This document shows positions 1 to 64,000 of a stretch of DNA of 64,000 nt, in pieces. The notes below the pieces were generated by a model. The model had not been told where the DNA came from. It saw only the letters and a list, made by a program, of their open reading frames with translations, and searched no databases. Made by a program: the position numbers and the translations under genes. The DNA is from Bombyx mori (Eukaryota; Arthropoda; Insecta; Lepidoptera; Bombycidae), in assembly GCF_030269925.1 (NCBI RefSeq), contig NC_085124.1, positions 8,742,001 to 8,806,000 of the forward strand. Reading direction: 5' to 3'. Every line of letters starts with the position of its first letter. The stretch's first letter is position 1.

Positions 1-143
1 AGCACATAGACAAGGTAATGCGAAAGCTGCCATCCAATTGGAGACATGAAATTGGACAAATAATTGCATTAAAAGAACGAGCGGATAGTGAGCGAATTAT
101 TATAGCCTGTTGATTCAATGTGAATGAACTACTGATCTTGACG

Positions 144-585
144 TTTTTTTTTTATTGCTTAGATGAGTGGACGAGCTCACAGCCCACCTGGTGTTAAGTG
201 GTTACTGGAGCCCATAGACATCTACAACGTAAATGCGCCACCCACCTTGAGATATAAATTTTAAGGTCTCAATTATAGTTACAACGGCTGCCCCACCCTT
301 CAAACCGAAACGCATTACTGCTTCACGGCTGAAATAGGCAGGGTGGTGGTACCTACCCGTGCGGACTCACAAGAGGTCCTACCACCAGTAATTACGCAAA
401 TTATAATTTTGCGGGTTTCATTTTTATTACACGATGTTATTCCTTCACCGTGGAAATCAATCGTGAACATTTGTTGAGTACGTATTTCATTAGAAAAATT
501 GGTACCCGCCAGCGAGATTCGAACACCGGTGCATCGCTCAACACGAATGCACCGGACGTCTTATCCGTTAGACCACGACGACTTC
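144..585 (-). mobile_element. Bm1-type tRNA-derived SINE, full length
   Basis: The poly(A) tail appears as a T run at the left, and the tRNA-like head lies at the right. On the minus strand the head has an A-box-like TGGTCTAACGG and a B-box-like GTGTTCGAATC, the two internal RNA polymerase III promoter blocks. The body and tail match the other SINE copies in the window almost base for base. It has no coding capacity and would depend on LINE proteins. The family name is from memory; the repeat itself is plain in the sequence. Confidence 0.9.
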
Positions 586-1057
586 AATGTCACGTTAAGT
601 GCTAGAATAAATGAACCACAACTTAATTAACGTTTCAGCGAACAATGTAATCAACAAACAAACAACAAAGTATGAGGCAAAGTGAAGAATGTGATCCCGT
701 AATAATTATTGTTAATTAAATGAAAAGTTTCATTATTATTTTTAATTGTCTGTGAAGGTAGACTACCTTACGGCTTTTCGAATGGTGAGTGGTCATCGGC
801 ATTTTTGGACATGAGTAAGTAATACCAAGTAGCGGTCTACTGCTGAGGGATATTTCGAATCATTTCTTAATTTCAAGTAAAATTAATGTACTGTATAACC
901 TAAAATATAATCATAACATAGTTGATGTATAAATCCTCACCAGGAATTTTTTTACGTATTATTTTAATGTAATGTATATGTCGGCGCAACGTCACTATTG
1001 ATTTAACTAAAAATAGTTAAAGTTAACTGTTTCCTTAATTTTACGCATGAAACCAAC
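586..1057. other. Non-coding spacer, AT-rich
   Basis: No coding signal, RNA gene or repeat shared with the rest of the window was seen here. Confidence 0.5.
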
Positions 1058-1440
1058 TTTTTCTTATTGCACTTGTAGGCAGACGAGCATACGACTCACC
1101 TGATGGCGAGTGGTTACCGTCGTCCATGGACTTCAGCAATGCCAGGGGCAGAGCCAAGCACCTGCCTACCGCTTAATACATTCGACAAGCTTCGTTTGAA
1201 GAAGAACATGTCATAGCGCCCGGGAAACCGTGGAGAGGAGCTCATTCCAAAGGCGGATGGTACGTGGCAAAAAATATATCTGGAAACGCACTGTAGTTGA
1301 ACGCAGTGGCTCCAGGTAGTATGGATGAACTCTACTCCCATGGCGGGCGGTGCGATGGTAAAACGAGATGATGTTATCATCTCCTTCCTCAAGCTCCAGA
1401 TCAAGATCGACGTCCGCAAGCTCTTCTATCTGGCTCTCTT
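1058..1440 (-). mobile_element. 5'-truncated LINE 3' end, decayed (Jockey/CR1-like ORF2 C-terminus)
   Basis: On the minus strand the translation ends in GRQVLGSAPGIAEVHGRR, preceded by RYDMFFFKR. This is the kind of C-terminal tail seen after the reverse transcriptase in lepidopteran Jockey/CR1-like LINEs. It is followed by a short 3'UTR and a T-rich (poly(A)) end near 1058. Related pieces occur at 9170-9304 and 40790-40925 (3' tail) and at 19600-19900 (upstream coding part). The frame is broken in places, so the copy is dead. The clade is inferred. Confidence 0.6.
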
Positions 1441-1454
1441 GGTTTAGCTGTTGG

Positions 1455-1620
1455 AGCAGTACGGTACGTGAGAATGTAGACCATCACGACAATTTGTATC
1501 TCGAACCCATCCGTAAGTCAATAGAAACAGTTACTTCATAACAGCAATGCGACATGATAACGCCCTTATCTTGGCCGCCGCTAACAAGAACTGCGAACTA
1601 CTAACTATTATATTAAAACG
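1455..1620 (+). mobile_element. Decayed fragment of Jockey-clade ORF2 C-terminus
   Basis: The plus-strand translation reads VRNVDHHDNLYLEPIRK and then, after a stop and frame change, AMRHDN. This matches the C-terminal part of ORF2 in the intact Jockey-clade elements at 33200-38362 and 42695-47847, which have RNVDLHDDLDLESIRKY and AMRHDNRLIVAAAD. It is an old, broken copy with no visible boundaries. Confidence 0.6.
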
Positions 1621-2230
1621 ATCCGTATTAATACCGAGAAGTCGTTCAAGTTTGGCAGCAACAAATCTTGGAAGACAATGCTTTGGCCAGTCCAAAATTT
1701 TACAGAAGAAGGCGGCGGACTGTGAGACAAAGGACTTTTCTTTTCCGCACTGATTATCTGTCGTTGAGCTGGGAGAAGAAAAGGGCTGACGCCTTCTCAA
1801 GGGGAATCTATGAGAGGTGGTCGCTCTTAGTGATCTGGTTTTGGACTATCAGGGATTACCGAGGCCTCCGCAAAGGCAATCTAAGGTGCCGCAGAGATTA
1901 TACTTAAGAGCGATCGGTTGGCTGTGCATGGCTTTTCAACTAGGCAGATCCGTTCTGGTTCAGCAAGGTGTCTCTCAACACCAGCGATACCGTTTGGGCT
2001 GCTTCACAAGCCGCCAAATGTAATTGTCGATGTAGACCCGTTTTCGGAGGTTTTTTCGTCGAACAGACATCGCTGGAGTGGTCGCGTGTCTGATTGAAGT
2101 AGAGTTGGCCCTCCTACTTCTACTGGGTTTTCTTAGTTATTACGCTCTAAGACTTACGGATTACAAGCTCTTTGTTATTAATGGAAACGAAATAAAACCA
2201 ATTATTCAATCCAATCCAATCCAATCATTC
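1621..2230. other. Unclassified region ending in a CCAAT-type microsatellite
   Basis: Moderate GC, and several short open frames without recognisable domains. It ends near 2205-2226 in a repeated CAATC unit, which is how several LINE 3' ends finish. It may be the rest of a decayed LINE, but no motif supports that. Confidence 0.3.
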
Positions 2231-3831
2231 TAAACTCCAGTATCGTTAATTAAAACGCACTTCTGTAGAATATATTGTAACGAAATTCTATTTACAAAAA
2301 AAATCATCTTCAAATGATGGCCGTCGCAAGTGGCACTTGAAACAAACTGTGTTATCAAATCAGTGCACCCGAGTTAAAGAGCCGGTGAAATGGAAGGGGG
2401 CACTTATTGCCTTCCCCCACCCCTGAAGCCTTCATGACCCCACAGAGCCTGAGGGCTTTACGATCTACGGATCGTATGTGACGCCGAAAACGCGTCAAAT
2501 AACTATTTACTACCTTGTTTTGTGAATGGAGGTTTGTTCAGGACAGTCAAGTAATATCAATTAAGATATATGAGCAAAATGGATATTCGAATTATTTAGA
2601 TACTAAATATTTTGTAAATTGTTATCGTAATAAACATTTTTAAATCTTAATAATTCTTAGTATACATAATAATGAGGTTACAGAACTATAAAACTATGTT
2701 CGTTTGACCCAAACTTTTTATATCAGTGAGTTCGTTAATTATGTATGTAAATAGTATTTTTTCTATAAAAACTACTTTTTTCAGTGTTTTGTTACACAAA
2801 CTTTTGTATAATAATTGAGAACGAATGTAATTCTAAGAATTAAAGTAAGGCTTATAGCTAACTGGTAGTAGCTTGTGACATAACAAATTAAAGAAAGTTA
2901 AAAGATAACTCTATTACGAAGACGGGGAACGAAAAGCTATTAAAATTGAAAACATTTAATAGTGTAACTTTCTTTTCTTAAGCAATAATAGTCTGTAAAC
3001 TTCTAAGCTCTTTACGAGAAGAACCCCGTTCTGTAGTAAAAAAAGTAATTTAAGTTGTTTTACAGCGAACAATCAACACTTTCAAGACTGTCATGAGTTC
3101 TTACACTTCGACAGAAACACTCGGTTATTGTTTGTTAGTATTTTGAAGGGTTGTTTCTGTCATTTTGTTCGCCATTTCTTGAGTAAATCCCCCAATATAT
3201 TTGTAAAAAGCTTTTAGGTTTGGTTAAAGTTTGATTTTCTTTTTTCTTTGGTCCTTTTAAGAAGATCTTTTATTGATTTTCTGGAAACTTCGCTTTTGTT
3301 AATATACCTTTATTAACATGTCTAATTACAGTAAGGTGATTTATTCGTTTGAAATAATATATTGATTTGGGTTTTCGCGAGTTCTAGATATAAAGAAATA
3401 AAACTATTTTAATTATATCCGTTGCTCCGAATACACGAAAAGTTTTCATGGTGTGTGATCAATTGAAATCTTAGCAATTTGTTCAAAAATATCACTTTAG
3501 CGCCTATTATATGAGAAGAAAAAAAAAAACCAATCAGTAAACAAACAAAATCCACCGTACATTTTTAAGATAAACGATTCGTATTTCGAGTAAGGACATG
3601 AAAAAAAATATCGTAGGACTGAAGATCGTGTTAACACTGGAGTGTTTGAGCCCATTGTTATTGAAATTGAAAATTAGAATTCAATTTATTTTGTATGAGC
3701 GAGGATGATCGATCCATCGTCTGTCATTAGGATACGGTACTTCGAGTACTGGCAAATCGTGTTTGATATGTTTGTGTAGTCGTCTAAATGGAAATAGATG
3801 ATGTAAACGGTACATCTGTCTCAAGATTTTA
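2231..3831. other. AT-rich non-coding stretch
   Basis: No gene, RNA or repeat shared with the rest of the window was recognised. Open frames are short and AT-driven. Confidence 0.5.
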
Positions 3832-4249
3832 TCTATATATTAATACGTGAAGCAAAAACTTTGTATCCCTTTTTACGAAAATTGCGCGGACGGAGCAGTA
3901 TGAAATTTTCCACACTTATACAGAATATAGAGAAGAAGTGCACAATGCAATTTTTTTTTTTAATTATGCATAAAAGATACATTAAATCAATAAAGAAAAC
4001 ATTACACACACTACATACCATGTATTTGACGCACACACGCATGCATACTATTTATTGTCAAACTTTTGTTCTTGACGTCTGTTGTCAAATTGAGAATAGA
4101 TTAAATATTGTTTGTCTTTGTTAATATTTTTTATAGTGTAGTCTTGGCGAAATTTGTGATTATAGAAGTATAAAATACAATCATAATAGTGTACAAACTT
4201 ACAATTCCAATTAATTATAGTCGAATTTCGACTACTGCGGGACCTCTAG
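3832..4249 (+). mobile_element. Non-autonomous Helitron-like element (Lep1-type)
   Basis: It starts TCTATATATTAATACG and ends CTAG, between a host A (3831) and T (4250), as expected for Helitron insertion between A and T with no target duplication. A short palindrome (GTCGAATTTCGAC) lies just before the 3' end, as the terminal hairpin of Helitrons does. A close inverted copy lies at 14364-14725. There is no coding capacity. The name Lep1 is from memory of lepidopteran repeats. Confidence 0.75.
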
Positions 4250-4879
4250 TATATTGAAATGACTGATATTTAATATTTATGATAGCGTCAAAGTGATGTA
4301 TTCGTAAATTCATAGAATTTTTTCCGAAGTTAGTCCAAAATTTATTTGATATATTTTTCCTTTCCAAAAATTATATAATAGTACCAGAATAATGTATCTT
4401 TATTAGCATAAAAGTTTTTTTTTAAAAGACTTTAAAGGTCAAGAGAAACATGTTTCAAATGAAAGCGGTTGTGATGAGATTATGTTTGTTCAAATTTTCA
4501 CTTTAATGGATTTACATCATATTGAATTTTTTATTGGAGTTGCTTAAAAGCTGTTAAAAAGGTAAAATAACGAAACTTATAATGTAAAATTTAAATTTTA
4601 TTTTATCCAAACTAGATGTAAACTTATGTAGTGCGAAAAAGAGTTAATTGCCGATCATTAAACGCATTGGAGCGGCGATTGAATGACTGAGAAATAACGC
4701 GCCTGAAGCACTCGTTCGTAGCCGAAGTGAATTGAAACAGGGATGTTGGATGTTATTTTTAAATAAAAAAAGGAATCAAATATGCCTACAGATGGGATGA
4801 TAAGGGTTAGTTTTGCATCAACATTTTTTGTTGTGTTAGCAGCGACTATGCGTTTTAGTCATGCGGAATGTTTCGACTT
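4250..4879. other. AT-rich non-coding stretch
   Basis: Nothing recognised in this interval. Confidence 0.5.
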
Positions 4880-5045
4880 ATTCAAATTCAAATTCAAAAT
4901 CATTTATTTCAACTTAGATGTCAGTATGACACACTTGTTGAATGTCAAAATATAAATAACAATGTTAACTCTACCACCGGTTCCAAAAAAAGCCAGTCCT
5001 GAGAAGAACCGGCGAAACAAACTCAACGGGCTTTTTTTTTTCTCA
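4880..5045 (-). mobile_element. LINE 3'-end remnant with the shared 3'UTR hairpin motif
   Basis: A T-rich start with repeated TTCAAA blocks precedes a segment at 4999-5031. On the minus strand that segment resembles the 3'UTR hairpin of the Jockey-clade elements: a TTGAG arm, a loop with GCCGG, and a CTCAG arm. I take it as a decayed 3' end of a third LINE family. Boundaries are approximate. Confidence 0.4.
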
Positions 5046-6602
5046 AATATTTTCTTTTTTTTAAATAAATAAAAATATTTACAATAAAGGAAAAAACAAG
5101 CAAAAAAATACAATTAAAAAAAAAACCAACCAATCAATTACATGGTTATTTTTCAACAAAAGTAACTGTTGTATTATCAAGCATTTTTCCTATTAAGCTA
5201 AGCAGCGATGTTTTAGATCTGTTGTCTCAGTTATGGATGTTTCACAGGAAGACATATCAAGTATGTAGCTACGCCCCAACATCACCTGTCCATCTGTCGA
5301 ATCTGAATCGGAGCAACCCTACAAGAAATTGTAAGGCGAAATTTTCCATTGTTCTTCACAGCCGTATGTATGCTGAGGCGTTTTGAATATTTCATGCTCG
5401 ATAATTTATTGCATGATTTAGTGTGCGAGGGCCTGTATGATTGCGCTCCTTGAGAGTTCCGTGAGCCTCCTGATTCCCAGTTTTATGTTTAACGGATCCC
5501 TTTTCACAGAATCTACATACAGAAATAGTGCCCTTTACTTTGATATAGTACGCTTCCGTTTTCGTTTTGGTTCAATGTTTGTTTTATAAATATTTTTTGT
5601 TTGTTTTTCTGAAAGCTATTTAAATTTCGTGCATAAGTTTTTCGGTGTTTCTTATTATGGCTCTATTAACTAACACGCGTATTTATTTTTTCAAAATAAT
5701 ATTTACCGTATTCGAAATCGAGTCGAAACAAATTTCGGTATCGTAATGTTTAGTCCGTTTTGATATAAAGCCTTTTTTATTATAATGTTGTATATAACGT
5801 CTCGGGAACTTTTTAAAATCAAAGGGAATAAAAAAATGGAAAGACTGCTTGGAACATTTTACAGTGCCTTTGTACATAATTTTCCTATTACTCTGTATTA
5901 TGTCCTCTTTTCTGTGTCTACATAAATAAATAAATAAACATTTTAACCAATTTTTAAATATAGTACAAAAAAGCTGTTTGCTTTTTAATAACTAGAATTT
6001 ACAAACTAGAAGACTATTCATTTTGTTCTTAAGTTCGAAATCATGATGCAAGTCTTTACTGAATTGTATAATGGCTATCTTATACTTAAAATCGGAAGAC
6101 ATAACTGCTTCCTCTCGGAATTAGCGATTAGACTTATTCATGTACACTTACTATAACCTATACTAAAATACGTATAAAGTTCGTATATTTGGATGTTTAT
6201 TTCTCAATTACGTAAAAAAATATGAATACGGTTAGGATACACGGTATCATTGTAAATGACATAGTCCGGGCCATAATAAGTGCGACAATCTGTTCCTTAG
6301 TTCGTCATTACACATACCAAAGGATATATACAAGGCGAATGGTAGCTTATAGACTAGAGATTGACAAGAAACTGTTTATCTAGAAAAATGGAACGTGTCT
6401 TATTTTTTGTGAATTACACATTTCATATTGGTAGAGCTAAAGACACGACTATCATGTAAATGTCATTGAGTATAAAAAAAATCTTAGGATATTTTGACTC
6501 TACAAAAGTAACATGATTTATTTACACTGCACTGCTCTACAATAAAGTTTTAAGACACTAAAAATGTGTTTGTATATGTACATACATATGTATAGAAATG
6601 AG
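5046..6602. other. AT-rich non-coding stretch
   Basis: There are AATA-type microsatellite bases near 5920-5940. No gene or shared repeat was recognised. Confidence 0.5.
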
Positions 6603-6852
6603 TTTTTTTGTTGTTGCTTAGATGTGTGGACGAGCTTACAGCCCACCTGGTGTTAAGTGGTTACTGGAGCCCATAGACATCTACGACGTAAATGCGCCAC
6701 CCACCTTGAGATATAAGTTCCAAGGTCTCACTCAAGTATAGTTACAACGGCTGCCCCACCCTTCAAGCCGAAACGCATTACTGCTTCACGGCAGAAATAG
6801 GCAGGGTGGTGGTACCTACCCGCGCGGACTCACAAGAGGTCCTACCACCAGT
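6603..6852 (-). mobile_element. Bm1-type SINE, 5'-truncated
   Basis: The tail and body of the family are present in minus orientation. The copy stops at the CTACCACCAGT point, so the tRNA-like head is missing. Many copies here break at this same point. Confidence 0.88.
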
Positions 6853-8107
6853 ATAGTTTGTGTTTTCAATTTGAATTATACAAAAATTAAGGAACATAAA
6901 AACCGTTTAGGTACTGACCTAAACTGCGGCCCGCACATAATATTCATACGCCTCAAACTGTGGTATTTTCCTATCATAAAATAATTATGGGCTGAATTTG
7001 GTCGCTATGTTAGCGAGGGTGGCAGATAATTGAACTATACACTTCAGTTCTTTATCTAAGTTCCGATAGCACCATTTGTGAAGAATACCTCTTTAATGGC
7101 TACCCTTACTGAAATGGGCTAACGAATAAAGTCAATCTTCTTAACTTAAATCCTTAGCGCGGTCATAACTCAAGTTTATAGAGTTTCGGGACTTTTGGGC
7201 GATAGATTTTAGAGGGTGTTTAAGTTTATTGCCGCTTTGAACGAATTTAGATCAGGAATGATGAGAATTCCGTTCTGTACAGTTTTTCGTTTTACAAATA
7301 AATGACTTCTTGTCCTTTCACTGAGATTTCAGGGTATTTTAGAACTATTTCTGAAGCCATAATAGGAAATAAACTATAAGTTTATAAGTAAGCCGAAAAG
7401 GTTATTCGTTTAATCTATACTGATATTTATGTGAAAGCCATTAATAGTCTAAACCAACAATAATATTAATCGAATAACTCCTATTAGAAGAAAATATAAA
7501 ATACTACGGAAACTATCTAAATAAAAGAAGACAATTAGACATAACGTCAACATTCGCGCTGTTATTACAATATTGTTTGGTGTTTAAGTGATTCGGGTCA
7601 AGGTGTCGTCGTGTTAAGCATATGCTTTCTTTCCATTAGGGGTGACATGTGAAATTCATAATAAACAAATTGATGGTGTAATGTTGTAGACGGTGTAAAC
7701 ATTGTCATTGAAACCTCCGTTGAATGCTATAATTTTGTTTTTATTAAAGTTTACATGAGCAGAAAAATAATTTAGGGATAAAAAAAAACAGATAAATTAT
7801 TCAACTTTCAATATAGAAAACGTTTCAACAACAACTTAATTGAATTTTATTGGATTTTTTTGCCAGCTGAAAAAGATTTCTATGTAATCAGTGTGATGTC
7901 TCTTGCTTGTGCGGGCTAGATCATCTTGAAAGCATAGAGGAAGACAGTGCGGTGAAGACAGTACATTTGCTGGGTTTGTGCAGTAAACAACCTGTCGGGC
8001 GGCCACGCTGCCGTAGGCTCGATGAAGTTAGAAAATGTTCTCGTTAGACTCGTCGGATAGAACGAAATTTTCAACGTGCAAACAAGCTTATAGACACATA
8101 TATACAA
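6853..8107. other. Non-coding stretch
   Basis: Mostly AT-rich. The piece at 7915-8107 is GC-richer and lies directly upstream of a LINE 3' end, so it may be decayed LINE sequence, but no domain could be read. Confidence 0.4.
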
Positions 8108-8300
8108 CCCCTTCAGTTTTCGCCGGATCTTCTCAGTGGGTCGCGATTCCGGTCTTATGGTAGATTAAGCGAAACACTGCTCTTGCTAGGGGTAGTCTTA
8201 GCAATTTTCTCAGATTAAGCTCACCTACCAGTCTGCACGTAGTTGTAATAGCCCCTTAGGCTGCCATCGATTTGGTAGGGAAAAAATTTAGAAAAGATAT
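8108..8300 (+). mobile_element. Decayed 3' end of a Jockey-related LINE family
   Basis: It carries the block CGCCGGATCTTCTCAG and the following GTGGGTCGCG shared with the LINE 3'UTRs at 17800-18200, 41290-41648 and the intact elements. The left hairpin arm is eroded (CTTCAG instead of ACTGAG). The closest relatives are the 17.8-kb and 41.3-kb copies. Confidence 0.6.
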
Positions 8301-9169
8301 CGTATCCCTGCGGTTCAAGAGTGGCATATACTAGGCATGGGTAGCGACGAATGGAAGTTTCTCGTGTTTGAGGTGAAGGTCCTTTTCGGATAGCTGAGCT
8401 GCTATTGAAGATGGTTTGCTGGTCAGATGCGATTGGATTGTAGTGTGTGAGTCAGTAGTCAGTAGTAGTAATAAAAGTCGTCGTACAGACAATACGTGTT
8501 TCAATCAACAACATCTACTCCCCACACCTCAGGATAGTGTATCCGTACCGTAGTCCTCATTCTTTTTAAGTTCATTTGAAGTTCATCATGTTATTCTTAC
8601 GCGAATCAATATTACAATTAAGTTCATCGATACTATATAGAAGAAAAAAAAACATAGCACTTCCGTTTTCCTTTAATGTTGTTACAAGCAAATATAATAT
8701 CACAATAAGAGAAAATATAAAATTTTACTTCATTGCGTAACATAAAATTTTAGTTTAAGTGAGGTTTTATAAAGTTTGTCCCCTCATTTCCTTCCAAGTC
8801 GGCTCGCCATTAGCAATACAAACAGCACATGAATTTCGGTGACACCTGCGCCTTACATGCGTACCCTTCCCATCTATTTGATGTTACGTATCTCGTTACT
8901 GACATAATGTACGTATTCTATTATACAGTTCATTGACGCAATACCTATTGTTTTGTGAGTGGCTTTGTAATATGGCTCAGTAATGTCGTTTACATTAATG
9001 AAGTTTTTGATTAGAATAGATATTTTCATTTGGAACACTTACTTAGATGCAACTCTTATAATATCCGATTGAGTTAATTATCATCTTGGATTCTTTCAAT
9101 TTCGTGTTTTTCGTTGAGCTTATTTAAGATTCAGTTTGGGAGTTAAAATAAATTGGATATTATCGTAAT
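8301..9169. other. Non-coding stretch
   Basis: No gene or shared repeat was recognised. Part of 8330-8520 is more complex, but it has no open frame of note. Confidence 0.45.
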
Positions 9170-9304
9170 TGCGGTAGGCAGCGGCTTGGCTCTGCCCCTG
9201 GCATTGCTGAAGTCCATGGGCGACGGTAACCACTCACCATCAGGTGGGCCGTATGCTCGTCTGCCTACAAGGGCAATAAAAAATAAATAAAAAATAATAA
9301 TAAT
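9170..9304 (+). mobile_element. 3' tail of a LINE family (5'-truncated)
   Basis: The sequence runs from GGTAGGCAGCGG to an A-rich tail after GGGCAATAAAA. The same tail occurs in minus orientation at 1058-1175 and 40790-40925. Its last ~50 bases resemble the tail of the Bm1 SINE (GGTAACCACT, then CAGGTGGGC, then GCTCGTC). Confidence 0.65.
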
Positions 9305-10067
9305 AGACACAACTACAATGTTTTAATTTGTTAAGTAGTTAGTAGTAGTAGTAAGTTATGTAAACTGTAGTCTGGTATCATTTTGCGTAGATTATGAAAA
9401 TTTTATGTTTCAAGGGAATACCTACTGAACGTTCCAATTTGGAAAGCATTGTCATTTAGATCGCAAATTAATTATTCATCGCGTCATTTCCAGGAGACGT
9501 TTATAATATTCTACGACAGCTCACGAATTATTACACACAATTCATTTATAATTTAATTTTTCTATTTAAATGTACATTTTCATATTTCAGTTTTTTATAC
9601 GAAGAATCGGAATTTCTAATTGACTACTTAGTATTAAAATCGCAAACAAAATGAATATGAAAATTATGGTAATCTTTATTTTTTATTAGCTTTCACACGC
9701 GGCGCCCACGTTAATGTTGAAAAAATAATCTCTCCGGAATAGTAATTCTTTCTAGATGACGTATATATTTTTTTTATATCGCTGACAACTTATGTGCAAT
9801 TTTCGGGATTTAGATTGAGTAGGTTAAACAAATTTACTTTCGCGTTTATAATTTTAGTATGAGTGGTGGGCACACAACTCACCCAGTGTTAGACAACTTC
9901 GGGTTTTTTCGGACCCTTTTGTTCGTAGTCGTCCAATTGCCACTGAAAATTTTAAGAAGTATAAATGCCAGTGGTTTTCATGCTGCTTTTGCAAAATTTT
10001 CACTTTTTACTAAAACTTATTTCTTATTTATTTAGAGTTTACCTGCATCCGTAGATAATTATCAAGA
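9305..10067. other. AT-rich non-coding stretch
   Basis: Nothing recognised in this interval. Confidence 0.5.
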
Positions 10068-10329
10068 TTTTTTATTATTTTTTATTTTTATTGCTTAGAT
10101 AGATGGGTGGACGAGCTCACAGCCCACCCGGTGTTAGTGGTTACTGGAGCCCATGGACAATCTACAACGTAAATGCGCCACCCACCTTGAGATATAAGTT
10201 CTAAGATCTCAGTATAGTTACAACGGCTGCCCTACCCTTCAGACCGAAACGCATTACTGCTTCACGGCAGAAACAGGCAGGGCGGTGGTACCTACCCGCG
10301 CGGACTCACAAGAGGTCCTACCACCAGTA
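10068..10329 (-). mobile_element. Bm1-type SINE, 5'-truncated
   Basis: Minus-strand copy with a T-rich left end. It breaks at the usual CTACCACCAGT point, and the tRNA head is absent. Confidence 0.88.
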
Positions 10330-10411
10330 AAAATTTAATTGTCCACTAAGGTCGCTATTGTATATATGTATAAAGGGATATAATCGCACCTCTAAGATAC
10401 GTCTTCTATCT

Positions 10412-10425
10412 AAGGTGAGCACTGA
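10412..10425. repeat. Target-site duplication, left copy, of the R1-clade insertion
   Basis: AAGGTGAGCACTGA is repeated at 11141-11154, after the poly(A) tract. The 14-bp direct repeat bounds the LINE fragment between them. Confidence 0.85.
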
Positions 10426-11140
10426 ACCATTGTGGACACGACCTGGACACGGCGGAGCATACGCTCGCTGTCTGCCCCGCTTGGGAGGTGCAGCGCCGTG
10501 TCCTGGTCGCAAAGATAGGACCTGACTTGTCGCTGCCTGGCGTCGTGGCGTCGATGCTTGGCAGCGATGAGTCATGGAAGGCTATGCTCGACTTCTGCGA
10601 GTGCACCATCTCGCAGAAGGAGGCGGCGGGGCGAGTGAGGGAAAGCTCTCCTCACTACGCAGAAACCCGCCGCCGCCGAGCAGGGGGTCGGGACCGGGGT
10701 CGTATCCGTGACCTGGCCCCCTAAGAGCTAGGGGTCCCACCCGTTTTGTGCGGGGAGGGACCCAGACGAGGGGTGGCGTGCTCTGCACGCTCACCCGCAA
10801 TGGGTGATGGTAGACCGCGTTCCCCCGACCGCTCTGGGGGAAGGTGTAACGCGGCGCCATCAAAGCGGGCTCTCGGCCCGCTGAACGAGGGAACCGGTGG
10901 TCGTTTCGCTGGCGGCCACCGGTCCGGCGTCCGTGGGACGGTGGGATGGATGTAATGTGCTCTGCGTCAACCCTGTCCCGCCGTTTCAATAGCCCCGACT
11001 GGGCTCCGGCCCGGTCCGAGGTAGGGCGCCGGTTGTGAGCGGCAGGAGTTTTTAGTGAGGTTCAACTCCCACATACCCCACCTGCCGCGCGGGTGGGGAT
11101 CCGGCGATTTTCTCCTGTGGAAAAAAAAAAAAAAAAAAAA
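10426..11140 (+). mobile_element. 5'-truncated R1-clade non-LTR retrotransposon
   Basis: Bases 10427-10724 encode the last ~99 residues of an R1-clade ORF2. They start inside the C-terminal CCHC zinc finger (HHCGHDLDTAEHTLAVC) and run through SWKAMLDFCECTISQKEAA to a stop at 10722-10724. The 1060-residue ORF2 at 55244-58426 has the same segment. A ~400-base GC-rich 3'UTR and an A tract follow (A run 11121-11142, partly shared with the target duplication). Perfect 14-bp flanking repeats show insertion by target-primed reverse transcription followed by 5' truncation. The fragment is not functional. Confidence 0.88.
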
Positions 11141-11154
11141 AAGGTGAGCACTGA

Positions 11155-12585
11155 GGAAAAGATGCAAGAGCATTATGACGTTAAGTTTTCATTTAAAATT
11201 ATAGTTACACAAATCAGAATGACTTGGTGGAATTCTTTCTCGTTCTCGAGTTTATGGCCTACTGACTTGGTTTTCACTCTTATAGTATTCTTAAGCCGGT
11301 AAGAGTAACGCTATCTATCGCCGAACAGTCGAACGAATATCGAAGAATCTAGTAGCACCTAGAACGCTCGAGAACTACAACGCCATCTATTGTCAGATAG
11401 CGGAAACACAATACTAGAAATGTGTGGAATGTTCTTGATAATTCTGAAGATGTGGTATCAGCTATAAAAGCGTTGCAGAGATGGCACGCAGTCAGCTAGT
11501 AATCGGAACTAGTCGAAGCGAAACAGCGAACGGATCACCTGAAGCGAAGTGGAAGAAGCGAATTGAGAATGTTAAAGTGTTTGTGAAGCGTTCTAAGTGT
11601 TCTAAGTGCTGAATACAGTTTTTAGTGGTACTTTGGTGGAATTTTATTTATCCCGAACCCCAGCGCGTAACAGTATAAAATTTTAAGGGCACGTACTATG
11701 CACTGTACTAGTCATAATTTAAATTTAAATCGAACGATTTTGGGAATACTAAATGTAGAGGCTTATTTTCCTGGAGCTATGGCGTGTTATGTGTCTGCAG
11801 TTTCATTGGTTGTCTTTTGCTGCCACCGTACCTTCGTGCTCCGGTCTGAAAAGTGGGATTTCAGTTATTCTAATGCAACTGAGATTTCGAACACCTGAGG
11901 CGGGGGCGACACTGACGTTGTGTTTCCTTTGAGAAGTTTTACTCTAGAAGGACCATGAAAATTAGTTTTTCATAAATTCTGCATATTCTGTGGCAGATTT
12001 AAAAAAAGAAAATACAGATAACCCCTCAATTCGGTGTACTTCACAGCGTAAGACCCCTATATGCTCTTACATTGCTTTCTATCATCAGTTACTGTCTTAC
12101 AAAAAGGTTTTAGTGCTAGCTTTAAATAATCTCCTTACTTGACATTCCTCTAAATAGCACATTTTCCAGACTTATTTCAATAGATTTGTGGCTTGAAATT
12201 TAAGAAATTGTTATAAGAAATGGCTATTATCACTTCTCAATAAAACTATTCTATAAAACACTATGCCCTACAGACCCTATTTAATGCATTCAGAATTGTA
12301 TTCATAGACACGTTCGTACATGTGAAGCGCGTCAGAATTCGGTCCCATAAGAATTTGCTTTGAGACAGCTGCAAATATTCTAGTCTTCCGCCGCATGTAA
12401 GTTTGAAACGGGCAGACGAATTTTGAAATGTATCTACATTCTATATACCTTTGTTATATTATATTATATGTATATACCATTATTTATATACCAGACCCAT
12501 ATTGTCAAAATATGAAGTTTAAATAGCCACCAATAATCTTGAATGTTTTGTAGATCATTATTACTGGCAGATAAATAAATTAATG
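11155..12585. other. Non-coding region with one promoter-like block
   Basis: The block 11300-11690 is more complex than its surroundings and carries TATAAA at 11463-11468 (annotated separately). Apart from that, no gene was recognised. Confidence 0.35.
11463..11495 (+). promoter_or_regulatory. Promoter-like TATA plus initiator-like block, possibly in a solo LTR
   Basis: TATAAAAG is followed at about 25-30 bases by a CAGTCAGC initiator-like sequence. The ~390-base block around it ends in GCGCGTAACA and has no open frame, features compatible with a solo LTR. I found no paired LTR, primer-binding site or clear target duplication, so this is only a suggestion. Confidence 0.25.
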
Positions 12586-12985
12586 CCAAAGGGGAATGGA
12601 ACGCAGCATTCTCAATATAAGAAAAACACACAGAATCCGTCATACAAAGATAACAAGCATAACCAAAACAGTGGACGCTCTGAAATATGCTCAAAGATTG
12701 AAATTTAAGTGGGCTGGCCACGTAGCACGACTCGGGGATGGGAGATGGACATCCTAAGTAACTGCATGGGGAGATCCACAGAGCAAGCGGCGCGTCGGTA
12801 GACCGTACACGCGTTGGGAGGACGACATTAGAAAAGTTGCTGGACTACACTGGATTTATGTCGCCAGAGACAAAACAAAATGGAAATCTTTGGAGGAGGC
12901 CTTTATCTGAGAGGGATCTATGCATATAACATCACTATAACAAATAATATAATTGCATGGAATAACGGTTTTTTTTAATTTAATT
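12586..12985 (+). mobile_element. Decayed RTE-like LINE, 3' coding end
   Basis: Plus-strand frames give LKFKWAGHVARLGDGRW, then after a stop KRRVGRPYTRWEDDIRK and WKSLEEAF followed by a stop. This GHVAR / GRP-TRW-DD / EAF order is typical of the C-terminal end of RTE-clade ORFs. The copy ends in an AATTT-type tail near 12975-12990. It is broken by an in-frame stop and is inactive. Confidence 0.7.
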
Positions 12986-14363
12986 TAATTTTATTATTAT
13001 TGGCAGATGCTGTAGGACTATCTTATGAGAGTTTATGGAACATTACAAGGTCAATGCAAATTTGAAGCGTCGGACAAAAGTTGCCGTTGCGATGGAGTTA
13101 TTCTACATTAGTATATCTTATTCATCAAGCTAGAAGTCATTCTAAAAACAATAATAAACAGTGTTAATACTATGTTGTGAGCGTTATGTTAGTACTTGTG
13201 CTCTGAATAAACAAAATTACCAACACGAACACTACAAAAGTTCATGTTATTTACAAAACGATACGGTTTCTCGTATTCTTTTCGAGTTTTGGTTAAGTGT
13301 CGAGGTCTGAGCCACACACATATACTATTGTTTATCTGGAAAATAAAATAAGAATTTTTCATTGAGGAACTGTGAGCACTGAATTTTGTAGGCCGCACTA
13401 TTCTCCTATAGCTACTTCAAAGTATTCATATATTTTGAATAGCTTTACTGTATTACAATAGAGAATTCGAAAACATGTCTCACCAGGCAAATTGGGCTCC
13501 GATAAAAAAATTTTGGACGAGCGAACGTCTCTCTATATATGACATAATAACACTAACAAAAAAAATAATTAAGTACCTCTCTTCAAAATTGTTCAAAATA
13601 CTTCTCTAGATATTCAGAGTACACAACGAATAATGTAACCAAATAAAAACAGGTTACCAGAAACTTATGTGCTTGTAGTTGGTAAATGTTTGCATGAGTG
13701 TTACCACGTTATGCAAACTTAAGGTCCTATCATCAAAAACGGTCAGATGTAGTGAAATATTAGAAGGGTCGAAGCATTTTTCATCCGTTTTCTTTGGGTG
13801 CACCTTTAGTATGGAACTTCATGAATATTTCAAGCCGGATCAATTATTAAAATGATTTACTACTTCAAGCTAGGGTTTCCGCTACTTTTATTGTTATGGT
13901 CGGTTTTTAAATATAGTTTTCTTTTGTATTATGTCGGGTTAAATTGTTTAAGGCAAACATAAATTGAAACTCACGCAAGCTTCTGAAAACTAATGTTACG
14001 TTTAAAAGTTTATTTGAACGGAATTAAATTGTCTCCTAGAGAGTATGTTGCGGTGTAATATTAACGGCTTTTTACAGACGCATTAAATTTGTGTTAAGTA
14101 AATCGTGCCGCAATTTCTGTTCATTACGCTGGTTTATTACTTTCGTTAGTCCGCTTAAACCGAATTTCCGTGTAGCGTTTAATAAAAACGTGTAACAAAA
14201 TCAAACCCTCTTAATTTTGTTTACCGTATATTGTAGGTCGTTTCGTTATCTCACACGGTTCCGGTTTCATAATTTAACCTAAAGCTGGATGCTCTGTTTG
14301 TCTCAGATGACTCATTTCCTTTTTACCCTCGACTAATTTACAGATTTACAGAATTTATTCTTA
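12986..14363. other. AT-rich non-coding stretch
   Basis: Nothing recognised in this interval. Confidence 0.5.
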
Positions 14364-14725
14364 CTAGTGGTCCCGCAGTAGTCGAAATTCGACTATAATT
14401 AATTGGGATTGTAAATTTGTACAATATATGTATTAATAAAGACAAACAATATTTAATCTATTCTCAATTTGACCACAGACGTCAAGAACAAAAGCTTGAC
14501 AATAAATAGTATGCATGCGTGTGTGCGTTAAATACATGGTATGTAGTGTGTGTAATGTTTTCTTTATTGATTTAATGTATCTTTTGTGCACTATTTAAAA
14601 AAATATTAGCATTGGGCACTTCTTCTCTATATTCTCTATAAGTGTGCAAAATTTCATACTCCTCCGTCCGTGCAATTTTCGTAAAAAGGGATACAAAGTT
14701 TTTGCTTCACGTATTAATATATAGA
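14364..14725 (-). mobile_element. Non-autonomous Helitron-like element (Lep1-type)
   Basis: This is an inverted copy of the element at 3832-4249: on the minus strand it starts TCTATATATTAATACG and ends CTAG, with the same subterminal palindrome. The base after CTAG on that strand is T, as expected. It is about 55 bases shorter than the other copy, mainly through an internal deletion. Confidence 0.75.
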
Positions 14726-15504
14726 CTACCTGGAACAAATGCATTCATCCACAGTGTATTCATAAATATCGTTTTTGCTATTTATAAGTCGACTTTGTGA
14801 TGATCTGACGAAGGAGGTATGAAAAAGTCTTCAATTATATGTCACGTGTTATGGTTCCCTTGGAGTGGTTGATATTTATAAGCAACGGCGATCAGACATT
14901 ATCAAATAGGTTCGCTTGCGTACACGTGTAGAACAGCTGATTCATTAAAGCAATTTTAACATCGGTTTGTACCTCGAGGTGGACCAAGGCATTCACATTG
15001 TACTGTCTATGCATTCCGAGAACTACTTTATACTCTACATCTGAATTTCAATCGTTATGATCATCTGTTTAAATTTTATATCAATAAACATTATCTTAAT
15101 GTTACCCGAATTATAGGCAAGTGATTTTTTGCTGTTTATTTAATAAAAACAGTTTTTTAAACTCTTATAATAATTTGTATTTTATTTTGCTGGTTGCGTC
15201 AATCCTATTTTGGGTCGTGCCGTAGAACGCACCCGGTCAATGTGTGCTAACATCCCAGAATATGAGGAAAGCGTAAGATGTCCCGAATCTTCCGACAGAG
15301 TCAATAATTAAAATTCAAGACGCGGTGTTATTATAGGAACATCCTAAAACGTGATTTATGACTATTGTACTTGGGATTCCCTTGACAGTATTATTTATAT
15401 AGCTTCTTTCAGGTATTAGGAATTCTCTCAATAAAAATTTTACAGATTCGTTGTCAGCAGAGATTTTGTAATTAGAATACGCAGTTTTTTAAAGTAGTAT
15501 AAGC
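14726..15504. other. AT-rich non-coding stretch
   Basis: Nothing recognised in this interval. Confidence 0.5.
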
Positions 15505-15752
15505 GTTTTTTTTTTTAATTCTTAGATGGGTGGACGAGCTCACAGCCCACCTGGTGTTAAGTGGTTACTGGAGCCCATAGACATCTACGACGCAAATGCG
15601 CCACTCACCTAGAGATATAAGTTCTAAGGTCTCAAGTATAGTTATAACGGCTGCCCCACCCTTCAAACCGAAACGCATTACTGCTTCACGGCAGAAATAG
15701 GCAGGGTGGTGGTACCTACCCGCGCGGACTCACAAGTGGTCCTACCACCAGT
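15505..15752 (-). mobile_element. Bm1-type SINE, 5'-truncated
   Basis: Minus-strand copy without tRNA head. A short AGTATAA repeat on both sides may be the target duplication. Confidence 0.88.
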
Positions 15753-15912
15753 ATAAACCACCAGCCGCTTGACTGTCCTATTCTGTTAAAGTCTTATAAT
15801 TTGTTTAATATTCATAATTAATTCGTCATTAATAATCGAATACCTAAGATCTGAATTATTGTCGAATACTATTTTAGCAGTCCATCGTGCAAGTAGCCTT
15901 TCTTATTTTTAA

Positions 15913-16347
15913 CTAGCGGCCCGCTCCGGCTCCGCTCGGGTCTTTAACAAAAATTTCAACGATATTTGACGTTGTTTTATTTTTTAAATAAAAGAACACC
16001 TAAACTGTAATAGTTAGACATATGCTGTCGCGACACTTTTTGTAAATAATAATGTGTTCTACAAAGCCGTAGTACATTATTTTATTCTATCATCAATAGT
16101 TTTCGCAGGGCGCGCGATGTAAAGAATATTTTAGGTAATTTTTTGACACCTTGGGTTACATTATTGGAGTTTTAGTAAGGAACCCTAACGTTTTTAAAAA
16201 AAAGATTATAGCCTATGTCACTCGGAAATAGTGTAGCTTCCAAACAGAGAAAGAAATTTTCAAATCGGTTCAGTAGTTTCGGAGCCTATTTAATACAAGC
16301 AAACAAACAAATCTTTCCTCTTTATAATATTAGTAGGTGTAGATAGA
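15913..16347 (-). mobile_element. Helitron-like interspersed repeat
   Basis: The minus-strand sequence starts near TCTATCTACACC and ends CTAG after a GC-rich segment (GAGCGGAGCCGGAGCGGG). A related plus-strand copy lies at 40367-40745. It has a low-complexity AT body and no coding potential. The Helitron assignment rests on the TC/CTAG ends only. Confidence 0.55.
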
Positions 16348-17799
16348 CGAGAAATCTAACGGAACAACGAGAACGTGGATTTAGTTCATAATTCATTTGT
16401 AATGAAAGTGAAAACTAACACAAGTCACAAACCGAGTTCAGCCACAATAAAAGCTATCTCTAAATAACTCTTGAGGACGGCATTGTGAACGATAGAGCAA
16501 CAATAAGGTCAATACTGTTTTTACGACCGTACCCGTAGAACAGGAAAGCCAGTCTATTAATCATCTGAATGTGCGCAGATTTTTCAAGAAACGCTATTTC
16601 TTATTTCATCTCTATTCTGAATTATGTTAGTATTTTATTTTCCGTTTCTTTATTTTTAGTTGGATAGTATGTATTAATATTTTACGATTAATTAGATTGC
16701 GTAAAAAATAATGAATTTTTACCCTAAAGTCAAATACTATAAATATACGGCATAATATTTAGTAATTTTAATATATGTTATAACAAAAATATATACAAGT
16801 TTTTTTGATCTACTTTTTTAAATTATTTACGAAAATACTTATTTTTATTCGTATAAATTATGTGGTTTAGTTTGGAGTATGACATTTTCTTTATTTTTAT
16901 GCAATTTTGAACTCTGGGCCTTGTGGCGGACAGAAGAGTTCATGGACTATAGTAGCCATCTTAATTGTGATCGGCTGAAACTTTAATTTTGAATTAATGC
17001 CAACAAAAACGATATTTGATTATAAATTAGCTTCGATTATAATTTAGACGAAAAGAATCCATATTTATGTACGTAAAGGCAAAACAGTACGGTACCGTTT
17101 TATCCTCTGTTTGGCTGATTTATTTTTAAATGCAGTGAATTTTTAATTGTTTATTAATCCAAACCTTGCGGTATCAGTGATTGTGGTCAAATTTCGATCT
17201 TTAGGCGAACACTAGAAGTTTATAAAAATTTAAGACGATATACGATTTATAATACAGAATTCAATACATAATGGAACGTGTTATCTTCAAAAATTCTCGC
17301 TATATCTCCCACGAAACCCGGACTTTATCTTTTACGGTCATCTGTTGTGCAAGGATATGGAAACGTGATCCAATTAAATTTTAGTGTATCGTGGTCCCTC
17401 GTAATACACCCATAGATGACTGCAAAGATAAATAATTTAGCAGCCGGGTACCGTATTTAGATAGATTCAAAACATCTCCGGTTACCTGAGCATGAATAGA
17501 GTGCGGGTCGATTGTGGAAGCTCCTTCAGCCGTGCCACGCGATAAACGATGAAAAGACCTACCGCCGGACACTTCATTCATGTATATCATTGGGTAGCGT
17601 GCACGTAACTATGTTGGTAACCAACCGGCGGTGTGCTCGGGTTATTCGCATGCAAAGGAATCTGTTTAAAATTAAATGCTATAGGCGTTTTTTGGTGAAA
17701 CAAATTATCATTTTTACCGTTTACTCTGCCGTTGTGACTCTTACGGTGACCTAAAAATACGTAGTAATAAAATGAGTATTCATGGCACAGTAGAAGAAC
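16348..17799. other. Non-coding stretch, partly complex
   Basis: 16348-17500 is AT-rich with nothing recognised. 17505-17660 is GC-richer and loosely resembles 19300-19345 (both carry a GCGATAAA then GAAAAGA pattern), perhaps a decayed LINE of unknown type. Confidence 0.35.
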
Positions 17800-18200
17800 T
17801 TTTTTTTTTCTACCTAAGCCTTGAGAGGCTAGCGTAGGTGAGCTCATGGGGCTCAAACCGGAGTGATGCTAACACTGACCCTAACAAGAGCAGCGCTTCG
17901 CAGAATCTACCACCGGATCGGAAACGCGACCCACTGAGAAGATCCGGCGAGAAACTCAGTGGGCTGTATCTGTGAGTTAATTCGCTGGTCGAGCCCTTCT
18001 TCGCAAGCAACGGGTTCGACGAGGACGGTGACCGGTGCTTGAGGTACCTAAAAGCACCGTTAATGGATCGGGAGGATCCGTAATGACGTGTTTTGGGCCT
18101 TTTTTTGGGCCGGGGACCGAACCTCTTATGCGGTGTCCACGCTGAGGGGCCGCTCGGGATATGTGGGACTGCCAAAATGGTAATGGCCGCCACCGTTATG
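17800..18200 (-). mobile_element. 5'-truncated 3' end of a Jockey-related LINE (second family)
   Basis: A T run (poly(A)) at 17800-17809 is followed on the minus strand by a 3'UTR. That 3'UTR shares with the intact Jockey-clade elements the blocks TACGGATCC, CTCGTCGAAC and the hairpin at 17930-17963 (CCCACTGAG / CTCAGTGGG arms). A plus-strand sister copy lies at 41290-41648. It is distinct from the intact family over most of its length. Confidence 0.7.
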
Positions 18201-18581
18201 TTGGCGCTTTTGTTTTAATAACACAATATTTATTTTGAAATTCGTTCGTAAAGACGTAACAGGAACCTGTTGACGTTTACCTTGATGAAACAATGGCAAC
18301 ACATCAGAAAATAAATGCTACACGTAGTAGGTAAGAATACATGTAGACGTAGCGTTTAAGAGGAGCATTTCTGAAGCCATAACGATAGTCAGTAACATCT
18401 AAATTAAAAAAATATAATGCATAAACACTTTTTCGAGCGAATTCCTATTTGGTGAATCATCCAGTCAAAATGCAGTCACTGAACGTCAATCGCGAAACTT
18501 TTAACCTAGTGCATCACTAGATTTTCAGTTGCATCAAGAAACGTTAGTACAGTATATTTCAATGGAGAGCCTTTGTAATCT
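18201..18581. other. Non-coding spacer
   Basis: Nothing recognised in this interval. Confidence 0.5.
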
Positions 18582-19024
18582 GTCGTTGTCGTGGCCTAAC
18601 GGATAAGACGTCCGGTGCATTCGTGTTGAAGCGATGCACCGGTGTTCGAATCCCGCAGGAGGGTACCAATTTTTCTAATGAAATACGTACTCAACAAATG
18701 TTCACGATTGACTTCCACGGTGAAGGAATAACATCGTGTAATAAAAATGAAACCCGCAAAATTATAATTTGCGTAATTACTGGTGGTAGAACCTCTTGTG
18801 AGTCCGCGCGGGTGGGTACCACCAGCATGCCTATTTCTGCCGTGAAACAGTAATGCATTTCGGTTTGAAGGGTGGGGCAGCCGTTCTAGCTATACTTGAG
18901 ACCTTAGAACTTGTATCTCAAGGTGGGTGGCGCATTTACGTTGTGGATGTCTATGGGCTCGAGTAACCACTTAACACCAGGTGGGCTGTGAGCTCGTCCA
19001 CCCATCTAAGCTATAAAAAAAAAA
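18582..19024 (+). mobile_element. Bm1-type tRNA-derived SINE, full length
   Basis: The head has A-box-like TGGCCTAACGGATAAG and B-box-like GGTGTTCGAATCCCGC. The conserved body and the CTAAGCTATAAAAAA tail follow. This is the clearest plus-strand full-length copy in the window. An open frame of 76 codons inside it is incidental. Confidence 0.93.
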
Positions 19025-19599
19025 CTTGTCAGAAGTCACCAGCATTATTACAGTTTCGGAGACAGTCCCTTCACACTTTTCAATTTCAATTGCTACATAT
19101 ACATATTCGTAACTCTTAAACACGTTTAAATCTCATCTAAGTTAACTGTTTGGAATATACTTTTGTTATAAGCACACCGGGGATTGCGTGAGGAAAATTC
19201 GTGTTCGAGACACTTCAAAAGGGTCATTTTAAACAAATAGCCCAAGGGTCCACATAAAAGTGTTTTTATTTGTATAATCGCGAAAGTACCGTGGATTGTC
19301 CGAGTTTCCTCGTCCGTGGCGTGCGATAAAACATTGAAAAGATGAAATATAGTTGGTTGGACAGCGGTGGTTACTGTCACGGAGGGGACCTGCCATATCA
19401 GAGGCACGTTTATCAGCTAGGATAATAAACATTACTATAAAAACCGTCATGGGTTATTGTACGCTATATGATTAATATGGCAAGATATGGATGGAGATTG
19501 CCATATGCACAAGAGGTTTAAACGATCTCAAATAAAAAAGCAGGCTTTCACAAGTCGAGGCAAATGTCTTTTTTCAAAAATATGTATTACATGGTTCTT
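19025..19599. other. Non-coding stretch
   Basis: 19290-19400 is GC-richer and may be decayed LINE sequence. No domain is readable. Confidence 0.35.
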
Positions 19600-19900
19600 T
19601 TTTTGCTCGAGAAACACCGTGGCACCTCCACGGTCTCATTCCAAAGCCGGATTATACGTGGCAATAAAGATATCTGGAAACGCACTGTGGTTGAACGCAG
19701 TGGTTCCAGGTAACACGGGTGAACTTTACTCCGAAGGCGGGTGGGGCGATAGTAAAGACGAGATGATGGCTTAAAACTCAAAGCACTCCCCATGAAACAC
19801 ACGGTACAAAATACAGAGGGAACTGAAGTCCCTCCGCAGACCCAGAGTTTCCAAACGATTCGTGAGAATGGGATTATCGACAATCCGAAAGGCCCTCAAT
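19600..19900 (-). mobile_element. Decayed LINE ORF2 C-terminal fragment
   Basis: The minus-strand translation contains RSKVHPCYLEPLRSTTVRFQ and SLLPRIIRLWNE, the thumb/C-terminal region typical of Jockey/CR1-like reverse transcriptases. The same stretch is recognisable in the fragment at 1058-1440. The boundaries are eroded. Confidence 0.6.
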
Positions 19901-21139
19901 GGAACTAGCTGGTATTTGGGAGCACCGGCCCAGACCTGTGCTTTCTAACGCAAAAGTCTTTGTCCAGGCGTCTTCACGCCGGTACTTCTACCGCTCTTCT
20001 CTGTTGAGGACTCCCAGCATTTTTGACGCCAACTTGGCTTTGCCCTCAAAATAACTGCGAAATTGGATATCGCTCGAAATGTCGATCCCAACTATTCCAA
20101 TACTCCTGTGCACCTTAATTATTTTCACTCACTTTGATTCACTCAACTCTTAAATTTCTTATTTGACGATTGTCCCGCTATAAGCCAGAATGTCATTGAT
20201 TCACGTCAAAGGGTAAATTGATGATTTACGACAAGTCACAGTGTGTCACAGATCTTAATGTCTCCTGCTTTAGTGGGTAGGAAATCGGAACCTAAATTTA
20301 TACGATTCCCATTATCTTCTGTTCGAGTTTATTAGGGATGTCAAATCAAATTAGCCTTACCTCCCCCGAAATGAAAACCTCTTCGTTTAGTCTTTTCGTG
20401 TGCTGGTGTGGATCTTGGCTACATAAAAATGGGAAGAGTGGAATTGCGTAGTATATGACACTTAATTTGTATTTACCGTACTTGATAAATAGCGATTAAA
20501 AAAAACTCTTGTTTTTATACCGAAAATCTGATTTACATCAGTCTATTAATATGTAGATTTATCGATTTTGACGTCACGAGGAACGAATAACGTAAACACG
20601 GAGTGAATGTAAACTGCTGCAAAAAGTCATAAATGTACCACGGATGTATCGTTTTGGGAGAAATGTTCAAAACTATCATTTTTGTTTTTTATTTATTTTA
20701 ATAGCAAGTAAATGTACAACAGGATATAAATAATTAGTAAAATATGTTTAATAGTAGACATATACATTATAATATTATTATATGTAACATATTATAGTAT
20801 CTGCAACAAAACATCCTTATCAGTTTTAGATAACGATGTTTAACAATGTATTATTATTATTTGTGAACCCTTGAGCGTAATATTGTCTTCCGCCTTTGCG
20901 AGTCGTAGACACAATTAAAACTATTTTTACGGTTTAATATCGGATTAATTATTTTCAATTTATCATTTACGACGTTTCGGTTATGAATGACCAAAGTCTA
21001 ATTGGTCATAATTTGAATATTGTGCTGTTATTAGTAGAAGCAGGTCTGATTCTTTAACTTATATTTTCGTTCGCGTACTTAATTTTGAAGAATTTTTGAT
21101 AAAATCAAGATTTTACATTGTCAAATTTTTCTATGGACA
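19901..21139. other. Non-coding stretch
   Basis: 19900-20060 may still belong to the adjacent LINE fragment. The rest is AT-rich with nothing recognised. Confidence 0.4.
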
Positions 21140-21580
21140 TTTTTTTTATTTATTGCTTAGATGGGTAGTCGAGTTCACAGCCCACCTGATGTTAGTGGTT
21201 ACTGGAGCCCATAGACATATACAACGTAAATGCGCCACCCACCTTGAGATACAAGTTCTAAAGTCTCAGTATAGTTACAACGGCTGTCCCACCCTTCAAA
21301 GCTAAACGCATTACTGCTTCACGGAGAAATAGGCGGGGTGGTGGTACCTACCCGTGCTGACTCACAAGAGGTCCTACCACCAGTAATTACGCAAATTATA
21401 ATTTTGCGCGTTTGATTTTTATTACACGACGTCATTCCTTCACCGTGGAAGTCAATCGTGAACATTTGTTAAGTACCTATTTTATTAGAAAAATTGATAC
21501 CCGCTTGCGGGATTCGAACACCGTTGCATCGCTAGATACGAATGCACCGGACGTCTTAACCTTTAGGCCACGACGACTTT
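21140..21580 (-). mobile_element. Bm1-type tRNA-derived SINE, full length, diverged
   Basis: A minus-strand copy with head, body and tail. Several substitutions in the body suggest an older insertion than the copy at 18582. Confidence 0.88.
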
Positions 21581-22884
21581 AAAGGCCTGTATAGACATAT
21601 ATACTTAGAAATATACATGTTTATACAGGCTGTCTTACTTCCGTCTCCTTAATTGTAGTACGCTTACGTCATGCGTACGTAATAAACGTTGTATGACGCC
21701 GTATCTACGCGTACGTTTTCTTAATCTATGACTCATTGTGTTTGGGAAAATGGGAATAGAAATGGCACGCCGTGTACGTAATCATGTGTGCGTGATGAAA
21801 TGGGTAGGGTCGTATTCCCGTACAACATTATACTCGAGATATTCCCTAATAAAATATGTGAAAAAAATAAATAAAGTCGAATACCAAAATAACATTCCCT
21901 TTAATATAAATTTCAGCTTGCTATTAGGCAATACGCCTCGTAGGCAACAACTAATGTAGCCAATTTTTCTAATATGCTTTCTTTGGTTTTGATGGATGAT
22001 GTATTTCGGTGATGTTCACGAATGAGATCCAACTAAACTACATTGTGTAATAAAAGTATGTTCGCAAAGAGAAAAAAATACATTATTATTATTATATTAT
22101 TATATATTAATAGTACATTCTAAGTCCACTCGCGCCAAAGCCAGAATTGCATTCAATATATTACTCCAGAAATAATTCTCTTCGTTTTTTGTGCCAAAGA
22201 TAAATACTGTTTCACTATTTCCTCTTCCGAAACCTTATCATTACGGAATTCCCACTGCTTCAGCCGTTGACATTGACGTGCGAAGTACACAAGGAAGCTT
22301 TTCGCTTCTGACATCATTATTATTTGTTTGATTGCTTCCCGACTGGCACGGCATAAGATCATTACAGTACAAGCTCACTTAAATTGTCTAACAGTAAGTT
22401 TAGTTGCGAGTAACGTGCTGGCAATAAGATAAAACAGATAATAAGACCTTGACTTTATTTAGTTTCGAACAAATTATCCTAATTATTAGGTAATTTGTTT
22501 TTAAATTATTTGTCGCATAGACGCGTGATTTTCACAGTCCCCTTCTTGTTAAGCAGCTATCGCAGCTAATAGATAATATTTCTACGAAAATGGTGATACT
22601 ATCCTGGACACAAGGTGTAAGTCTTAATTCCTCGAAAGATTAGCACGAGGTCCGAAGTGCTAATTATAATGTAAGAACTGCCTTTATGCTGTAGACTTCT
22701 TACCCTTTCCATTCAGCATTAGTACTTTTCAGCAGAGTAAGCAGGATGGTGGTACCCTGCGGGCTCACAAGACGCCAGTAATCAGCATACCATCAGTAAA
22801 TTACTAATACATATACACACGAATGCCTAATAAGAAACATATGCAATACTCAAATATAAAATAAGCAATTTATCGTTATTTTAA
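21581..22884. other. AT-rich non-coding stretch
   Basis: There is a TTA microsatellite near 22083-22110 and a short, decayed piece of Bm1-like sequence near 22735-22795. No gene was recognised. Confidence 0.45.
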
Positions 22885-23144
22885 CGGCCGTTTGGTGTAG
22901 TGGTAAGTGACATGGTCACTACACAAGGGGGTCGCGGGTTCGAATCCCGCCAAGGGAGGATATTTGTATGATAAATATAAATGTCTTTTCCAGCGTTATG
23001 GACGTATATTAAATATATGTATGTGTATAATAAAAATCTTACATTTATTTCCGTTATCTGGTACCTGTAACACAAGTTCTTTACGAACTTATCACGGGAC
23101 GTGAACGTGGCGTGATTGTTAGTAAATATTTATTTATTTATTTA
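22885..23144 (+). mobile_element. Second tRNA-derived SINE family, intact ends
   Basis: The head at 22885-22957 has A-box-like TGGTGTAGTGGTAAGTG and B-box-like GGGTTCGAATCCCGCC. An unrelated body follows, ending in an (ATTT)n tail. The 9-bp TTATTTTAA occurs at 22876-22884 and again at 23145-23153, a perfect target duplication. It differs from Bm1 in head, body and tail. Similar SINEs occur in other moths, but I cannot name the family with certainty. Confidence 0.75.
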
Positions 23145-23153
23145 TTATTTTAA

Positions 23154-23884
23154 AGAACCGTTTTTCCCTTTACAATTTTTTTTCTTTTATTTTAACATTG
23201 TGATATTCATCTGTATGCTACTGTAGATTATGTTGTAATCCTTACCGATAAATAAATATTTGGCGTTAAAATAGAAAATGAGCACATGTATTGTGGAGCG
23301 AAGTTGTGCCGTGCGACCCAAATCGTTTATCTAAGATCCGTACCTGTTTTTCTTAGCCCATATCGAGATGAGCCTGCAGCGCTTCGGAACTCAGATCCTC
23401 CTGGGAGTCAAGATAAATGTTAATGGTTCTGTCATCGGGGTACATTATATAGATATTACTAGGGTACATTGAAGTTTTTGTGTAGGTATTGGTTTAAAGA
23501 TATGGCTAAAAGCTATGTGGCAGAGCAGTAAAGTTGATACTTTTGACGGAATCGCGAGGCGTTCAGAAATCAGAAGAGGATTCAGAAAATACGAAGTTTT
23601 TTTGCGTATACCTTAAAATATTACAGATGAGTAATAAAATAATCTAGTTTAGTTTTGTCGTTGTATTTCAGTGAACTACTTTCGGTCTTATGCGTGTACA
23701 TTTTAAATCGACGAACTATTCGGTTGTTAGGTTGTAATATTGATAATTATTGAGTTTCGCAATTCGTCGAATCGGTGGATGTTCGAATAAAATATAAATA
23801 AAACCACAAAAAATCGCTTTTTGACTAGAGAAGAAAGAATTCACTAACGCTCTGTAGAAGAACCATGTTTTTTTCGTATACATG
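23154..23884. other. AT-rich non-coding stretch
   Basis: Nothing recognised in this interval. Confidence 0.5.
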
Positions 23885-24117
23885 TCGACGTTTGAAAGGC
23901 AAACGTGACTAAGCGACAATGCGTGAACTTTACAGTAAACTAATTTAAAGTTGACATACTTGAAAAAAATTATATTTTAACGAATCTAGCTGTAGGATTG
24001 AAATGATTTTAATAGACCTAGAAATATATTTTTTTGCGCATCGAATATGGTTATTGCCTATCATTTATGTACAAAGCAGTTATTGTCGCTTAGTCACGTT
24101 TGCCTTTCAAGCGTCGA
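23885..24117. repeat. MITE-like element with 36-bp terminal inverted repeats
   Basis: 23885-23920 and 24082-24117 are inverted repeats of 36 bases with a single mismatch (core GAAAGGCAAACGTGACTAAG). They enclose about 160 AT-rich bases without a reading frame. No clear target duplication is visible, so the superfamily is open. Confidence 0.6.
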
Positions 24118-24810
24118 TATATAAAATTTAATTTTCCATAGGTAATATATTTCACAAATTCTTCTTTTTAATTATTTTCAGCTGTAACCAGGGAAATTGT
24201 TTCCAAATGTTCGAAATTGTAAATTTACTGTAAAATGTAATTGTAAGTACTCGTAATGTTAACGAGAAAAAGTCTAAGAAAATATAGTTGGGTTGACTTC
24301 TATTCAAATACACGTGTATTACTCGTACTTATTGAATGTAGAAGCAAATACTAAAATACGCCTGTTCGGAGTATGAATAATAGAACATCACAAGAAATCT
24401 GAATCTATTGTATGAAAATATATAATGGCTTCGAAGATATTACAATTATTGTATTCACAGAATGAGTCACTTAACTCTACATTCGATATCACTTTATTAT
24501 TGTGGAGACCAAATTTGAAAAACGAAATGTATTTATTATTCATTTATGTCAAACAGTTCAGTTCAGTTAGTTATTCGAGTATGTATGAAGCTTTCTTTTA
24601 CAATGTTTAATTTTTTTAGACCAATTTTTTTATGGTTTTTTTTTTAAGTACTACAATAATTTTGGAAAATAAATTTTCTCGCTCGCTAGCTGCTGTTTCT
24701 TGAGTTATTTCGCTCGTTTTTCTTAGAACTGTGGTAAATTTAGGAATGTATGGTAGATCTTTTAGATTTCGACATTCATCAACTGTGATACGATGTCACC
24801 TTAATTGAAA
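24118..24810. other. AT-rich non-coding stretch
   Basis: Nothing recognised in this interval. Confidence 0.5.
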
Positions 24811-25063
24811 TTACTGGTGGTATGACCTCTTGTGAGTCCGCACTGGTAGGTACCACTGCCCTGTCTATTTCTGCCGTGAAGCAGTAATGCGTTTCGGTTT
24901 CAAGGGTGGGGCAGCCGTTGTAACTATACTGAGACCTTAGAACTTATATCTCAAGGTGTGTGGCGCATTTACGTTGTAGATGCCTATGGGCTCCAGTAAC
25001 CACTTAACACCAGGTGGGCTGTGAGCTCGTCCACACATCTAAGCAATAAAAAATAAAAAAAAA
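24811..25063 (+). mobile_element. Bm1-type SINE, 5'-truncated
   Basis: A plus-strand copy starting at the usual ACTGGTGGTA break point, with an A-rich tail at the right. Confidence 0.88.
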
Positions 25064-26859
25064 CTTTAATTACTAAGTTTGTTATTTCTTAAGTATTGTG
25101 CTAAAATATGATTAGGAAAACAGCTGTTAGCTGAATTGCGTCATATAGGCAGTGAGTCTGTCTGATCATCTATGGCAGTATGAATTGATAGATAAATATT
25201 CCTATCTACAAATCCGTTTTATTCTAAAATGAAATTCAAGAGCCTGTAGATAACATGTTTAAATTACACAAAAAAAGGACTTAATCGGTGAATAAATAAG
25301 GCGTAATTTATCTGCTCTCGCATAGAATTCCCCGTACATTATTCAAATGCAGTCGCGCAGTTGTGATCGCAAAGTCAATGAATATCGGAGCGTTGTTAAT
25401 TTATGGCCGATAGTGGAAGACGGCGGGTAACAACACAATCGTGGATAAAGAAATCACGGGATTTGTAGTGAAAGAAGAATTTAAGAATTCACCTCTCTAA
25501 GATATTTACATATAAATATATAGTAAATACATTTACAAAATACTTTTTAATTTTTTGAATTGAAAATTTGGGTTCAGTATATTCACACAATAACTTATTA
25601 TGGTAGACTTCGTCAAAGTACTGAGAAATATGCAGGAGAGCTCATTTTAGAGGAAACCCAGTTGTAAAGGGTTTAGTTAAAAAAGGAGATTACCAGTTTT
25701 GGGTTAACTGCTTTTTTTTCAGAAGCTATAACGACTTAAAAAGTTCTTAAAAATATAATTGAACCTCATGTTTCATGTGTATGCACTTCATGTTAGGTGA
25801 GCCATAGGCAATAAATCCTTTCGATAAATCCTTTGTATTGAAGAACATTTTTGAAATAAAATTCACCGATAACTAATATTTTACTGTAGAAGGATCTAAT
25901 CGCATCACGTTTGATGTAATATAGTTTATTTCAAGGATTTTTGTCTTGCAATACTATACTAACTGCTCTTATACCAAGTAAATGTAGCTTCATAGCCACT
26001 GTCTCAGTTACCGTATCAGCGGTTTCTATCAGATCAAATTTATCCATTTGTATTTGTGTTCACGTCTGTAAAGTGAGGGATGGTTTCAGCTCTGAAAATC
26101 TCATAGTGAATATACATATATCATAGTGAACAACTACCACTACTTTGAGATTACAACTCACAATTTATCTGTAAAACACCGAATTTGAACAAATAAACGG
26201 GAATTACACTTAAGCGAGCTTGTATCTTGTCAAATCACTATCTGAAATCAGCGCGCTTCGAGAACTAGGTTAGGCATAAGATTTTCTAGGTCCACGTTTT
26301 GTTCAAATGCGATCGTCGTGTTCGCGTGCCCCCACCAATTTGTGTCGGCGCCTTATCGCTGTAGCTAATGTTCAGTGTAATAATACCACTTCCGACATGA
26401 AAACAGCTCTGTACTCATTGTTCTCCATCGGTGTTATGTCCCTCTTTAAAATAGGTGGATAAATACTATAGCCTCCGTTCTATTGGATCAGGATTTTATG
26501 GGTGTGATGTCGAGTTGTCGCTTTGTCCCCGATATTGTAGCTATGAGCCCATTGTTTCGTTACGGGTAAATTGTATCGAGATTAAAACGTGTCGCTTTTG
26601 AGATTCGGTATCCAAAAAAGATTTAAGTATTAACGGTTTATTTTGTAAATTTAGGTTAAGATCCAACAGAAACCTAAAAGATTAAATTGAACAAAAAATT
26701 AGCAATTAATAAAAATGCAAGATTCTTGTCCACCGGGTAGGTTTCGTTTTTATGGTGGTAATTTCAAGATATTACTCCACGGGGCTTGGGGCTTGGGGCT
26801 CCATTGGGGCTATGGGGTGCTATGCACAAATTCGATCACAAGTAGCGATCTCTTTAATT
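25064..26859. other. Non-coding stretch
   Basis: 26270-26600 is more complex than its surroundings but has no open frame or known repeat. It may be unique host sequence such as an intron. Confidence 0.4.
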
Positions 26860-27200
26860 TCTTCACTATCCCCAGTCCATAGTTGTCCACTGCTGGACAC
26901 AAGCCTCTCCCAATTTAAGCCACTGATTCTGGTCCTCTGCTTTCCTCCTCCATTTATTGCCCACTATTCTTCCCAATCATCGCTCCACCTTATACATTAC
27001 CCTTGTTAATCTGTTCTTTGCAAGAATTATCATCAGGCTTTTGGCGTCATAAAGCTATCAGGAAGTTTCTGTTGAAGGTTATCATCATCGATATCAGTCC
27101 ATAGATTTCTACTGCTGGGTAACTTTATCGGTCTCTACTCAAGAACCTGTCTGCTCCAGTGACCGTTGGCTATGTTAATAGCTGTCCAATAATCTCAGTC
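26860..27200 (-). mobile_element. Decayed RTE-like LINE 3' ends (two pieces)
   Basis: The motif GTCCACTGCTGGACA at 26880-26900 and the looser TCTACTGCTGG near 27110 are the reverse complement of the C-terminal QQWT coding end and 3' end common to insect RTE-like LINEs. Both pieces are in minus orientation and strongly eroded. Confidence 0.5.
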
Positions 27201-29509
27201 CTAATTTTATACTTCAAAGCAGTACCAATTATGGCTCTCTCTTGAAGGATAAAACAAATGTTATAAAATTATGTTTTCGACTTAATATCTCAATTTGGGC
27301 TCTTTATTTCTGTATATGAGTACAGGAGCTCACAACCCATCTGATCTTAAACTAAATCCACAACCAACCCAAAAATAATACCACGACATTTTTTTGAGAT
27401 CACATTTTATGAGGTGAACTCGCCTGACTGAGAAAATAACAATACAATAAATCATTGAATGTTATAAATTTCTTGAACTCTATTGAGTGCTATATTTCTG
27501 TAGTACACAGAATAACAATAAGATTGATATTAGAAGCGAACGTTATACAAGTGCTTCAATATATTACAGAGCACGTTATTCTTCGAAGAAAAACTCGCTC
27601 ACCTAAGGAGTGCGAACGTTTTCGATTTATACGTCGTCACTATAACGACATTTTTATTGAACGTTACTGAAATAATTTCACGATACGATATGTGCGTATT
27701 TCGCGTGTCAGCGCAAGCAGGTGCTCGTATCAGAGACGTGTCCTGTCAGCAAAGATAACAGCACACGCATATTATATACGTTTTCGGTTTATTCCGGTTA
27801 TCCTGTCGTTTATAATGTAGTTGTATAGAAAATCTTGGTTATTGAACACACAAAAATATGGTGCTTTGCGCGCATTTGAAAATGGAACTACACCTCACTA
27901 ATTTAATACGACGGTAAACATAATTTTTGTTTTTGCTTATTTGATGAATTTTAATCGTTATAGTGGCTGAACCAATTGACATGTGGGTTTTTAGGTTGTT
28001 GATATAACTACTGGTAGTAGATAATCGTTTGAGCCCGCCCAGGTTGGTGATACCACACGTCCCTTTCATTATAACATCACTTTTCATCAGCTGAAATTCT
28101 TTGTAATAAAAAAAGACGTGTGGCACTCGGGGACTGCCGCGGTAAAACTATTGCAAAGCATTTTTTATCAACTTATGCAATTACAATTAGACAATAATAA
28201 TTTAATATTAAAACAATAATAAAATAAGACCACGCTGTATTTATAAACATTAACAAAATCAAAACATTAACTGTCCCCTTCACACTCATAAGCTAGACCG
28301 CGTGAAAGAGAGATGGGCAGACTTTTCATGATGCTCATGCAGTGCGACGTCACGCCGCGCGCTTAATCACAAACACTACACCAGCGCAACTTATGAATGT
28401 GCTGAACGCGAGCTACATAGTAGGCGTAGTGGGTGTGTCAGGTTATTTTCGTTACGGAATTTCTTGATTCAGTCGCCGCGCTCAAAGCCCGCGATAGAAG
28501 CTATGCAATAGCTTAATAACATAACACTCAATTAAAACAAAAATGTAATAAAGTCAATTACTTAATAATTTATTCGGCAAAATATTTATCGTACTAAAAG
28601 AGTTGCTTTCAGTTTAATTTGATTTATGTATTGAAGTCAAATTTTCAATAATTAAGTTTCGGCAGGGTTTGTTTTAAATGTCACTGAAGTCACCGTGTTC
28701 GACAAAATCGATTTACATTACAACGTTTTACTAAAAGTTTCTTTGTAACTTACTGTAAGCACTGTATTTTATATATTGTATTTCAATATTCAGCATTGAT
28801 AACGAAACGTGCCTTATACATAACACCGACATGTCACGGAGGAAAACAGTTTTTCATTGATTCGGCGGCACATCTGGCGACAAAACGCCGCGGGCTTTCT
28901 ATTCTGATGACCTGACTTGACATTTTTATTGCTCACCATATTTTTCTCGGCCTCCAAGGCATTCGTCGTTTATGTGAAGGCAGCGTAAAATATTGTGAAA
29001 CTTGAAGAGGACAGAACAGATATTATGATATTACTGACACGATATATTGAGGAACTTTTGACGTCGATGGGCCGGTGCTCTGGTCTTTTGGCTCGGATTT
29101 TTTATCGTTTTTGTTTTATCTTTTATCGCGTCAGTTTGAAAAAGTTGCGGCTAAAATTACTGTTCGCTTGCGGTAACGTCGAAAGTTAACCATCTGGCCC
29201 TAAAATATATGGACTTAGGTGACCTAGAAATGGACGGGTTTAATATATTTTTTTGAAGACAGTGGTTCCAATTTGTTTTTTTGTTGTATGTGAGTGAAAA
29301 ATTTAGGATCATGTCAGCGCATAGGACCTTATTTTGACGATTCGCTTTGGAGACATAGACAAGGGAGCTGCCCAATCTTTTTGCTGTTCTGTAGTTTGTG
29401 GAAGTGCTTCGTACCGGTACTCGGAGACTGGATAGTTGCCACTGAGGACGCGTTATTTTCGAAGTGGTACAGTCGCAGACCGAGCGCGGTTGGCATGGCG
29501 GAGTATGTA
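27201..29509. other. Non-coding stretch with CpG-richer blocks
   Basis: A degraded Bm1-like piece lies near 27984-28060. CpG-containing blocks lie at 28270-28500 and 28860-28990, without a convincing open frame. No exon could be defined. Confidence 0.4.
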
Positions 29510-29753
29510 ATTTTTTTATTGCTTATATGGGTGGACGAGCTCACAGTCCACCTGGTGTTAAGTGGTTTCTGGAGCCCATAAACATCTTAAACGTAAATGC
29601 ACCACCCACCTTGAGATATAAGTTCTAAGGTCTCGGTATAGTTACAACGCTTGCCCCACCCTTCAAATCGAAACGCATTACTGCTTCACGGCAGAAATAG
29701 GCAGGGCGGTGGTTACTACCCGTGCCGATTCACAAGAGGTCCTACCACCAGTA
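29510..29753 (-). mobile_element. Bm1-type SINE, 5'-truncated
   Basis: A minus-strand copy that breaks at CTACCACCAGTA, with the head absent. Confidence 0.88.
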
Positions 29754-30420
29754 AAAAAACGCACAATCGGACTTGTCACTGCCATTGTTGTTATTGGGCA
29801 ACATATGCATATTGTTCTAATTAACTATTCTTATAATAAATTATACTTTATCACTAGATGATGTTAAGCTTAGTCCACAGAATTTTGTTAAAATAAAAAT
29901 GAGCTCCAAATAAAATTGGACCAAATAAATTAATGAAATCGAGTTATAAAGACGTAGAGTAAAGTAAGTTTATAATTTATTCCATAAGTTCGAGTACTAA
30001 TCACAAATGTACATGAAATTATGTAAAGTTTTGAATTTAAAAGAAGAAAAAAAAAAAGATTATTATACCATCAAAAACTAATTGAAGTCGTTCGTTTGTT
30101 GTCACAAAAGAAAAGTTTCGACCAAAAACTGTCAAAGTTCTTCACTGGGTGCTCTTATAACAAAATACAATTTGTCATGATTGATCAAAGAAGTTCGCCA
30201 AAACAAAGACAAGGCGAGTAACAAAGGCAGTCTTTTGTAACAGTATTTTTTGGTAAGGGTACCTATTGACGGCTTAAATTGTTACAGTTTTAAGTTTGCG
30301 GTGTATAGTTGATTTATTTAGACTAACAAAAGACAGTGAATTGACATGTCTGATGTTGATAAACATAATATATAATATATACAAGTATACACTATATGTT
30401 TATTAACATCTTAAGTTAAG
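29754..30420. other. AT-rich non-coding stretch
   Basis: Nothing recognised in this interval. Confidence 0.5.
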
Positions 30421-30559
30421 TAACTATACTTGAGACCTTAGAACTTATATCTCAAGGTGGGTGGCGCATTCGCGTCGTAGATGTCTATGGGCTCCAGTAA
30501 CCACTAAACACCAGGTGGACTGTGAGTTGGTCCACCCACCTAAGCAATAAAAAAAAAAA
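30421..30559 (+). mobile_element. Bm1-type SINE, strongly 5'-truncated
   Basis: Only the last ~140 bases of the family and the A tail are present, in plus orientation. Confidence 0.85.
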
Positions 30560-30587
30560 CTTCAGAGGTGTCAAGGGACACCCGGAT

Positions 30588-30882
30588 GGAACGGAGTTCC
30601 TTTCGATTAATTAGTGAAGGAATTGTAATTTTTTTTTTAAGTTATAATAATAAATTACGGCATTATGAAGAAGAAAAAAACAATACTATGAACTAAATTA
30701 CTATTGTTGAAACGCTATCTCGAGAAACTGTACACATTACGCGGACCAATCGGATACGAGCAATGTCACGCGATAAGCGCCTACACGTTGATTGGTCAGA
30801 ATGACGGATCTAAAAAGTGTCGTGACAACTTTTCGTAAGAATTTTTTCCGTCTAGCCAACGCGCGATAAGGAACTTCGTTCC
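30588..30882. repeat. MITE-like segment with short inverted ends
   Basis: GGAACGGAGTTCCTT at 30588-30602 and AAGGAACTTCGTTCC at 30868-30882 are inverted repeats with one mismatch, enclosing ~265 non-coding bases. Each end is itself nearly palindromic. No target duplication was identified. Confidence 0.4.
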
Positions 30883-31885
30883 AAAAGTAAGGGTAAGATG
30901 TTACATGGTTTGATGCAATCAGATTGGAAAGTTGCATTGGCAATATCATTTAGGCGTCTTCTAACAATGTCATCGTGAAGTGATAAATAATTTTAATATT
31001 ATAATAATGAACCTTTAATTGTAGGTGTAACAATACTTTTAAATACAATTCTTACTTTACACATTTTAAAATATTGTATCGCATGTGGCTTAGCTATGCA
31101 GACAATTATGTTATTTAAATTGTTTTGAGCATCTGAATGACATTAGCGACTATTTTAAGGAATCTTGTGGATACACGAGAACACGTGCTCACCAATGCCT
31201 TTCTTGATGTATATATCGCATTGACTAATAAAATCAAACGGGCAGAATAAAAAAAAATACTTCGGGCTTCGTAAAATTTCTTAAAGTTCATCAATAAATC
31301 CAATAAAAATATTATTGTTTAATAATCTTTCTCAATGACTACAGAAACTCAATCCACCAAACTAAGGCTCTGTTCATTGGGAGATTACGATCTGAAACAA
31401 TGAATCGTAAGAATTAATTGAGATCTACATAATGATTAAAGGAAATGTAATGTCGGCCACTATGCTGTGTAAGGTCGTAGTATAGGTGCTTTAGAATATA
31501 CTATGTATGTCAAGTGTTTGGAATAATACCGCGCTATTTTTTGGATTTGAGGTAAGAGTGAGTTTTCGCAATAGGTCTTTCCGCTGGTCTTCTAGATGGG
31601 AGTTATGACGGAGAGTAGAGTAAATTAAACGGGACAAAAAGGCTAAGGGTGATTGAGACGTAAAAGAACTTCGGAAGTAGGCCGGGGTCACTGATCCGTA
31701 TCTTCTTATTTATAGCCAAACAGCCTATTATTGTGTAACGTCGCCTTAAATGATTCGCGATAGTATCTGATTTATTTTATAAAGAACACACTTTTTTTGC
31801 TATAAATCTATGTCATATTCATATAATATATTTAATGTAAAGTAAACAATATCATTCTAAACTATTTGAAATTATAATATAACTA
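30883..31885. other. AT-rich non-coding stretch
   Basis: Nothing recognised between the MITE-like segment and the mariner. Confidence 0.5.
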
Positions 31886-33186
31886 GTCAGGTCATAAGTA
31901 TTGTCACACAGTAAAAACTTTTCTTTTAGAATGCTGGCCACAAAAAAGTTTATTGAATTCGAATTTCGAATTGTTCATGAAAATAAAAATGTATACTTTT
32001 AGAATTTTACTCATTTTTAAATATGGAGTGGACGCTTAAAGAAGACCGTGTTGCAGTTATTGCGTTGCATCGTTGCGGTTACGCGCCAATTCAAATTTTT
32101 AACATACTGAAAAATTTGAATATAACCAAAAGATTCGTTCATATCGTACCATCAAACGATACAATGAAGACTCTAGTGTAGATGACAGGTCAAGAAGTGG
32201 TCGCCCTTGGTCTGTTAGGATTCCAGCAGTGATACAAGCTGTGAAGGCGCGAATTCAAATAAATCCCAAACGTAAGCAGAAACTGTTGGCCCTTCAGATG
32301 GGGTTAAGCAGAACCACGGTGAAAAGGGTGTTAAATGAAGACTTAGGGCTTCGGGCATATCGAAGAAAAACAGGACAGCGTTTGAATGCTCGTCTAATGG
32401 ACCTGAGACTGAAGAGATGCCGCGCTTTGTTGAAGCGGTACGCGGGAAAAAAATATCGGGAAATTCTTTTTTCGGCTGAAAAAATTTTTATCTTAGAAGA
32501 GAGCTACAACAAACAAAATGATAAGGTGTACGCACACAGTAGTGAAGAAGCGAGCAACCGTATTCCGCGTGTCCAACGAGGTCATTTTCCATCCTCGCTC
32601 ATGGTATGGTTGGGAGTTTCTTATTGGGGCTTAACAGAGGTACATTTTTATGAGAAAGGTGTAAAAACGAATGCAGTTGTGTATCAAAATACAGTCCTGA
32701 CAAACCTTGTGGAACCTGTTTCTCATACCATGTTCAATAACAGGCACTGGGTATTCCAACAAGATTCGGCGCCAGCTCATAGAGCGAAGAGCACACAAGA
32801 CTGGCTGGCGGCGCGTGAAATCGACTTCATCCGGCACGAAGACTGGCCCTCCTCCAGTCCAGATTTGAGTCCGTTAGATTACAAGATATGGCAACACATG
32901 GAGGAAAAGGCGTGCTCAAAGTCTCATCCCAATTTGGAGTCACTCAAGACATCCTTGATTAAGGCAGCCGCCGATATTGACATGGACCTCGTTCGTACTG
33001 CGATAGACGACTGGCCGCGCAGATTGAAGGCCTGTATTCAAAATCACGGAGGTAATTTTGAATAAACTTTAGTGTAATAAGAATCTATGTTTTGTTAAGT
33101 TCATTTTGGTATATGAACGGTTACATAATGAATAAACTTGTTTCAATTATTTTACATTAAACATGTGACAGAATTTATGACCTGAC
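31886..33186 (+). mobile_element. maT-type mariner transposon, inactive
   Basis: The ends are inverted repeats: GTCAGGTCATAA at 31886-31897 is matched by its complement at 33175-33186, and similarity extends to ~24 bases. TA dinucleotides flank both sides (31884-31885 and 33187-33188), the usual Tc1/mariner target duplication. The length of 1.3 kb suits the superfamily. The single internal gene is broken (see transposase entry), but the ends look usable by a transposase supplied in trans. The right TA is also where the adjacent Jockey-clade LINE inserted. Confidence 0.9.
32023..33065 (+). pseudogene. maT-type (DD37D) mariner transposase, frameshifted
   Basis: The ATG at 32023 opens a frame that stops after ~52 codons. 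The rest continues in another frame from about 32141 to the stop at 33063-33065, so two extra bases near 32139-32141 explain the break. The downstream part holds a helix-turn-helix-like region (LALQMGLSRTTVKRVL) and the DDE catalytic region. The second Asp lies in FQQDSAPAH, and the third, 37 residues later, in LSPLDYKIW, the DD37D spacing of maT elements. The first catalytic Asp, expected in FSDEK, is Ala here (FSAEK, codon 32475-32477). The enzyme would therefore be dead even without the frameshift. It would have cut and pasted the element at TA sites. Confidence 0.88.
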
Positions 33187-33187
33187 T

Positions 33188-33196
33188 AGGTAAATA

Positions 33197-33199
<3 letters not shown>
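33188..33199. repeat. Target-site duplication of Jockey-clade copy 1 (3' side)
   Basis: AGGTAAATATAC is repeated at 38363-38374 on the far side of the element. The first base is the A of the mariner's flanking TA, so the LINE inserted after the mariner. Confidence 0.9.
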
Positions 33200-33230
<31 letters not shown>

Positions 33231-33409
33231 ATTGAAGGATTACTGGTGGCCCGGAGGCCTTTCCAGTTTCACCAGGACAGGTGGGCGAGCAAAGGCTCAG
33301 CCAGGAGGGGTGGGATTTGCTAACAGCTACCCGAGCGCCTCCGAAGGAGACCTAACAGCTCAAGAGCAGCTGCTTCGCGAATGAATCTACTACCGGATCG
33401 GAATCGCGA

Positions 33410-33443
33410 CCCGCTGAGAAGATCCGGCGAGAAACTCAGCGAG
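33410..33443 (-). other. 3'UTR stem-loop of Jockey-clade copy 1
   Basis: On the minus strand the arms are CTCGCTGAG and CTCAGCGGG around a 16-nt loop containing GCCGG. They form nine pairs with one G-T wobble. The same hairpin occurs in the other LINE 3' ends in the window. It lies ~15 bases after the ORF2 stop and may be a reverse-transcriptase recognition element. Confidence 0.6.
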
Positions 33444-33455
33444 CTGATTCATGGG

Positions 33456-36332
33456 TTAGGTTGCACGGCGAACTCTTTGTCGAGTTCGACGAGTACGGTT
33501 ACCGAGGTCCCTAAGCCTGCTCCTAGAGCTGAAGGCGTCTAGTGCGAAGGTTATTGGATCTGATGGATCCGTAAGGACGTGTCTAGGGCGTCGACGGTGA
33601 CTGGCTCCTGCATGGTCAGGATTCGGGGAGTAGTCAGCGGCGGCTACGATAAGGCGATTATCATGACGCATAGCCTTATCGAAGTACCGTTCCGACGCTG
33701 ACTTCATGTATTTCTGTATAGATTCGAGGCCCAGGTCGTCGTGTAGGTCAATGTTCCTCACGAACCACGGAGCTCCGACGGCTAACCTGCAAAAGCGGGA
33801 TTGTAGAGATTGAAGGGTGTCTATGTGCGTGCGGGCCGCGTGAGCGAACACCACACTCGCGTAAGTCATGACGGGCCTTATGCAAGTTTTGTAAAGTGTC
33901 ACCTTGTTCCGAAGGGACATTTTACTCCGCTTACAAATCATGGGGTAGAGTCTACCGAGAATAAACGCGGCACGGTCACGGACTGATTTTATATGCGGGC
34001 GGAATGTCATCGATGCATCCAGGGTAACGCCCAGGTACTTGACCTTCCTGGCCCAGGGTATGGATTGACTAAAGAGAGTAATCGGGGGTGTGAGATTCCT
34101 CCTCCTAATACGGGAGGAAATCCGTGTGGAGCTTCCCCTCTGAAAGAGCACCGCAGTACTTTTCGCTGGGTTGATGTCTATGCGCCATTTTCGGAACCAC
34201 TGTCCTAGGGCTAGGGCTGCGCTCTGAAGCTTCTTCGCGATTAGGGACTTGTTTCTACTGGAATAGTAAACAGTCGTGTCGTCGGCGAATAAAGCTAAAT
34301 GGGTCGGCGGCGACCGGGGAATATCGTTAACGAATAAGCTAAATAGGAGGGGTGAGAGGACAGAGCCTTGCGGGACTCCAGCTGTGAGAGGTCGTAGGGA
34401 GGAGCGGGTTCCCTCGACTCGATATCGAAAAGAGCGGTTCGACAAGAAGTCCCGTATGATGAGCACGAGACTATCCGGCACACCCATGTTGAATAGTTTG
34501 AAAATCAAACCGTTGTGCCAGACTTTGTCGAACGCTTTTGCGACGTCGAAGAAGAGAGCTCCCGTGTATAACGGTTTTGGTCGATTAAGCCCCACAAGAA
34601 TGTGCTCCGTGAGGCGGTGCACCTGTTGAACGCATGAGTGATTTGTACGGAATCCGAATTGTTCATCGATGAGAATGCCCTTGGATGAGACGAAGTCTCT
34701 GAGGCGTTTGTAGAGCAGACGCTCATACAGTTTGCCTAGAGACATGAGGAGGCTAATCGGGCGGTAGCTCGTCGGATGATTTTTTGGTTTACCGGGTTTA
34801 TGTATGCCGATAACGTCCGCTTCTTTCCACACCGCGGGAAAGATACAGTTCGCCATAGCGGCATTGAAAATAGATGCCAACATCACGATGAGTTGGACGG
34901 GTAGAAGTTTAATAACGCGGTTGGATATACCGTCGGAACCGGGAGCCTTGCGAGGACGTAGGTCTTTGATCAAGTCTTTAACTTCCATCGGGGTGACGGG
35001 TGGTAACACATCAGAGGGTGGCAAGGAGGCTCTGCGTTCTACCTCACTGTCTACTAATTCTACATGCACAGGGTCCACGGATTGAGTGCTGGGCGTGCAC
35101 TGGGTTTGCAACGTATCGGCCAGCAGCTCTGCTTTTTCGTCATCATCGAACGCCGTGAGTCGGCCTGAGGGGCCTACGAGGGGGGGCATAGTTACTACCG
35201 TATCCGATTTGAGAGTACGAGCTAAGCGGTAGTAAGACCTTTGGGAGGGCGCGAGTCCTTCTAAGAAATCAGACCATCTGGCATCTCGGACTTCGGCGAT
35301 GCGAGACTTTACGTCGCGTTGTAGGGCACGCATTCGAATACGATTTTCCGCGGTAGGATACCTGTCGTAGGCGCGTATCGAGGCGTTCTTAGCTCTAAGG
35401 AGTTCCCTAATATCGTCGGACAATTTGAAGCGGTGAAGGAAGTCCTCCGCTACAACTTGTTTCGATGACCTATCTAATATCGAGGTGATGTGTGACGTTA
35501 AGATGTCTATGGCTTCAGCGGTATCCTGAGGAGACGGGGTAGAGTCCGGGCTAAACGGTAGCGATGGTGGATCAGATTCAGCCAGGCTGATGCCCAGCGT
35601 GTGCCAATCCACCACAGTCCTCGTGACGGGAACGGAATCGGGAGCGCGACCGAGCTTCATAACGACGGGACGGTGGTCTGAATCTAACTCTGAAACTACT
35701 TCGATCGAGTGTAAGCGCAGAGTTACGTTTTTTAATAACGCTATGTCGAGTATATCCGGGCGATGCGCGATATTTAGCGGGTAGTGAGTCGGGATTAGCG
35801 GAGCGACGATATCGAAGGCGAGATTATCGACTAACGCGTCAAGCCGCCTGCCATTCGGGGTTGTGGTGTGTGAGTTCCACCTAATGTGTTTACAATTTAG
35901 GTCGCCCGCCAGAATGACAGAGCTCCCCATGCCGAGCAGCGCCTCGATATCACTGCTTAGAACGATCTTATCCGGTGGAAGATAAACGGACGCGATAACG
36001 ATCGGCGCGTGTCCCGTCAGTGAGATTCGGCACACTGATGCTTCGATATTAGCGAGCGCGGGAGGATCGAGTGGGACGCAATGCAGGGCTCTTCTATAAT
36101 AAATGACGGTACCACCACCACGAGCAGAGAGCCTGTCGTTCCTGACCATGTTATAGTTCGCGATTTTAGGGTCACGGCGCGCGGGCTTAAGTAGGGTCTC
36201 CTGCACTAAAAAGATATCAATTTGATGGTCACGCAAAAAGTCAGAAACCTGATCACGCTGATTTGCGAGACCGTAAGCGTTAAAAAATCCTATCGTTACG
36301 GATAGGGGCTTTATTCTACTTATATACGCCAT
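33456..36332 (-). CDS. ORF2: endonuclease-reverse transcriptase, Jockey clade, copy 1
   Basis: A protein of 958 residues, the usual size for Jockey-clade ORF2. Residues 1-225 form an AP-type endonuclease: Asn in FFNAYG (~19), Glu in QETLL (~45), AGDLNCKH (~142-149) and SDH (~218-220). The reverse transcriptase occupies about 450-750, with FFDVAKAFD (first Asp ~596), AGVPQGSVLSPLL and FADD (~682-685). The endonuclease would nick target DNA and the RT would prime cDNA on the nick. The frame is intact. The start ATG follows the ORF1 stop by only three bases, in the same frame. It is about 97-98% identical in protein to the copy at 44722-47604, with scattered substitutions and a different extreme C-terminus. 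Confidence 0.93.
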   Translation of the reverse strand: MAYISRIKPLSVTIGFFNAYGLANQRDQVSDFLRDHQIDIFLVQETLLKPARRDPKIANYNMVRNDRLSARGGGTVIYYRRALHCVPLDPPALANIEASVCRISLTGHAPIVIASVYLPPDKIVLSSDIEALLGMGSSVILAGDLNCKHIRWNSHTTTPNGRRLDALVDNLAFDIVAPLIPTHYPLNIAHRPDILDIALLKNVTLRLHSIEVVSELDSDHRPVVMKLGRAPDSVPVTRTVVDWHTLGISLAESDPPSLPFSPDSTPSPQDTAEAIDILTSHITSILDRSSKQVVAEDFLHRFKLSDDIRELLRAKNASIRAYDRYPTAENRIRMRALQRDVKSRIAEVRDARWSDFLEGLAPSQRSYYRLARTLKSDTVVTMPPLVGPSGRLTAFDDDEKAELLADTLQTQCTPSTQSVDPVHVELVDSEVERRASLPPSDVLPPVTPMEVKDLIKDLRPRKAPGSDGISNRVIKLLPVQLIVMLASIFNAAMANCIFPAVWKEADVIGIHKPGKPKNHPTSYRPISLLMSLGKLYERLLYKRLRDFVSSKGILIDEQFGFRTNHSCVQQVHRLTEHILVGLNRPKPLYTGALFFDVAKAFDKVWHNGLIFKLFNMGVPDSLVLIIRDFLSNRSFRYRVEGTRSSLRPLTAGVPQGSVLSPLLFSLFVNDIPRSPPTHLALFADDTTVYYSSRNKSLIAKKLQSAALALGQWFRKWRIDINPAKSTAVLFQRGSSTRISSRIRRRNLTPPITLFSQSIPWARKVKYLGVTLDASMTFRPHIKSVRDRAAFILGRLYPMICKRSKMSLRNKVTLYKTCIRPVMTYASVVFAHAARTHIDTLQSLQSRFCRLAVGAPWFVRNIDLHDDLGLESIQKYMKSASERYFDKAMRHDNRLIVAAADYSPNPDHAGASHRRRPRHVLTDPSDPITFALDAFSSRSRLRDLGNRTRRTRQRVRRAT

Positions 36333-36335
36333 TGA

Positions 36336-37958
36336 TTACCGGCGGAGAGAGGGGAGGACGTACGTATTTAATGACGCGTATACGTCGGCGTATTCTTGCA
36401 CAACGGCGATAAAGTGTTGTGCAGTGGAGGCAGAGCGAATGGCGTCGCCCAAAGCGTTAACGCGCTCAAAGTTGATCGACTGAAAGAAGTCGATCGCTAA
36501 AGCGAGATTGTCGGACGCGGTCGGAGGGCAAGTCGCGGGAGAGGGACGAGTCGCGGGGGCGGGACGAATCGCGGAGGAGGGAGTTGTAGCCGTGTTCATG
36601 TACGGCAGCGGTTTCGCCCAGGCCGAGACACTGGGCACCGGCGCCGGAACGAACGCTGGCTTAGCCTGCGACACAGAGGGTGCCGAGGCTTTGATGTCTG
36701 GGCCGGAAGCTCGGAGGCGGTTTTGGCGGGCGACGCGGCGATTTATTTTCGGGGCTCGGGGGCATCCGCGGTAATTTGCGGGGTGACCCTGTGTTCGACA
36801 CAGGACGCAGCTAGGCGGTTCTGTCGCGGTTTTTTGATCGCGAGTGCATAGGGCCGTGGCGTGATCGCCTAAGCACTTGACGCATCGGGGGCGCGCGTGA
36901 CAGTTACGGGAAGAATGCCCGTATAATTGGCAGTTATGGCACTGGCTAGGTGTGCCTTTCTTGTGTGGGGTTTCGACTGCGATTCCGGAAAGGCTACAGA
37001 CCGTTCGGATGTTGAATATTTGCTTACCCTCGGGGGTAGGCTGGAGGGCGACGAGAACCATATTATATGGCTCCCTTCCGCGGCCTGTGTGCATGCGGTG
37101 TACGGAGTTAACCGGTAGGCCTTGTTCGAGAAGGTCGGCCTTGACGAGCTCGGCATCCAACTCTTTAGGGATGCCACGTATAACGGCACGGAGTTCGCGC
37201 TCCTCCTGGAGCGTATATGTGTGGAAACTTATACGCTCCTTACGGAGGTAAGAAGAGAGGGCCCTATGGTCGTCGGATGTTCGAACCTTAATTTGAATGC
37301 CGTTCGCGAGGTTACGGGCATTCGTAAAATTGATATTTTTGGCCTTAAGGGCCAGGGAAACTCGTTCCCAAGCTGCCTTCTCTTGAAGGATTACCGGGGG
37401 AGGGGTCTGGGCTTTATTTTGTGCCACCGGACGCGGCGACGGAGTGGCACGGGCTGGAGGCGCAACGGGAGTCTGAGGGCGGGGGCGCGACGCGTTCGCG
37501 GCTTTGCTAATTTTAGCGGCCGCGGGAGCTCGAGACTCCGCGGCACGCTTCTTACCCTTTTGCACCAGGGTGAATCCATCCGTCGATGAGGCGGGAGCGA
37601 GGTCGACCTCCATCTCCGAGTCAGAGTCGGAGGACGAGGAGGCGGGCGCAGGTGACCTACGAGTAGGTGTTTTGGACGGCGCGACGGAGGCCGCGGATGA
37701 TCGCGCTGCTGGAACGGTGACCACGGCGGACGACGCAGCAGTTTTACTCGCCAGTATAGGCGACGCGGGAACGGCAGGCACGACGGAGGCTGCGGTGCTC
37801 GATGCAGAAGCTTTGCACGCAGGTACAGGCGACGCAGGAGCAGCGAGCTCGGTGGAGTCCACGAGAGGGCTCGCAGTGTGATCGGCCTTGAAGGCCTGAA
37901 ACTCGGAAGTGAGCTTTGGGTAGCGAAGCCGGAGAAATTCCGCAAATACAGCGTCCAT
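36336..37958 (-). CDS. ORF1: Gag-like nucleic-acid-binding protein, copy 1
   Basis: The ATG at 37958 (MDAVFAEF) gives 540 residues. The open frame extends upstream, but the start was chosen because the sister copy starts at the matching MEF position. Residues ~30-150 are Ala/Pro/Ser-rich, and an acidic serine stretch (SSSSDSDSEMEVDL) follows. A central domain leads to three zinc knuckles near 340-400: CHNCQLYGHSSRNC, CVKCLGDHATALC and CVLCRTQGHPANYRGC. This is the Gag/ORF1 layout of Jockey-type LINEs. Such proteins coat the element RNA and deliver it to the nucleus. The N-terminal third differs strongly from copy 2, while the C-terminal two thirds are near-identical. It ends UAA, then UCA, then the ORF2 AUG. 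Confidence 0.9.
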   Translation of the reverse strand: MDAVFAEFLRLRYPKLTSEFQAFKADHTASPLVDSTELAAPASPVPACKASASSTAASVVPAVPASPILASKTAASSAVVTVPAARSSAASVAPSKTPTRRSPAPASSSSDSDSEMEVDLAPASSTDGFTLVQKGKKRAAESRAPAAAKISKAANASRPRPQTPVAPPARATPSPRPVAQNKAQTPPPVILQEKAAWERVSLALKAKNINFTNARNLANGIQIKVRTSDDHRALSSYLRKERISFHTYTLQEERELRAVIRGIPKELDAELVKADLLEQGLPVNSVHRMHTGRGREPYNMVLVALQPTPEGKQIFNIRTVCSLSGIAVETPHKKGTPSQCHNCQLYGHSSRNCHARPRCVKCLGDHATALCTRDQKTATEPPSCVLCRTQGHPANYRGCPRAPKINRRVARQNRLRASGPDIKASAPSVSQAKPAFVPAPVPSVSAWAKPLPYMNTATTPSSAIRPAPATRPSPATCPPTASDNLALAIDFFQSINFERVNALGDAIRSASTAQHFIAVVQEYADVYASLNTYVLPSLRR

Positions 37959-37970
37959 GATGTCTACGTG

Positions 37971-38019
37971 CCCAGGTGGGGCTACCCTGGGTCTTAGAAA
38001 ACACTCGCCTTGCGGCGAG
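37971..38019 (-). other. Two tandem hairpins in the 5'UTR, copy 1
   Basis: On the minus strand CTCGCC-GCAA-GGCGAG (38019-38004) is a perfect 6-bp stem with a GNRA-type tetraloop. CCCAGG and CCTGGG (37991-37971) form a second 6-bp stem. They lie just upstream of the ORF1 start. Both recur in copy 2 although the surrounding 5'UTR has diverged. Confidence 0.55.
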
Positions 38020-38133
38020 GCCCCAACTTCTCGGACCTGAGCGGTTCTATTGAACACAGGTGGCGATGCGGCACGATTACTGCAGGACAAAGAAAAATCA
38101 CAACAAAACGGAAATAACAAAAAGAAATGGAAT

Positions 38134-38253
38134 TAAACACTTCCAGGAAGACAGTTTGTCGGCAGATGTACCACGAACACAGAAATAACAAAAGGAAACA
38201 AAACAAATAAAAACTTCCAGGAAGAGCACTTAGTCGGCAGATGTACCACGAAC
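38134..38253 (-). repeat. Two tandem 5'UTR repeat units, copy 1
   Basis: GTTCGTGGTACATCTGCCGA starts at 38253 and again at 38178 on the minus strand, a spacing of 75 bases; each is followed by a CTTCCTGGAAGT block. Copy 2 has related units. They may be repeated internal promoter or enhancer modules. Confidence 0.65.
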
Positions 38254-38374
38254 ACAGGCCGCGCGAACAATGGCCGGGCTAACAAAAGCCGGGCGAACAA
38301 AGGCCGGGCGATCGAGTGGTCGATGAGCACGTCCGCGCGTGACGGGTGCCTCTATCGGAATGAGGTAAATATAC

Positions 38375-38873
38375 ATAAAGTATCGTTTGATAGTCGATGG
38401 TAGATTTAAAAAAATACATTTTTACCAAATGGAATTGTGACACAGCAAAGCAATTTTTCGCGACGCCGCGCAGGTAAGTTAGTAGTTGAATCAAACATTA
38501 TTATTTTTTCACAAGCCACTCGGTTCGCAGTATAAACAGGGCGATAAATATTCATGAGCAAACTAAGCCTTCTTGTCATAGGCCCAGAGCTTGATGGATG
38601 GTGCGTCGTGGTTTGCTATCTTGGCTCATTTTACCCTGACGACTTTTCTTCGTGCTGTCATTTGGAAGTGCTATATTTTATGCCTATACTACAGAAATAA
38701 ATTTTTCAGAGATCTTTCAAAATTATTTTCAGAGTTAGTCAGTAATTATAGAAATTTGATATATTTTTTAAATGCCAAAAGTCATTACCAAGACTAAAAT
38801 TATCACTTACTTTCGAATAGATTAAAATTATATTACAGTTATATTGGTTACAATATTATATGATTGATTTTCG
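38375..38873. other. Non-coding spacer
   Basis: Original target-site flank of the LINE. No gene recognised. Confidence 0.45.
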
Positions 38874-39314
38874 TTTTTTTTTTTTTTTATTGCTTTTATG
38901 TGTGGACGAGCTCACAGCCCACCTGGTGTTAAGTGGTTACTGGAGCCCATGGACATCTACAACGAAAATGCGCCACACACCTTGAGATATAGTTGTAAGG
39001 TCTCAGTATAGTCACAACGGCTGCCCAACCTTCAAACCGAAACGCATTACTGTTTCACGGCAGAAATAGGTGGGACGGTGGTACCTACCCGTGCGGACTC
39101 ACAAGAGGTCCTACCACCAGTAATTACGCAAATTATAATTTTGCGGGTTTGATTTTTATTGCACGATGTTATTCCTTCACCGTGGAAGTCAATCGTGAAC
39201 AGTTGAGTACGTATTTCATTAGAAAAATTGGTACCCGCCAGCGAGATTCGAACACCGGTGCATCGCTCGATACGAATGCACCGGACGTCTTATCCTTTAG
39301 GCCACGACGACTTC
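38874..39314 (-). mobile_element. Bm1-type tRNA-derived SINE, full length
   Basis: A minus-strand copy with T-run tail, full body and head. The B box reads GTGTTCGAATC on the minus strand. Confidence 0.92.
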
Positions 39315-40366
39315 AAACTTTCCACGACTTTCTATTATAGATTCGCAGTATTCTAAGAACGCTTGATGAAATAGTCAAAAATAGAATTTATTCTCATAAA
39401 AATAAATGTCATGTCACCCAAACCTATAAGAAACGTAAGTAAGTGTAACGTTATTATCAAGTTTCCGCCTTTTTATCAAGTTGCGTAGCTCGTTCAATAA
39501 CATTTGAGCGAAGATAAACGGAGAGTCTGAATGTTATCCAAATGTAAGGAGATTTCCTCTCGATCTCCCTACGTTCCGTCGGTACGGGAACGGAAACACC
39601 TATATCTAAGAATTCTCCCCCGGGAAATACTCTCGCCAGGAGCCATGTTGGGGTATTTTTGGCACATTTATCTTGATGTTCTCCCGCCGCGATATAACGA
39701 GAGTTAAGCGGTTAACTCTGCTCGGTATCCGATCTGATCCGCGGCCAATCGCCCGTTGATTGATTTCCATGAAAGGCCTCCAATGATAAATTTCTCACTA
39801 GAAATATTCGTACGCGTTTATCTAGCAAACGCTTTTAGAATATTTTGCAAAGCGATTTCTGGAAATTTCTTTGTATCTTATAATAGAATAAAGTGTTCTA
39901 TCATTCAATTTCAATCGTGGCAGTCTATGAAATTATATTAACATTAACTTTGAGCTACAATAAAAAATCAACTTATATCACATAGATATAAATTACAGAA
40001 CTAAGGTAAATTATTCGAGAACATAAATGACTTACGTCTTATAATATTAAGTAGTTATTATACGGGTCCCGCGTTCTCGCTCACGTCAAATTTATAATTC
40101 AGAATCAAGAATAGGACGCGTTGCATTTTCTTGAGATAAAAAGTAGCTTATGTCACTCTCTTGTCCACAATCTACAACTCGATTTGTAAGTCCGTTGGTA
40201 CGTAAAATCACGAACCAGTGAATACACAGTCGTATTTGTTATAGGAGTAACTCCCGGTGTTGCCCGGGCCAAAGCATACCTCAATAAAAGGTTTATCATT
40301 TATACAAGCATATAAATATAAAATGTCTTAGTGTCTAATTTATTGTTCTCTATATAAATCTACACT
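39315..40366. other. Non-coding stretch
   Basis: 39470-39760 is GC-richer and complex but has no open frame or known repeat. 40240-40366 may be part of another decayed repeat with a GC-rich start. Confidence 0.4.
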
Positions 40367-40745
40367 AATATTATATAGAGGAAAGATTTGTTTGTTTGTA
40401 TTGAATAGGCTCCGAAACTACTGAACCGATTTGAAAAATTCTTTCACTGTTTGGAAGTTACACTATTACCGAGTGACATAGGTTTAAACCTTTTTTGAAA
40501 AAAAATCGAGATCCTTATTAAAACTCCAATAACCCAAGTAACCCAAGGTGTAAAAAAAATACCTAAAATATTCTTTACATCGCGTACCCTGCGAAAACTA
40601 TTGATGATAGAATAAAATAATGTACTACGACTTTGTAGAACACATTATTATTTACATAGTGTCCGAACAGCATGTCTAACTATTATAGTAATGCCGCAAT
40701 AAGTGTTCTTTTATTTAAAAAAATAAAAAAATATCAAATATCGGA
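40367..40745 (+). mobile_element. Helitron-like interspersed repeat, 3'-truncated
   Basis: A plus-strand relative of the minus-strand repeat at 15913-16347: it starts ATCTACACTAATATTAT and stays similar through GTCTAACTATTA. The GC-rich CTAG end is missing; a LINE tail begins nearby. Confidence 0.55.
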
Positions 40746-40789
40746 GTATGTAAGAACGGAGAAACAACATTTAAAGTCTACTTTTTTGT

Positions 40790-40925
40790 ATTTTTTTTTA
40801 TTTTTTTTTATTGCCCTTGTAGGCAGACGAGCATACGGCCCACCTGATGGTGAGTGGTTACCGTTGCCCATGGACTTCAGCAATGCCAGGGGCAGAACCA
40901 AGCCGCTGCCTACCGCATTAATTTA
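40790..40925 (-). mobile_element. 3' tail of a LINE family
   Basis: A T-rich left end is followed by TTGCCCTTGTAGGCAGACGA and the rest of the tail also seen at 1058-1175 and 9170-9304. Only ~130 bases remain. Confidence 0.65.
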
Positions 40926-41289
40926 ATTCCTAAAACAGTAATTTAATTCCTAAATCCTAAACAGAAAACTATTTCACAACACTTCACTCAACGACATATT
41001 TTTTCATCTCCGTCACCGTTGGCTTACTACCATTGCACATTAAGCCCGAACTCCTTTTCCAAAAGCGCAAGCGCGACAAAATTCATATTAAATATATCAA
41101 TCGAACTTTTTTTAAATAAATATAGTTATATTTTTTTAAATCTTATTCAAAACGATTTATTCACTTTTGTATGATTGAGCAACATCTATCCAAATAAACA
41201 AAATGTCACAAAGTACAAATAGTATATGTTGATATGACTGCTCACTAAAATTAACAGGCGTTTCGACAAGTACAATTAAAGTTATCGCG
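40926..41289. other. AT-rich non-coding spacer
   Basis: Nothing recognised in this interval. Confidence 0.5.
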
Positions 41290-41648
41290 CTTTTGTGAGG
41301 GCACGTATTGGTGAATTAGCACGTCATTCCGGATCCTCCCGATCCACTAACGGTGCTTTTAGGCACACCAAGCACCGGTCATCGTTCTCGTCGAACCTGT
41401 CACTTGCGACGACGGGCTCGGCGAGTAAATTAACCCACAGACACAGCCTACTGAGTTTCTCGCCGGATCTTCTCAGTGGGTCGCGTTTCCGATTCGGTGG
41501 TAGATTCTGCGAAGCACGGCTCTTGCTAGGGTTCGTATTCGGGTTCGTGTTAGCAACATCGTCAGGCTTAAGCCCCGTGAGCTCACCTACTAGTTAAGGT
41601 TACGCTGATATGGTCTCTCTAGACCATCAGCTTAGGTAGGAAAAACAA
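41290..41648 (+). mobile_element. 5'-truncated 3' end of a Jockey-related LINE (second family)
   Basis: A plus-strand sister of 17800-18200. The hairpin arms at 41447-41455 (CCTACTGAG) and 41472-41480 (CTCAGTGGG) pair with one G-T wobble. It ends near CTTAGGTAGGAAAAA. An open frame of 100 codons through it has no function I can support. Confidence 0.7.
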
Positions 41649-42172
41649 GGTAAATTAGTCTTATCTGCTTCTACGGCAAAGTAATTATATGTCCCAATTT
41701 GAAGTTTCACTATCCCTAACCGAGCCGGTCCTTGTAATTCTAAGTAGTTACCAGAGACCATTGACATTCTTAGGTAAATGCTGTCATCCACCTTGAAATA
41801 TAAGCTGAGAGTCTCAGAGATATCGTTAAGATTTCGTAATGGGGTAACAACATGTTGGTTCCTTACCTACCTATATGAAAAAAAAATTGTTGCTTAAATA
41901 AAGTATATTTTGAATGTTGCCAGAGTTTTATGGTGAAATACCGGGAAATCTCGGTTACAATAGGCCACCCTGCTTATTACTCTTGCGAACCAATTATGGG
42001 TTCCGGTTTGAAGGGTGAGGCAGACCTCGACCCCATGCTTCATGCTGGGCGGCTTCGTTCACGGTGTGATGTTCTTTAGGAACTACTTAATACCAGTTGT
42101 ATTGGCCGTGTGCTCGTCTTCTCATTTACGGCAATGCAAAATGTGTATTATAGCCATTGTAATAAGACACAT
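41649..42172. other. Two degraded Bm1-like SINE pieces in non-coding sequence
   Basis: 41700-41872 resembles the SINE body in minus orientation (AGTAGTTACCAGAG, CCACCTTGAAATATAAG), and 42000-42140 in plus orientation (GGTTTGAAGGGTGAGGCAG). Both are strongly mutated, so they are old copies. Confidence 0.45.
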
Positions 42173-42257
42173 ATTGGAATTTTAATAGAAAAATTATACT
42201 GATTCGGTTGTAAGACACTGTAAACAAAAAACTTCCAGAAGGTTCGATCAGGAGATG
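42173..42257. repeat. Direct 85-bp repeat, left copy
   Basis: This segment (ATTGGAATTTTAATAGA to GAGATG) recurs at 42527-42612 at roughly 88% identity. A Bm1 SINE and ~25 bases lie between the copies. Confidence 0.75.
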
Positions 42258-42502
42258 TATTTTTTTTATTGCTTAGATGGGTGGACGAGCTCACAGCCCA
42301 CCTGGTGTTAAGTGAGTACTGGAGCCCAAAGACATCTAGACCGCAAATGCGCCACCCACCTTGAGATATAAGTTCTAAGATTTCAGTATAGTTACAACGG
42401 TTGCCCCGCCCTTCAAACCGAAACGCATTACTGCTTCACGGCAGAAATAAGTAGAGTGGTGCGCACCTACCCGTGCGGACTCACAAGAGGTCCTACCACC
42501 CG
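42258..42502 (-). mobile_element. Bm1-type SINE, 5'-truncated
   Basis: Minus-strand copy without tRNA head, lying between the two 85-bp repeats. Confidence 0.88.
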
Positions 42503-42526
42503 TGATATATAAGAATAAGAACCCTT

Positions 42527-42612
42527 ATTGGAATTTTAATAGAGAAATTATATATGATTTGGTTGTAAGACACTGTAAACAGAAATTTTCCAGAAGGTTC
42601 GATTAAGAGATG
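42527..42612. repeat. Direct 85-bp repeat, right copy
   Basis: Partner of 42173-42257. It lies about 80 bases upstream of the second full-length LINE. Confidence 0.75.
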
Positions 42613-42681
42613 ACAGGCGGACGCCAAAAGTACAGAAGTTAATGAGGATGTGGCATTGGAACAGTTGATGATGGTGATCAT

Positions 42682-42693
42682 AAGTCTTTATTC
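42682..42693. repeat. Target-site duplication of Jockey-clade copy 2 (5' side)
   Basis: AAGTCTTTATTC recurs immediately after the poly(A) tract at 47846-47857, overlapping its last A residues. Confidence 0.88.
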
Positions 42694-42758
42694 CCATTCC
42701 GATTTGAGCAACCGACGCGCGTGGACGTGCTCATTGTTCGTTCGATTGCCCGACCTCG

Positions 42759-42862
42759 GTTCGTGGCACATCTGGCGTCCAAGTGTTTTGTCGGAAGTGA
42801 CTACCGGTGATAATAGATTATTGTTCGTGGCACATCTGTGGCCCAAGTGTTTCTCGGAATTT
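42759..42862 (+). repeat. Two tandem 5'UTR repeat units, copy 2
   Basis: GTTCGTGGCACATCTG starts at 42759 and 42823, a spacing of 64 bases, each followed by a CCAAGTGTTT block. They are homologous to the units of copy 1 but diverged. Their position at the 5' end suggests internal promoter modules. Confidence 0.65.
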
Positions 42863-43009
42863 GTACCTGCGCCTAATTGCAAGGCATTGCCGCCCGGGAA
42901 CTGTGCAGGTATTCTATTCACTCTAATTCTATTCTATTTATTCTATTCACTAAAATTTCTAAAATTCCTAGAATCGCTTCGGCCAATTTAGTGTTACCGA
43001 CACAGGGGC

Positions 43010-43059
43010 CTCGCCGCAAGGCGAGCGCGTGTTTAAGTCCCGGGGCAGCCCCCCCTGGG
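43010..43059 (+). other. Two tandem hairpins in the 5'UTR, copy 2
   Basis: CTCGCC-GCAA-GGCGAG (43010-43025) is identical to copy 1. The second stem, CCCGGG (43039-43044) with CCTGGG (43054-43059), has a G-T wobble where copy 1 has an A-T pair. They lie 12-60 bases upstream of the ORF1 ATG. Confidence 0.55.
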
Positions 43060-43071
43060 CAGTCCGAAAAA

Positions 43072-44718
43072 ATGGAGTTTTCTCCAACCAACACACTGCT
43101 CGCGGAATTCTTAAGCGAGAAATACCCGGCCCTTGAATCAGAATTTTTAGCTTACAAAGCTAAACGCGCCGTGAACTGTTCTACCGCGCCCGTCGTTTCC
43201 GCCACGCCTGCCGTTCCCGCGTCTCCTGCAAGCGCGCGCAAAACTCCCGCGCCGTACACCGCAGCCTCCGTCGCGCCCAGCACACCCGTGTCTCCCATAC
43301 TGTCGCGAAAAACTCCCGCGTCTACCGTGGCAGCTTCCATTCTACCTCAGCGATCTTCTGCGGCTTCCGTCGCGTCCGCCGCTCCCGCGCCTTCCTCCTC
43401 GTCCTCCGACTCTGACTCGGATATGGAGGTTGACCTCGTTCCCGCCTCATTAACAGATGGATTCACCCTCGTGCAAAAGGGTAAGAAGCGCGCCGCGGAG
43501 TCCCGAGCTTCCGCGGCCGCTAAAATAAGCAAAGCCGCGAACGCGTCGCGCCCCCGCCCTCCGACCCCCGTCGCTCCCTGTCCCCGTGCCACGCCGTCGC
43601 CGCGCCCGGTGGCACAAACGAGAAATCAGGCCCCTCCTCCGTTAATTCTTCAAGAGAAGGCTGCTTGGGACCGTGTCTCCCTGGCCCTTAAGGCCAAGAA
43701 CATAAATTTTGTCAGTGCCCGTAACCTCGCGAACGGGATACAGATAAAAGTAGCAACACCCGACGACCATAGGGCCCTCTCAAGCTACCTCCGAAAGGAG
43801 CGTATAAGTTATCATACGTATATGCTCCAGGAGGAGCGTGAGCTCCGTGCAGTCATACGTGGCATCCCCAAGGAGTTAGATGCCGATCTCGTAAAGGCCG
43901 ACCTACTCGAACAAGGCCTACCCGTAAACTCCGTGCACCGCATGCACACAGGACGCGGGAGGGAGCCATACAATATGGTTCTCGTCGCCCTCCAGTCTAC
44001 CCCCGAGGGTAAGCAAATCTTTAACGTTCGAACGGTCTGTAGGCTTTCCGGAATCACCGTGGAAACCCCTCATAAAAAAGGCACTCCGAGCCAGTGCCAC
44101 AATTGTCAGTTGTACGGGCATTCTTCCCGTAATTGTCACGCACGTCCTCGATGCGTCAAGTGTTTGGACGACCACGCCACGACTCTTTGCATTCGCGATC
44201 AAAAAACCGCGACGGAACCACCTAGCTGCGTCCTGTGCCGAACACAGGGTCACCCCGCGAATTACCGTGGATGCCCCCGAGCCCCTAAAATAAATCGCCG
44301 CGTCGGGCGCCAAAACCGCCTCCGAGCTTCCGGCCCTGACATCAAAGCCACGGCACCCTCTGTGCCGAAGGCTAAGCCTGCCTTCGTGCCGGCGCCGGTG
44401 CCCAGCGGCTCGGCCTGGGCTAAACCGTTGCCGTACACGAACAAGGTTGTAGCTCCCTCCCCCGCGATTCGTCCCGCCCCCGCGATACGTCCCTCCCCCG
44501 TGATTCGTTCCTCCCCTGCGACCAGCACTCCGACCGCGTCCGACAATCTCGCTCTAGCGATCGACTTTTTTCAGTCGATCAACTTTGAGCGTGTTAATGC
44601 TTTGGGTGACGCCATTCGCGCCGCCTCCACTGCACAACACTTCATCGCCGTTGTGCAAGAATACGCTGACGTATACGCGTCGTTAAATACGTACGTCCTC
44701 CCCTCACTCCGCCGGTAA
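43072..44718 (+). CDS. ORF1: Gag-like nucleic-acid-binding protein, copy 2
   Basis: The ATG at 43072 (MEFSPTNTLL) gives 548 residues. The frame is open further upstream, but this is the first ATG after the conserved hairpins and matches copy 1. Residues ~35-140 are Ala/Pro/Ser/Thr-rich, then comes SSSSDSDSDMEVDL. Three zinc knuckles follow: CHNCQLYGHSSRNC at 342-355, CVKCLDDHATTLC at 361-373 and CVLCRTQGHPANYRGC at 386-401. A Pro-rich linker and a conserved end (NTYVLPSLRR) close the protein. Copy 2 carries about six extra residues in the Pro-rich linker compared with copy 1. Its likely role is RNA binding and chaperoning in the ribonucleoprotein. Confidence 0.9.
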   Translation: MEFSPTNTLLAEFLSEKYPALESEFLAYKAKRAVNCSTAPVVSATPAVPASPASARKTPAPYTAASVAPSTPVSPILSRKTPASTVAASILPQRSSAASVASAAPAPSSSSSDSDSDMEVDLVPASLTDGFTLVQKGKKRAAESRASAAAKISKAANASRPRPPTPVAPCPRATPSPRPVAQTRNQAPPPLILQEKAAWDRVSLALKAKNINFVSARNLANGIQIKVATPDDHRALSSYLRKERISYHTYMLQEERELRAVIRGIPKELDADLVKADLLEQGLPVNSVHRMHTGRGREPYNMVLVALQSTPEGKQIFNVRTVCRLSGITVETPHKKGTPSQCHNCQLYGHSSRNCHARPRCVKCLDDHATTLCIRDQKTATEPPSCVLCRTQGHPANYRGCPRAPKINRRVGRQNRLRASGPDIKATAPSVPKAKPAFVPAPVPSGSAWAKPLPYTNKVVAPSPAIRPAPAIRPSPVIRSSPATSTPTASDNLALAIDFFQSINFERVNALGDAIRAASTAQHFIAVVQEYADVYASLNTYVLPSLRR

Positions 44719-44721
44719 TCA

Positions 44722-47604
44722 ATGGCGTACATAAGTAGAATAAAGCCCCTATCCGTAACGATAGGATTTTTTAACGCTTACGGTCTCGCAAATCAACGTG
44801 ATCAGGTTTGTGATTTTTTGCGTGACCATCAAATTGACATCTTTTTGGTGCAGGAGACCCTGCTTAAGCCCGCGCGCCGCGACCCTAAAATCGCGAACTA
44901 TAACATGGTTAGGAACGACAGGCTCACTGCTCGTGGTGGTGGTACCGTCATTTACTATAGACGAGCCCTGCACTGCGTCCCACTCGACCCCCCCGCGCTT
45001 TCTAACATCGAAGCATCAGTATGCCGAATCTCACTGACTGGACACGCGCCGATCGTTATCGCGTCCGTTTATCTTCCACCGGATAAGATCGTTCTAAGCA
45101 GTGATATCGAGGCGCTGTTCGGCATGGGAAGCTCTGTCATTCTGGCGGGCGACCTAAATTGTAAACACGTCAGGTGGAACTCACACACCACAACCCCGAA
45201 TGGCAGGCGGCTTGACGCGTTAGTCGATGATCTCGCCTTCGATATCGTCGCTCCGCTAATTCCGACTCACTACCCGCTAAATATCGCACATCGCCCGGAT
45301 ATACTCGACATAGCGTTATTAAAAAACGTAACTCTGCGCTTACACTCGATCGAAGTCGTTTCAGAGTTAGATTCAGACCACCGTCCCGTCGTTATGAAGC
45401 TCGGTCGCGCTCCCGATTCCGTTCCCGTCACGAGGACTGTGGTGGATTGGCACACGCTGGGCATCAGCCTGGCTGAATCTGATCCACCATCGCTCCCGTT
45501 TAACCCGGACTCTACCCCGTCTCCTCAGGATACCGCTGAAGCCATAGACATCTTAACGTCACACATCACCTCGACATTAGATAGGTCATCGAAACAAGTT
45601 GTAGCGGAGGACTTCCTTCACCGCTTCAAATTGTCCGACGATATTAGGGAACTCCTTAGAGCTAAGAACGCCTCGATACGCGCCTACGACAGGTATCCTA
45701 CCGCGGAAAATCGTATTCGAATGCGTGCCCTACAACGCGACGTAAAGTCTCGCATCGCCGAAGTCCGAGATGCCAGATGGTCTGATTTCTTAGAAGGGCT
45801 CGCGCCCTCCCAAAGGTCTTACTACCGCTTAGCTCGTACTCTCAAATCGGATACGGTAGTAACTATGCCCCCCCTCGTAGGCCCCTCAGGCCGACTCGCG
45901 GCGTTCGATGATGATGAAAAAGCAGAGCTGCTGGCCGATACATTGCAAACCCAGTGCACGCCCAGCACTCAATCCGTGGACCCTGGTCATGTAGAATTAG
46001 TAGACAGTGAGGTAGAACGCAGAGCCTCCTTGCCACCCTCGGATGCGTTACCACCCGTCACCCCGATGGAAGTTAAAGACTTGATCAAAGACCTACGTCC
46101 TCGCAAGGCTCCCGGTTCCGACGGTATATCTAACCGCGTTATTAAACTTCTACCCGTCCAACTCATCGTGATGTTGGCATCTATTTTCAATGCCGCTATG
46201 GCGAACTGTATCTTTCCCGCGGTGTGGAAAGAAGCGGACGTTATCGGCATACATAAACCCGGTAAACCAAAAAATCATCCGACGAGCTACCGCCCGATTA
46301 GCCTCCTCATGTCTCTAGGCAAACTGTATGAGCGTCTGCTCTACAAACGCCTCAGAGACTTCGTCTCATCCAAGGGCATTCTCATCGATGAACAATTCGG
46401 ATTCCGTACAAATCACTCATGCGTTCAACAGGTGCACCGCCTCACGGAGCACATTCTTGTGGGGCTTAATCGACCAAAACCGTTATACACGGGAGCTCTC
46501 TTCTTCGACGTCGCAAAAGCGTTCGACAAAGTCTGGCACAATGGTTTGATTTTCAAACTATTCAACATGGGCGTGCCGGATAGTCTCGTGCTCATCATAC
46601 GGGACTTCTTGTCGAACCGCTCTTTTCGATATCGAGTCGAGGGAACCCGCTCCTCCCCACGACCTCTCACAGCTGGAGTCCCGCAAGGCTCTGTCCTCTC
46701 ACCCCTCCTATTTAGCTTATTCGTCAACGATATTCCCCGGTCGCCGCCGACCCATTTAGCTTTATTCGCCGACGACACGACTGTTTACTATTCTAGTAGA
46801 AATAAGTCCCTAATCGCGAAGAAGCTTCAGAGCGCAGCCCTAGCCCTAGGACAGTGGTTCCGAAAATGGCGCATAGACATCAACCCAGCGAAAAGTACTG
46901 CGGTGCTATTTCAGAGGGGAAGCTCCACACGGATTTCCTCCCGGATTAGGAGGAGGAATCTCACACCACCGATTACTCTCTTTAGACAACCCATACCCTG
47001 GGCTAGGAAGGTCAAGTACCTGGGCGTTACCCTGGATGCATCGATGACATTCCGCCCGCATATAAAATCAGTCCGTGACCGTGCCGCGTTTATTCTCGGT
47101 AGACTCTACCCCATGATCTGTAAGCGGAGTAAAATGTCCCTTCGGAACAAGGTGACACTTTACAAAACTTGCATAAGGCCCGTCATGACTTACGCGAGTG
47201 TGGTGTTCGCTCACGCGGCCCGCACACACATAGACACCCTACAATCCCTACAATCCCGCTTTTGCAGGTTAGCTGTTGGGGCTCCGTGGTTCGTGAGGAA
47301 CGTTGACCTACACGACGACCTGGACCTCGAATCAATTCGGAAATACATGAAGTCAGCGTCGGAACGATACTTCGATAAGGCTATGCGTCATGATAATCGC
47401 CTTATCGTTGCCGCCGCTGACTACTCCCCGAATCCTGATCATGCAGGAGCCAGTCACCGTCGACGCCCTAGACACGTCCTTACGGATCCATCAGATCCAA
47501 TAACCTTTGCATTAGATGCCTTCAGCTCTAATACTAGGGGCAGGCTTACGGACCCCGGTAACCGTACTCGTCGAACTGGACAAAGAGGTCGACGTGCAAC
47601 CTAA
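44722..47604 (+). CDS. ORF2: endonuclease-reverse transcriptase, Jockey clade, copy 2
   Basis: 960 residues, intact. The AP-endonuclease motifs are Asn 19, Glu 45 (QETLL), Asp 144/Asn 146 (GDLN) and Asp 219-His 220 (SDHRPV). The reverse transcriptase core has Asp 596 (FFDVAKAFD), GVPQGSVLSPLL (~652-663) and FADD 682-685. A C-terminal region without a clear zinc finger follows. No RNase H domain is apparent. The start codon lies three bases after the ORF1 UAA in the same frame, so ORF2 could be made by reinitiation or by stop-codon readthrough. All key catalytic residues are present, so this copy may be mobile. Confidence 0.93.
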   Translation: MAYISRIKPLSVTIGFFNAYGLANQRDQVCDFLRDHQIDIFLVQETLLKPARRDPKIANYNMVRNDRLTARGGGTVIYYRRALHCVPLDPPALSNIEASVCRISLTGHAPIVIASVYLPPDKIVLSSDIEALFGMGSSVILAGDLNCKHVRWNSHTTTPNGRRLDALVDDLAFDIVAPLIPTHYPLNIAHRPDILDIALLKNVTLRLHSIEVVSELDSDHRPVVMKLGRAPDSVPVTRTVVDWHTLGISLAESDPPSLPFNPDSTPSPQDTAEAIDILTSHITSTLDRSSKQVVAEDFLHRFKLSDDIRELLRAKNASIRAYDRYPTAENRIRMRALQRDVKSRIAEVRDARWSDFLEGLAPSQRSYYRLARTLKSDTVVTMPPLVGPSGRLAAFDDDEKAELLADTLQTQCTPSTQSVDPGHVELVDSEVERRASLPPSDALPPVTPMEVKDLIKDLRPRKAPGSDGISNRVIKLLPVQLIVMLASIFNAAMANCIFPAVWKEADVIGIHKPGKPKNHPTSYRPISLLMSLGKLYERLLYKRLRDFVSSKGILIDEQFGFRTNHSCVQQVHRLTEHILVGLNRPKPLYTGALFFDVAKAFDKVWHNGLIFKLFNMGVPDSLVLIIRDFLSNRSFRYRVEGTRSSPRPLTAGVPQGSVLSPLLFSLFVNDIPRSPPTHLALFADDTTVYYSSRNKSLIAKKLQSAALALGQWFRKWRIDINPAKSTAVLFQRGSSTRISSRIRRRNLTPPITLFRQPIPWARKVKYLGVTLDASMTFRPHIKSVRDRAAFILGRLYPMICKRSKMSLRNKVTLYKTCIRPVMTYASVVFAHAARTHIDTLQSLQSRFCRLAVGAPWFVRNVDLHDDLDLESIRKYMKSASERYFDKAMRHDNRLIVAAADYSPNPDHAGASHRRRPRHVLTDPSDPITFALDAFSSNTRGRLTDPGNRTRRTGQRGRRAT

Positions 47605-47616
47605 CCCATGCATCAG

Positions 47617-47650
47617 CCCGCTGAGTTTCTCGCCGGATCTTCTCAGCGGG
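47617..47650 (+). other. 3'UTR stem-loop of Jockey-clade copy 2
   Basis: CCCGCTGAG (47617-47625) pairs perfectly with CTCAGCGGG (47642-47650) around a 16-nt loop with GCCGG. In the second LINE family the arms are CCCACTGAG / CTCAGTGGG, a compensatory change. It lies 12 bases after the ORF2 stop. Confidence 0.65.
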
Positions 47651-47847
47651 TCGCGATTCCGATCCGGTAGTAGATTCATTCGCGAAACAATTGCTCTTGA
47701 GTTGTTAGGTCTCCTTCGGAGGCGCTCGGGCAGTTGTTAGCAAATCCCGCCCCTCTTGGCTGAGCCTTTGCTCGCCCACCTGTCCTGGTGAAACTGGAAA
47801 GGCCTTCGGGCCACCAGTAAACTTTCAACCATAAAAAAAAAAAAAAA

Positions 47848-48573
47848 GTCTTTATTCTCAACTCGCCAGTGCCAGTAGAATTTAAACAACGAAAAATACA
47901 TCTAAATTTGATAACATTGTTGTTGCGTCATCATATCGACAGGGACTGCCATGATGCCATTCTGAACGATTAATGAATTCTAGTTTGAAGGGCACGATAC
48001 TTGTTATTATATTATATTATTATGTTATAATACATATTATGTTTCGATCTCATGTCTCAAGGTCGGTGGCGGTATTGTGGCGTTGTTATTCCTATAGGCT
48101 CCGGTAATGTCATATAGTTAGGTCGCAACCTCGTCGCATATTTACGGGAATATGAAAACATAATAAATAAATAGAAAAACTTGTAAATTAAATATTAATA
48201 AAAATGTATTTCCGCTTTTTGTGATATTAAACCAAACGTAAATAAAGCAATAAGGAAATGTTCAAATGAATAAGATGCCCATTGGACGCGCCACCACACC
48301 TCAGGACGTCAGAATTTTTATTCAAGTTGTGATACTTATGAGTCTCGATAAATTGTTATTTAATATCACGTGGGCCGTGAGCTCATCTATCTATAGAAAT
48401 AAAAGTAGTAACATATACATAGTATACACACATTTATGTATATCACAAAAAGCGTAGATACATTTTTACTAATATTGAATTTAGTTTAGTTGCGCAACGG
48501 TCAGGGCCGCTAAGTACTGCACCATCGAGTCAGTCAGTCAAACATATTTAAGTATATTTGTTAATTTATATTC
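47848..48573. other. Non-coding stretch with a degraded SINE piece
   Basis: 48041-48175 retains patches of the Bm1 tail in plus orientation (TCTCAAGGTCGGTGGCG, TATAGGCTCCGGTAA) but is heavily mutated. The rest is AT-rich. Confidence 0.4.
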
Positions 48574-48734
48574 AGACTGAAGGGGTAGGGCAGCCGTTGT
48601 AACTATACTGAGACCTTGGAACTTATATCTCAAAACGGGTGGCGCATTTACGTTGTAGATGTCTATGGGCTCCAGTAACCACATAACACTAGGTGGGATG
48701 TGAGCTCGTCCACCCATCTAAGCAATAAATAAAC
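48574..48734 (+). mobile_element. Bm1-type SINE, strongly 5'-truncated
   Basis: The last ~160 bases of the family with a short AATAAATAAA tail. It ends 143 bases upstream of the dehydrogenase ATG, so it lies in or next to that gene's promoter. Confidence 0.85.
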
Positions 48735-48830
48735 AACTCTGTGGTAACATGAAAATATTTACGTAGATGCAATCAATCGGTAATTGCTTTTCTATGCAAC
48801 AACATTGGTTAATTGCAAGGTCGATTCGAA

Positions 48831-48855
48831 TCAGTTTTGGGTAATGATTGTCAGT
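48831..48855 (+). promoter_or_regulatory. Possible arthropod initiators of the dehydrogenase gene
   Basis: TCAGT, the arthropod initiator consensus, occurs at 48831-48835 and 48851-48855. These would give 5' leaders of about 45 and 25 bases to the ATG at 48878. No TATA box is obvious. This is a weak, motif-only call. Confidence 0.25.
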
Positions 48856-48877
48856 GCGAGCTGTGACTCGATCGAGA

Positions 48878-49642
48878 ATGGACTTCACTGATAAAGTTGT
48901 TATTGTAACCGGTGCCAGTTCTGGCATCGGGGCCGCTACAGCTGTGTTGTACGCAAAACAATCTGCCAAAGTCGTCATAGTCGGAAGAAATGAAACAGGA
49001 TTGAATAAAGTTGCGCAACAATGCGAAGCAGCAAAGGGTCTGAAGCCTTTGATCGTTAAAGCTGATCTCACAAGCGATGAAGACGTAAAAAAAATCGCCA
49101 CGAGAACAATCGAAATATTTGGGAAGATTGACGTTTTAGTGAACAATGCGGGAGTCGGATTCCGTGGCAGCGTCCGAGACGGCGTTGAACTATTTGACCA
49201 AGCAATGGCTTCCAATTTAAGACCAGCCTATTTACTTACGGGTCTTATAACGCAGCACCTAATGAAAACGAAAGGTAATATTGTCAATGTATCTAGTGTT
49301 GCTGCCTTCCGACCCATTAAAGATTTGGATTTTACGCCGTATTGTATATCAAAGGCAGGGCTGGATATGTTCACGAAATGTGTCGCCTTAGAATTGGCCC
49401 GTGATGGTATCCGTGTGAACTCCGTTAATCCTGGCGGAACTAAGACGCCTTTTGTTGAAGCCGCAGGATTTACCAAACAGCAAGCTGAGGAGGTTTTCGA
49501 GAATAGAAAAACTATTTATCCGCTGGGCAAAGTATGCACAACCGAAGAGGTGGCGGAGTTGATACTGTATTTGTCTAGCGAAAAAGCGAGGAGCATAACT
49601 GGTGGTATTTTTGTTATTGATAACGGTGAAATACTTACATAA
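48878..49642 (+). CDS. Short-chain dehydrogenase/reductase (SDR), single exon
   Basis: 254 residues, the typical size of a classical SDR. The frame is open ten codons upstream, but there is no ATG there; the ATG at 48878 (GAGAATGG) precedes the expected first strand. The Rossmann cofactor motif is TGASSGIG (11-18), followed by NNAG (89-92), Ser 139/140 in NVSS, and the catalytic pair Tyr 155-Lys 159 (YCISK). Asn 113 would complete the tetrad. Arg 37 after the second strand hints at NADP(H) preference. Substrate cannot be told from sequence; FabG-like and insect retinol or steroid-type SDRs look alike. The enzyme is expected to be cytosolic, since no signal peptide or membrane segment is seen. 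The gene has no introns and has an AATAAA at 49773-49778. It is the only intact host-type gene in the window. Confidence 0.9.
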   Translation: MDFTDKVVIVTGASSGIGAATAVLYAKQSAKVVIVGRNETGLNKVAQQCEAAKGLKPLIVKADLTSDEDVKKIATRTIEIFGKIDVLVNNAGVGFRGSVRDGVELFDQAMASNLRPAYLLTGLITQHLMKTKGNIVNVSSVAAFRPIKDLDFTPYCISKAGLDMFTKCVALELARDGIRVNSVNPGGTKTPFVEAAGFTKQQAEEVFENRKTIYPLGKVCTTEEVAELILYLSSEKARSITGGIFVIDNGEILT

Positions 49643-49772
49643 TTTTGATTTAATTTAAATATAAAAATGTTTATTCTTTTTTCCATTCGTAATGCATTGG
49701 AATTTTGTTTAAAAAGTTATAATTGTATTTACATTTAAATTAGACGGCATAAAAATGTATTTCTTGTATTCA

Positions 49773-49778
49773 AATAAA
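49773..49778 (+). terminator. Poly(A) signal of the SDR gene
   Basis: AATAAA 131 bases after the stop codon, followed by GCAAAATGAATGAGTGTC, a plausible cleavage region. Confidence 0.55.
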
Positions 49779-50404
49779 GCAAAATGAATGAGTGTCTCAC
49801 AAGTTTTATAATCTTATTATCATATAAATTTTTTTACATGGAAATAATAATTCGGTATTATGAAATTTTCTTGTTAAATTATTTAAATTAAATTTTCGGC
49901 CTCGATATGACCGAGCAACTCATTATGTAACCTGAAGAAGAACGTTATATCAACGCGAAATACTTACTACGGTGAACGGGATCAGTAAGTAAAGCATGTA
50001 AGCCCCTGTAATATAGTTCGTATATCTTGCCCCATTAGTCTTGATTTCGCATGCAGCGACCTAGATTTAGTCGGACGCAAAGCAGAACTTACTGCGGACG
50101 TAAATGAGTGCTAGTGAATTGATTCATAGTAGTGTTCGAGCAAAACTGACGGTTAGGGTAAATTGTTTCGTATACATGATTCCAGTTTATGGTAAACGTG
50201 AAATATTATTTTAACCGGAAAAGGTATTATGTTTTCACAGGGTTTTTGCGTTCTCGTTACTCGGAATCTAGTTCTGGGAAATACAAACGCAATCTTATAA
50301 AAGCTCTTAAGGTTTCTAAATTTATTACTACATATATCTAATGATCAAGTCGACGATATCAACCGGTAATTAATCATTAGTGAAATTATCAAAGCAAAGT
50401 TTCG
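49779..50404. other. Non-coding spacer
   Basis: No gene or repeat recognised. Confidence 0.45.
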
Positions 50405-50416
50405 GCTTAATAAGTT
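50405..50416. repeat. Target-site duplication, left copy, of a Bm1 SINE
   Basis: GCTTAATAAGTT recurs exactly at 50663-50674 on the other side of the SINE. Confidence 0.88.
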
Positions 50417-50662
50417 TTTATTTTTATTTTTTTTTGTTGCTTTGATGGGTGGACGAGCTCACAGCCCACCTGGTGTTAAGTGGTTACTGAAGCCTATAGA
50501 CATCTACAACGTAAATGCGCCACCCACCTTGAGATATAAGTTCTAAGGTCTCAGTATAGTTACAACTTACCTGCCCCACCCTTCAAACCGAAATGCACGG
50601 CAGAAATAGGCAGGGTGGTGGTACCTGGTGGGCACTCAAAAGGTCCTACCATCAGTTAACCA
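50417..50662 (-). mobile_element. Bm1-type SINE, 5'-truncated, with perfect 12-bp target duplication
   Basis: Minus-strand copy without tRNA head, with small internal deletions. The duplication places the 5' end just beyond the CTACCA break point and shows that the truncated form itself was inserted. Confidence 0.92.
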
Positions 50663-50687
50663 GCTTAATAAGTTAAATTTGATCACT

Positions 50688-51190
50688 TGACCGATTAGTT
50701 TAGCATTTGTGGACTATGAGAAAGTCTTCGATTCTATCGAGATCTGGGCTGTATTGCAGTCTGTTCAATGGTGCCACGTTGATTACCGGTGCATTGAAGT
50801 GTTGAGTGTTTTCACGTAAGCCCCACTATGTCAGTCCAAGACTGGGCTTCGGAATCCATATGTTCACCGCTGCATTGGAGGATAACTCCAGAGTTCTGGA
50901 CTGAAAGGGTTAAGCTTCAACATTCGCAGCTGCATAGGTCAGTTTTGGTTCGCTGACGATTCTAGATTATCGTTGAGACCTTGGAAGACCTCAGTAAAAT
51001 GCTCAATGATCCTCAGTAGACCTTTTGTTCGAGTGGGCTTTAGTGTGCACATAGGCAAAAGGAAAATATGTCGAAATTCCATGTAGTACCCACTCTAGTA
51101 AAAATTGGAGAGGATACGGTCAAAGCTGTTCTCAACTAGGTATAAATAGAATCCGTAAAATTTACTTAAATGATCATATTCCAATACAGT
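50688..51190 (+). mobile_element. Decayed RTE-like reverse-transcriptase fragment
   Basis: Plus-strand frames give LAFVDYEKVFDSIE near 50695 and, further on, RFADDSRLSLRPW with LEDLSKMLN-like spacing. These correspond to the catalytic A and C motifs of RTE-clade reverse transcriptases. Several frameshifts and stops are present, so it is an old, dead copy. Confidence 0.65.
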
Positions 51191-52002
51191 TGGAAACTCG
51201 ACTTTATATTTCGAGGTAGACTTATAATTCGCGTTAATCTATCTATAGACAATGGCAGTTAACAAAAATACAACAGTTTCGTTATATTCTAGAGACTGAG
51301 GTGACATTTTCAAATAGCACAACGTCAACATAAACTCTGATTTAGTTGAAGTAAACAATTCGCATCGGTCATATTTAGGGAGTATTTTCTTTCACAAAGT
51401 AGGGATTATGTGGAGCTCTAATACATAAATAAATGATTAAATTACGAGAAGCATTATAAGAGGGAGTCACGGTGCGTGTGGAACGTGCGATCTGCCTGCC
51501 ACAGGAGATTTGCCTCGGGATTTTTGAAATTTTATTTGCGGTTGTAAAATCTAGCGTCGACGTTGTATCGAGAGAATAGTGCATTCGCTATTTATGTGGG
51601 CGTATCGGATATATTTCGGTGTTGTTCTCTTACAAATTTATTTTTAAAAACATATTAATGTTATTATAATTGGTGTTCTAAATCTAGTGGTTCTAAACTA
51701 GTATGTTCTGCTGTGTTATGGGTACGGAATACACACATACGAGACAGAATACTCAGACCTGGCAAACATCTTTCGAATATTTTGACTTCGGTCGGTAATC
51801 GAACCCCAATCTAAATACAGTACTCAGGGTTCAACTGCTAGGCTAACGAGGTGATAAATATCGAAATTAATCCGATAGAGTAATAAGGTTTCTCGATACA
51901 ACTTTTTCCAAACTTCTTTCTTAGACATTATGTTGGGAAATTGTATACTTTAAAATTTATCATTTGCGTCGAGTACTATAAATATATGTACATATTACAT
52001 GT
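51191..52002. other. Non-coding stretch
   Basis: Nothing recognised in this interval. Confidence 0.45.
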
Positions 52003-52290
52003 TTTTTTCTTACACGAACGAGCTCCTGGTCCACTTGGTTACCGGAGCCTATAAAGATCAACCACGTAAGTTGGTAACCCACCCCGAAGCATGAGTTTTA
52101 AAACTTAGTTCTATAATAAATCGGCTGCTTCACTCTTCAAACCGAAATGCATTACTGCTTCGTGACATCAATAGGCAGGGTACCTACCAGGTTCGGACTG
52201 ACAAGCCACCCTACAAACAGATAAAAAAAATTGTTTGATTTTTATTAAAGCTAGCTATTTCTTCATCGTGGAAGTCATTCGTGAACATAT
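52003..52290 (-). mobile_element. Degraded Bm1-type SINE
   Basis: A minus-strand copy with the order of blocks preserved (tail, CTTCAAACCGAAATGCATTA, GGCAGGGTACCTACC, CGTGGAAGTCATTCGTGAAC) but many substitutions and gaps. It is one of the oldest copies here. Confidence 0.65.
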
Positions 52291-52309
52291 TATGTAAAGA
52301 ATTTACATA

Positions 52310-52413
52310 TCTATATATTAATACGTGAAGCAAAAACTTTGTATCCCTTTTTAAATTAAATTAAATTAAATTAAAATTGCGCGGACGGAGGAGTATGAAA
52401 TTTTCCACACTAG
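52310..52413 (+). mobile_element. Very short Helitron-like piece with an internal microsatellite
   Basis: It begins TCTATATATTAATACG after an A, as in the Lep1-type elements, and matches them for about 80 bases up to TTTTCCACAC, ending there in CTAG. An (AAATT)n run at 52353-52376 interrupts it. It could be a 5' fragment or an extreme internal-deletion form. Confidence 0.5.
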
Positions 52414-53772
52414 AAATATGGTTGAATCGCATCGCAGAAGATAATTTCACGCAGCATTTTGTTGAGTCGGTGACTTTAACGGGTTTATGATGTAAATGTA
52501 ATAAAGCAAATGGCTCTTCTTCGCCACTCGCATGAAAGGATGGCACTCCATGCGTCGCTGTAAAATATTTTTATGCTTTATTAAGTTAATGTCACTCTGC
52601 ATATCTACGTGTACAACCCTTTGTGTTGTGTCAGACTCATAATAATATTAACGCAAGATTTTTTCTCGTGTTTCCATTTTAATTATAATCTAACTAAAGG
52701 TAAATAGGATTGACGTTGTGCTGTGTTACTGATAAGGTATTTGTGATCAGGTTTTTCCTTTATTTAATAGTTTTATAAGATTGTTGATCGCAATTGAAAA
52801 CACATAATCGGATCTCCTAATCATAAATGCTTAGCGCTGGTCTACCAAAAGTTCAGCGAAGTCGCTCAATACCATAAAGATTTTTTCTTAACTTTCTTAA
52901 ATCTTATTTGAAGTAATATGAAGCGCTATTGATGTGCAGTTGATCTTAGAACTTAATAGCTTACGGTAGAACTCATCCCACGTAAGACAATATATATATT
53001 TTTAAGAGATCTCAAGTAGTGGACAAACTACACAAAGGTGAGTCACTTTGGACTTTTTGTAATTATGTTGTAAGGTTGATCATTGCTCTTTGAAGACTTA
53101 GGTCTCAATTTATCCTTAAAGCTTTCTTTACAGCTTTTTTTGGAAAACTAGCAAAAGGTTAATGGTTAATGGTAAAAAAAAAAATTTTTGAAGATTCCTC
53201 GTAAAAACTTCGGTTGAAACTTTAAGAAGTACGTTCACTCACATAATTGGTTCGTAATTTGTTCAGTATTCGCTGCGAATAAAAAATTTTTCACAATTTT
53301 AATTCAAATTACGAATCCGACACGATTATATAATTACAAAGATTGGAAGTCGTTAAAGCGTAACACCAAGGTAAACCCAACAATTACTTCCAGTCAATCA
53401 TTGAACCGAGACATCTTCCGCCAAACATCGATTCTCCGCGAAAAAAACCTTTGAAATCCGCAAGCAAACTGTCAAGACTCGATCGACAATAATTAGTTGG
53501 AGTGTTGAGTGCGGAGGAAGCTCAAGATTGATGGCATGGGCACAAAGGTCTGTCGGTGATAAATTGCCCGATATTAGGTCATGATTTGGGCCGGATATTT
53601 GCCTATCGGTTTCACTATCGGCCTTGCATTTTTTGTCTGTTGGGTTCTAGGCGGAATGTAAAGTGAATATGAATTGAACTGTCTTTGATAAATGATGGTA
53701 GCGTGAATATCTATGTGCCTAGCTTATGAATCATCTATATTATGAGTACAATCATATAAGGCGGGCGACTTT
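52414..53772. other. Non-coding stretch
   Basis: 53390-53660 is more complex than its surroundings and may be unique host sequence. No open frame of note. Confidence 0.4.
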
Positions 53773-54019
53773 TACTGGTGGTAGGACCTCGTGTGAGTCC
53801 GCGCGGGTAGGTACCACCACCCTGCGTATTTCTGCCGTGAAGCAGTAATGCGTTTCGGTTTGAAGGGTGGGGCAGCCGTTGTAACTATACTTGAGACCTT
53901 AGAACTTATATCTCAAGGTGGGTGGCGCATTTACGTCGTAGATGTCTATGGGCTCCAGTAACCACTCTTAACACCAGGTCGGTTGTGAGCTCGTCCACCG
54001 ATGTAAGCAATAAAAAAAA
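53773..54019 (+). mobile_element. Bm1-type SINE, 5'-truncated
   Basis: A plus-strand copy starting at the ACTGGTGGTA break point, with a short A tail. Confidence 0.88.
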
Positions 54020-54457
54020 GACATTCTAAAATTTTAACATATTATTATCTTACTTTGACATATAAAAAATCAAGATACGAATGTACTAATTTCAGGGTTT
54101 TTACCCTTCATTGTGCTAAGAGCTTACGTCTTGCCGAATTTTATGTTTCAGATCAACAGAAAACGCCCGAAAGGTTTTAATGAGTGACAAAATACTTTTT
54201 GATTGAGAAGCTTGAGATTTTTATGACTTCCTTCGAACAAAGTGATTCTATAGGGTTTCCGTTATTTTTCTTTTGAGTAGCGGAACCCTAAAAATGAAAA
54301 AATATCAATTGCTCTGTAAAGGTTAGATTGAAGAAAATCTTGTATGAAATTTGGAAAATAGACATTTTAAGACAGGAACGGTGGGCGGCAGTTGGTTTAA
54401 ATTAATTGTACATTCACGAAAATTGTTATTTTCTCGTATGTTGTGTATTTTTTTTTA
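54020..54457. other. AT-rich non-coding stretch
   Basis: Nothing recognised in this interval. Confidence 0.5.
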
Positions 54458-54757
54458 GGATTGAAGGATTACTGGTGGCCCGGAGGCCTTTCCAGTTTCA
54501 CCAGGACAGGTGGACGAGCAAAGGCTCAGCCAGGAGGGGTGGGATTTGCTAACAGCTACCCGAGCGCCTCCGAAGGAGACCTAACAACTCAAGAGCAGCT
54601 GCTTCGCGAATGAATCTACTACCGGATCGGAATCGCGACCCGCTGAGAAGATCCGGCGAAAAACTCAGCGAGCTGATTCATGGGTTAGGTTGCACGGCGA
54701 ACTCTTTGTCGAGTTCGACGAGTACGGTTACTGGGGTCCCTAAGCCTACTTCTAGTG
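54458..54757 (-). mobile_element. Jockey-clade copy 3, 3' part (interrupted by an R1-clade insertion)
   Basis: A T run (54458-54466) is followed by the 3'UTR and last codons of the same family as the two intact elements, including the hairpin at 54639-54672. The sequence breaks at 54757 and resumes at 59054 after the R1-clade insertion. Confidence 0.88.
54748..54757. repeat. Target-site duplication of the R1-clade insertion, left copy
   Basis: ACTTCTAGTG recurs at 59044-59053. Removing the insertion and one copy restores the LINE sequence order seen in the intact elements. Confidence 0.88.
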
Positions 54758-55243
54758 TTTTTTTTTTTTTTTTTTTTTTTTGGTCAGGAGGAAATCGCCG
54801 GACTTCCGCCCTCCCCTGGGGATGAAGGGCGGGGCATGTCGGAGTCGAACTGACTAAAACCTCCTGTCGCTCAACAACCCGCGTCCGAACCTCGCATGAG
54901 ACAGAACCCATGAAAAGGCAAAGGGGGGAAAGTGAAGCGTTTAGTGCGGAGCACATCTCTCCCATCACCCTCCCCCTCGGGACGCCGGACCGGTGGTCGT
55001 CGGCGCCACGACCACCAGCCCTCTCGGTCGGCAGGCTATCCGGAGCCCGCCTAGATGGCGCCGGTTAGAATGGGTTATCCTACGGAATACCCCGCTGGAT
55101 CAAAACCAGCGTGGGTCGAGGATAGCCGGCCTTCCATCACCCGGATGCTCTTGCGTAAAACGCGTGCAGAGCAGCTTGCACGTCGTCTTCTTAGGCCCCC
55201 TTTGCCGGTCCCCAGACCGACGTGTAAAGGGGACCCGAAACAC

Positions 55244-58200
55244 TTAGAGGGCCAGGGCTTGGGCGATATCCGCCTCCCTGGCCCCCGCTCGACGGCGGCG
55301 GGCTTGCGCGTCTCTCACGCGCCCCGCCGCCTCCTTCTGCGAGATGGTGCACTCGCAGAAGTCGAGCATCGCCTTCCACGACTCGTCGTCGCCGAGCATC
55401 GATGCCACAACACTCGGCAACGACAAGTCGTTTCCTATTTTTGCGACGAGGACACGGCGCCACCCCTCCCATGCGGGGCAGGCAACGAGCGTGTGCTCTG
55501 CCGTGTCCAAGTCGCAACCACAATGGTGGCACTCTGCCGTCGGCTCGGCTCTGATCCGGTGCAGGAACTCACCGAAGCAACCATGCCCAGTGAGCACCTG
55601 CGTGAGCCGGAAAGTGAGGCGTCCTCTGTCACGATTCGCCCAGTCCACAAGGACTGGGCGAATCGCCTCGACGGTCCTACGACCAGCCGAAGGATCGGCC
55701 AGCCGCCTGGACCATGATTCCAGCACGGACCGCCGAGATTGGGCCCTCCGCGCTCTGACCACACTGGGGCTGGGGCGCGCCACGCCCCGGGCACGAAAGT
55801 CAGCCCGCCACTGATAGTCAGCGGCGAGCGCCTCCGCTTCCAGAACCCAAGGCGGCGTCCCAGCCAGTACACACGCCGCCTCGAAGGAGATGGTGCGATA
55901 GCCGCGGATGACCCTGACCGCGATGGTGCGTTGCGGCCGTTGCAGCAACTTTGCTACCCCCACGGCCAGGGACTGGCCCCACACGGGCGCCCCGTATAGG
56001 GCCATTGACCGCACCACCCCTGTATAGAGACGGCGCGTCACCTGGTCAGGCCCCCCGACGTTGGGCAGAAGCCGGCTTAACGCGCCGGCCACCCCCAACA
56101 AACGAGGGACCAGATTCTGAAAGTGAGCACGGAAGGTCCAACGACTGTCTAGAATGAGGCCGAGGTACTTCAACTGCACCCCGACCCCAATACGGACGCC
56201 TCCAACCACGATTTGAGCATCGATAGGTGGCACTCTCCGGGGCCTGTGGAACCACATGGCCTCGGATTTACTGAGTGCCACGTCGAGGCCCAATCTCCTG
56301 ATTTTGCCGACGACATGCGCCACCCCAACGGTAGCAAGACGGGCAGACTCAGCAAAACTCCCCCCCCGGGCCACGACCAACGTGTCGTCTGCGTAGCAGA
56401 TTACACTCAGGCCCGGGAGGAGGGCACCTCTTAGCACCCAGTCATACCCGATATTCCACAGAAGAGGGCCGAGCACCGACCCCTGTGGAACACCGCGCAC
56501 GACCGGGAATCGGTGCACGATCCCATCATGTCCAGTACACGTGACCGATCTGTCCTCTAAGTAGGAACCCACCAGCCGGCGAAGGTAGGGGGGCACTCCG
56601 TGTCTTTCCAGCGCCCCCCCTATCACGGACCAGGGCAGGGTGTTGAACGCATTGGCGATATCGAGTGATACCGCCAGGGCCACCCCGCCCCTGGAGACGG
56701 CCTCCTCCGAGAGGGCCCGCACGCGAAGGATCGCGTCTACGGTTGAGCGGCCCTCTCGGAAGCCATACTGTTCCGCCGACAGATCGGGTCCCACCCCGGC
56801 CAGATGCTGGATGATGCGGGCTGCCAGAATACGTTCCAGCAGCTTGCCCACCTCATCCAGCAACACGATGGGACGGTACCCGGCGGCGGTATCCGCCGGG
56901 CGCCCCTCCTTTCTCAACAGCACGAGTCTGCCCGTCCTCCACGATGAAGGAAACCGTCCCGACTCGAGGCAGGAGTTGTAAAGCCTCAAGAGTCGGTCCC
57001 CCAGGGCACCAAGAGCCAAGCCCCAAACCCGACCATGGACGCCGTCCGGGCCGGGTGCAGTGTCCTTCGCGCACATTTTGCGTACGGCCACACGGAGCTC
57101 CGCCCCCGTTATATGGGGCACCTCAGCAGGGACTTCACCGTCGTATTCCGGCGGCGTGTCCATAGCGGGAGCGATAAATCCATCCCGCTCCTGCGGGAAC
57201 AGCGCCGAGACGATGTCCCGCAGCTGCTGAGGCTGGAGACGCTCCGTGATCGGGGGGGCCCATGGGCGCATTTTATTGCGCACCATATGATAGGGCCGCC
57301 CCCACGGATCCTCATCCAGCGTCTCCAAGAGACCCTCCATGTGTTGGTTCTTGGCTCTTCTGATGGCCAGCTGCAATGCCCTCTGCGCGACGCGAAATGC
57401 GCCGTGCAGCCGGACCTCTTCCGCCGCGAATGCAACCGGATCATTGCGTCGCGGCAGGCGGCGGCGGCGATGCCTGGCGCACTCGCGCCTCGCCCGAACG
57501 CACTCCACGCGGAGTTGCGCAATTTCGGGCGACCACCAGTACGCTTGGCGATTAGGAAGTCGAGGGCCAATCCGGGGCATCGACGCATCACAAATGCGAC
57601 ACATCGTGTCCCGGAACCACCCTGCCTCGCCCTCGACCTCGACCGGGTGTGGACGCATGGGCGCCCACGCCGCCACCATAGAGGCTTCCATCAGGAGCTC
57701 CTTATTCAGGCGCTTCAGTGCCCACTTGGGGAATGACCGGGACGCACCATGGGGGTGGTCCCTGTGGACGTCCGCGACTGCGGAGCGGGCGGAGAGATCA
57801 AACCGAATATATCGGTGATCTGACAGTGTCTCCGCCCCCTCCAAGACCCTCCAGTCGCGGATACGGCGCGCGATGGCCGGGCTTGCGAACGTAACGTCCA
57901 CAATAGACTCGCCCTGCCACCGCACGCACGTCGCAACCGAACCTCTATTCAACAAACAGAGGCCGGCCACGTTCGCCCACCTCTCCAGCAGCCTACCACG
58001 AGCGTCCGAGCGGGGGGAACCCCATGCGACAGACTTCGCATTGAGGTCCCCCGCGAGAATCACTGGACGGGGAGCGAGGCGGCGAGCAATCGCCCCGATC
58101 CCGCCCAGGAAATGCCCGAACTCGACAGTAGGCCTGTTTGGAGAGAAGTACGCCCCGATCACGACGGTCCCTTCCAACTGCACCGCGACGAAACCTTGGC

Positions 58201-58426
58201 CCCTGGTCACCATCGCCAGGGGGGGGATCGCCGCGTCTCTTCTTATGACTATGGCCGCCAGGCCGCCATCGTCCCCAAACCAGCAATCATTTGCCGGGGG
58301 AACGAAGTACGGCTCGGCGACCACAGCCACATCTATGGACCACTCCGCCATGCTCTGAGACAGCATGTCCTGAGCTCTGGCGGAGTGATTCAGATTTCCT
58401 TGGAGGAAGCGATAGGTGCGGTCCAT
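55244..58426 (-). CDS. ORF2: endonuclease-reverse transcriptase, R1 clade
   Basis: 1060 residues, uninterrupted. The AP-type endonuclease has NLNHS (~11), Glu 38 (VVAEPY), AGDLNAKS (~125-132) and LSDHRY (Asp 203, His 204). The reverse transcriptase has SLDIANAFN (~587-595), VRGVPQGSVLGPLLW (~643-657) and YADD (678-681). Near the C-terminus C966-X2-C969-X8-H978-X4-C983 forms the CCHC finger characteristic of the R1 clade. All catalytic residues are present, so the protein could be active if expressed, perhaps in trans. The start ATG overlaps the ORF1 stop as TAATG (58428-58424), pointing to termination-reinitiation as described for SART1. Confidence 0.93.
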   Translation of the reverse strand: MDRTYRFLQGNLNHSARAQDMLSQSMAEWSIDVAVVAEPYFVPPANDCWFGDDGGLAAIVIRRDAAIPPLAMVTRGQGFVAVQLEGTVVIGAYFSPNRPTVEFGHFLGGIGAIARRLAPRPVILAGDLNAKSVAWGSPRSDARGRLLERWANVAGLCLLNRGSVATCVRWQGESIVDVTFASPAIARRIRDWRVLEGAETLSDHRYIRFDLSARSAVADVHRDHPHGASRSFPKWALKRLNKELLMEASMVAAWAPMRPHPVEVEGEAGWFRDTMCRICDASMPRIGPRLPNRQAYWWSPEIAQLRVECVRARRECARHRRRRLPRRNDPVAFAAEEVRLHGAFRVAQRALQLAIRRAKNQHMEGLLETLDEDPWGRPYHMVRNKMRPWAPPITERLQPQQLRDIVSALFPQERDGFIAPAMDTPPEYDGEVPAEVPHITGAELRVAVRKMCAKDTAPGPDGVHGRVWGLALGALGDRLLRLYNSCLESGRFPSSWRTGRLVLLRKEGRPADTAAGYRPIVLLDEVGKLLERILAARIIQHLAGVGPDLSAEQYGFREGRSTVDAILRVRALSEEAVSRGGVALAVSLDIANAFNTLPWSVIGGALERHGVPPYLRRLVGSYLEDRSVTCTGHDGIVHRFPVVRGVPQGSVLGPLLWNIGYDWVLRGALLPGLSVICYADDTLVVARGGSFAESARLATVGVAHVVGKIRRLGLDVALSKSEAMWFHRPRRVPPIDAQIVVGGVRIGVGVQLKYLGLILDSRWTFRAHFQNLVPRLLGVAGALSRLLPNVGGPDQVTRRLYTGVVRSMALYGAPVWGQSLAVGVAKLLQRPQRTIAVRVIRGYRTISFEAACVLAGTPPWVLEAEALAADYQWRADFRARGVARPSPSVVRARRAQSRRSVLESWSRRLADPSAGRRTVEAIRPVLVDWANRDRGRLTFRLTQVLTGHGCFGEFLHRIRAEPTAECHHCGCDLDTAEHTLVACPAWEGWRRVLVAKIGNDLSLPSVVASMLGDDESWKAMLDFCECTISQKEAAGRVRDAQARRRRAGAREADIAQALAL

Positions 58427-59042
58427 TACTGTTGGACTACATCCATCGCCCCCTCCCCTTCACCACTGCCCCCGCCCTCCGGCACCGGCACCGCAGCGGG
58501 GATTACAGCGTTGGCCAGTGCTCCTCTGGCCAACCTTCTGTTTTGCCGACGCTTTGACTTGCGGCGCCGGTTGCGTTCGGTATTATTACCGGACGAAAAG
58601 CACGCCTTGCCTCCCGTTCGGTGGCTTGCCCTGCGCCCGGCCGCAGCACACAGAGCGCAATGCGGGGCAGCCGTGCAGGACGCCGCTTTATGTCCCGGCT
58701 GGCCGCAGCGGAAACACAGACCACTGCGGTCAACCGAGCTGGTGCACCTGGCGAGGCCGTGTCCGGTGCTAAAGCACCGGAGGCATCGCCAGGCGCGTGG
58801 TTCAAGCAAGTGCACGTGGGCCGCTATCCAGCCCACGCGCAGCATGCCCGGATTTCCCGAAGGTCTCCCGGGAGGAGGAGCAGCCAGGGAGGCGGCCGCT
58901 TCCACCGGGCAACGCACCCATACCGAGCTGGCCCCGGTATAACCGCGGCGCGGCTCGCCTACTGTAACATTTTCCAGTGCGCATTTGCCCTGGGCAGCGA
59001 CGGCCGCCGTCACCTCATCCCTGGTGGTGCAGTCGTCCAGGC
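58426..59042 (-). CDS. ORF1 (Gag-like) of the R1-clade element, N-terminus missing
   Basis: About 205 C-terminal residues remain. They contain zinc knuckles CLRCFSTGHGLARC and CFRCGQPGHKAASC and a third, looser CALCAAAG...C motif, then a basic stretch (RNRRRKSKRRQNRR) and an acidic/Gly end. These features fit the RNA-binding ORF1 protein of R1-clade LINEs, which is normally several hundred residues long. The 5' truncation of the element removed the rest. The frame runs on by chance into the surrounding Jockey copy, up to 59244. The stop TAA overlaps the ORF2 start. Confidence 0.8.
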
Positions 59043-59053
59043 CACTTCTAGTG

Positions 59054-59153
59054 TTAGAGCTGAAGGCGTCTAATGCAAAGGTTATTGGATCTGATGGATC
59101 CGTAAGGACGTGTCTAGGGCGTAGACGGTGACTGGCTCCTGTGTGATCAGGAT
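59054..59153 (-). mobile_element. Jockey-clade copy 3, 5' part (truncated)
   Basis: It encodes the ORF2 C-terminal stretch HVLTDPSDPITFALDAFSSN found in the intact copies. Homology stops at 59153 (the DHAGASH region), so the copy was 5'-truncated when inserted. Together with 54458-54757 it is ~400 bases long. Confidence 0.85.
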
Positions 59154-59574
59154 AGCGTTGCGTAATTACGAATTTATATCTGATTCTTTTGTTATGATAT
59201 TCTCTACGAGTATATTGATTCGTGAGCATCGTACTCAATAACAAACTGTAAACAATCTCGCGAATGCAAGGCTTTCATAATAACGATACAATATTAGATT
59301 TCATAATCAAAGTTCACAAATATTTGTTCAGCCAAGTTATGTAAGTACCTAATCTCTCATGAACGCTGATGCTATAACTCTCTATATTTTTATCAGGATT
59401 TTTCGTATAAACGCTATAAGTTTAACAACAACTTCATAAGTTGAACAATAAAATTTTGTAGTATTGTAACAATAACAATAATTCCAATTATACGTACTAA
59501 ACTAAAATAGCTATTCGTCGATCTATGACGGTATGTGCTCATTATTCTTAAAATATTTTGTACCCCGTAGCTCT
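59154..59574. other. AT-rich non-coding stretch
   Basis: Nothing recognised in this interval. Confidence 0.5.
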
Positions 59575-60029
59575 CTTTTTTTTTTTTTTTTTTTTTTTTA
59601 TTGCTTAGATGAGTGGACGAGCTCACAGCCCACCTGGTGTTAAGTGGTTACTGGAACCCAGATACATCTAGGACGTAAATACGCCACCCACATTGAGATA
59701 TAAGTTCTAAGGTCTCAAGTATAGTTACAACGACTGCCCTACCCTTCAAACCGAAACGCATTACTGCTTCACGGCAGAAATAGGAGGGGGGGTGGTACCT
59801 ACCCGCGCGGACTCACTAGAGGTCCCACCACCAGTAATTACGCAAATTAAAATTTGCGGGTTTGATTTTTATTACACGATGTTATTCCTTCACCGTGGAA
59901 GTCGATCGTAAACATTTGTTGAGTACGTATTTCATCAGAAAAATTGGTACTCGCCCGGGATTCGGACATCCCGTGCATCGGTCAACACGAATGCACCGGA
60001 CGTCTTATTCTTTACGCCACGACGACTTC
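59575..60029 (-). mobile_element. Bm1-type tRNA-derived SINE, full length
   Basis: A 25-nt T run (poly(A)) is followed by the full body and the tRNA-like head, whose B box is slightly altered by a small deletion (GCCCGGGATTCGGACATCCC on the plus strand). Confidence 0.9.
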
Positions 60030-60397
60030 TAGTCGCCTAGCTCGCCCGAAGTACACCTGATACGAAGTGACTACTCCATAGACAGCATAACGTAAACGCC
60101 GCTACTCTACAAAATCGTTCTCTGGTCTGTGGCAGAAGTTAAATGATACTGTATGTGTGGTATCAAAATACGCCTTACCACTCTTAAAGCTTTCTTGCTC
60201 AATTAACTTCATCATCGTATCCTGTAGTATGAGCTCTTTGCCGCGAAGTAGTCGTGCATTCTTTCTTAAGTTGGCGGATACTCGTTTTTTAATTTTTTTT
60301 ATTTCTAAGAGTACAGTGGCGGACTTAATGGTTAAGGCATTCTCTACCAGTTAACCAAGGTTGGTGTAAAGAATGTTGTGGTAGGTACAATGCTTTA
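60030..60397. other. Non-coding spacer
   Basis: A 65-codon open frame at 60157-60354 has no recognisable domain. No other feature was seen. Confidence 0.4.
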
Positions 60398-60686
60398 TCT
60401 ATATATATAAATGAATTGCTGTTCGTTAGCCTCGCTAAAACTCGAGAACGGCTGGACCGATTTGGCAAATTTTGGTCTTGAATTATTTATGGAAGTCCAG
60501 AGAAGGTTTAAAAGGTAAATAAATATGAAAATGCTCGGAATTCAATAAAAATAACAAATTTTGTTTTTCCTTTGATGTGTCCTCCGTCGGACGGATTTCT
60601 TTTGTTTGTTTTAAGTTTATTTTATACAAAAGTTTAGGTTTTTTATTTTACGATTGAGGTACTACGAAGTGTGTCAGGTCAGCTAG
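60398..60686 (+). mobile_element. Helitron-like non-autonomous element
   Basis: It starts TCTATATATATAAATGAA after A and ends GGTCAGCTAG before T, the TC...CTAG signature with A/T flanks. It contains the common lepidopteran block CGAGAACGGCTGGACCGATT. No coding capacity. Confidence 0.6.
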
Positions 60687-60704
60687 TTGAAAATAATAAT
60701 AATA

Positions 60705-60905
60705 TTCGTTAGGGCTGACAAGTTCTTGAGACCGCGTACCAGAAGACGTAGCGTGGGTAGGCCTCCTACAAGATGGACCGACGACCTATTGAGGTTCGTG
60801 GAGATCCGCTGGATGCAAGCAGCGTAAGACCGATCTGTGTGGCGAAGCTTGGGTGAGGCTTATGTCCTGCAGAAGACGTCTGCGGGGTGATAGAATAGAA
60901 TAGAA
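60705..60905 (+). mobile_element. Decayed RTE-like LINE, 3' coding end
   Basis: A plus-strand frame gives RSVGRPPTRWTDDLLRFVEIRW and, after a stop, WRSLGEAYVLQKTS, the C-terminal signature of RTE-clade ORFs. It ends in a TAGAA-type short tandem repeat near 60890-60905. Confidence 0.7.
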
Positions 60906-61635
60906 ATATTGTGTCGAAGGAAACGCCAACAGTGGCAATCTATTTTTGTATAGTATTTTTTTATTGTATTTTTAATCCGTTTTTTATATTGTATATTTAA
61001 TAAGATATTAATAAATAAATTGTTAATAATAATAAATAATAAATAAACATATACAAAACACACACTGTATCCATACACACATATAACATACAATGCTGTA
61101 CATATTATATAATATCATAAAATATACATTATGTTCATTGTTCATTTTAGTGCCAAATCTGATTTTAACGTAACTCGAGCCATTCGCTGGCTGGTCGACA
61201 ATAATAAAGATTAAGATGTTATACTGGATATAATATTCACGGCAATACATATCATTAAATAACAAGTTGTTTAACATTCCCATTGTGAACTCTCAATAAA
61301 CATTACGGCTAATACATTCAAATGTCTTCGAATCTGTATGTGCGAATTGATCGGCCGCAGAGCGATTTGAGAGGTATAGCTAAGCAAAATAGGGCTCTAT
61401 GTATTCGGTTTATGGTTCAAATCCTCTGGGGCACCGCGTACTTAGCTTGGGTTATTATGCAAATCATGTGCCTCGGAAGTGCTGCGACGTTACCTAGTTC
61501 CCTTTACTTGAGAGGCAAATTATGATAAATGAAATTCCGCAATATTCAAACAGTTTGTAGTATGGAGATTATTGGGTTCTGAAATGTTTCGTGCTATACA
61601 CACACATACATCTTTTGTTTCGATAAATTTTCAAA
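60906..61635. other. AT-rich non-coding stretch
   Basis: There are AATA microsatellites near 61010-61045. A 67-codon open frame at 61322-61525 is discussed in the findings. No gene could be supported. Confidence 0.45.
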
Positions 61636-62018
61636 TCTAAAATATAAAATTCTCGTGTCACAATGTTCGTTCCCATACTCCTCCGAAACCGCTTGACCGA
61701 TTCTCATGAAATTTTTTATGCATATTCAGTAAGCTTGAGAATCAGCTACTATCTATTTTTCATACCCCTAAGTGATTAGGGTTGTCCACCCCTAACATAT
61801 TTTTTTTTATTTGGATTTTTTTTTTGTTATAATGAGGTATTATGTGGTTGAATGATGTTTTGTTATTTTTATTATATAGTCCCTCATCGTTCACAGCACT
61901 ACATATCTCTTTCACTTATTTACCACATCCTTACACACTTACAATAAGTTTTTTTTCTACACTAGAAATTCCCTAGAAATCTTATATATGGTAAAACAAT
62001 GTTTGCCGGGTCAGCTAG
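61636..62018 (+). mobile_element. Helitron-like non-autonomous element
   Basis: It starts TCTAAAATATAAAATTCTCG after A and ends GCCGGGTCAGCTAG before T. The block CCGCTTGACCGATTCTCATG is typical of this repeat type in moths. The middle is a low-complexity AT region. Confidence 0.6.
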
Positions 62019-62039
62019 TATTGTATAACTCTGTCTAGC

Positions 62040-62290
62040 GATAAACAAGAATAGCATTTTCTCTTAAATCCGCTTATATTGAATTTGAAGTATCTGAGGC
62101 TCACATCACTTTCACATCACTAGACTACTATATATATTTTTTATATTTGAATTTTCAAATATTACATAAGTCTACGTGATAAACAAGAATGGCATTTTTT
62201 CTTAAATCCGCTTATATTGAATTTGAAGTATCAGAGGCTCACATCATTTTCACATCACTAGACCGCTATATTTTTTTTTTATATTTGAAC
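62040..62290. repeat. Imperfect tandem duplication, unit ~138 bp
   Basis: GATAAACAAGAATAGCATTT at 62040 recurs as GATAAACAAGAATGGCATTT at 62178, and the similarity continues for ~115 bases in each unit (GAGGCTCACATCA, TCACATCACTAGAC). Non-coding. Confidence 0.75.
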
Positions 62291-62505
62291 GAATTCTAAA
62301 CTATTTACTTATAGAAGATACAGAAGTACATATGTTTGAGATGGACATTGTAAGACTCTAAATATGTAGTAATTATTGTATACTTTCCACACGACAAACA
62401 AAAATTATTCCATTATACAATCAATTTTACAATCAGCAGCTCTTGCTACGTGTGGGATTAAAAATATGAATGACGTGAATGCAAAATAAGCTAAGTAAAA
62501 AATAG

Positions 62506-62582
<77 letters not shown>
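62506..62582. repeat. Uninterrupted A run of 77 nt
   Basis: A pure A homopolymer, much longer than the other poly(A) tails in the window. No recognisable LINE or SINE sits directly before it on the plus strand. Its exact length is likely to be uncertain in the assembly. Confidence 0.8.
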
Positions 62583-62586
<4 letters not shown>

Positions 62587-63549
62587 TACAACATAAGCCA
62601 ATCTACTAGCAATCTAAATAAACCTGGAACTATAAAAGTAAATAAATTTATTCATACATAGCTAAAGCGTAATCGTTCAGGACATATTATTTTTCTATCT
62701 ATTCCTACTGCAAAGCAATCAAGCGTTTCGGTTTGACCGCCACTTATACAATACAATAGACAATTGATACAATTGACAAAGTCATTGACCTCATGTATTG
62801 AAGTGGTGACAAAATTCATGTATCTTTGGGTTCTGGTAATCACATTCCATCAAGTTATTCGTGTAATGGTCTGCTCATTTGTATAGTTAAAGTTAATTAA
62901 ATTAATGAAAAAAGAAAGTAATATGGCAAACAGAGGAGAAAAAAGTAGTTAGCTATTTTATTCTTGCCTATTTATATATATTGATTGCCTACTTTTATAT
63001 TTATATTATTTAAACCTTGAAGTGTCAATGACTACGAGTATGATCGAATGTTGATTAAAGGGCGTACGCAGTAGTGATTGTAAATTGATGAAGTAACAAA
63101 TTAACAATCAAAGTAATTGAATTATTTTGTGGTAAACTTTGCGTTCTACGATTGACCGTCTATGTTTTTACTTTTTAATACACTTTTATTAGTTTCAGAC
63201 GTATGTATGTTAGTGTGCTAGTATGTAACGGAATCTTTGAACATAATTTTGACCCCCTTCAAAACGTCGGATTAACTCGAAATTTGGTATACTTATTAAG
63301 GACCGATGACAATTCAATATTTAAAAAAAAATGGTTTTTTTTTAACAAATTGATATTCAACTAAAAAATGAAAAATAAATAATAGTTTAAAAAAACTAAC
63401 AAAATATGCTTTTATAGAAAATCCAACTAAAAAATAGAAAATAAATTTTAGTAAATTTGAATTAAAAAGTAGTGTAAGACAAAATGATTATTGAGTTGTA
63501 GTATGAGTTATTGTAAAAAAAAGCGTGGGGTGCATGGTATCAGTAGTTC
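62583..63549. other. AT-rich non-coding stretch
   Basis: Nothing recognised in this interval. Confidence 0.5.
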
Positions 63550-64000
63550 CGCGACGAGGATGACACAGCGGAACATACATTGGCGCGTTGCTCTGGATTC
63601 GACGAGCAAAGCGCCGCCCTCGTCGCGGTCATAGGAGAGGACCTCTCGCTGCCGCGCATCGTGGCTACGATGCTCGGCAGCGACGCGTCCTGGAAGGCGA
63701 TGCTCGACTTCTGCGAGTCCACCATCTCGCAGAAGGAGGCGGCGGAGCGAGAGAGGGAGAGCTCTTCCCTTTCCGCACCGATCCGTCGCCGTCGAGCCGG
63801 GGGCCGGAGGCGGGAATACGCCCGTACGTCCCGGCCCCTGTAGGTAGCGGCCTCCCCCCGGTGAAGGTCAAGGGGCGACCTGAGGGGGTGAGGTCGCGCG
63901 GCGCGCTACCAGCACTCTAGCGCGCTGCCGTGAAGTGAATAGAGCGACCGGTTGACGGTGTATCGCGTCCCGACCCGGCAGGCTGGTTCTGGTCCAGCGG
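63550..64000 (+). mobile_element. R1-clade LINE, 5'-truncated, runs off the window
   Basis: A GC-rich plus-strand segment encodes the end of an R1-clade ORF2: DTAEHTLARC of the C-terminal finger, then SWKAMLDFCESTISQKEAAE, to a stop at 63841-63843. A 3'UTR then continues beyond the window. It is related to, but clearly diverged from, the family at 54758-59043 and 10426-11140. Confidence 0.82.

Follow-up and report, generated by a model that had tools for sequence, protein, structure and literature searches.

In a 64,000-nt stretch of the Bombyx mori genome (the window), a 9-bp stem-loop (S1) stands at the start of the 3′UTR of a Jockey-type LINE, and its loop is complementary to a strand further downstream. 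Our preferred reading is that S1 is probably one half of an H-type pseudoknot, with a further stem-loop (SL3) next to it, which serves as an RNA recognition module for the element. The pseudoknot itself is predicted from sequence comparison with good support, and we consider it highly probable. Its use as a recognition handle, suggested by analogy with other LINEs, is about an even call. The features within the window are as follows.

42877–44718 (+): ORF1 of the host LINE (copy 2), 613 aa, PRE_C2HC
44722–47604 (+): ORF2 of the host LINE (copy 2), 960 aa, endonuclease and reverse transcriptase (RT)
47617–47625 (+): 5′ arm of S1 (a), CCCGCTGAG, reported stem
47632–47639 (+): 5′ strand of S2 (b), GCCGGATC, loop core of S1
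47642–47650 (+): 3′ arm of S1 (a′), CTCAGCGGG, reported stem
47651–47685 (+): SL2, arms TCGCG (47651–47655) and CGCGA (47681–47685), flanking b′
47661–47668 (+): 3′ strand of S2 (b′), GATCCGGT, closing the proposed H-type pseudoknot
47688–47736 (+): SL3, arms CAATTGCTC (47688–47696) and GGGCAGTTG (47728–47736), covarying within families
33410–33443 (−): S1 stem-loop of another family-1 copy in which both ORFs are open (ORF2 at 33456–36332)
54639–54672 (−): S1 stem-loop of a 5′-truncated family-1 copy
17930–17963 (−): family-2 S1 stem-loop, arms CCCACTGAG/CTCAGTGGG
41447–41480 (+): family-2 S1 stem-loop; S2 partner GATTCGGT, in which a G·U preserves pairing
8107–8140 (+): decayed copy, loop core retained and 5′ arm gone
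4954–5031 (−): family-3 module copy; S1 5′ arm 5030–5022 with inner 3′ arm 5003–4999; S2 strands 5013–5006 GCCGGTTC and 4983–4976 GAACCGGT

The stem-loop and its host LINE

S1 begins 12 nt past the ORF2 stop codon (TAA, 47602–47604), and the hairpin at 47617–47650 (+) encloses the loop TTTCTCGCCGGATCTT. An earlier sequence-only reading had described stems at 47617, 17930, 33410, 54639, and 41447, and its arms, loops, and coordinates were all correct. Shuffles predict 0.04 occurrences of the core GCCGGATCTT in the window, where six are present; the sixth copy (8107–8140), absent from that reading, is the one with a decayed 5′ arm. The 9-bp stem folds in five of the six copies, with minimum free energies of −14.1 to −17.9 kcal/mol and z-scores of −2.8 to −4.2. 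A non-pseudoknotted fold of the entire 3′UTR (~230 nt in family 1) includes S1, SL2, and SL3 (z −3.14), and the best non-pseudoknotted fold of an isolated 60-nt family-1 piece is one without S1 (−20.8). Rfam covariance models gave no hit above the gathering threshold at the module. The one sub-threshold hit at E ≤ 10 within the 261-nt stretch 47580–47840 lay at 47754–47816 (−), outside the module. A self-cleaving ribozyme identity was rejected on the lack of an Rfam match at the module.

Two abundant Jockey-type LINE families (families 1 and 2) bear the module at the start of the 3′UTR. Jockey-clade elements are defined by an ORF1 with PRE_C2HC and an ORF2 with an APE endonuclease and RT but without RNase H. 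Pfam searches of the host LINE found this domain content, with PF07530 in ORF1, PF03372/PF14529 and PF00078 in ORF2 only, and RNase H absent. A search with the ORF2 protein found 108 proteins, of which those with names were mostly lepidopteran, including hits that are by name a "mobile element jockey" (P0059) and a "transposon BS" (P0044). Lepidopteran relatives among them, such as P0032, P0037, and P0042, share 53–57% identity in ORF2. Judged by domains and hit names, the host LINE with its poly(A) end is consistent with the Jockey group. The poly(A) tract of the family-1 copy lies ~215 nt downstream of the S1 start, and A runs terminate several family-2 copies. The ORF2 of a family-2 copy (L031) shares 74% identity with that of family 1 over 473 residues. 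A divergent ORF2 query of the genome returned 16,698 candidates, of which 51 matches were scored. All 51 were free of internal stops and 48 had a 961-aa open frame; family 1 therefore looks young. The 30 scored matches that were read all bear the family-1 module, and no new family emerged from them.

Several other features of the host LINE were observed. The ORF1 stop and ORF2 start at 44716–44724 read TAA-TCA-ATG in one frame with a spacing of 3 nt, a spacing also found in the (−) copy at 36332/36336, and termination–reinitiation at this junction is possible. Two microRNA families of silkworm in Rfam, mir-2780 and mir-2822, gave matches; the latter matches the antisense strand of ORF2 at 33874–33940 (+) and 47114–47180 (−), with 87.1 and 86.8 bits, in both LINE copies that have open ORFs, and this "miRNA" may be LINE-derived. 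A protein 99% identical to the host ORF2 (P0001) is filed under Acinetobacter baumannii in an assembly whose longest contig has 2952 bases, and is probably insect DNA inside a bacterial assembly.

Pairing of the loop with a downstream strand

The loop strand GCCGGATC can pair with GATCCGGT, 21 nt downstream, in a helix (S2) of 8–10 bp. The strands follow the order a-b-a′-b′, as in an H-type pseudoknot, and the family-1 loops measure 6, 2, and 10 nt. Chance complementarity between loop and partner in one family had a shuffle p of 0.006 to 0.20, so that a single-family match could be accidental. We found two further module types. The family-3 copy in the window, overlooked by the sequence-only reading, was picked up when the window and sampled loci were scanned with a relaxed pattern, and a second scan gave a fourth type, in locus L055. 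The statement of that reading that the loop core stayed the same holds for families 1 and 2, but families 3 and 4 have a changed loop together with a matching changed partner. The S2 strands are GCCGGTTC/GAACCGGT in family 3, which reads CCCGCTGAGTTTGTTTCGCCGGTTCTTCTCAG...GGAACCGGTGGTAGA and whose genome-wide count used the partner GAACCGG, and GCCAGTTC/GAATTGGC in family 4 (L055). In both families, S1 has only 5 bp plus outer pairs past a bulge or internal loop, as in the single copies L098 (CCCG-CTGAG with CTCAG-GA-CGGG) and L055 (TCCG-CTGAG with CTCAG-GA-CGGA). By eye, the outer S1 pair differs on both sides between these two single family-4 copies.

We aligned five representatives of the four families. 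The alignment does not place the bulge of families 3 and 4, and their outer S1 pairs were therefore left uncounted. Of the 70 cells counted, 69 were paired, with one exception in family 1, at the last outer pair of S2, and slid versions paired at 19–44%. Three S2 pairs were changed on both sides, two of them backed by many copies and the outermost by L055 alone; S2 thus carries, across families, the compensatory changes expected of an H-type pseudoknot. Among 500 shuffles, two reached the pairing percentage, two the covariation score, 32 the three both-sided pairs, and 351 the number of pair types.

We also examined the whole genome (461.7 Mb, 30 contigs). The core TTYTCGCCGGATCTT occurs 12,810 + 12,999 = 25,809 times, against 0 + 1 for the reversed control. 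In the context of families 3/4, S2 pair 4 had linked counts of 699 for G/C (partner pattern GAACCGG), 381 for A/T (GAAYTGG), 32 for A/C (GAAYCGG), and 17 for G/T (GAAYTGG), and the reversed controls of all four patterns gave 0. The figure of 699 is if anything low, because the G/C pattern lacks the Y used in the other partner patterns; 16 of these places were read and comprised 15 family-3 copies and L098. A pattern with any non-G at this position matched 448 places, with A in all 100 among the matches listed. Mixed states of this pair are rare, and the double change is present throughout a family with several hundred members. Copies within one family are not independent; the two-by-two table compares families, each double change is one event regardless of copy number, and the Fisher value of the counts was not taken as a probability.

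The three-nucleotide stretch TTT is missing from the first pseudoknot loop at 12 places genome-wide. The eight that were read (L001–L008) form a family-1 subgroup that keeps S1 and S2 whole, and the part of ORF2 read is 98–99% identical to the window copy. This subgroup is a natural loop-length variant that nonetheless spread. Searching 68 loci and the window with a model gave nothing new beyond old, decayed relatives; a weak match at 24695–24777 (+), with 25.1 bits, looks like such a relative of families 3/4. Two scans of viral contigs by pattern returned chance matches only (5 loci and 2 loci, with the rest of the module absent), and one scan with ORF2 returned no relative. As these scans beyond the genome gave no relative with the module, all of the covariation comes from one genome.

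Conservation and covariation of the stems

The G–C pair of family 1 and the A–T pair of family 2, on which the sequence-only reading had based its case for a compensatory change in S1, are real. Among 59 distinct copies, pair 4 of S1 was A–T in 30, G–C in 21, G·T in four, A·C in two, and otherwise in two. This set covers families 1 and 2 in a fixed register, after removal of six out-of-register or divergent copies from 65 distinct hits. Standard pairs made up 85–98% per position and Watson–Crick pairs 69–95%. Most of the 59 copies had been found with the exact core as search key, and loop conservation in this sample is therefore inflated; the S1 arms lay outside the key, except in the relaxed scan with CTCAG, which allowed up to 4 mismatches in 17.

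We compared 25 family-1 and 32 family-2 copies with a tree null (FastTree tree, 300 simulations preserving the number of changes per column), after exclusion of eight of the 65 hits that were <80% identical to either reference. Neither family contained a single cell with a both-sided change in S1. Canonical S1 cells numbered 218/225 in family 1 and 267/288 in family 2, values reached by 160 and 18 of the 300 simulations, respectively, and retention of S1 pairs was not clearly in excess of the null. The same applied to S2, with no both-sided change within either family (25 and 32 copies), 196/200 canonical cells in family 1 (150/300 simulations reach this value) and 243/256 in family 2 (129/300), again not clearly in excess. 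The proof drawn from the compensatory change in S1 is thus thin. The G–C/A–T double change is a single between-family event, which may have arisen by two substitutions in a single lineage, and selection on structure is not settled by it alone. The broader claim of selection on RNA structure is supported nevertheless, mainly through S2 across families and SL3 within them.

In SL3, family 1 had 17 both-sided cells against a tree-null mean of 0.9 (reached by 0/300 simulations), and family 2 had seven against 1.5 (5/300), these cells being copies and not evolutionary events. An example is CAATTG/CAGTTG versus CAGCTG/TAGCTG, and the covarying pair of family 2 was T–A in 20, G–C in seven, T·G in one, and mismatched in four of 32 copies. 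For SL2, the tree-based test on the family-1 and family-2 copies found no covariation. A kissing-loop form of b–b′ presented on SL2 was rejected, as the arms exist but do not covary, and the H-type form is preferred for this reason.

The stem is also better conserved than its flanks. In a comparison of one copy per family (the window copy and L031), 32 of the 34 stem-loop positions were identical, against 177 of 287 aligned positions over the final 305 nt of ORF2, 9/12 from the stop to the stem, 27 of the 37 that could be aligned at 47691–47760 (33 more gapped), and 42/72 at 47761–47832. From S1 to SL2, 64 of 70 aligned positions were identical, forming an island of conservation compared with 62% at the ORF2 end and 58% at the 3′UTR end.

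Proposed role, alternatives, and known systems

In the reading that we favor, the fold would form in the element RNA, and the ORF2 protein encoded by that element, or an ORF1–ORF2 particle, would bind it. Binding would mark the RNA for target-primed reverse transcription (TPRT), with the poly(A) tail supplying the priming end. By analogy with ZfL2 and R2, the S1–S2 pseudoknot and SL3 may together hold the RNA on its ORF2 protein. A landing site for reverse transcriptase, one of two roles proposed in the sequence-only reading, is plausible for S1; the other, a role in translation termination, found no support apart from position. Some function at the stop codon is conceivable.

It is unlikely that only the simple 9-bp stem-loop matters, with its core read single-stranded by a protein and the downstream match accidental. 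S1 does fold well by itself, the ORF2 protein reads the loop in ZfL2 LINEs according to the accessible part of PMC4176376, and complementarity within a single family reached a shuffle p of up to 0.20, but loop and downstream strand change between families at matching places and in matching ways (699/381/32/17). S1 and the b–b′ hairpin could instead be alternatives in a two-state switch, for example between translation and reverse transcription. The b–b′ hairpin is stable on its own (−10.2 to −11.8 kcal/mol), and rough duplex energies make S2 far stronger than the inner 5-bp S1 in family 3 (−15.8 versus −4.6 kcal/mol). In family 1, however, the 9-bp S1 is the stronger (−17.0 versus −12.8 kcal/mol for S2), and the topology and family-1 loop lengths would permit both helices together, so that we give a switch little credence. 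That there is no selection on the RNA at all, with recent common ancestry plus chance, or selection at the DNA level, behind the pattern, is very improbable. The core is near-invariant within families 1 and 2, where it was also the search key, and the S1 double change is found only between them; against this stand the within-family double changes in SL3, which exceed the tree null, and the double changes in S2 across families.

The 5′ edge of S1 bears on a further alternative. Upstream homology stops 0–3 nt before S1 in nine of 50 sampled exact-core copies; three of the nine belong to another repeat having only a 25-nt piece, which leaves 6/47 (L086, L089, L078, L080, L034, and L027). In the same 47 copies, seven ends lay 12–28 nt and four lay 51–58 nt upstream of S1. 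Relative to the neighboring density, the cluster has a Poisson p of ~0.007, in a small sample and post hoc. Two copies (L034 and L080) have poly(A) and, by eye, apparent target-site duplications, and among 18 further copies one (L007) ends 2 nt before S1 and another (L064) is ambiguous. The fold might thus stall a 5′–3′ exonuclease or mark a processing site, with 3′ fragments that begin at S1 surviving and being retrotransposed. We regard this as quite improbable: L089 loses LINE homology soon past the module too, enzyme drop-off or microhomology joining would yield the same cluster, and a plain H-type pseudoknot is not known to block an exonuclease. The cluster itself may come from enzyme drop-off, RNA processing, or microhomology joining.

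The repeat with the exact 25 nt CCCACTGAGTTTCTCGCCGGATCTT (S1 5′ arm and loop) was found at L030, L081, and L090, where the other half of the module is absent. By eye it has the look of a small DNA transposon bearing terminal inverted repeats, and a related repeat at 28108–28229 (−) in the window is without this piece.

Families 3 and 4 have tails of another kind. In the copies with a readable tail, TTTGAA/TTTGA-like repeats stand in place of poly(A): AATAAATGATTTTGAATTTGAATTTGAA comes after the family-3 module in the window, and TTTGATTTGATTTGA after the one in L055. The L055 module lies ~110 nt past the stop closing the open frame VRLYNKIPQDVQNLHIHRFKKTIKELLCNKAYYKVNDYLEDCTKWE, which we take to resemble the C-termini of CR1/L2/Daphne-group LINEs; a piece at L051 shares 34% identity with this frame over 41 residues. 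An RTE origin is disfavored, lepidopteran RTE 3′UTRs being extremely short according to the accessible part of PMC2887409. The module in families 3 and 4 may be a recognition handle that different element types have in common and have transferred among themselves. We put forward only tentatively, as a rather doubtful extension, that one pseudoknot module with >25,000 recognizable core copies is an exchangeable handle for at least two retroelement types, the poly(A) Jockey-type LINEs and elements with TTTGA-like tails, and that its 5′ edge sets truncation. A handle of this kind, if it exists, would link the "stringent" and "relaxed" modes of template recognition.

How poly(A)-type LINE proteins select their own RNA is an open question, as stated in the accessible part of PMC5135761. 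A pseudoknot that covaries, lies next to the stop codon of a very successful LINE, and recurs with matched changes in elements without poly(A) offers a concrete and easily mutated candidate for such a handle. Natural variants are at hand, such as the 12 places without TTT in the first loop. We found no report of such a pseudoknot in the literature covered, which excluded most subscription papers; as text, the core appeared in 0 papers and the family-3 core in one, on cattle.

Stringent-type LINEs (UnaL2, ZfL2-1, and ZfL2-2) offer one parallel, a 3′ RNA structure with a conserved loop and probable recognition by the cognate ORF2. As far as the accessible part of PMC4176376 describes, ORF2 binds their tail stem-loops through the region that separates its endonuclease from its RT domain, and ZfL2 ORF2 recognizes the stem generally and the loop specifically. 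Their structures are, in that text, hairpins in a short-repeat 3′ tail, whereas silkworm S1 lies beside the stop codon, ~215 nt before poly(A), with a second helix formed from its loop, and family 1 lacks the terminal structure with short-repeat tail of the stringent type. R2 also has a LINE 3′UTR pseudoknot: in the part of PMC12503042 available, the 3′UTR RNA forms a pseudoknot in vertebrate R2 of the A clade, while many other R2 elements have a stem-loop there, and the RT protein grips this RNA for TPRT. R2 has a restriction-like endonuclease and an rDNA target, whereas in the silkworm elements the endonuclease is of the APE type and poly(A) is present, a distinction by element type and not by sequence comparison. 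SART1 of Bombyx mori is likewise a silkworm LINE with poly(A) and 3′UTR stem-loops, but it is telomere-specific and of another clade (R1, a label also given in the accessible part of PMC5135761), and the word "pseudoknot" occurs 0 times in the main text searched. For human L1 and Alu, a 3′UTR stem-loop has similarly been proposed for a poly(A)-type LINE; in the accessible part of PMC5135761 it is a bulged structure within the last 50 bp, away from the stop codon and without a pseudoknot. Structured LINE 3′ ends are thus already known, and the silkworm pseudoknot is a new form of them.
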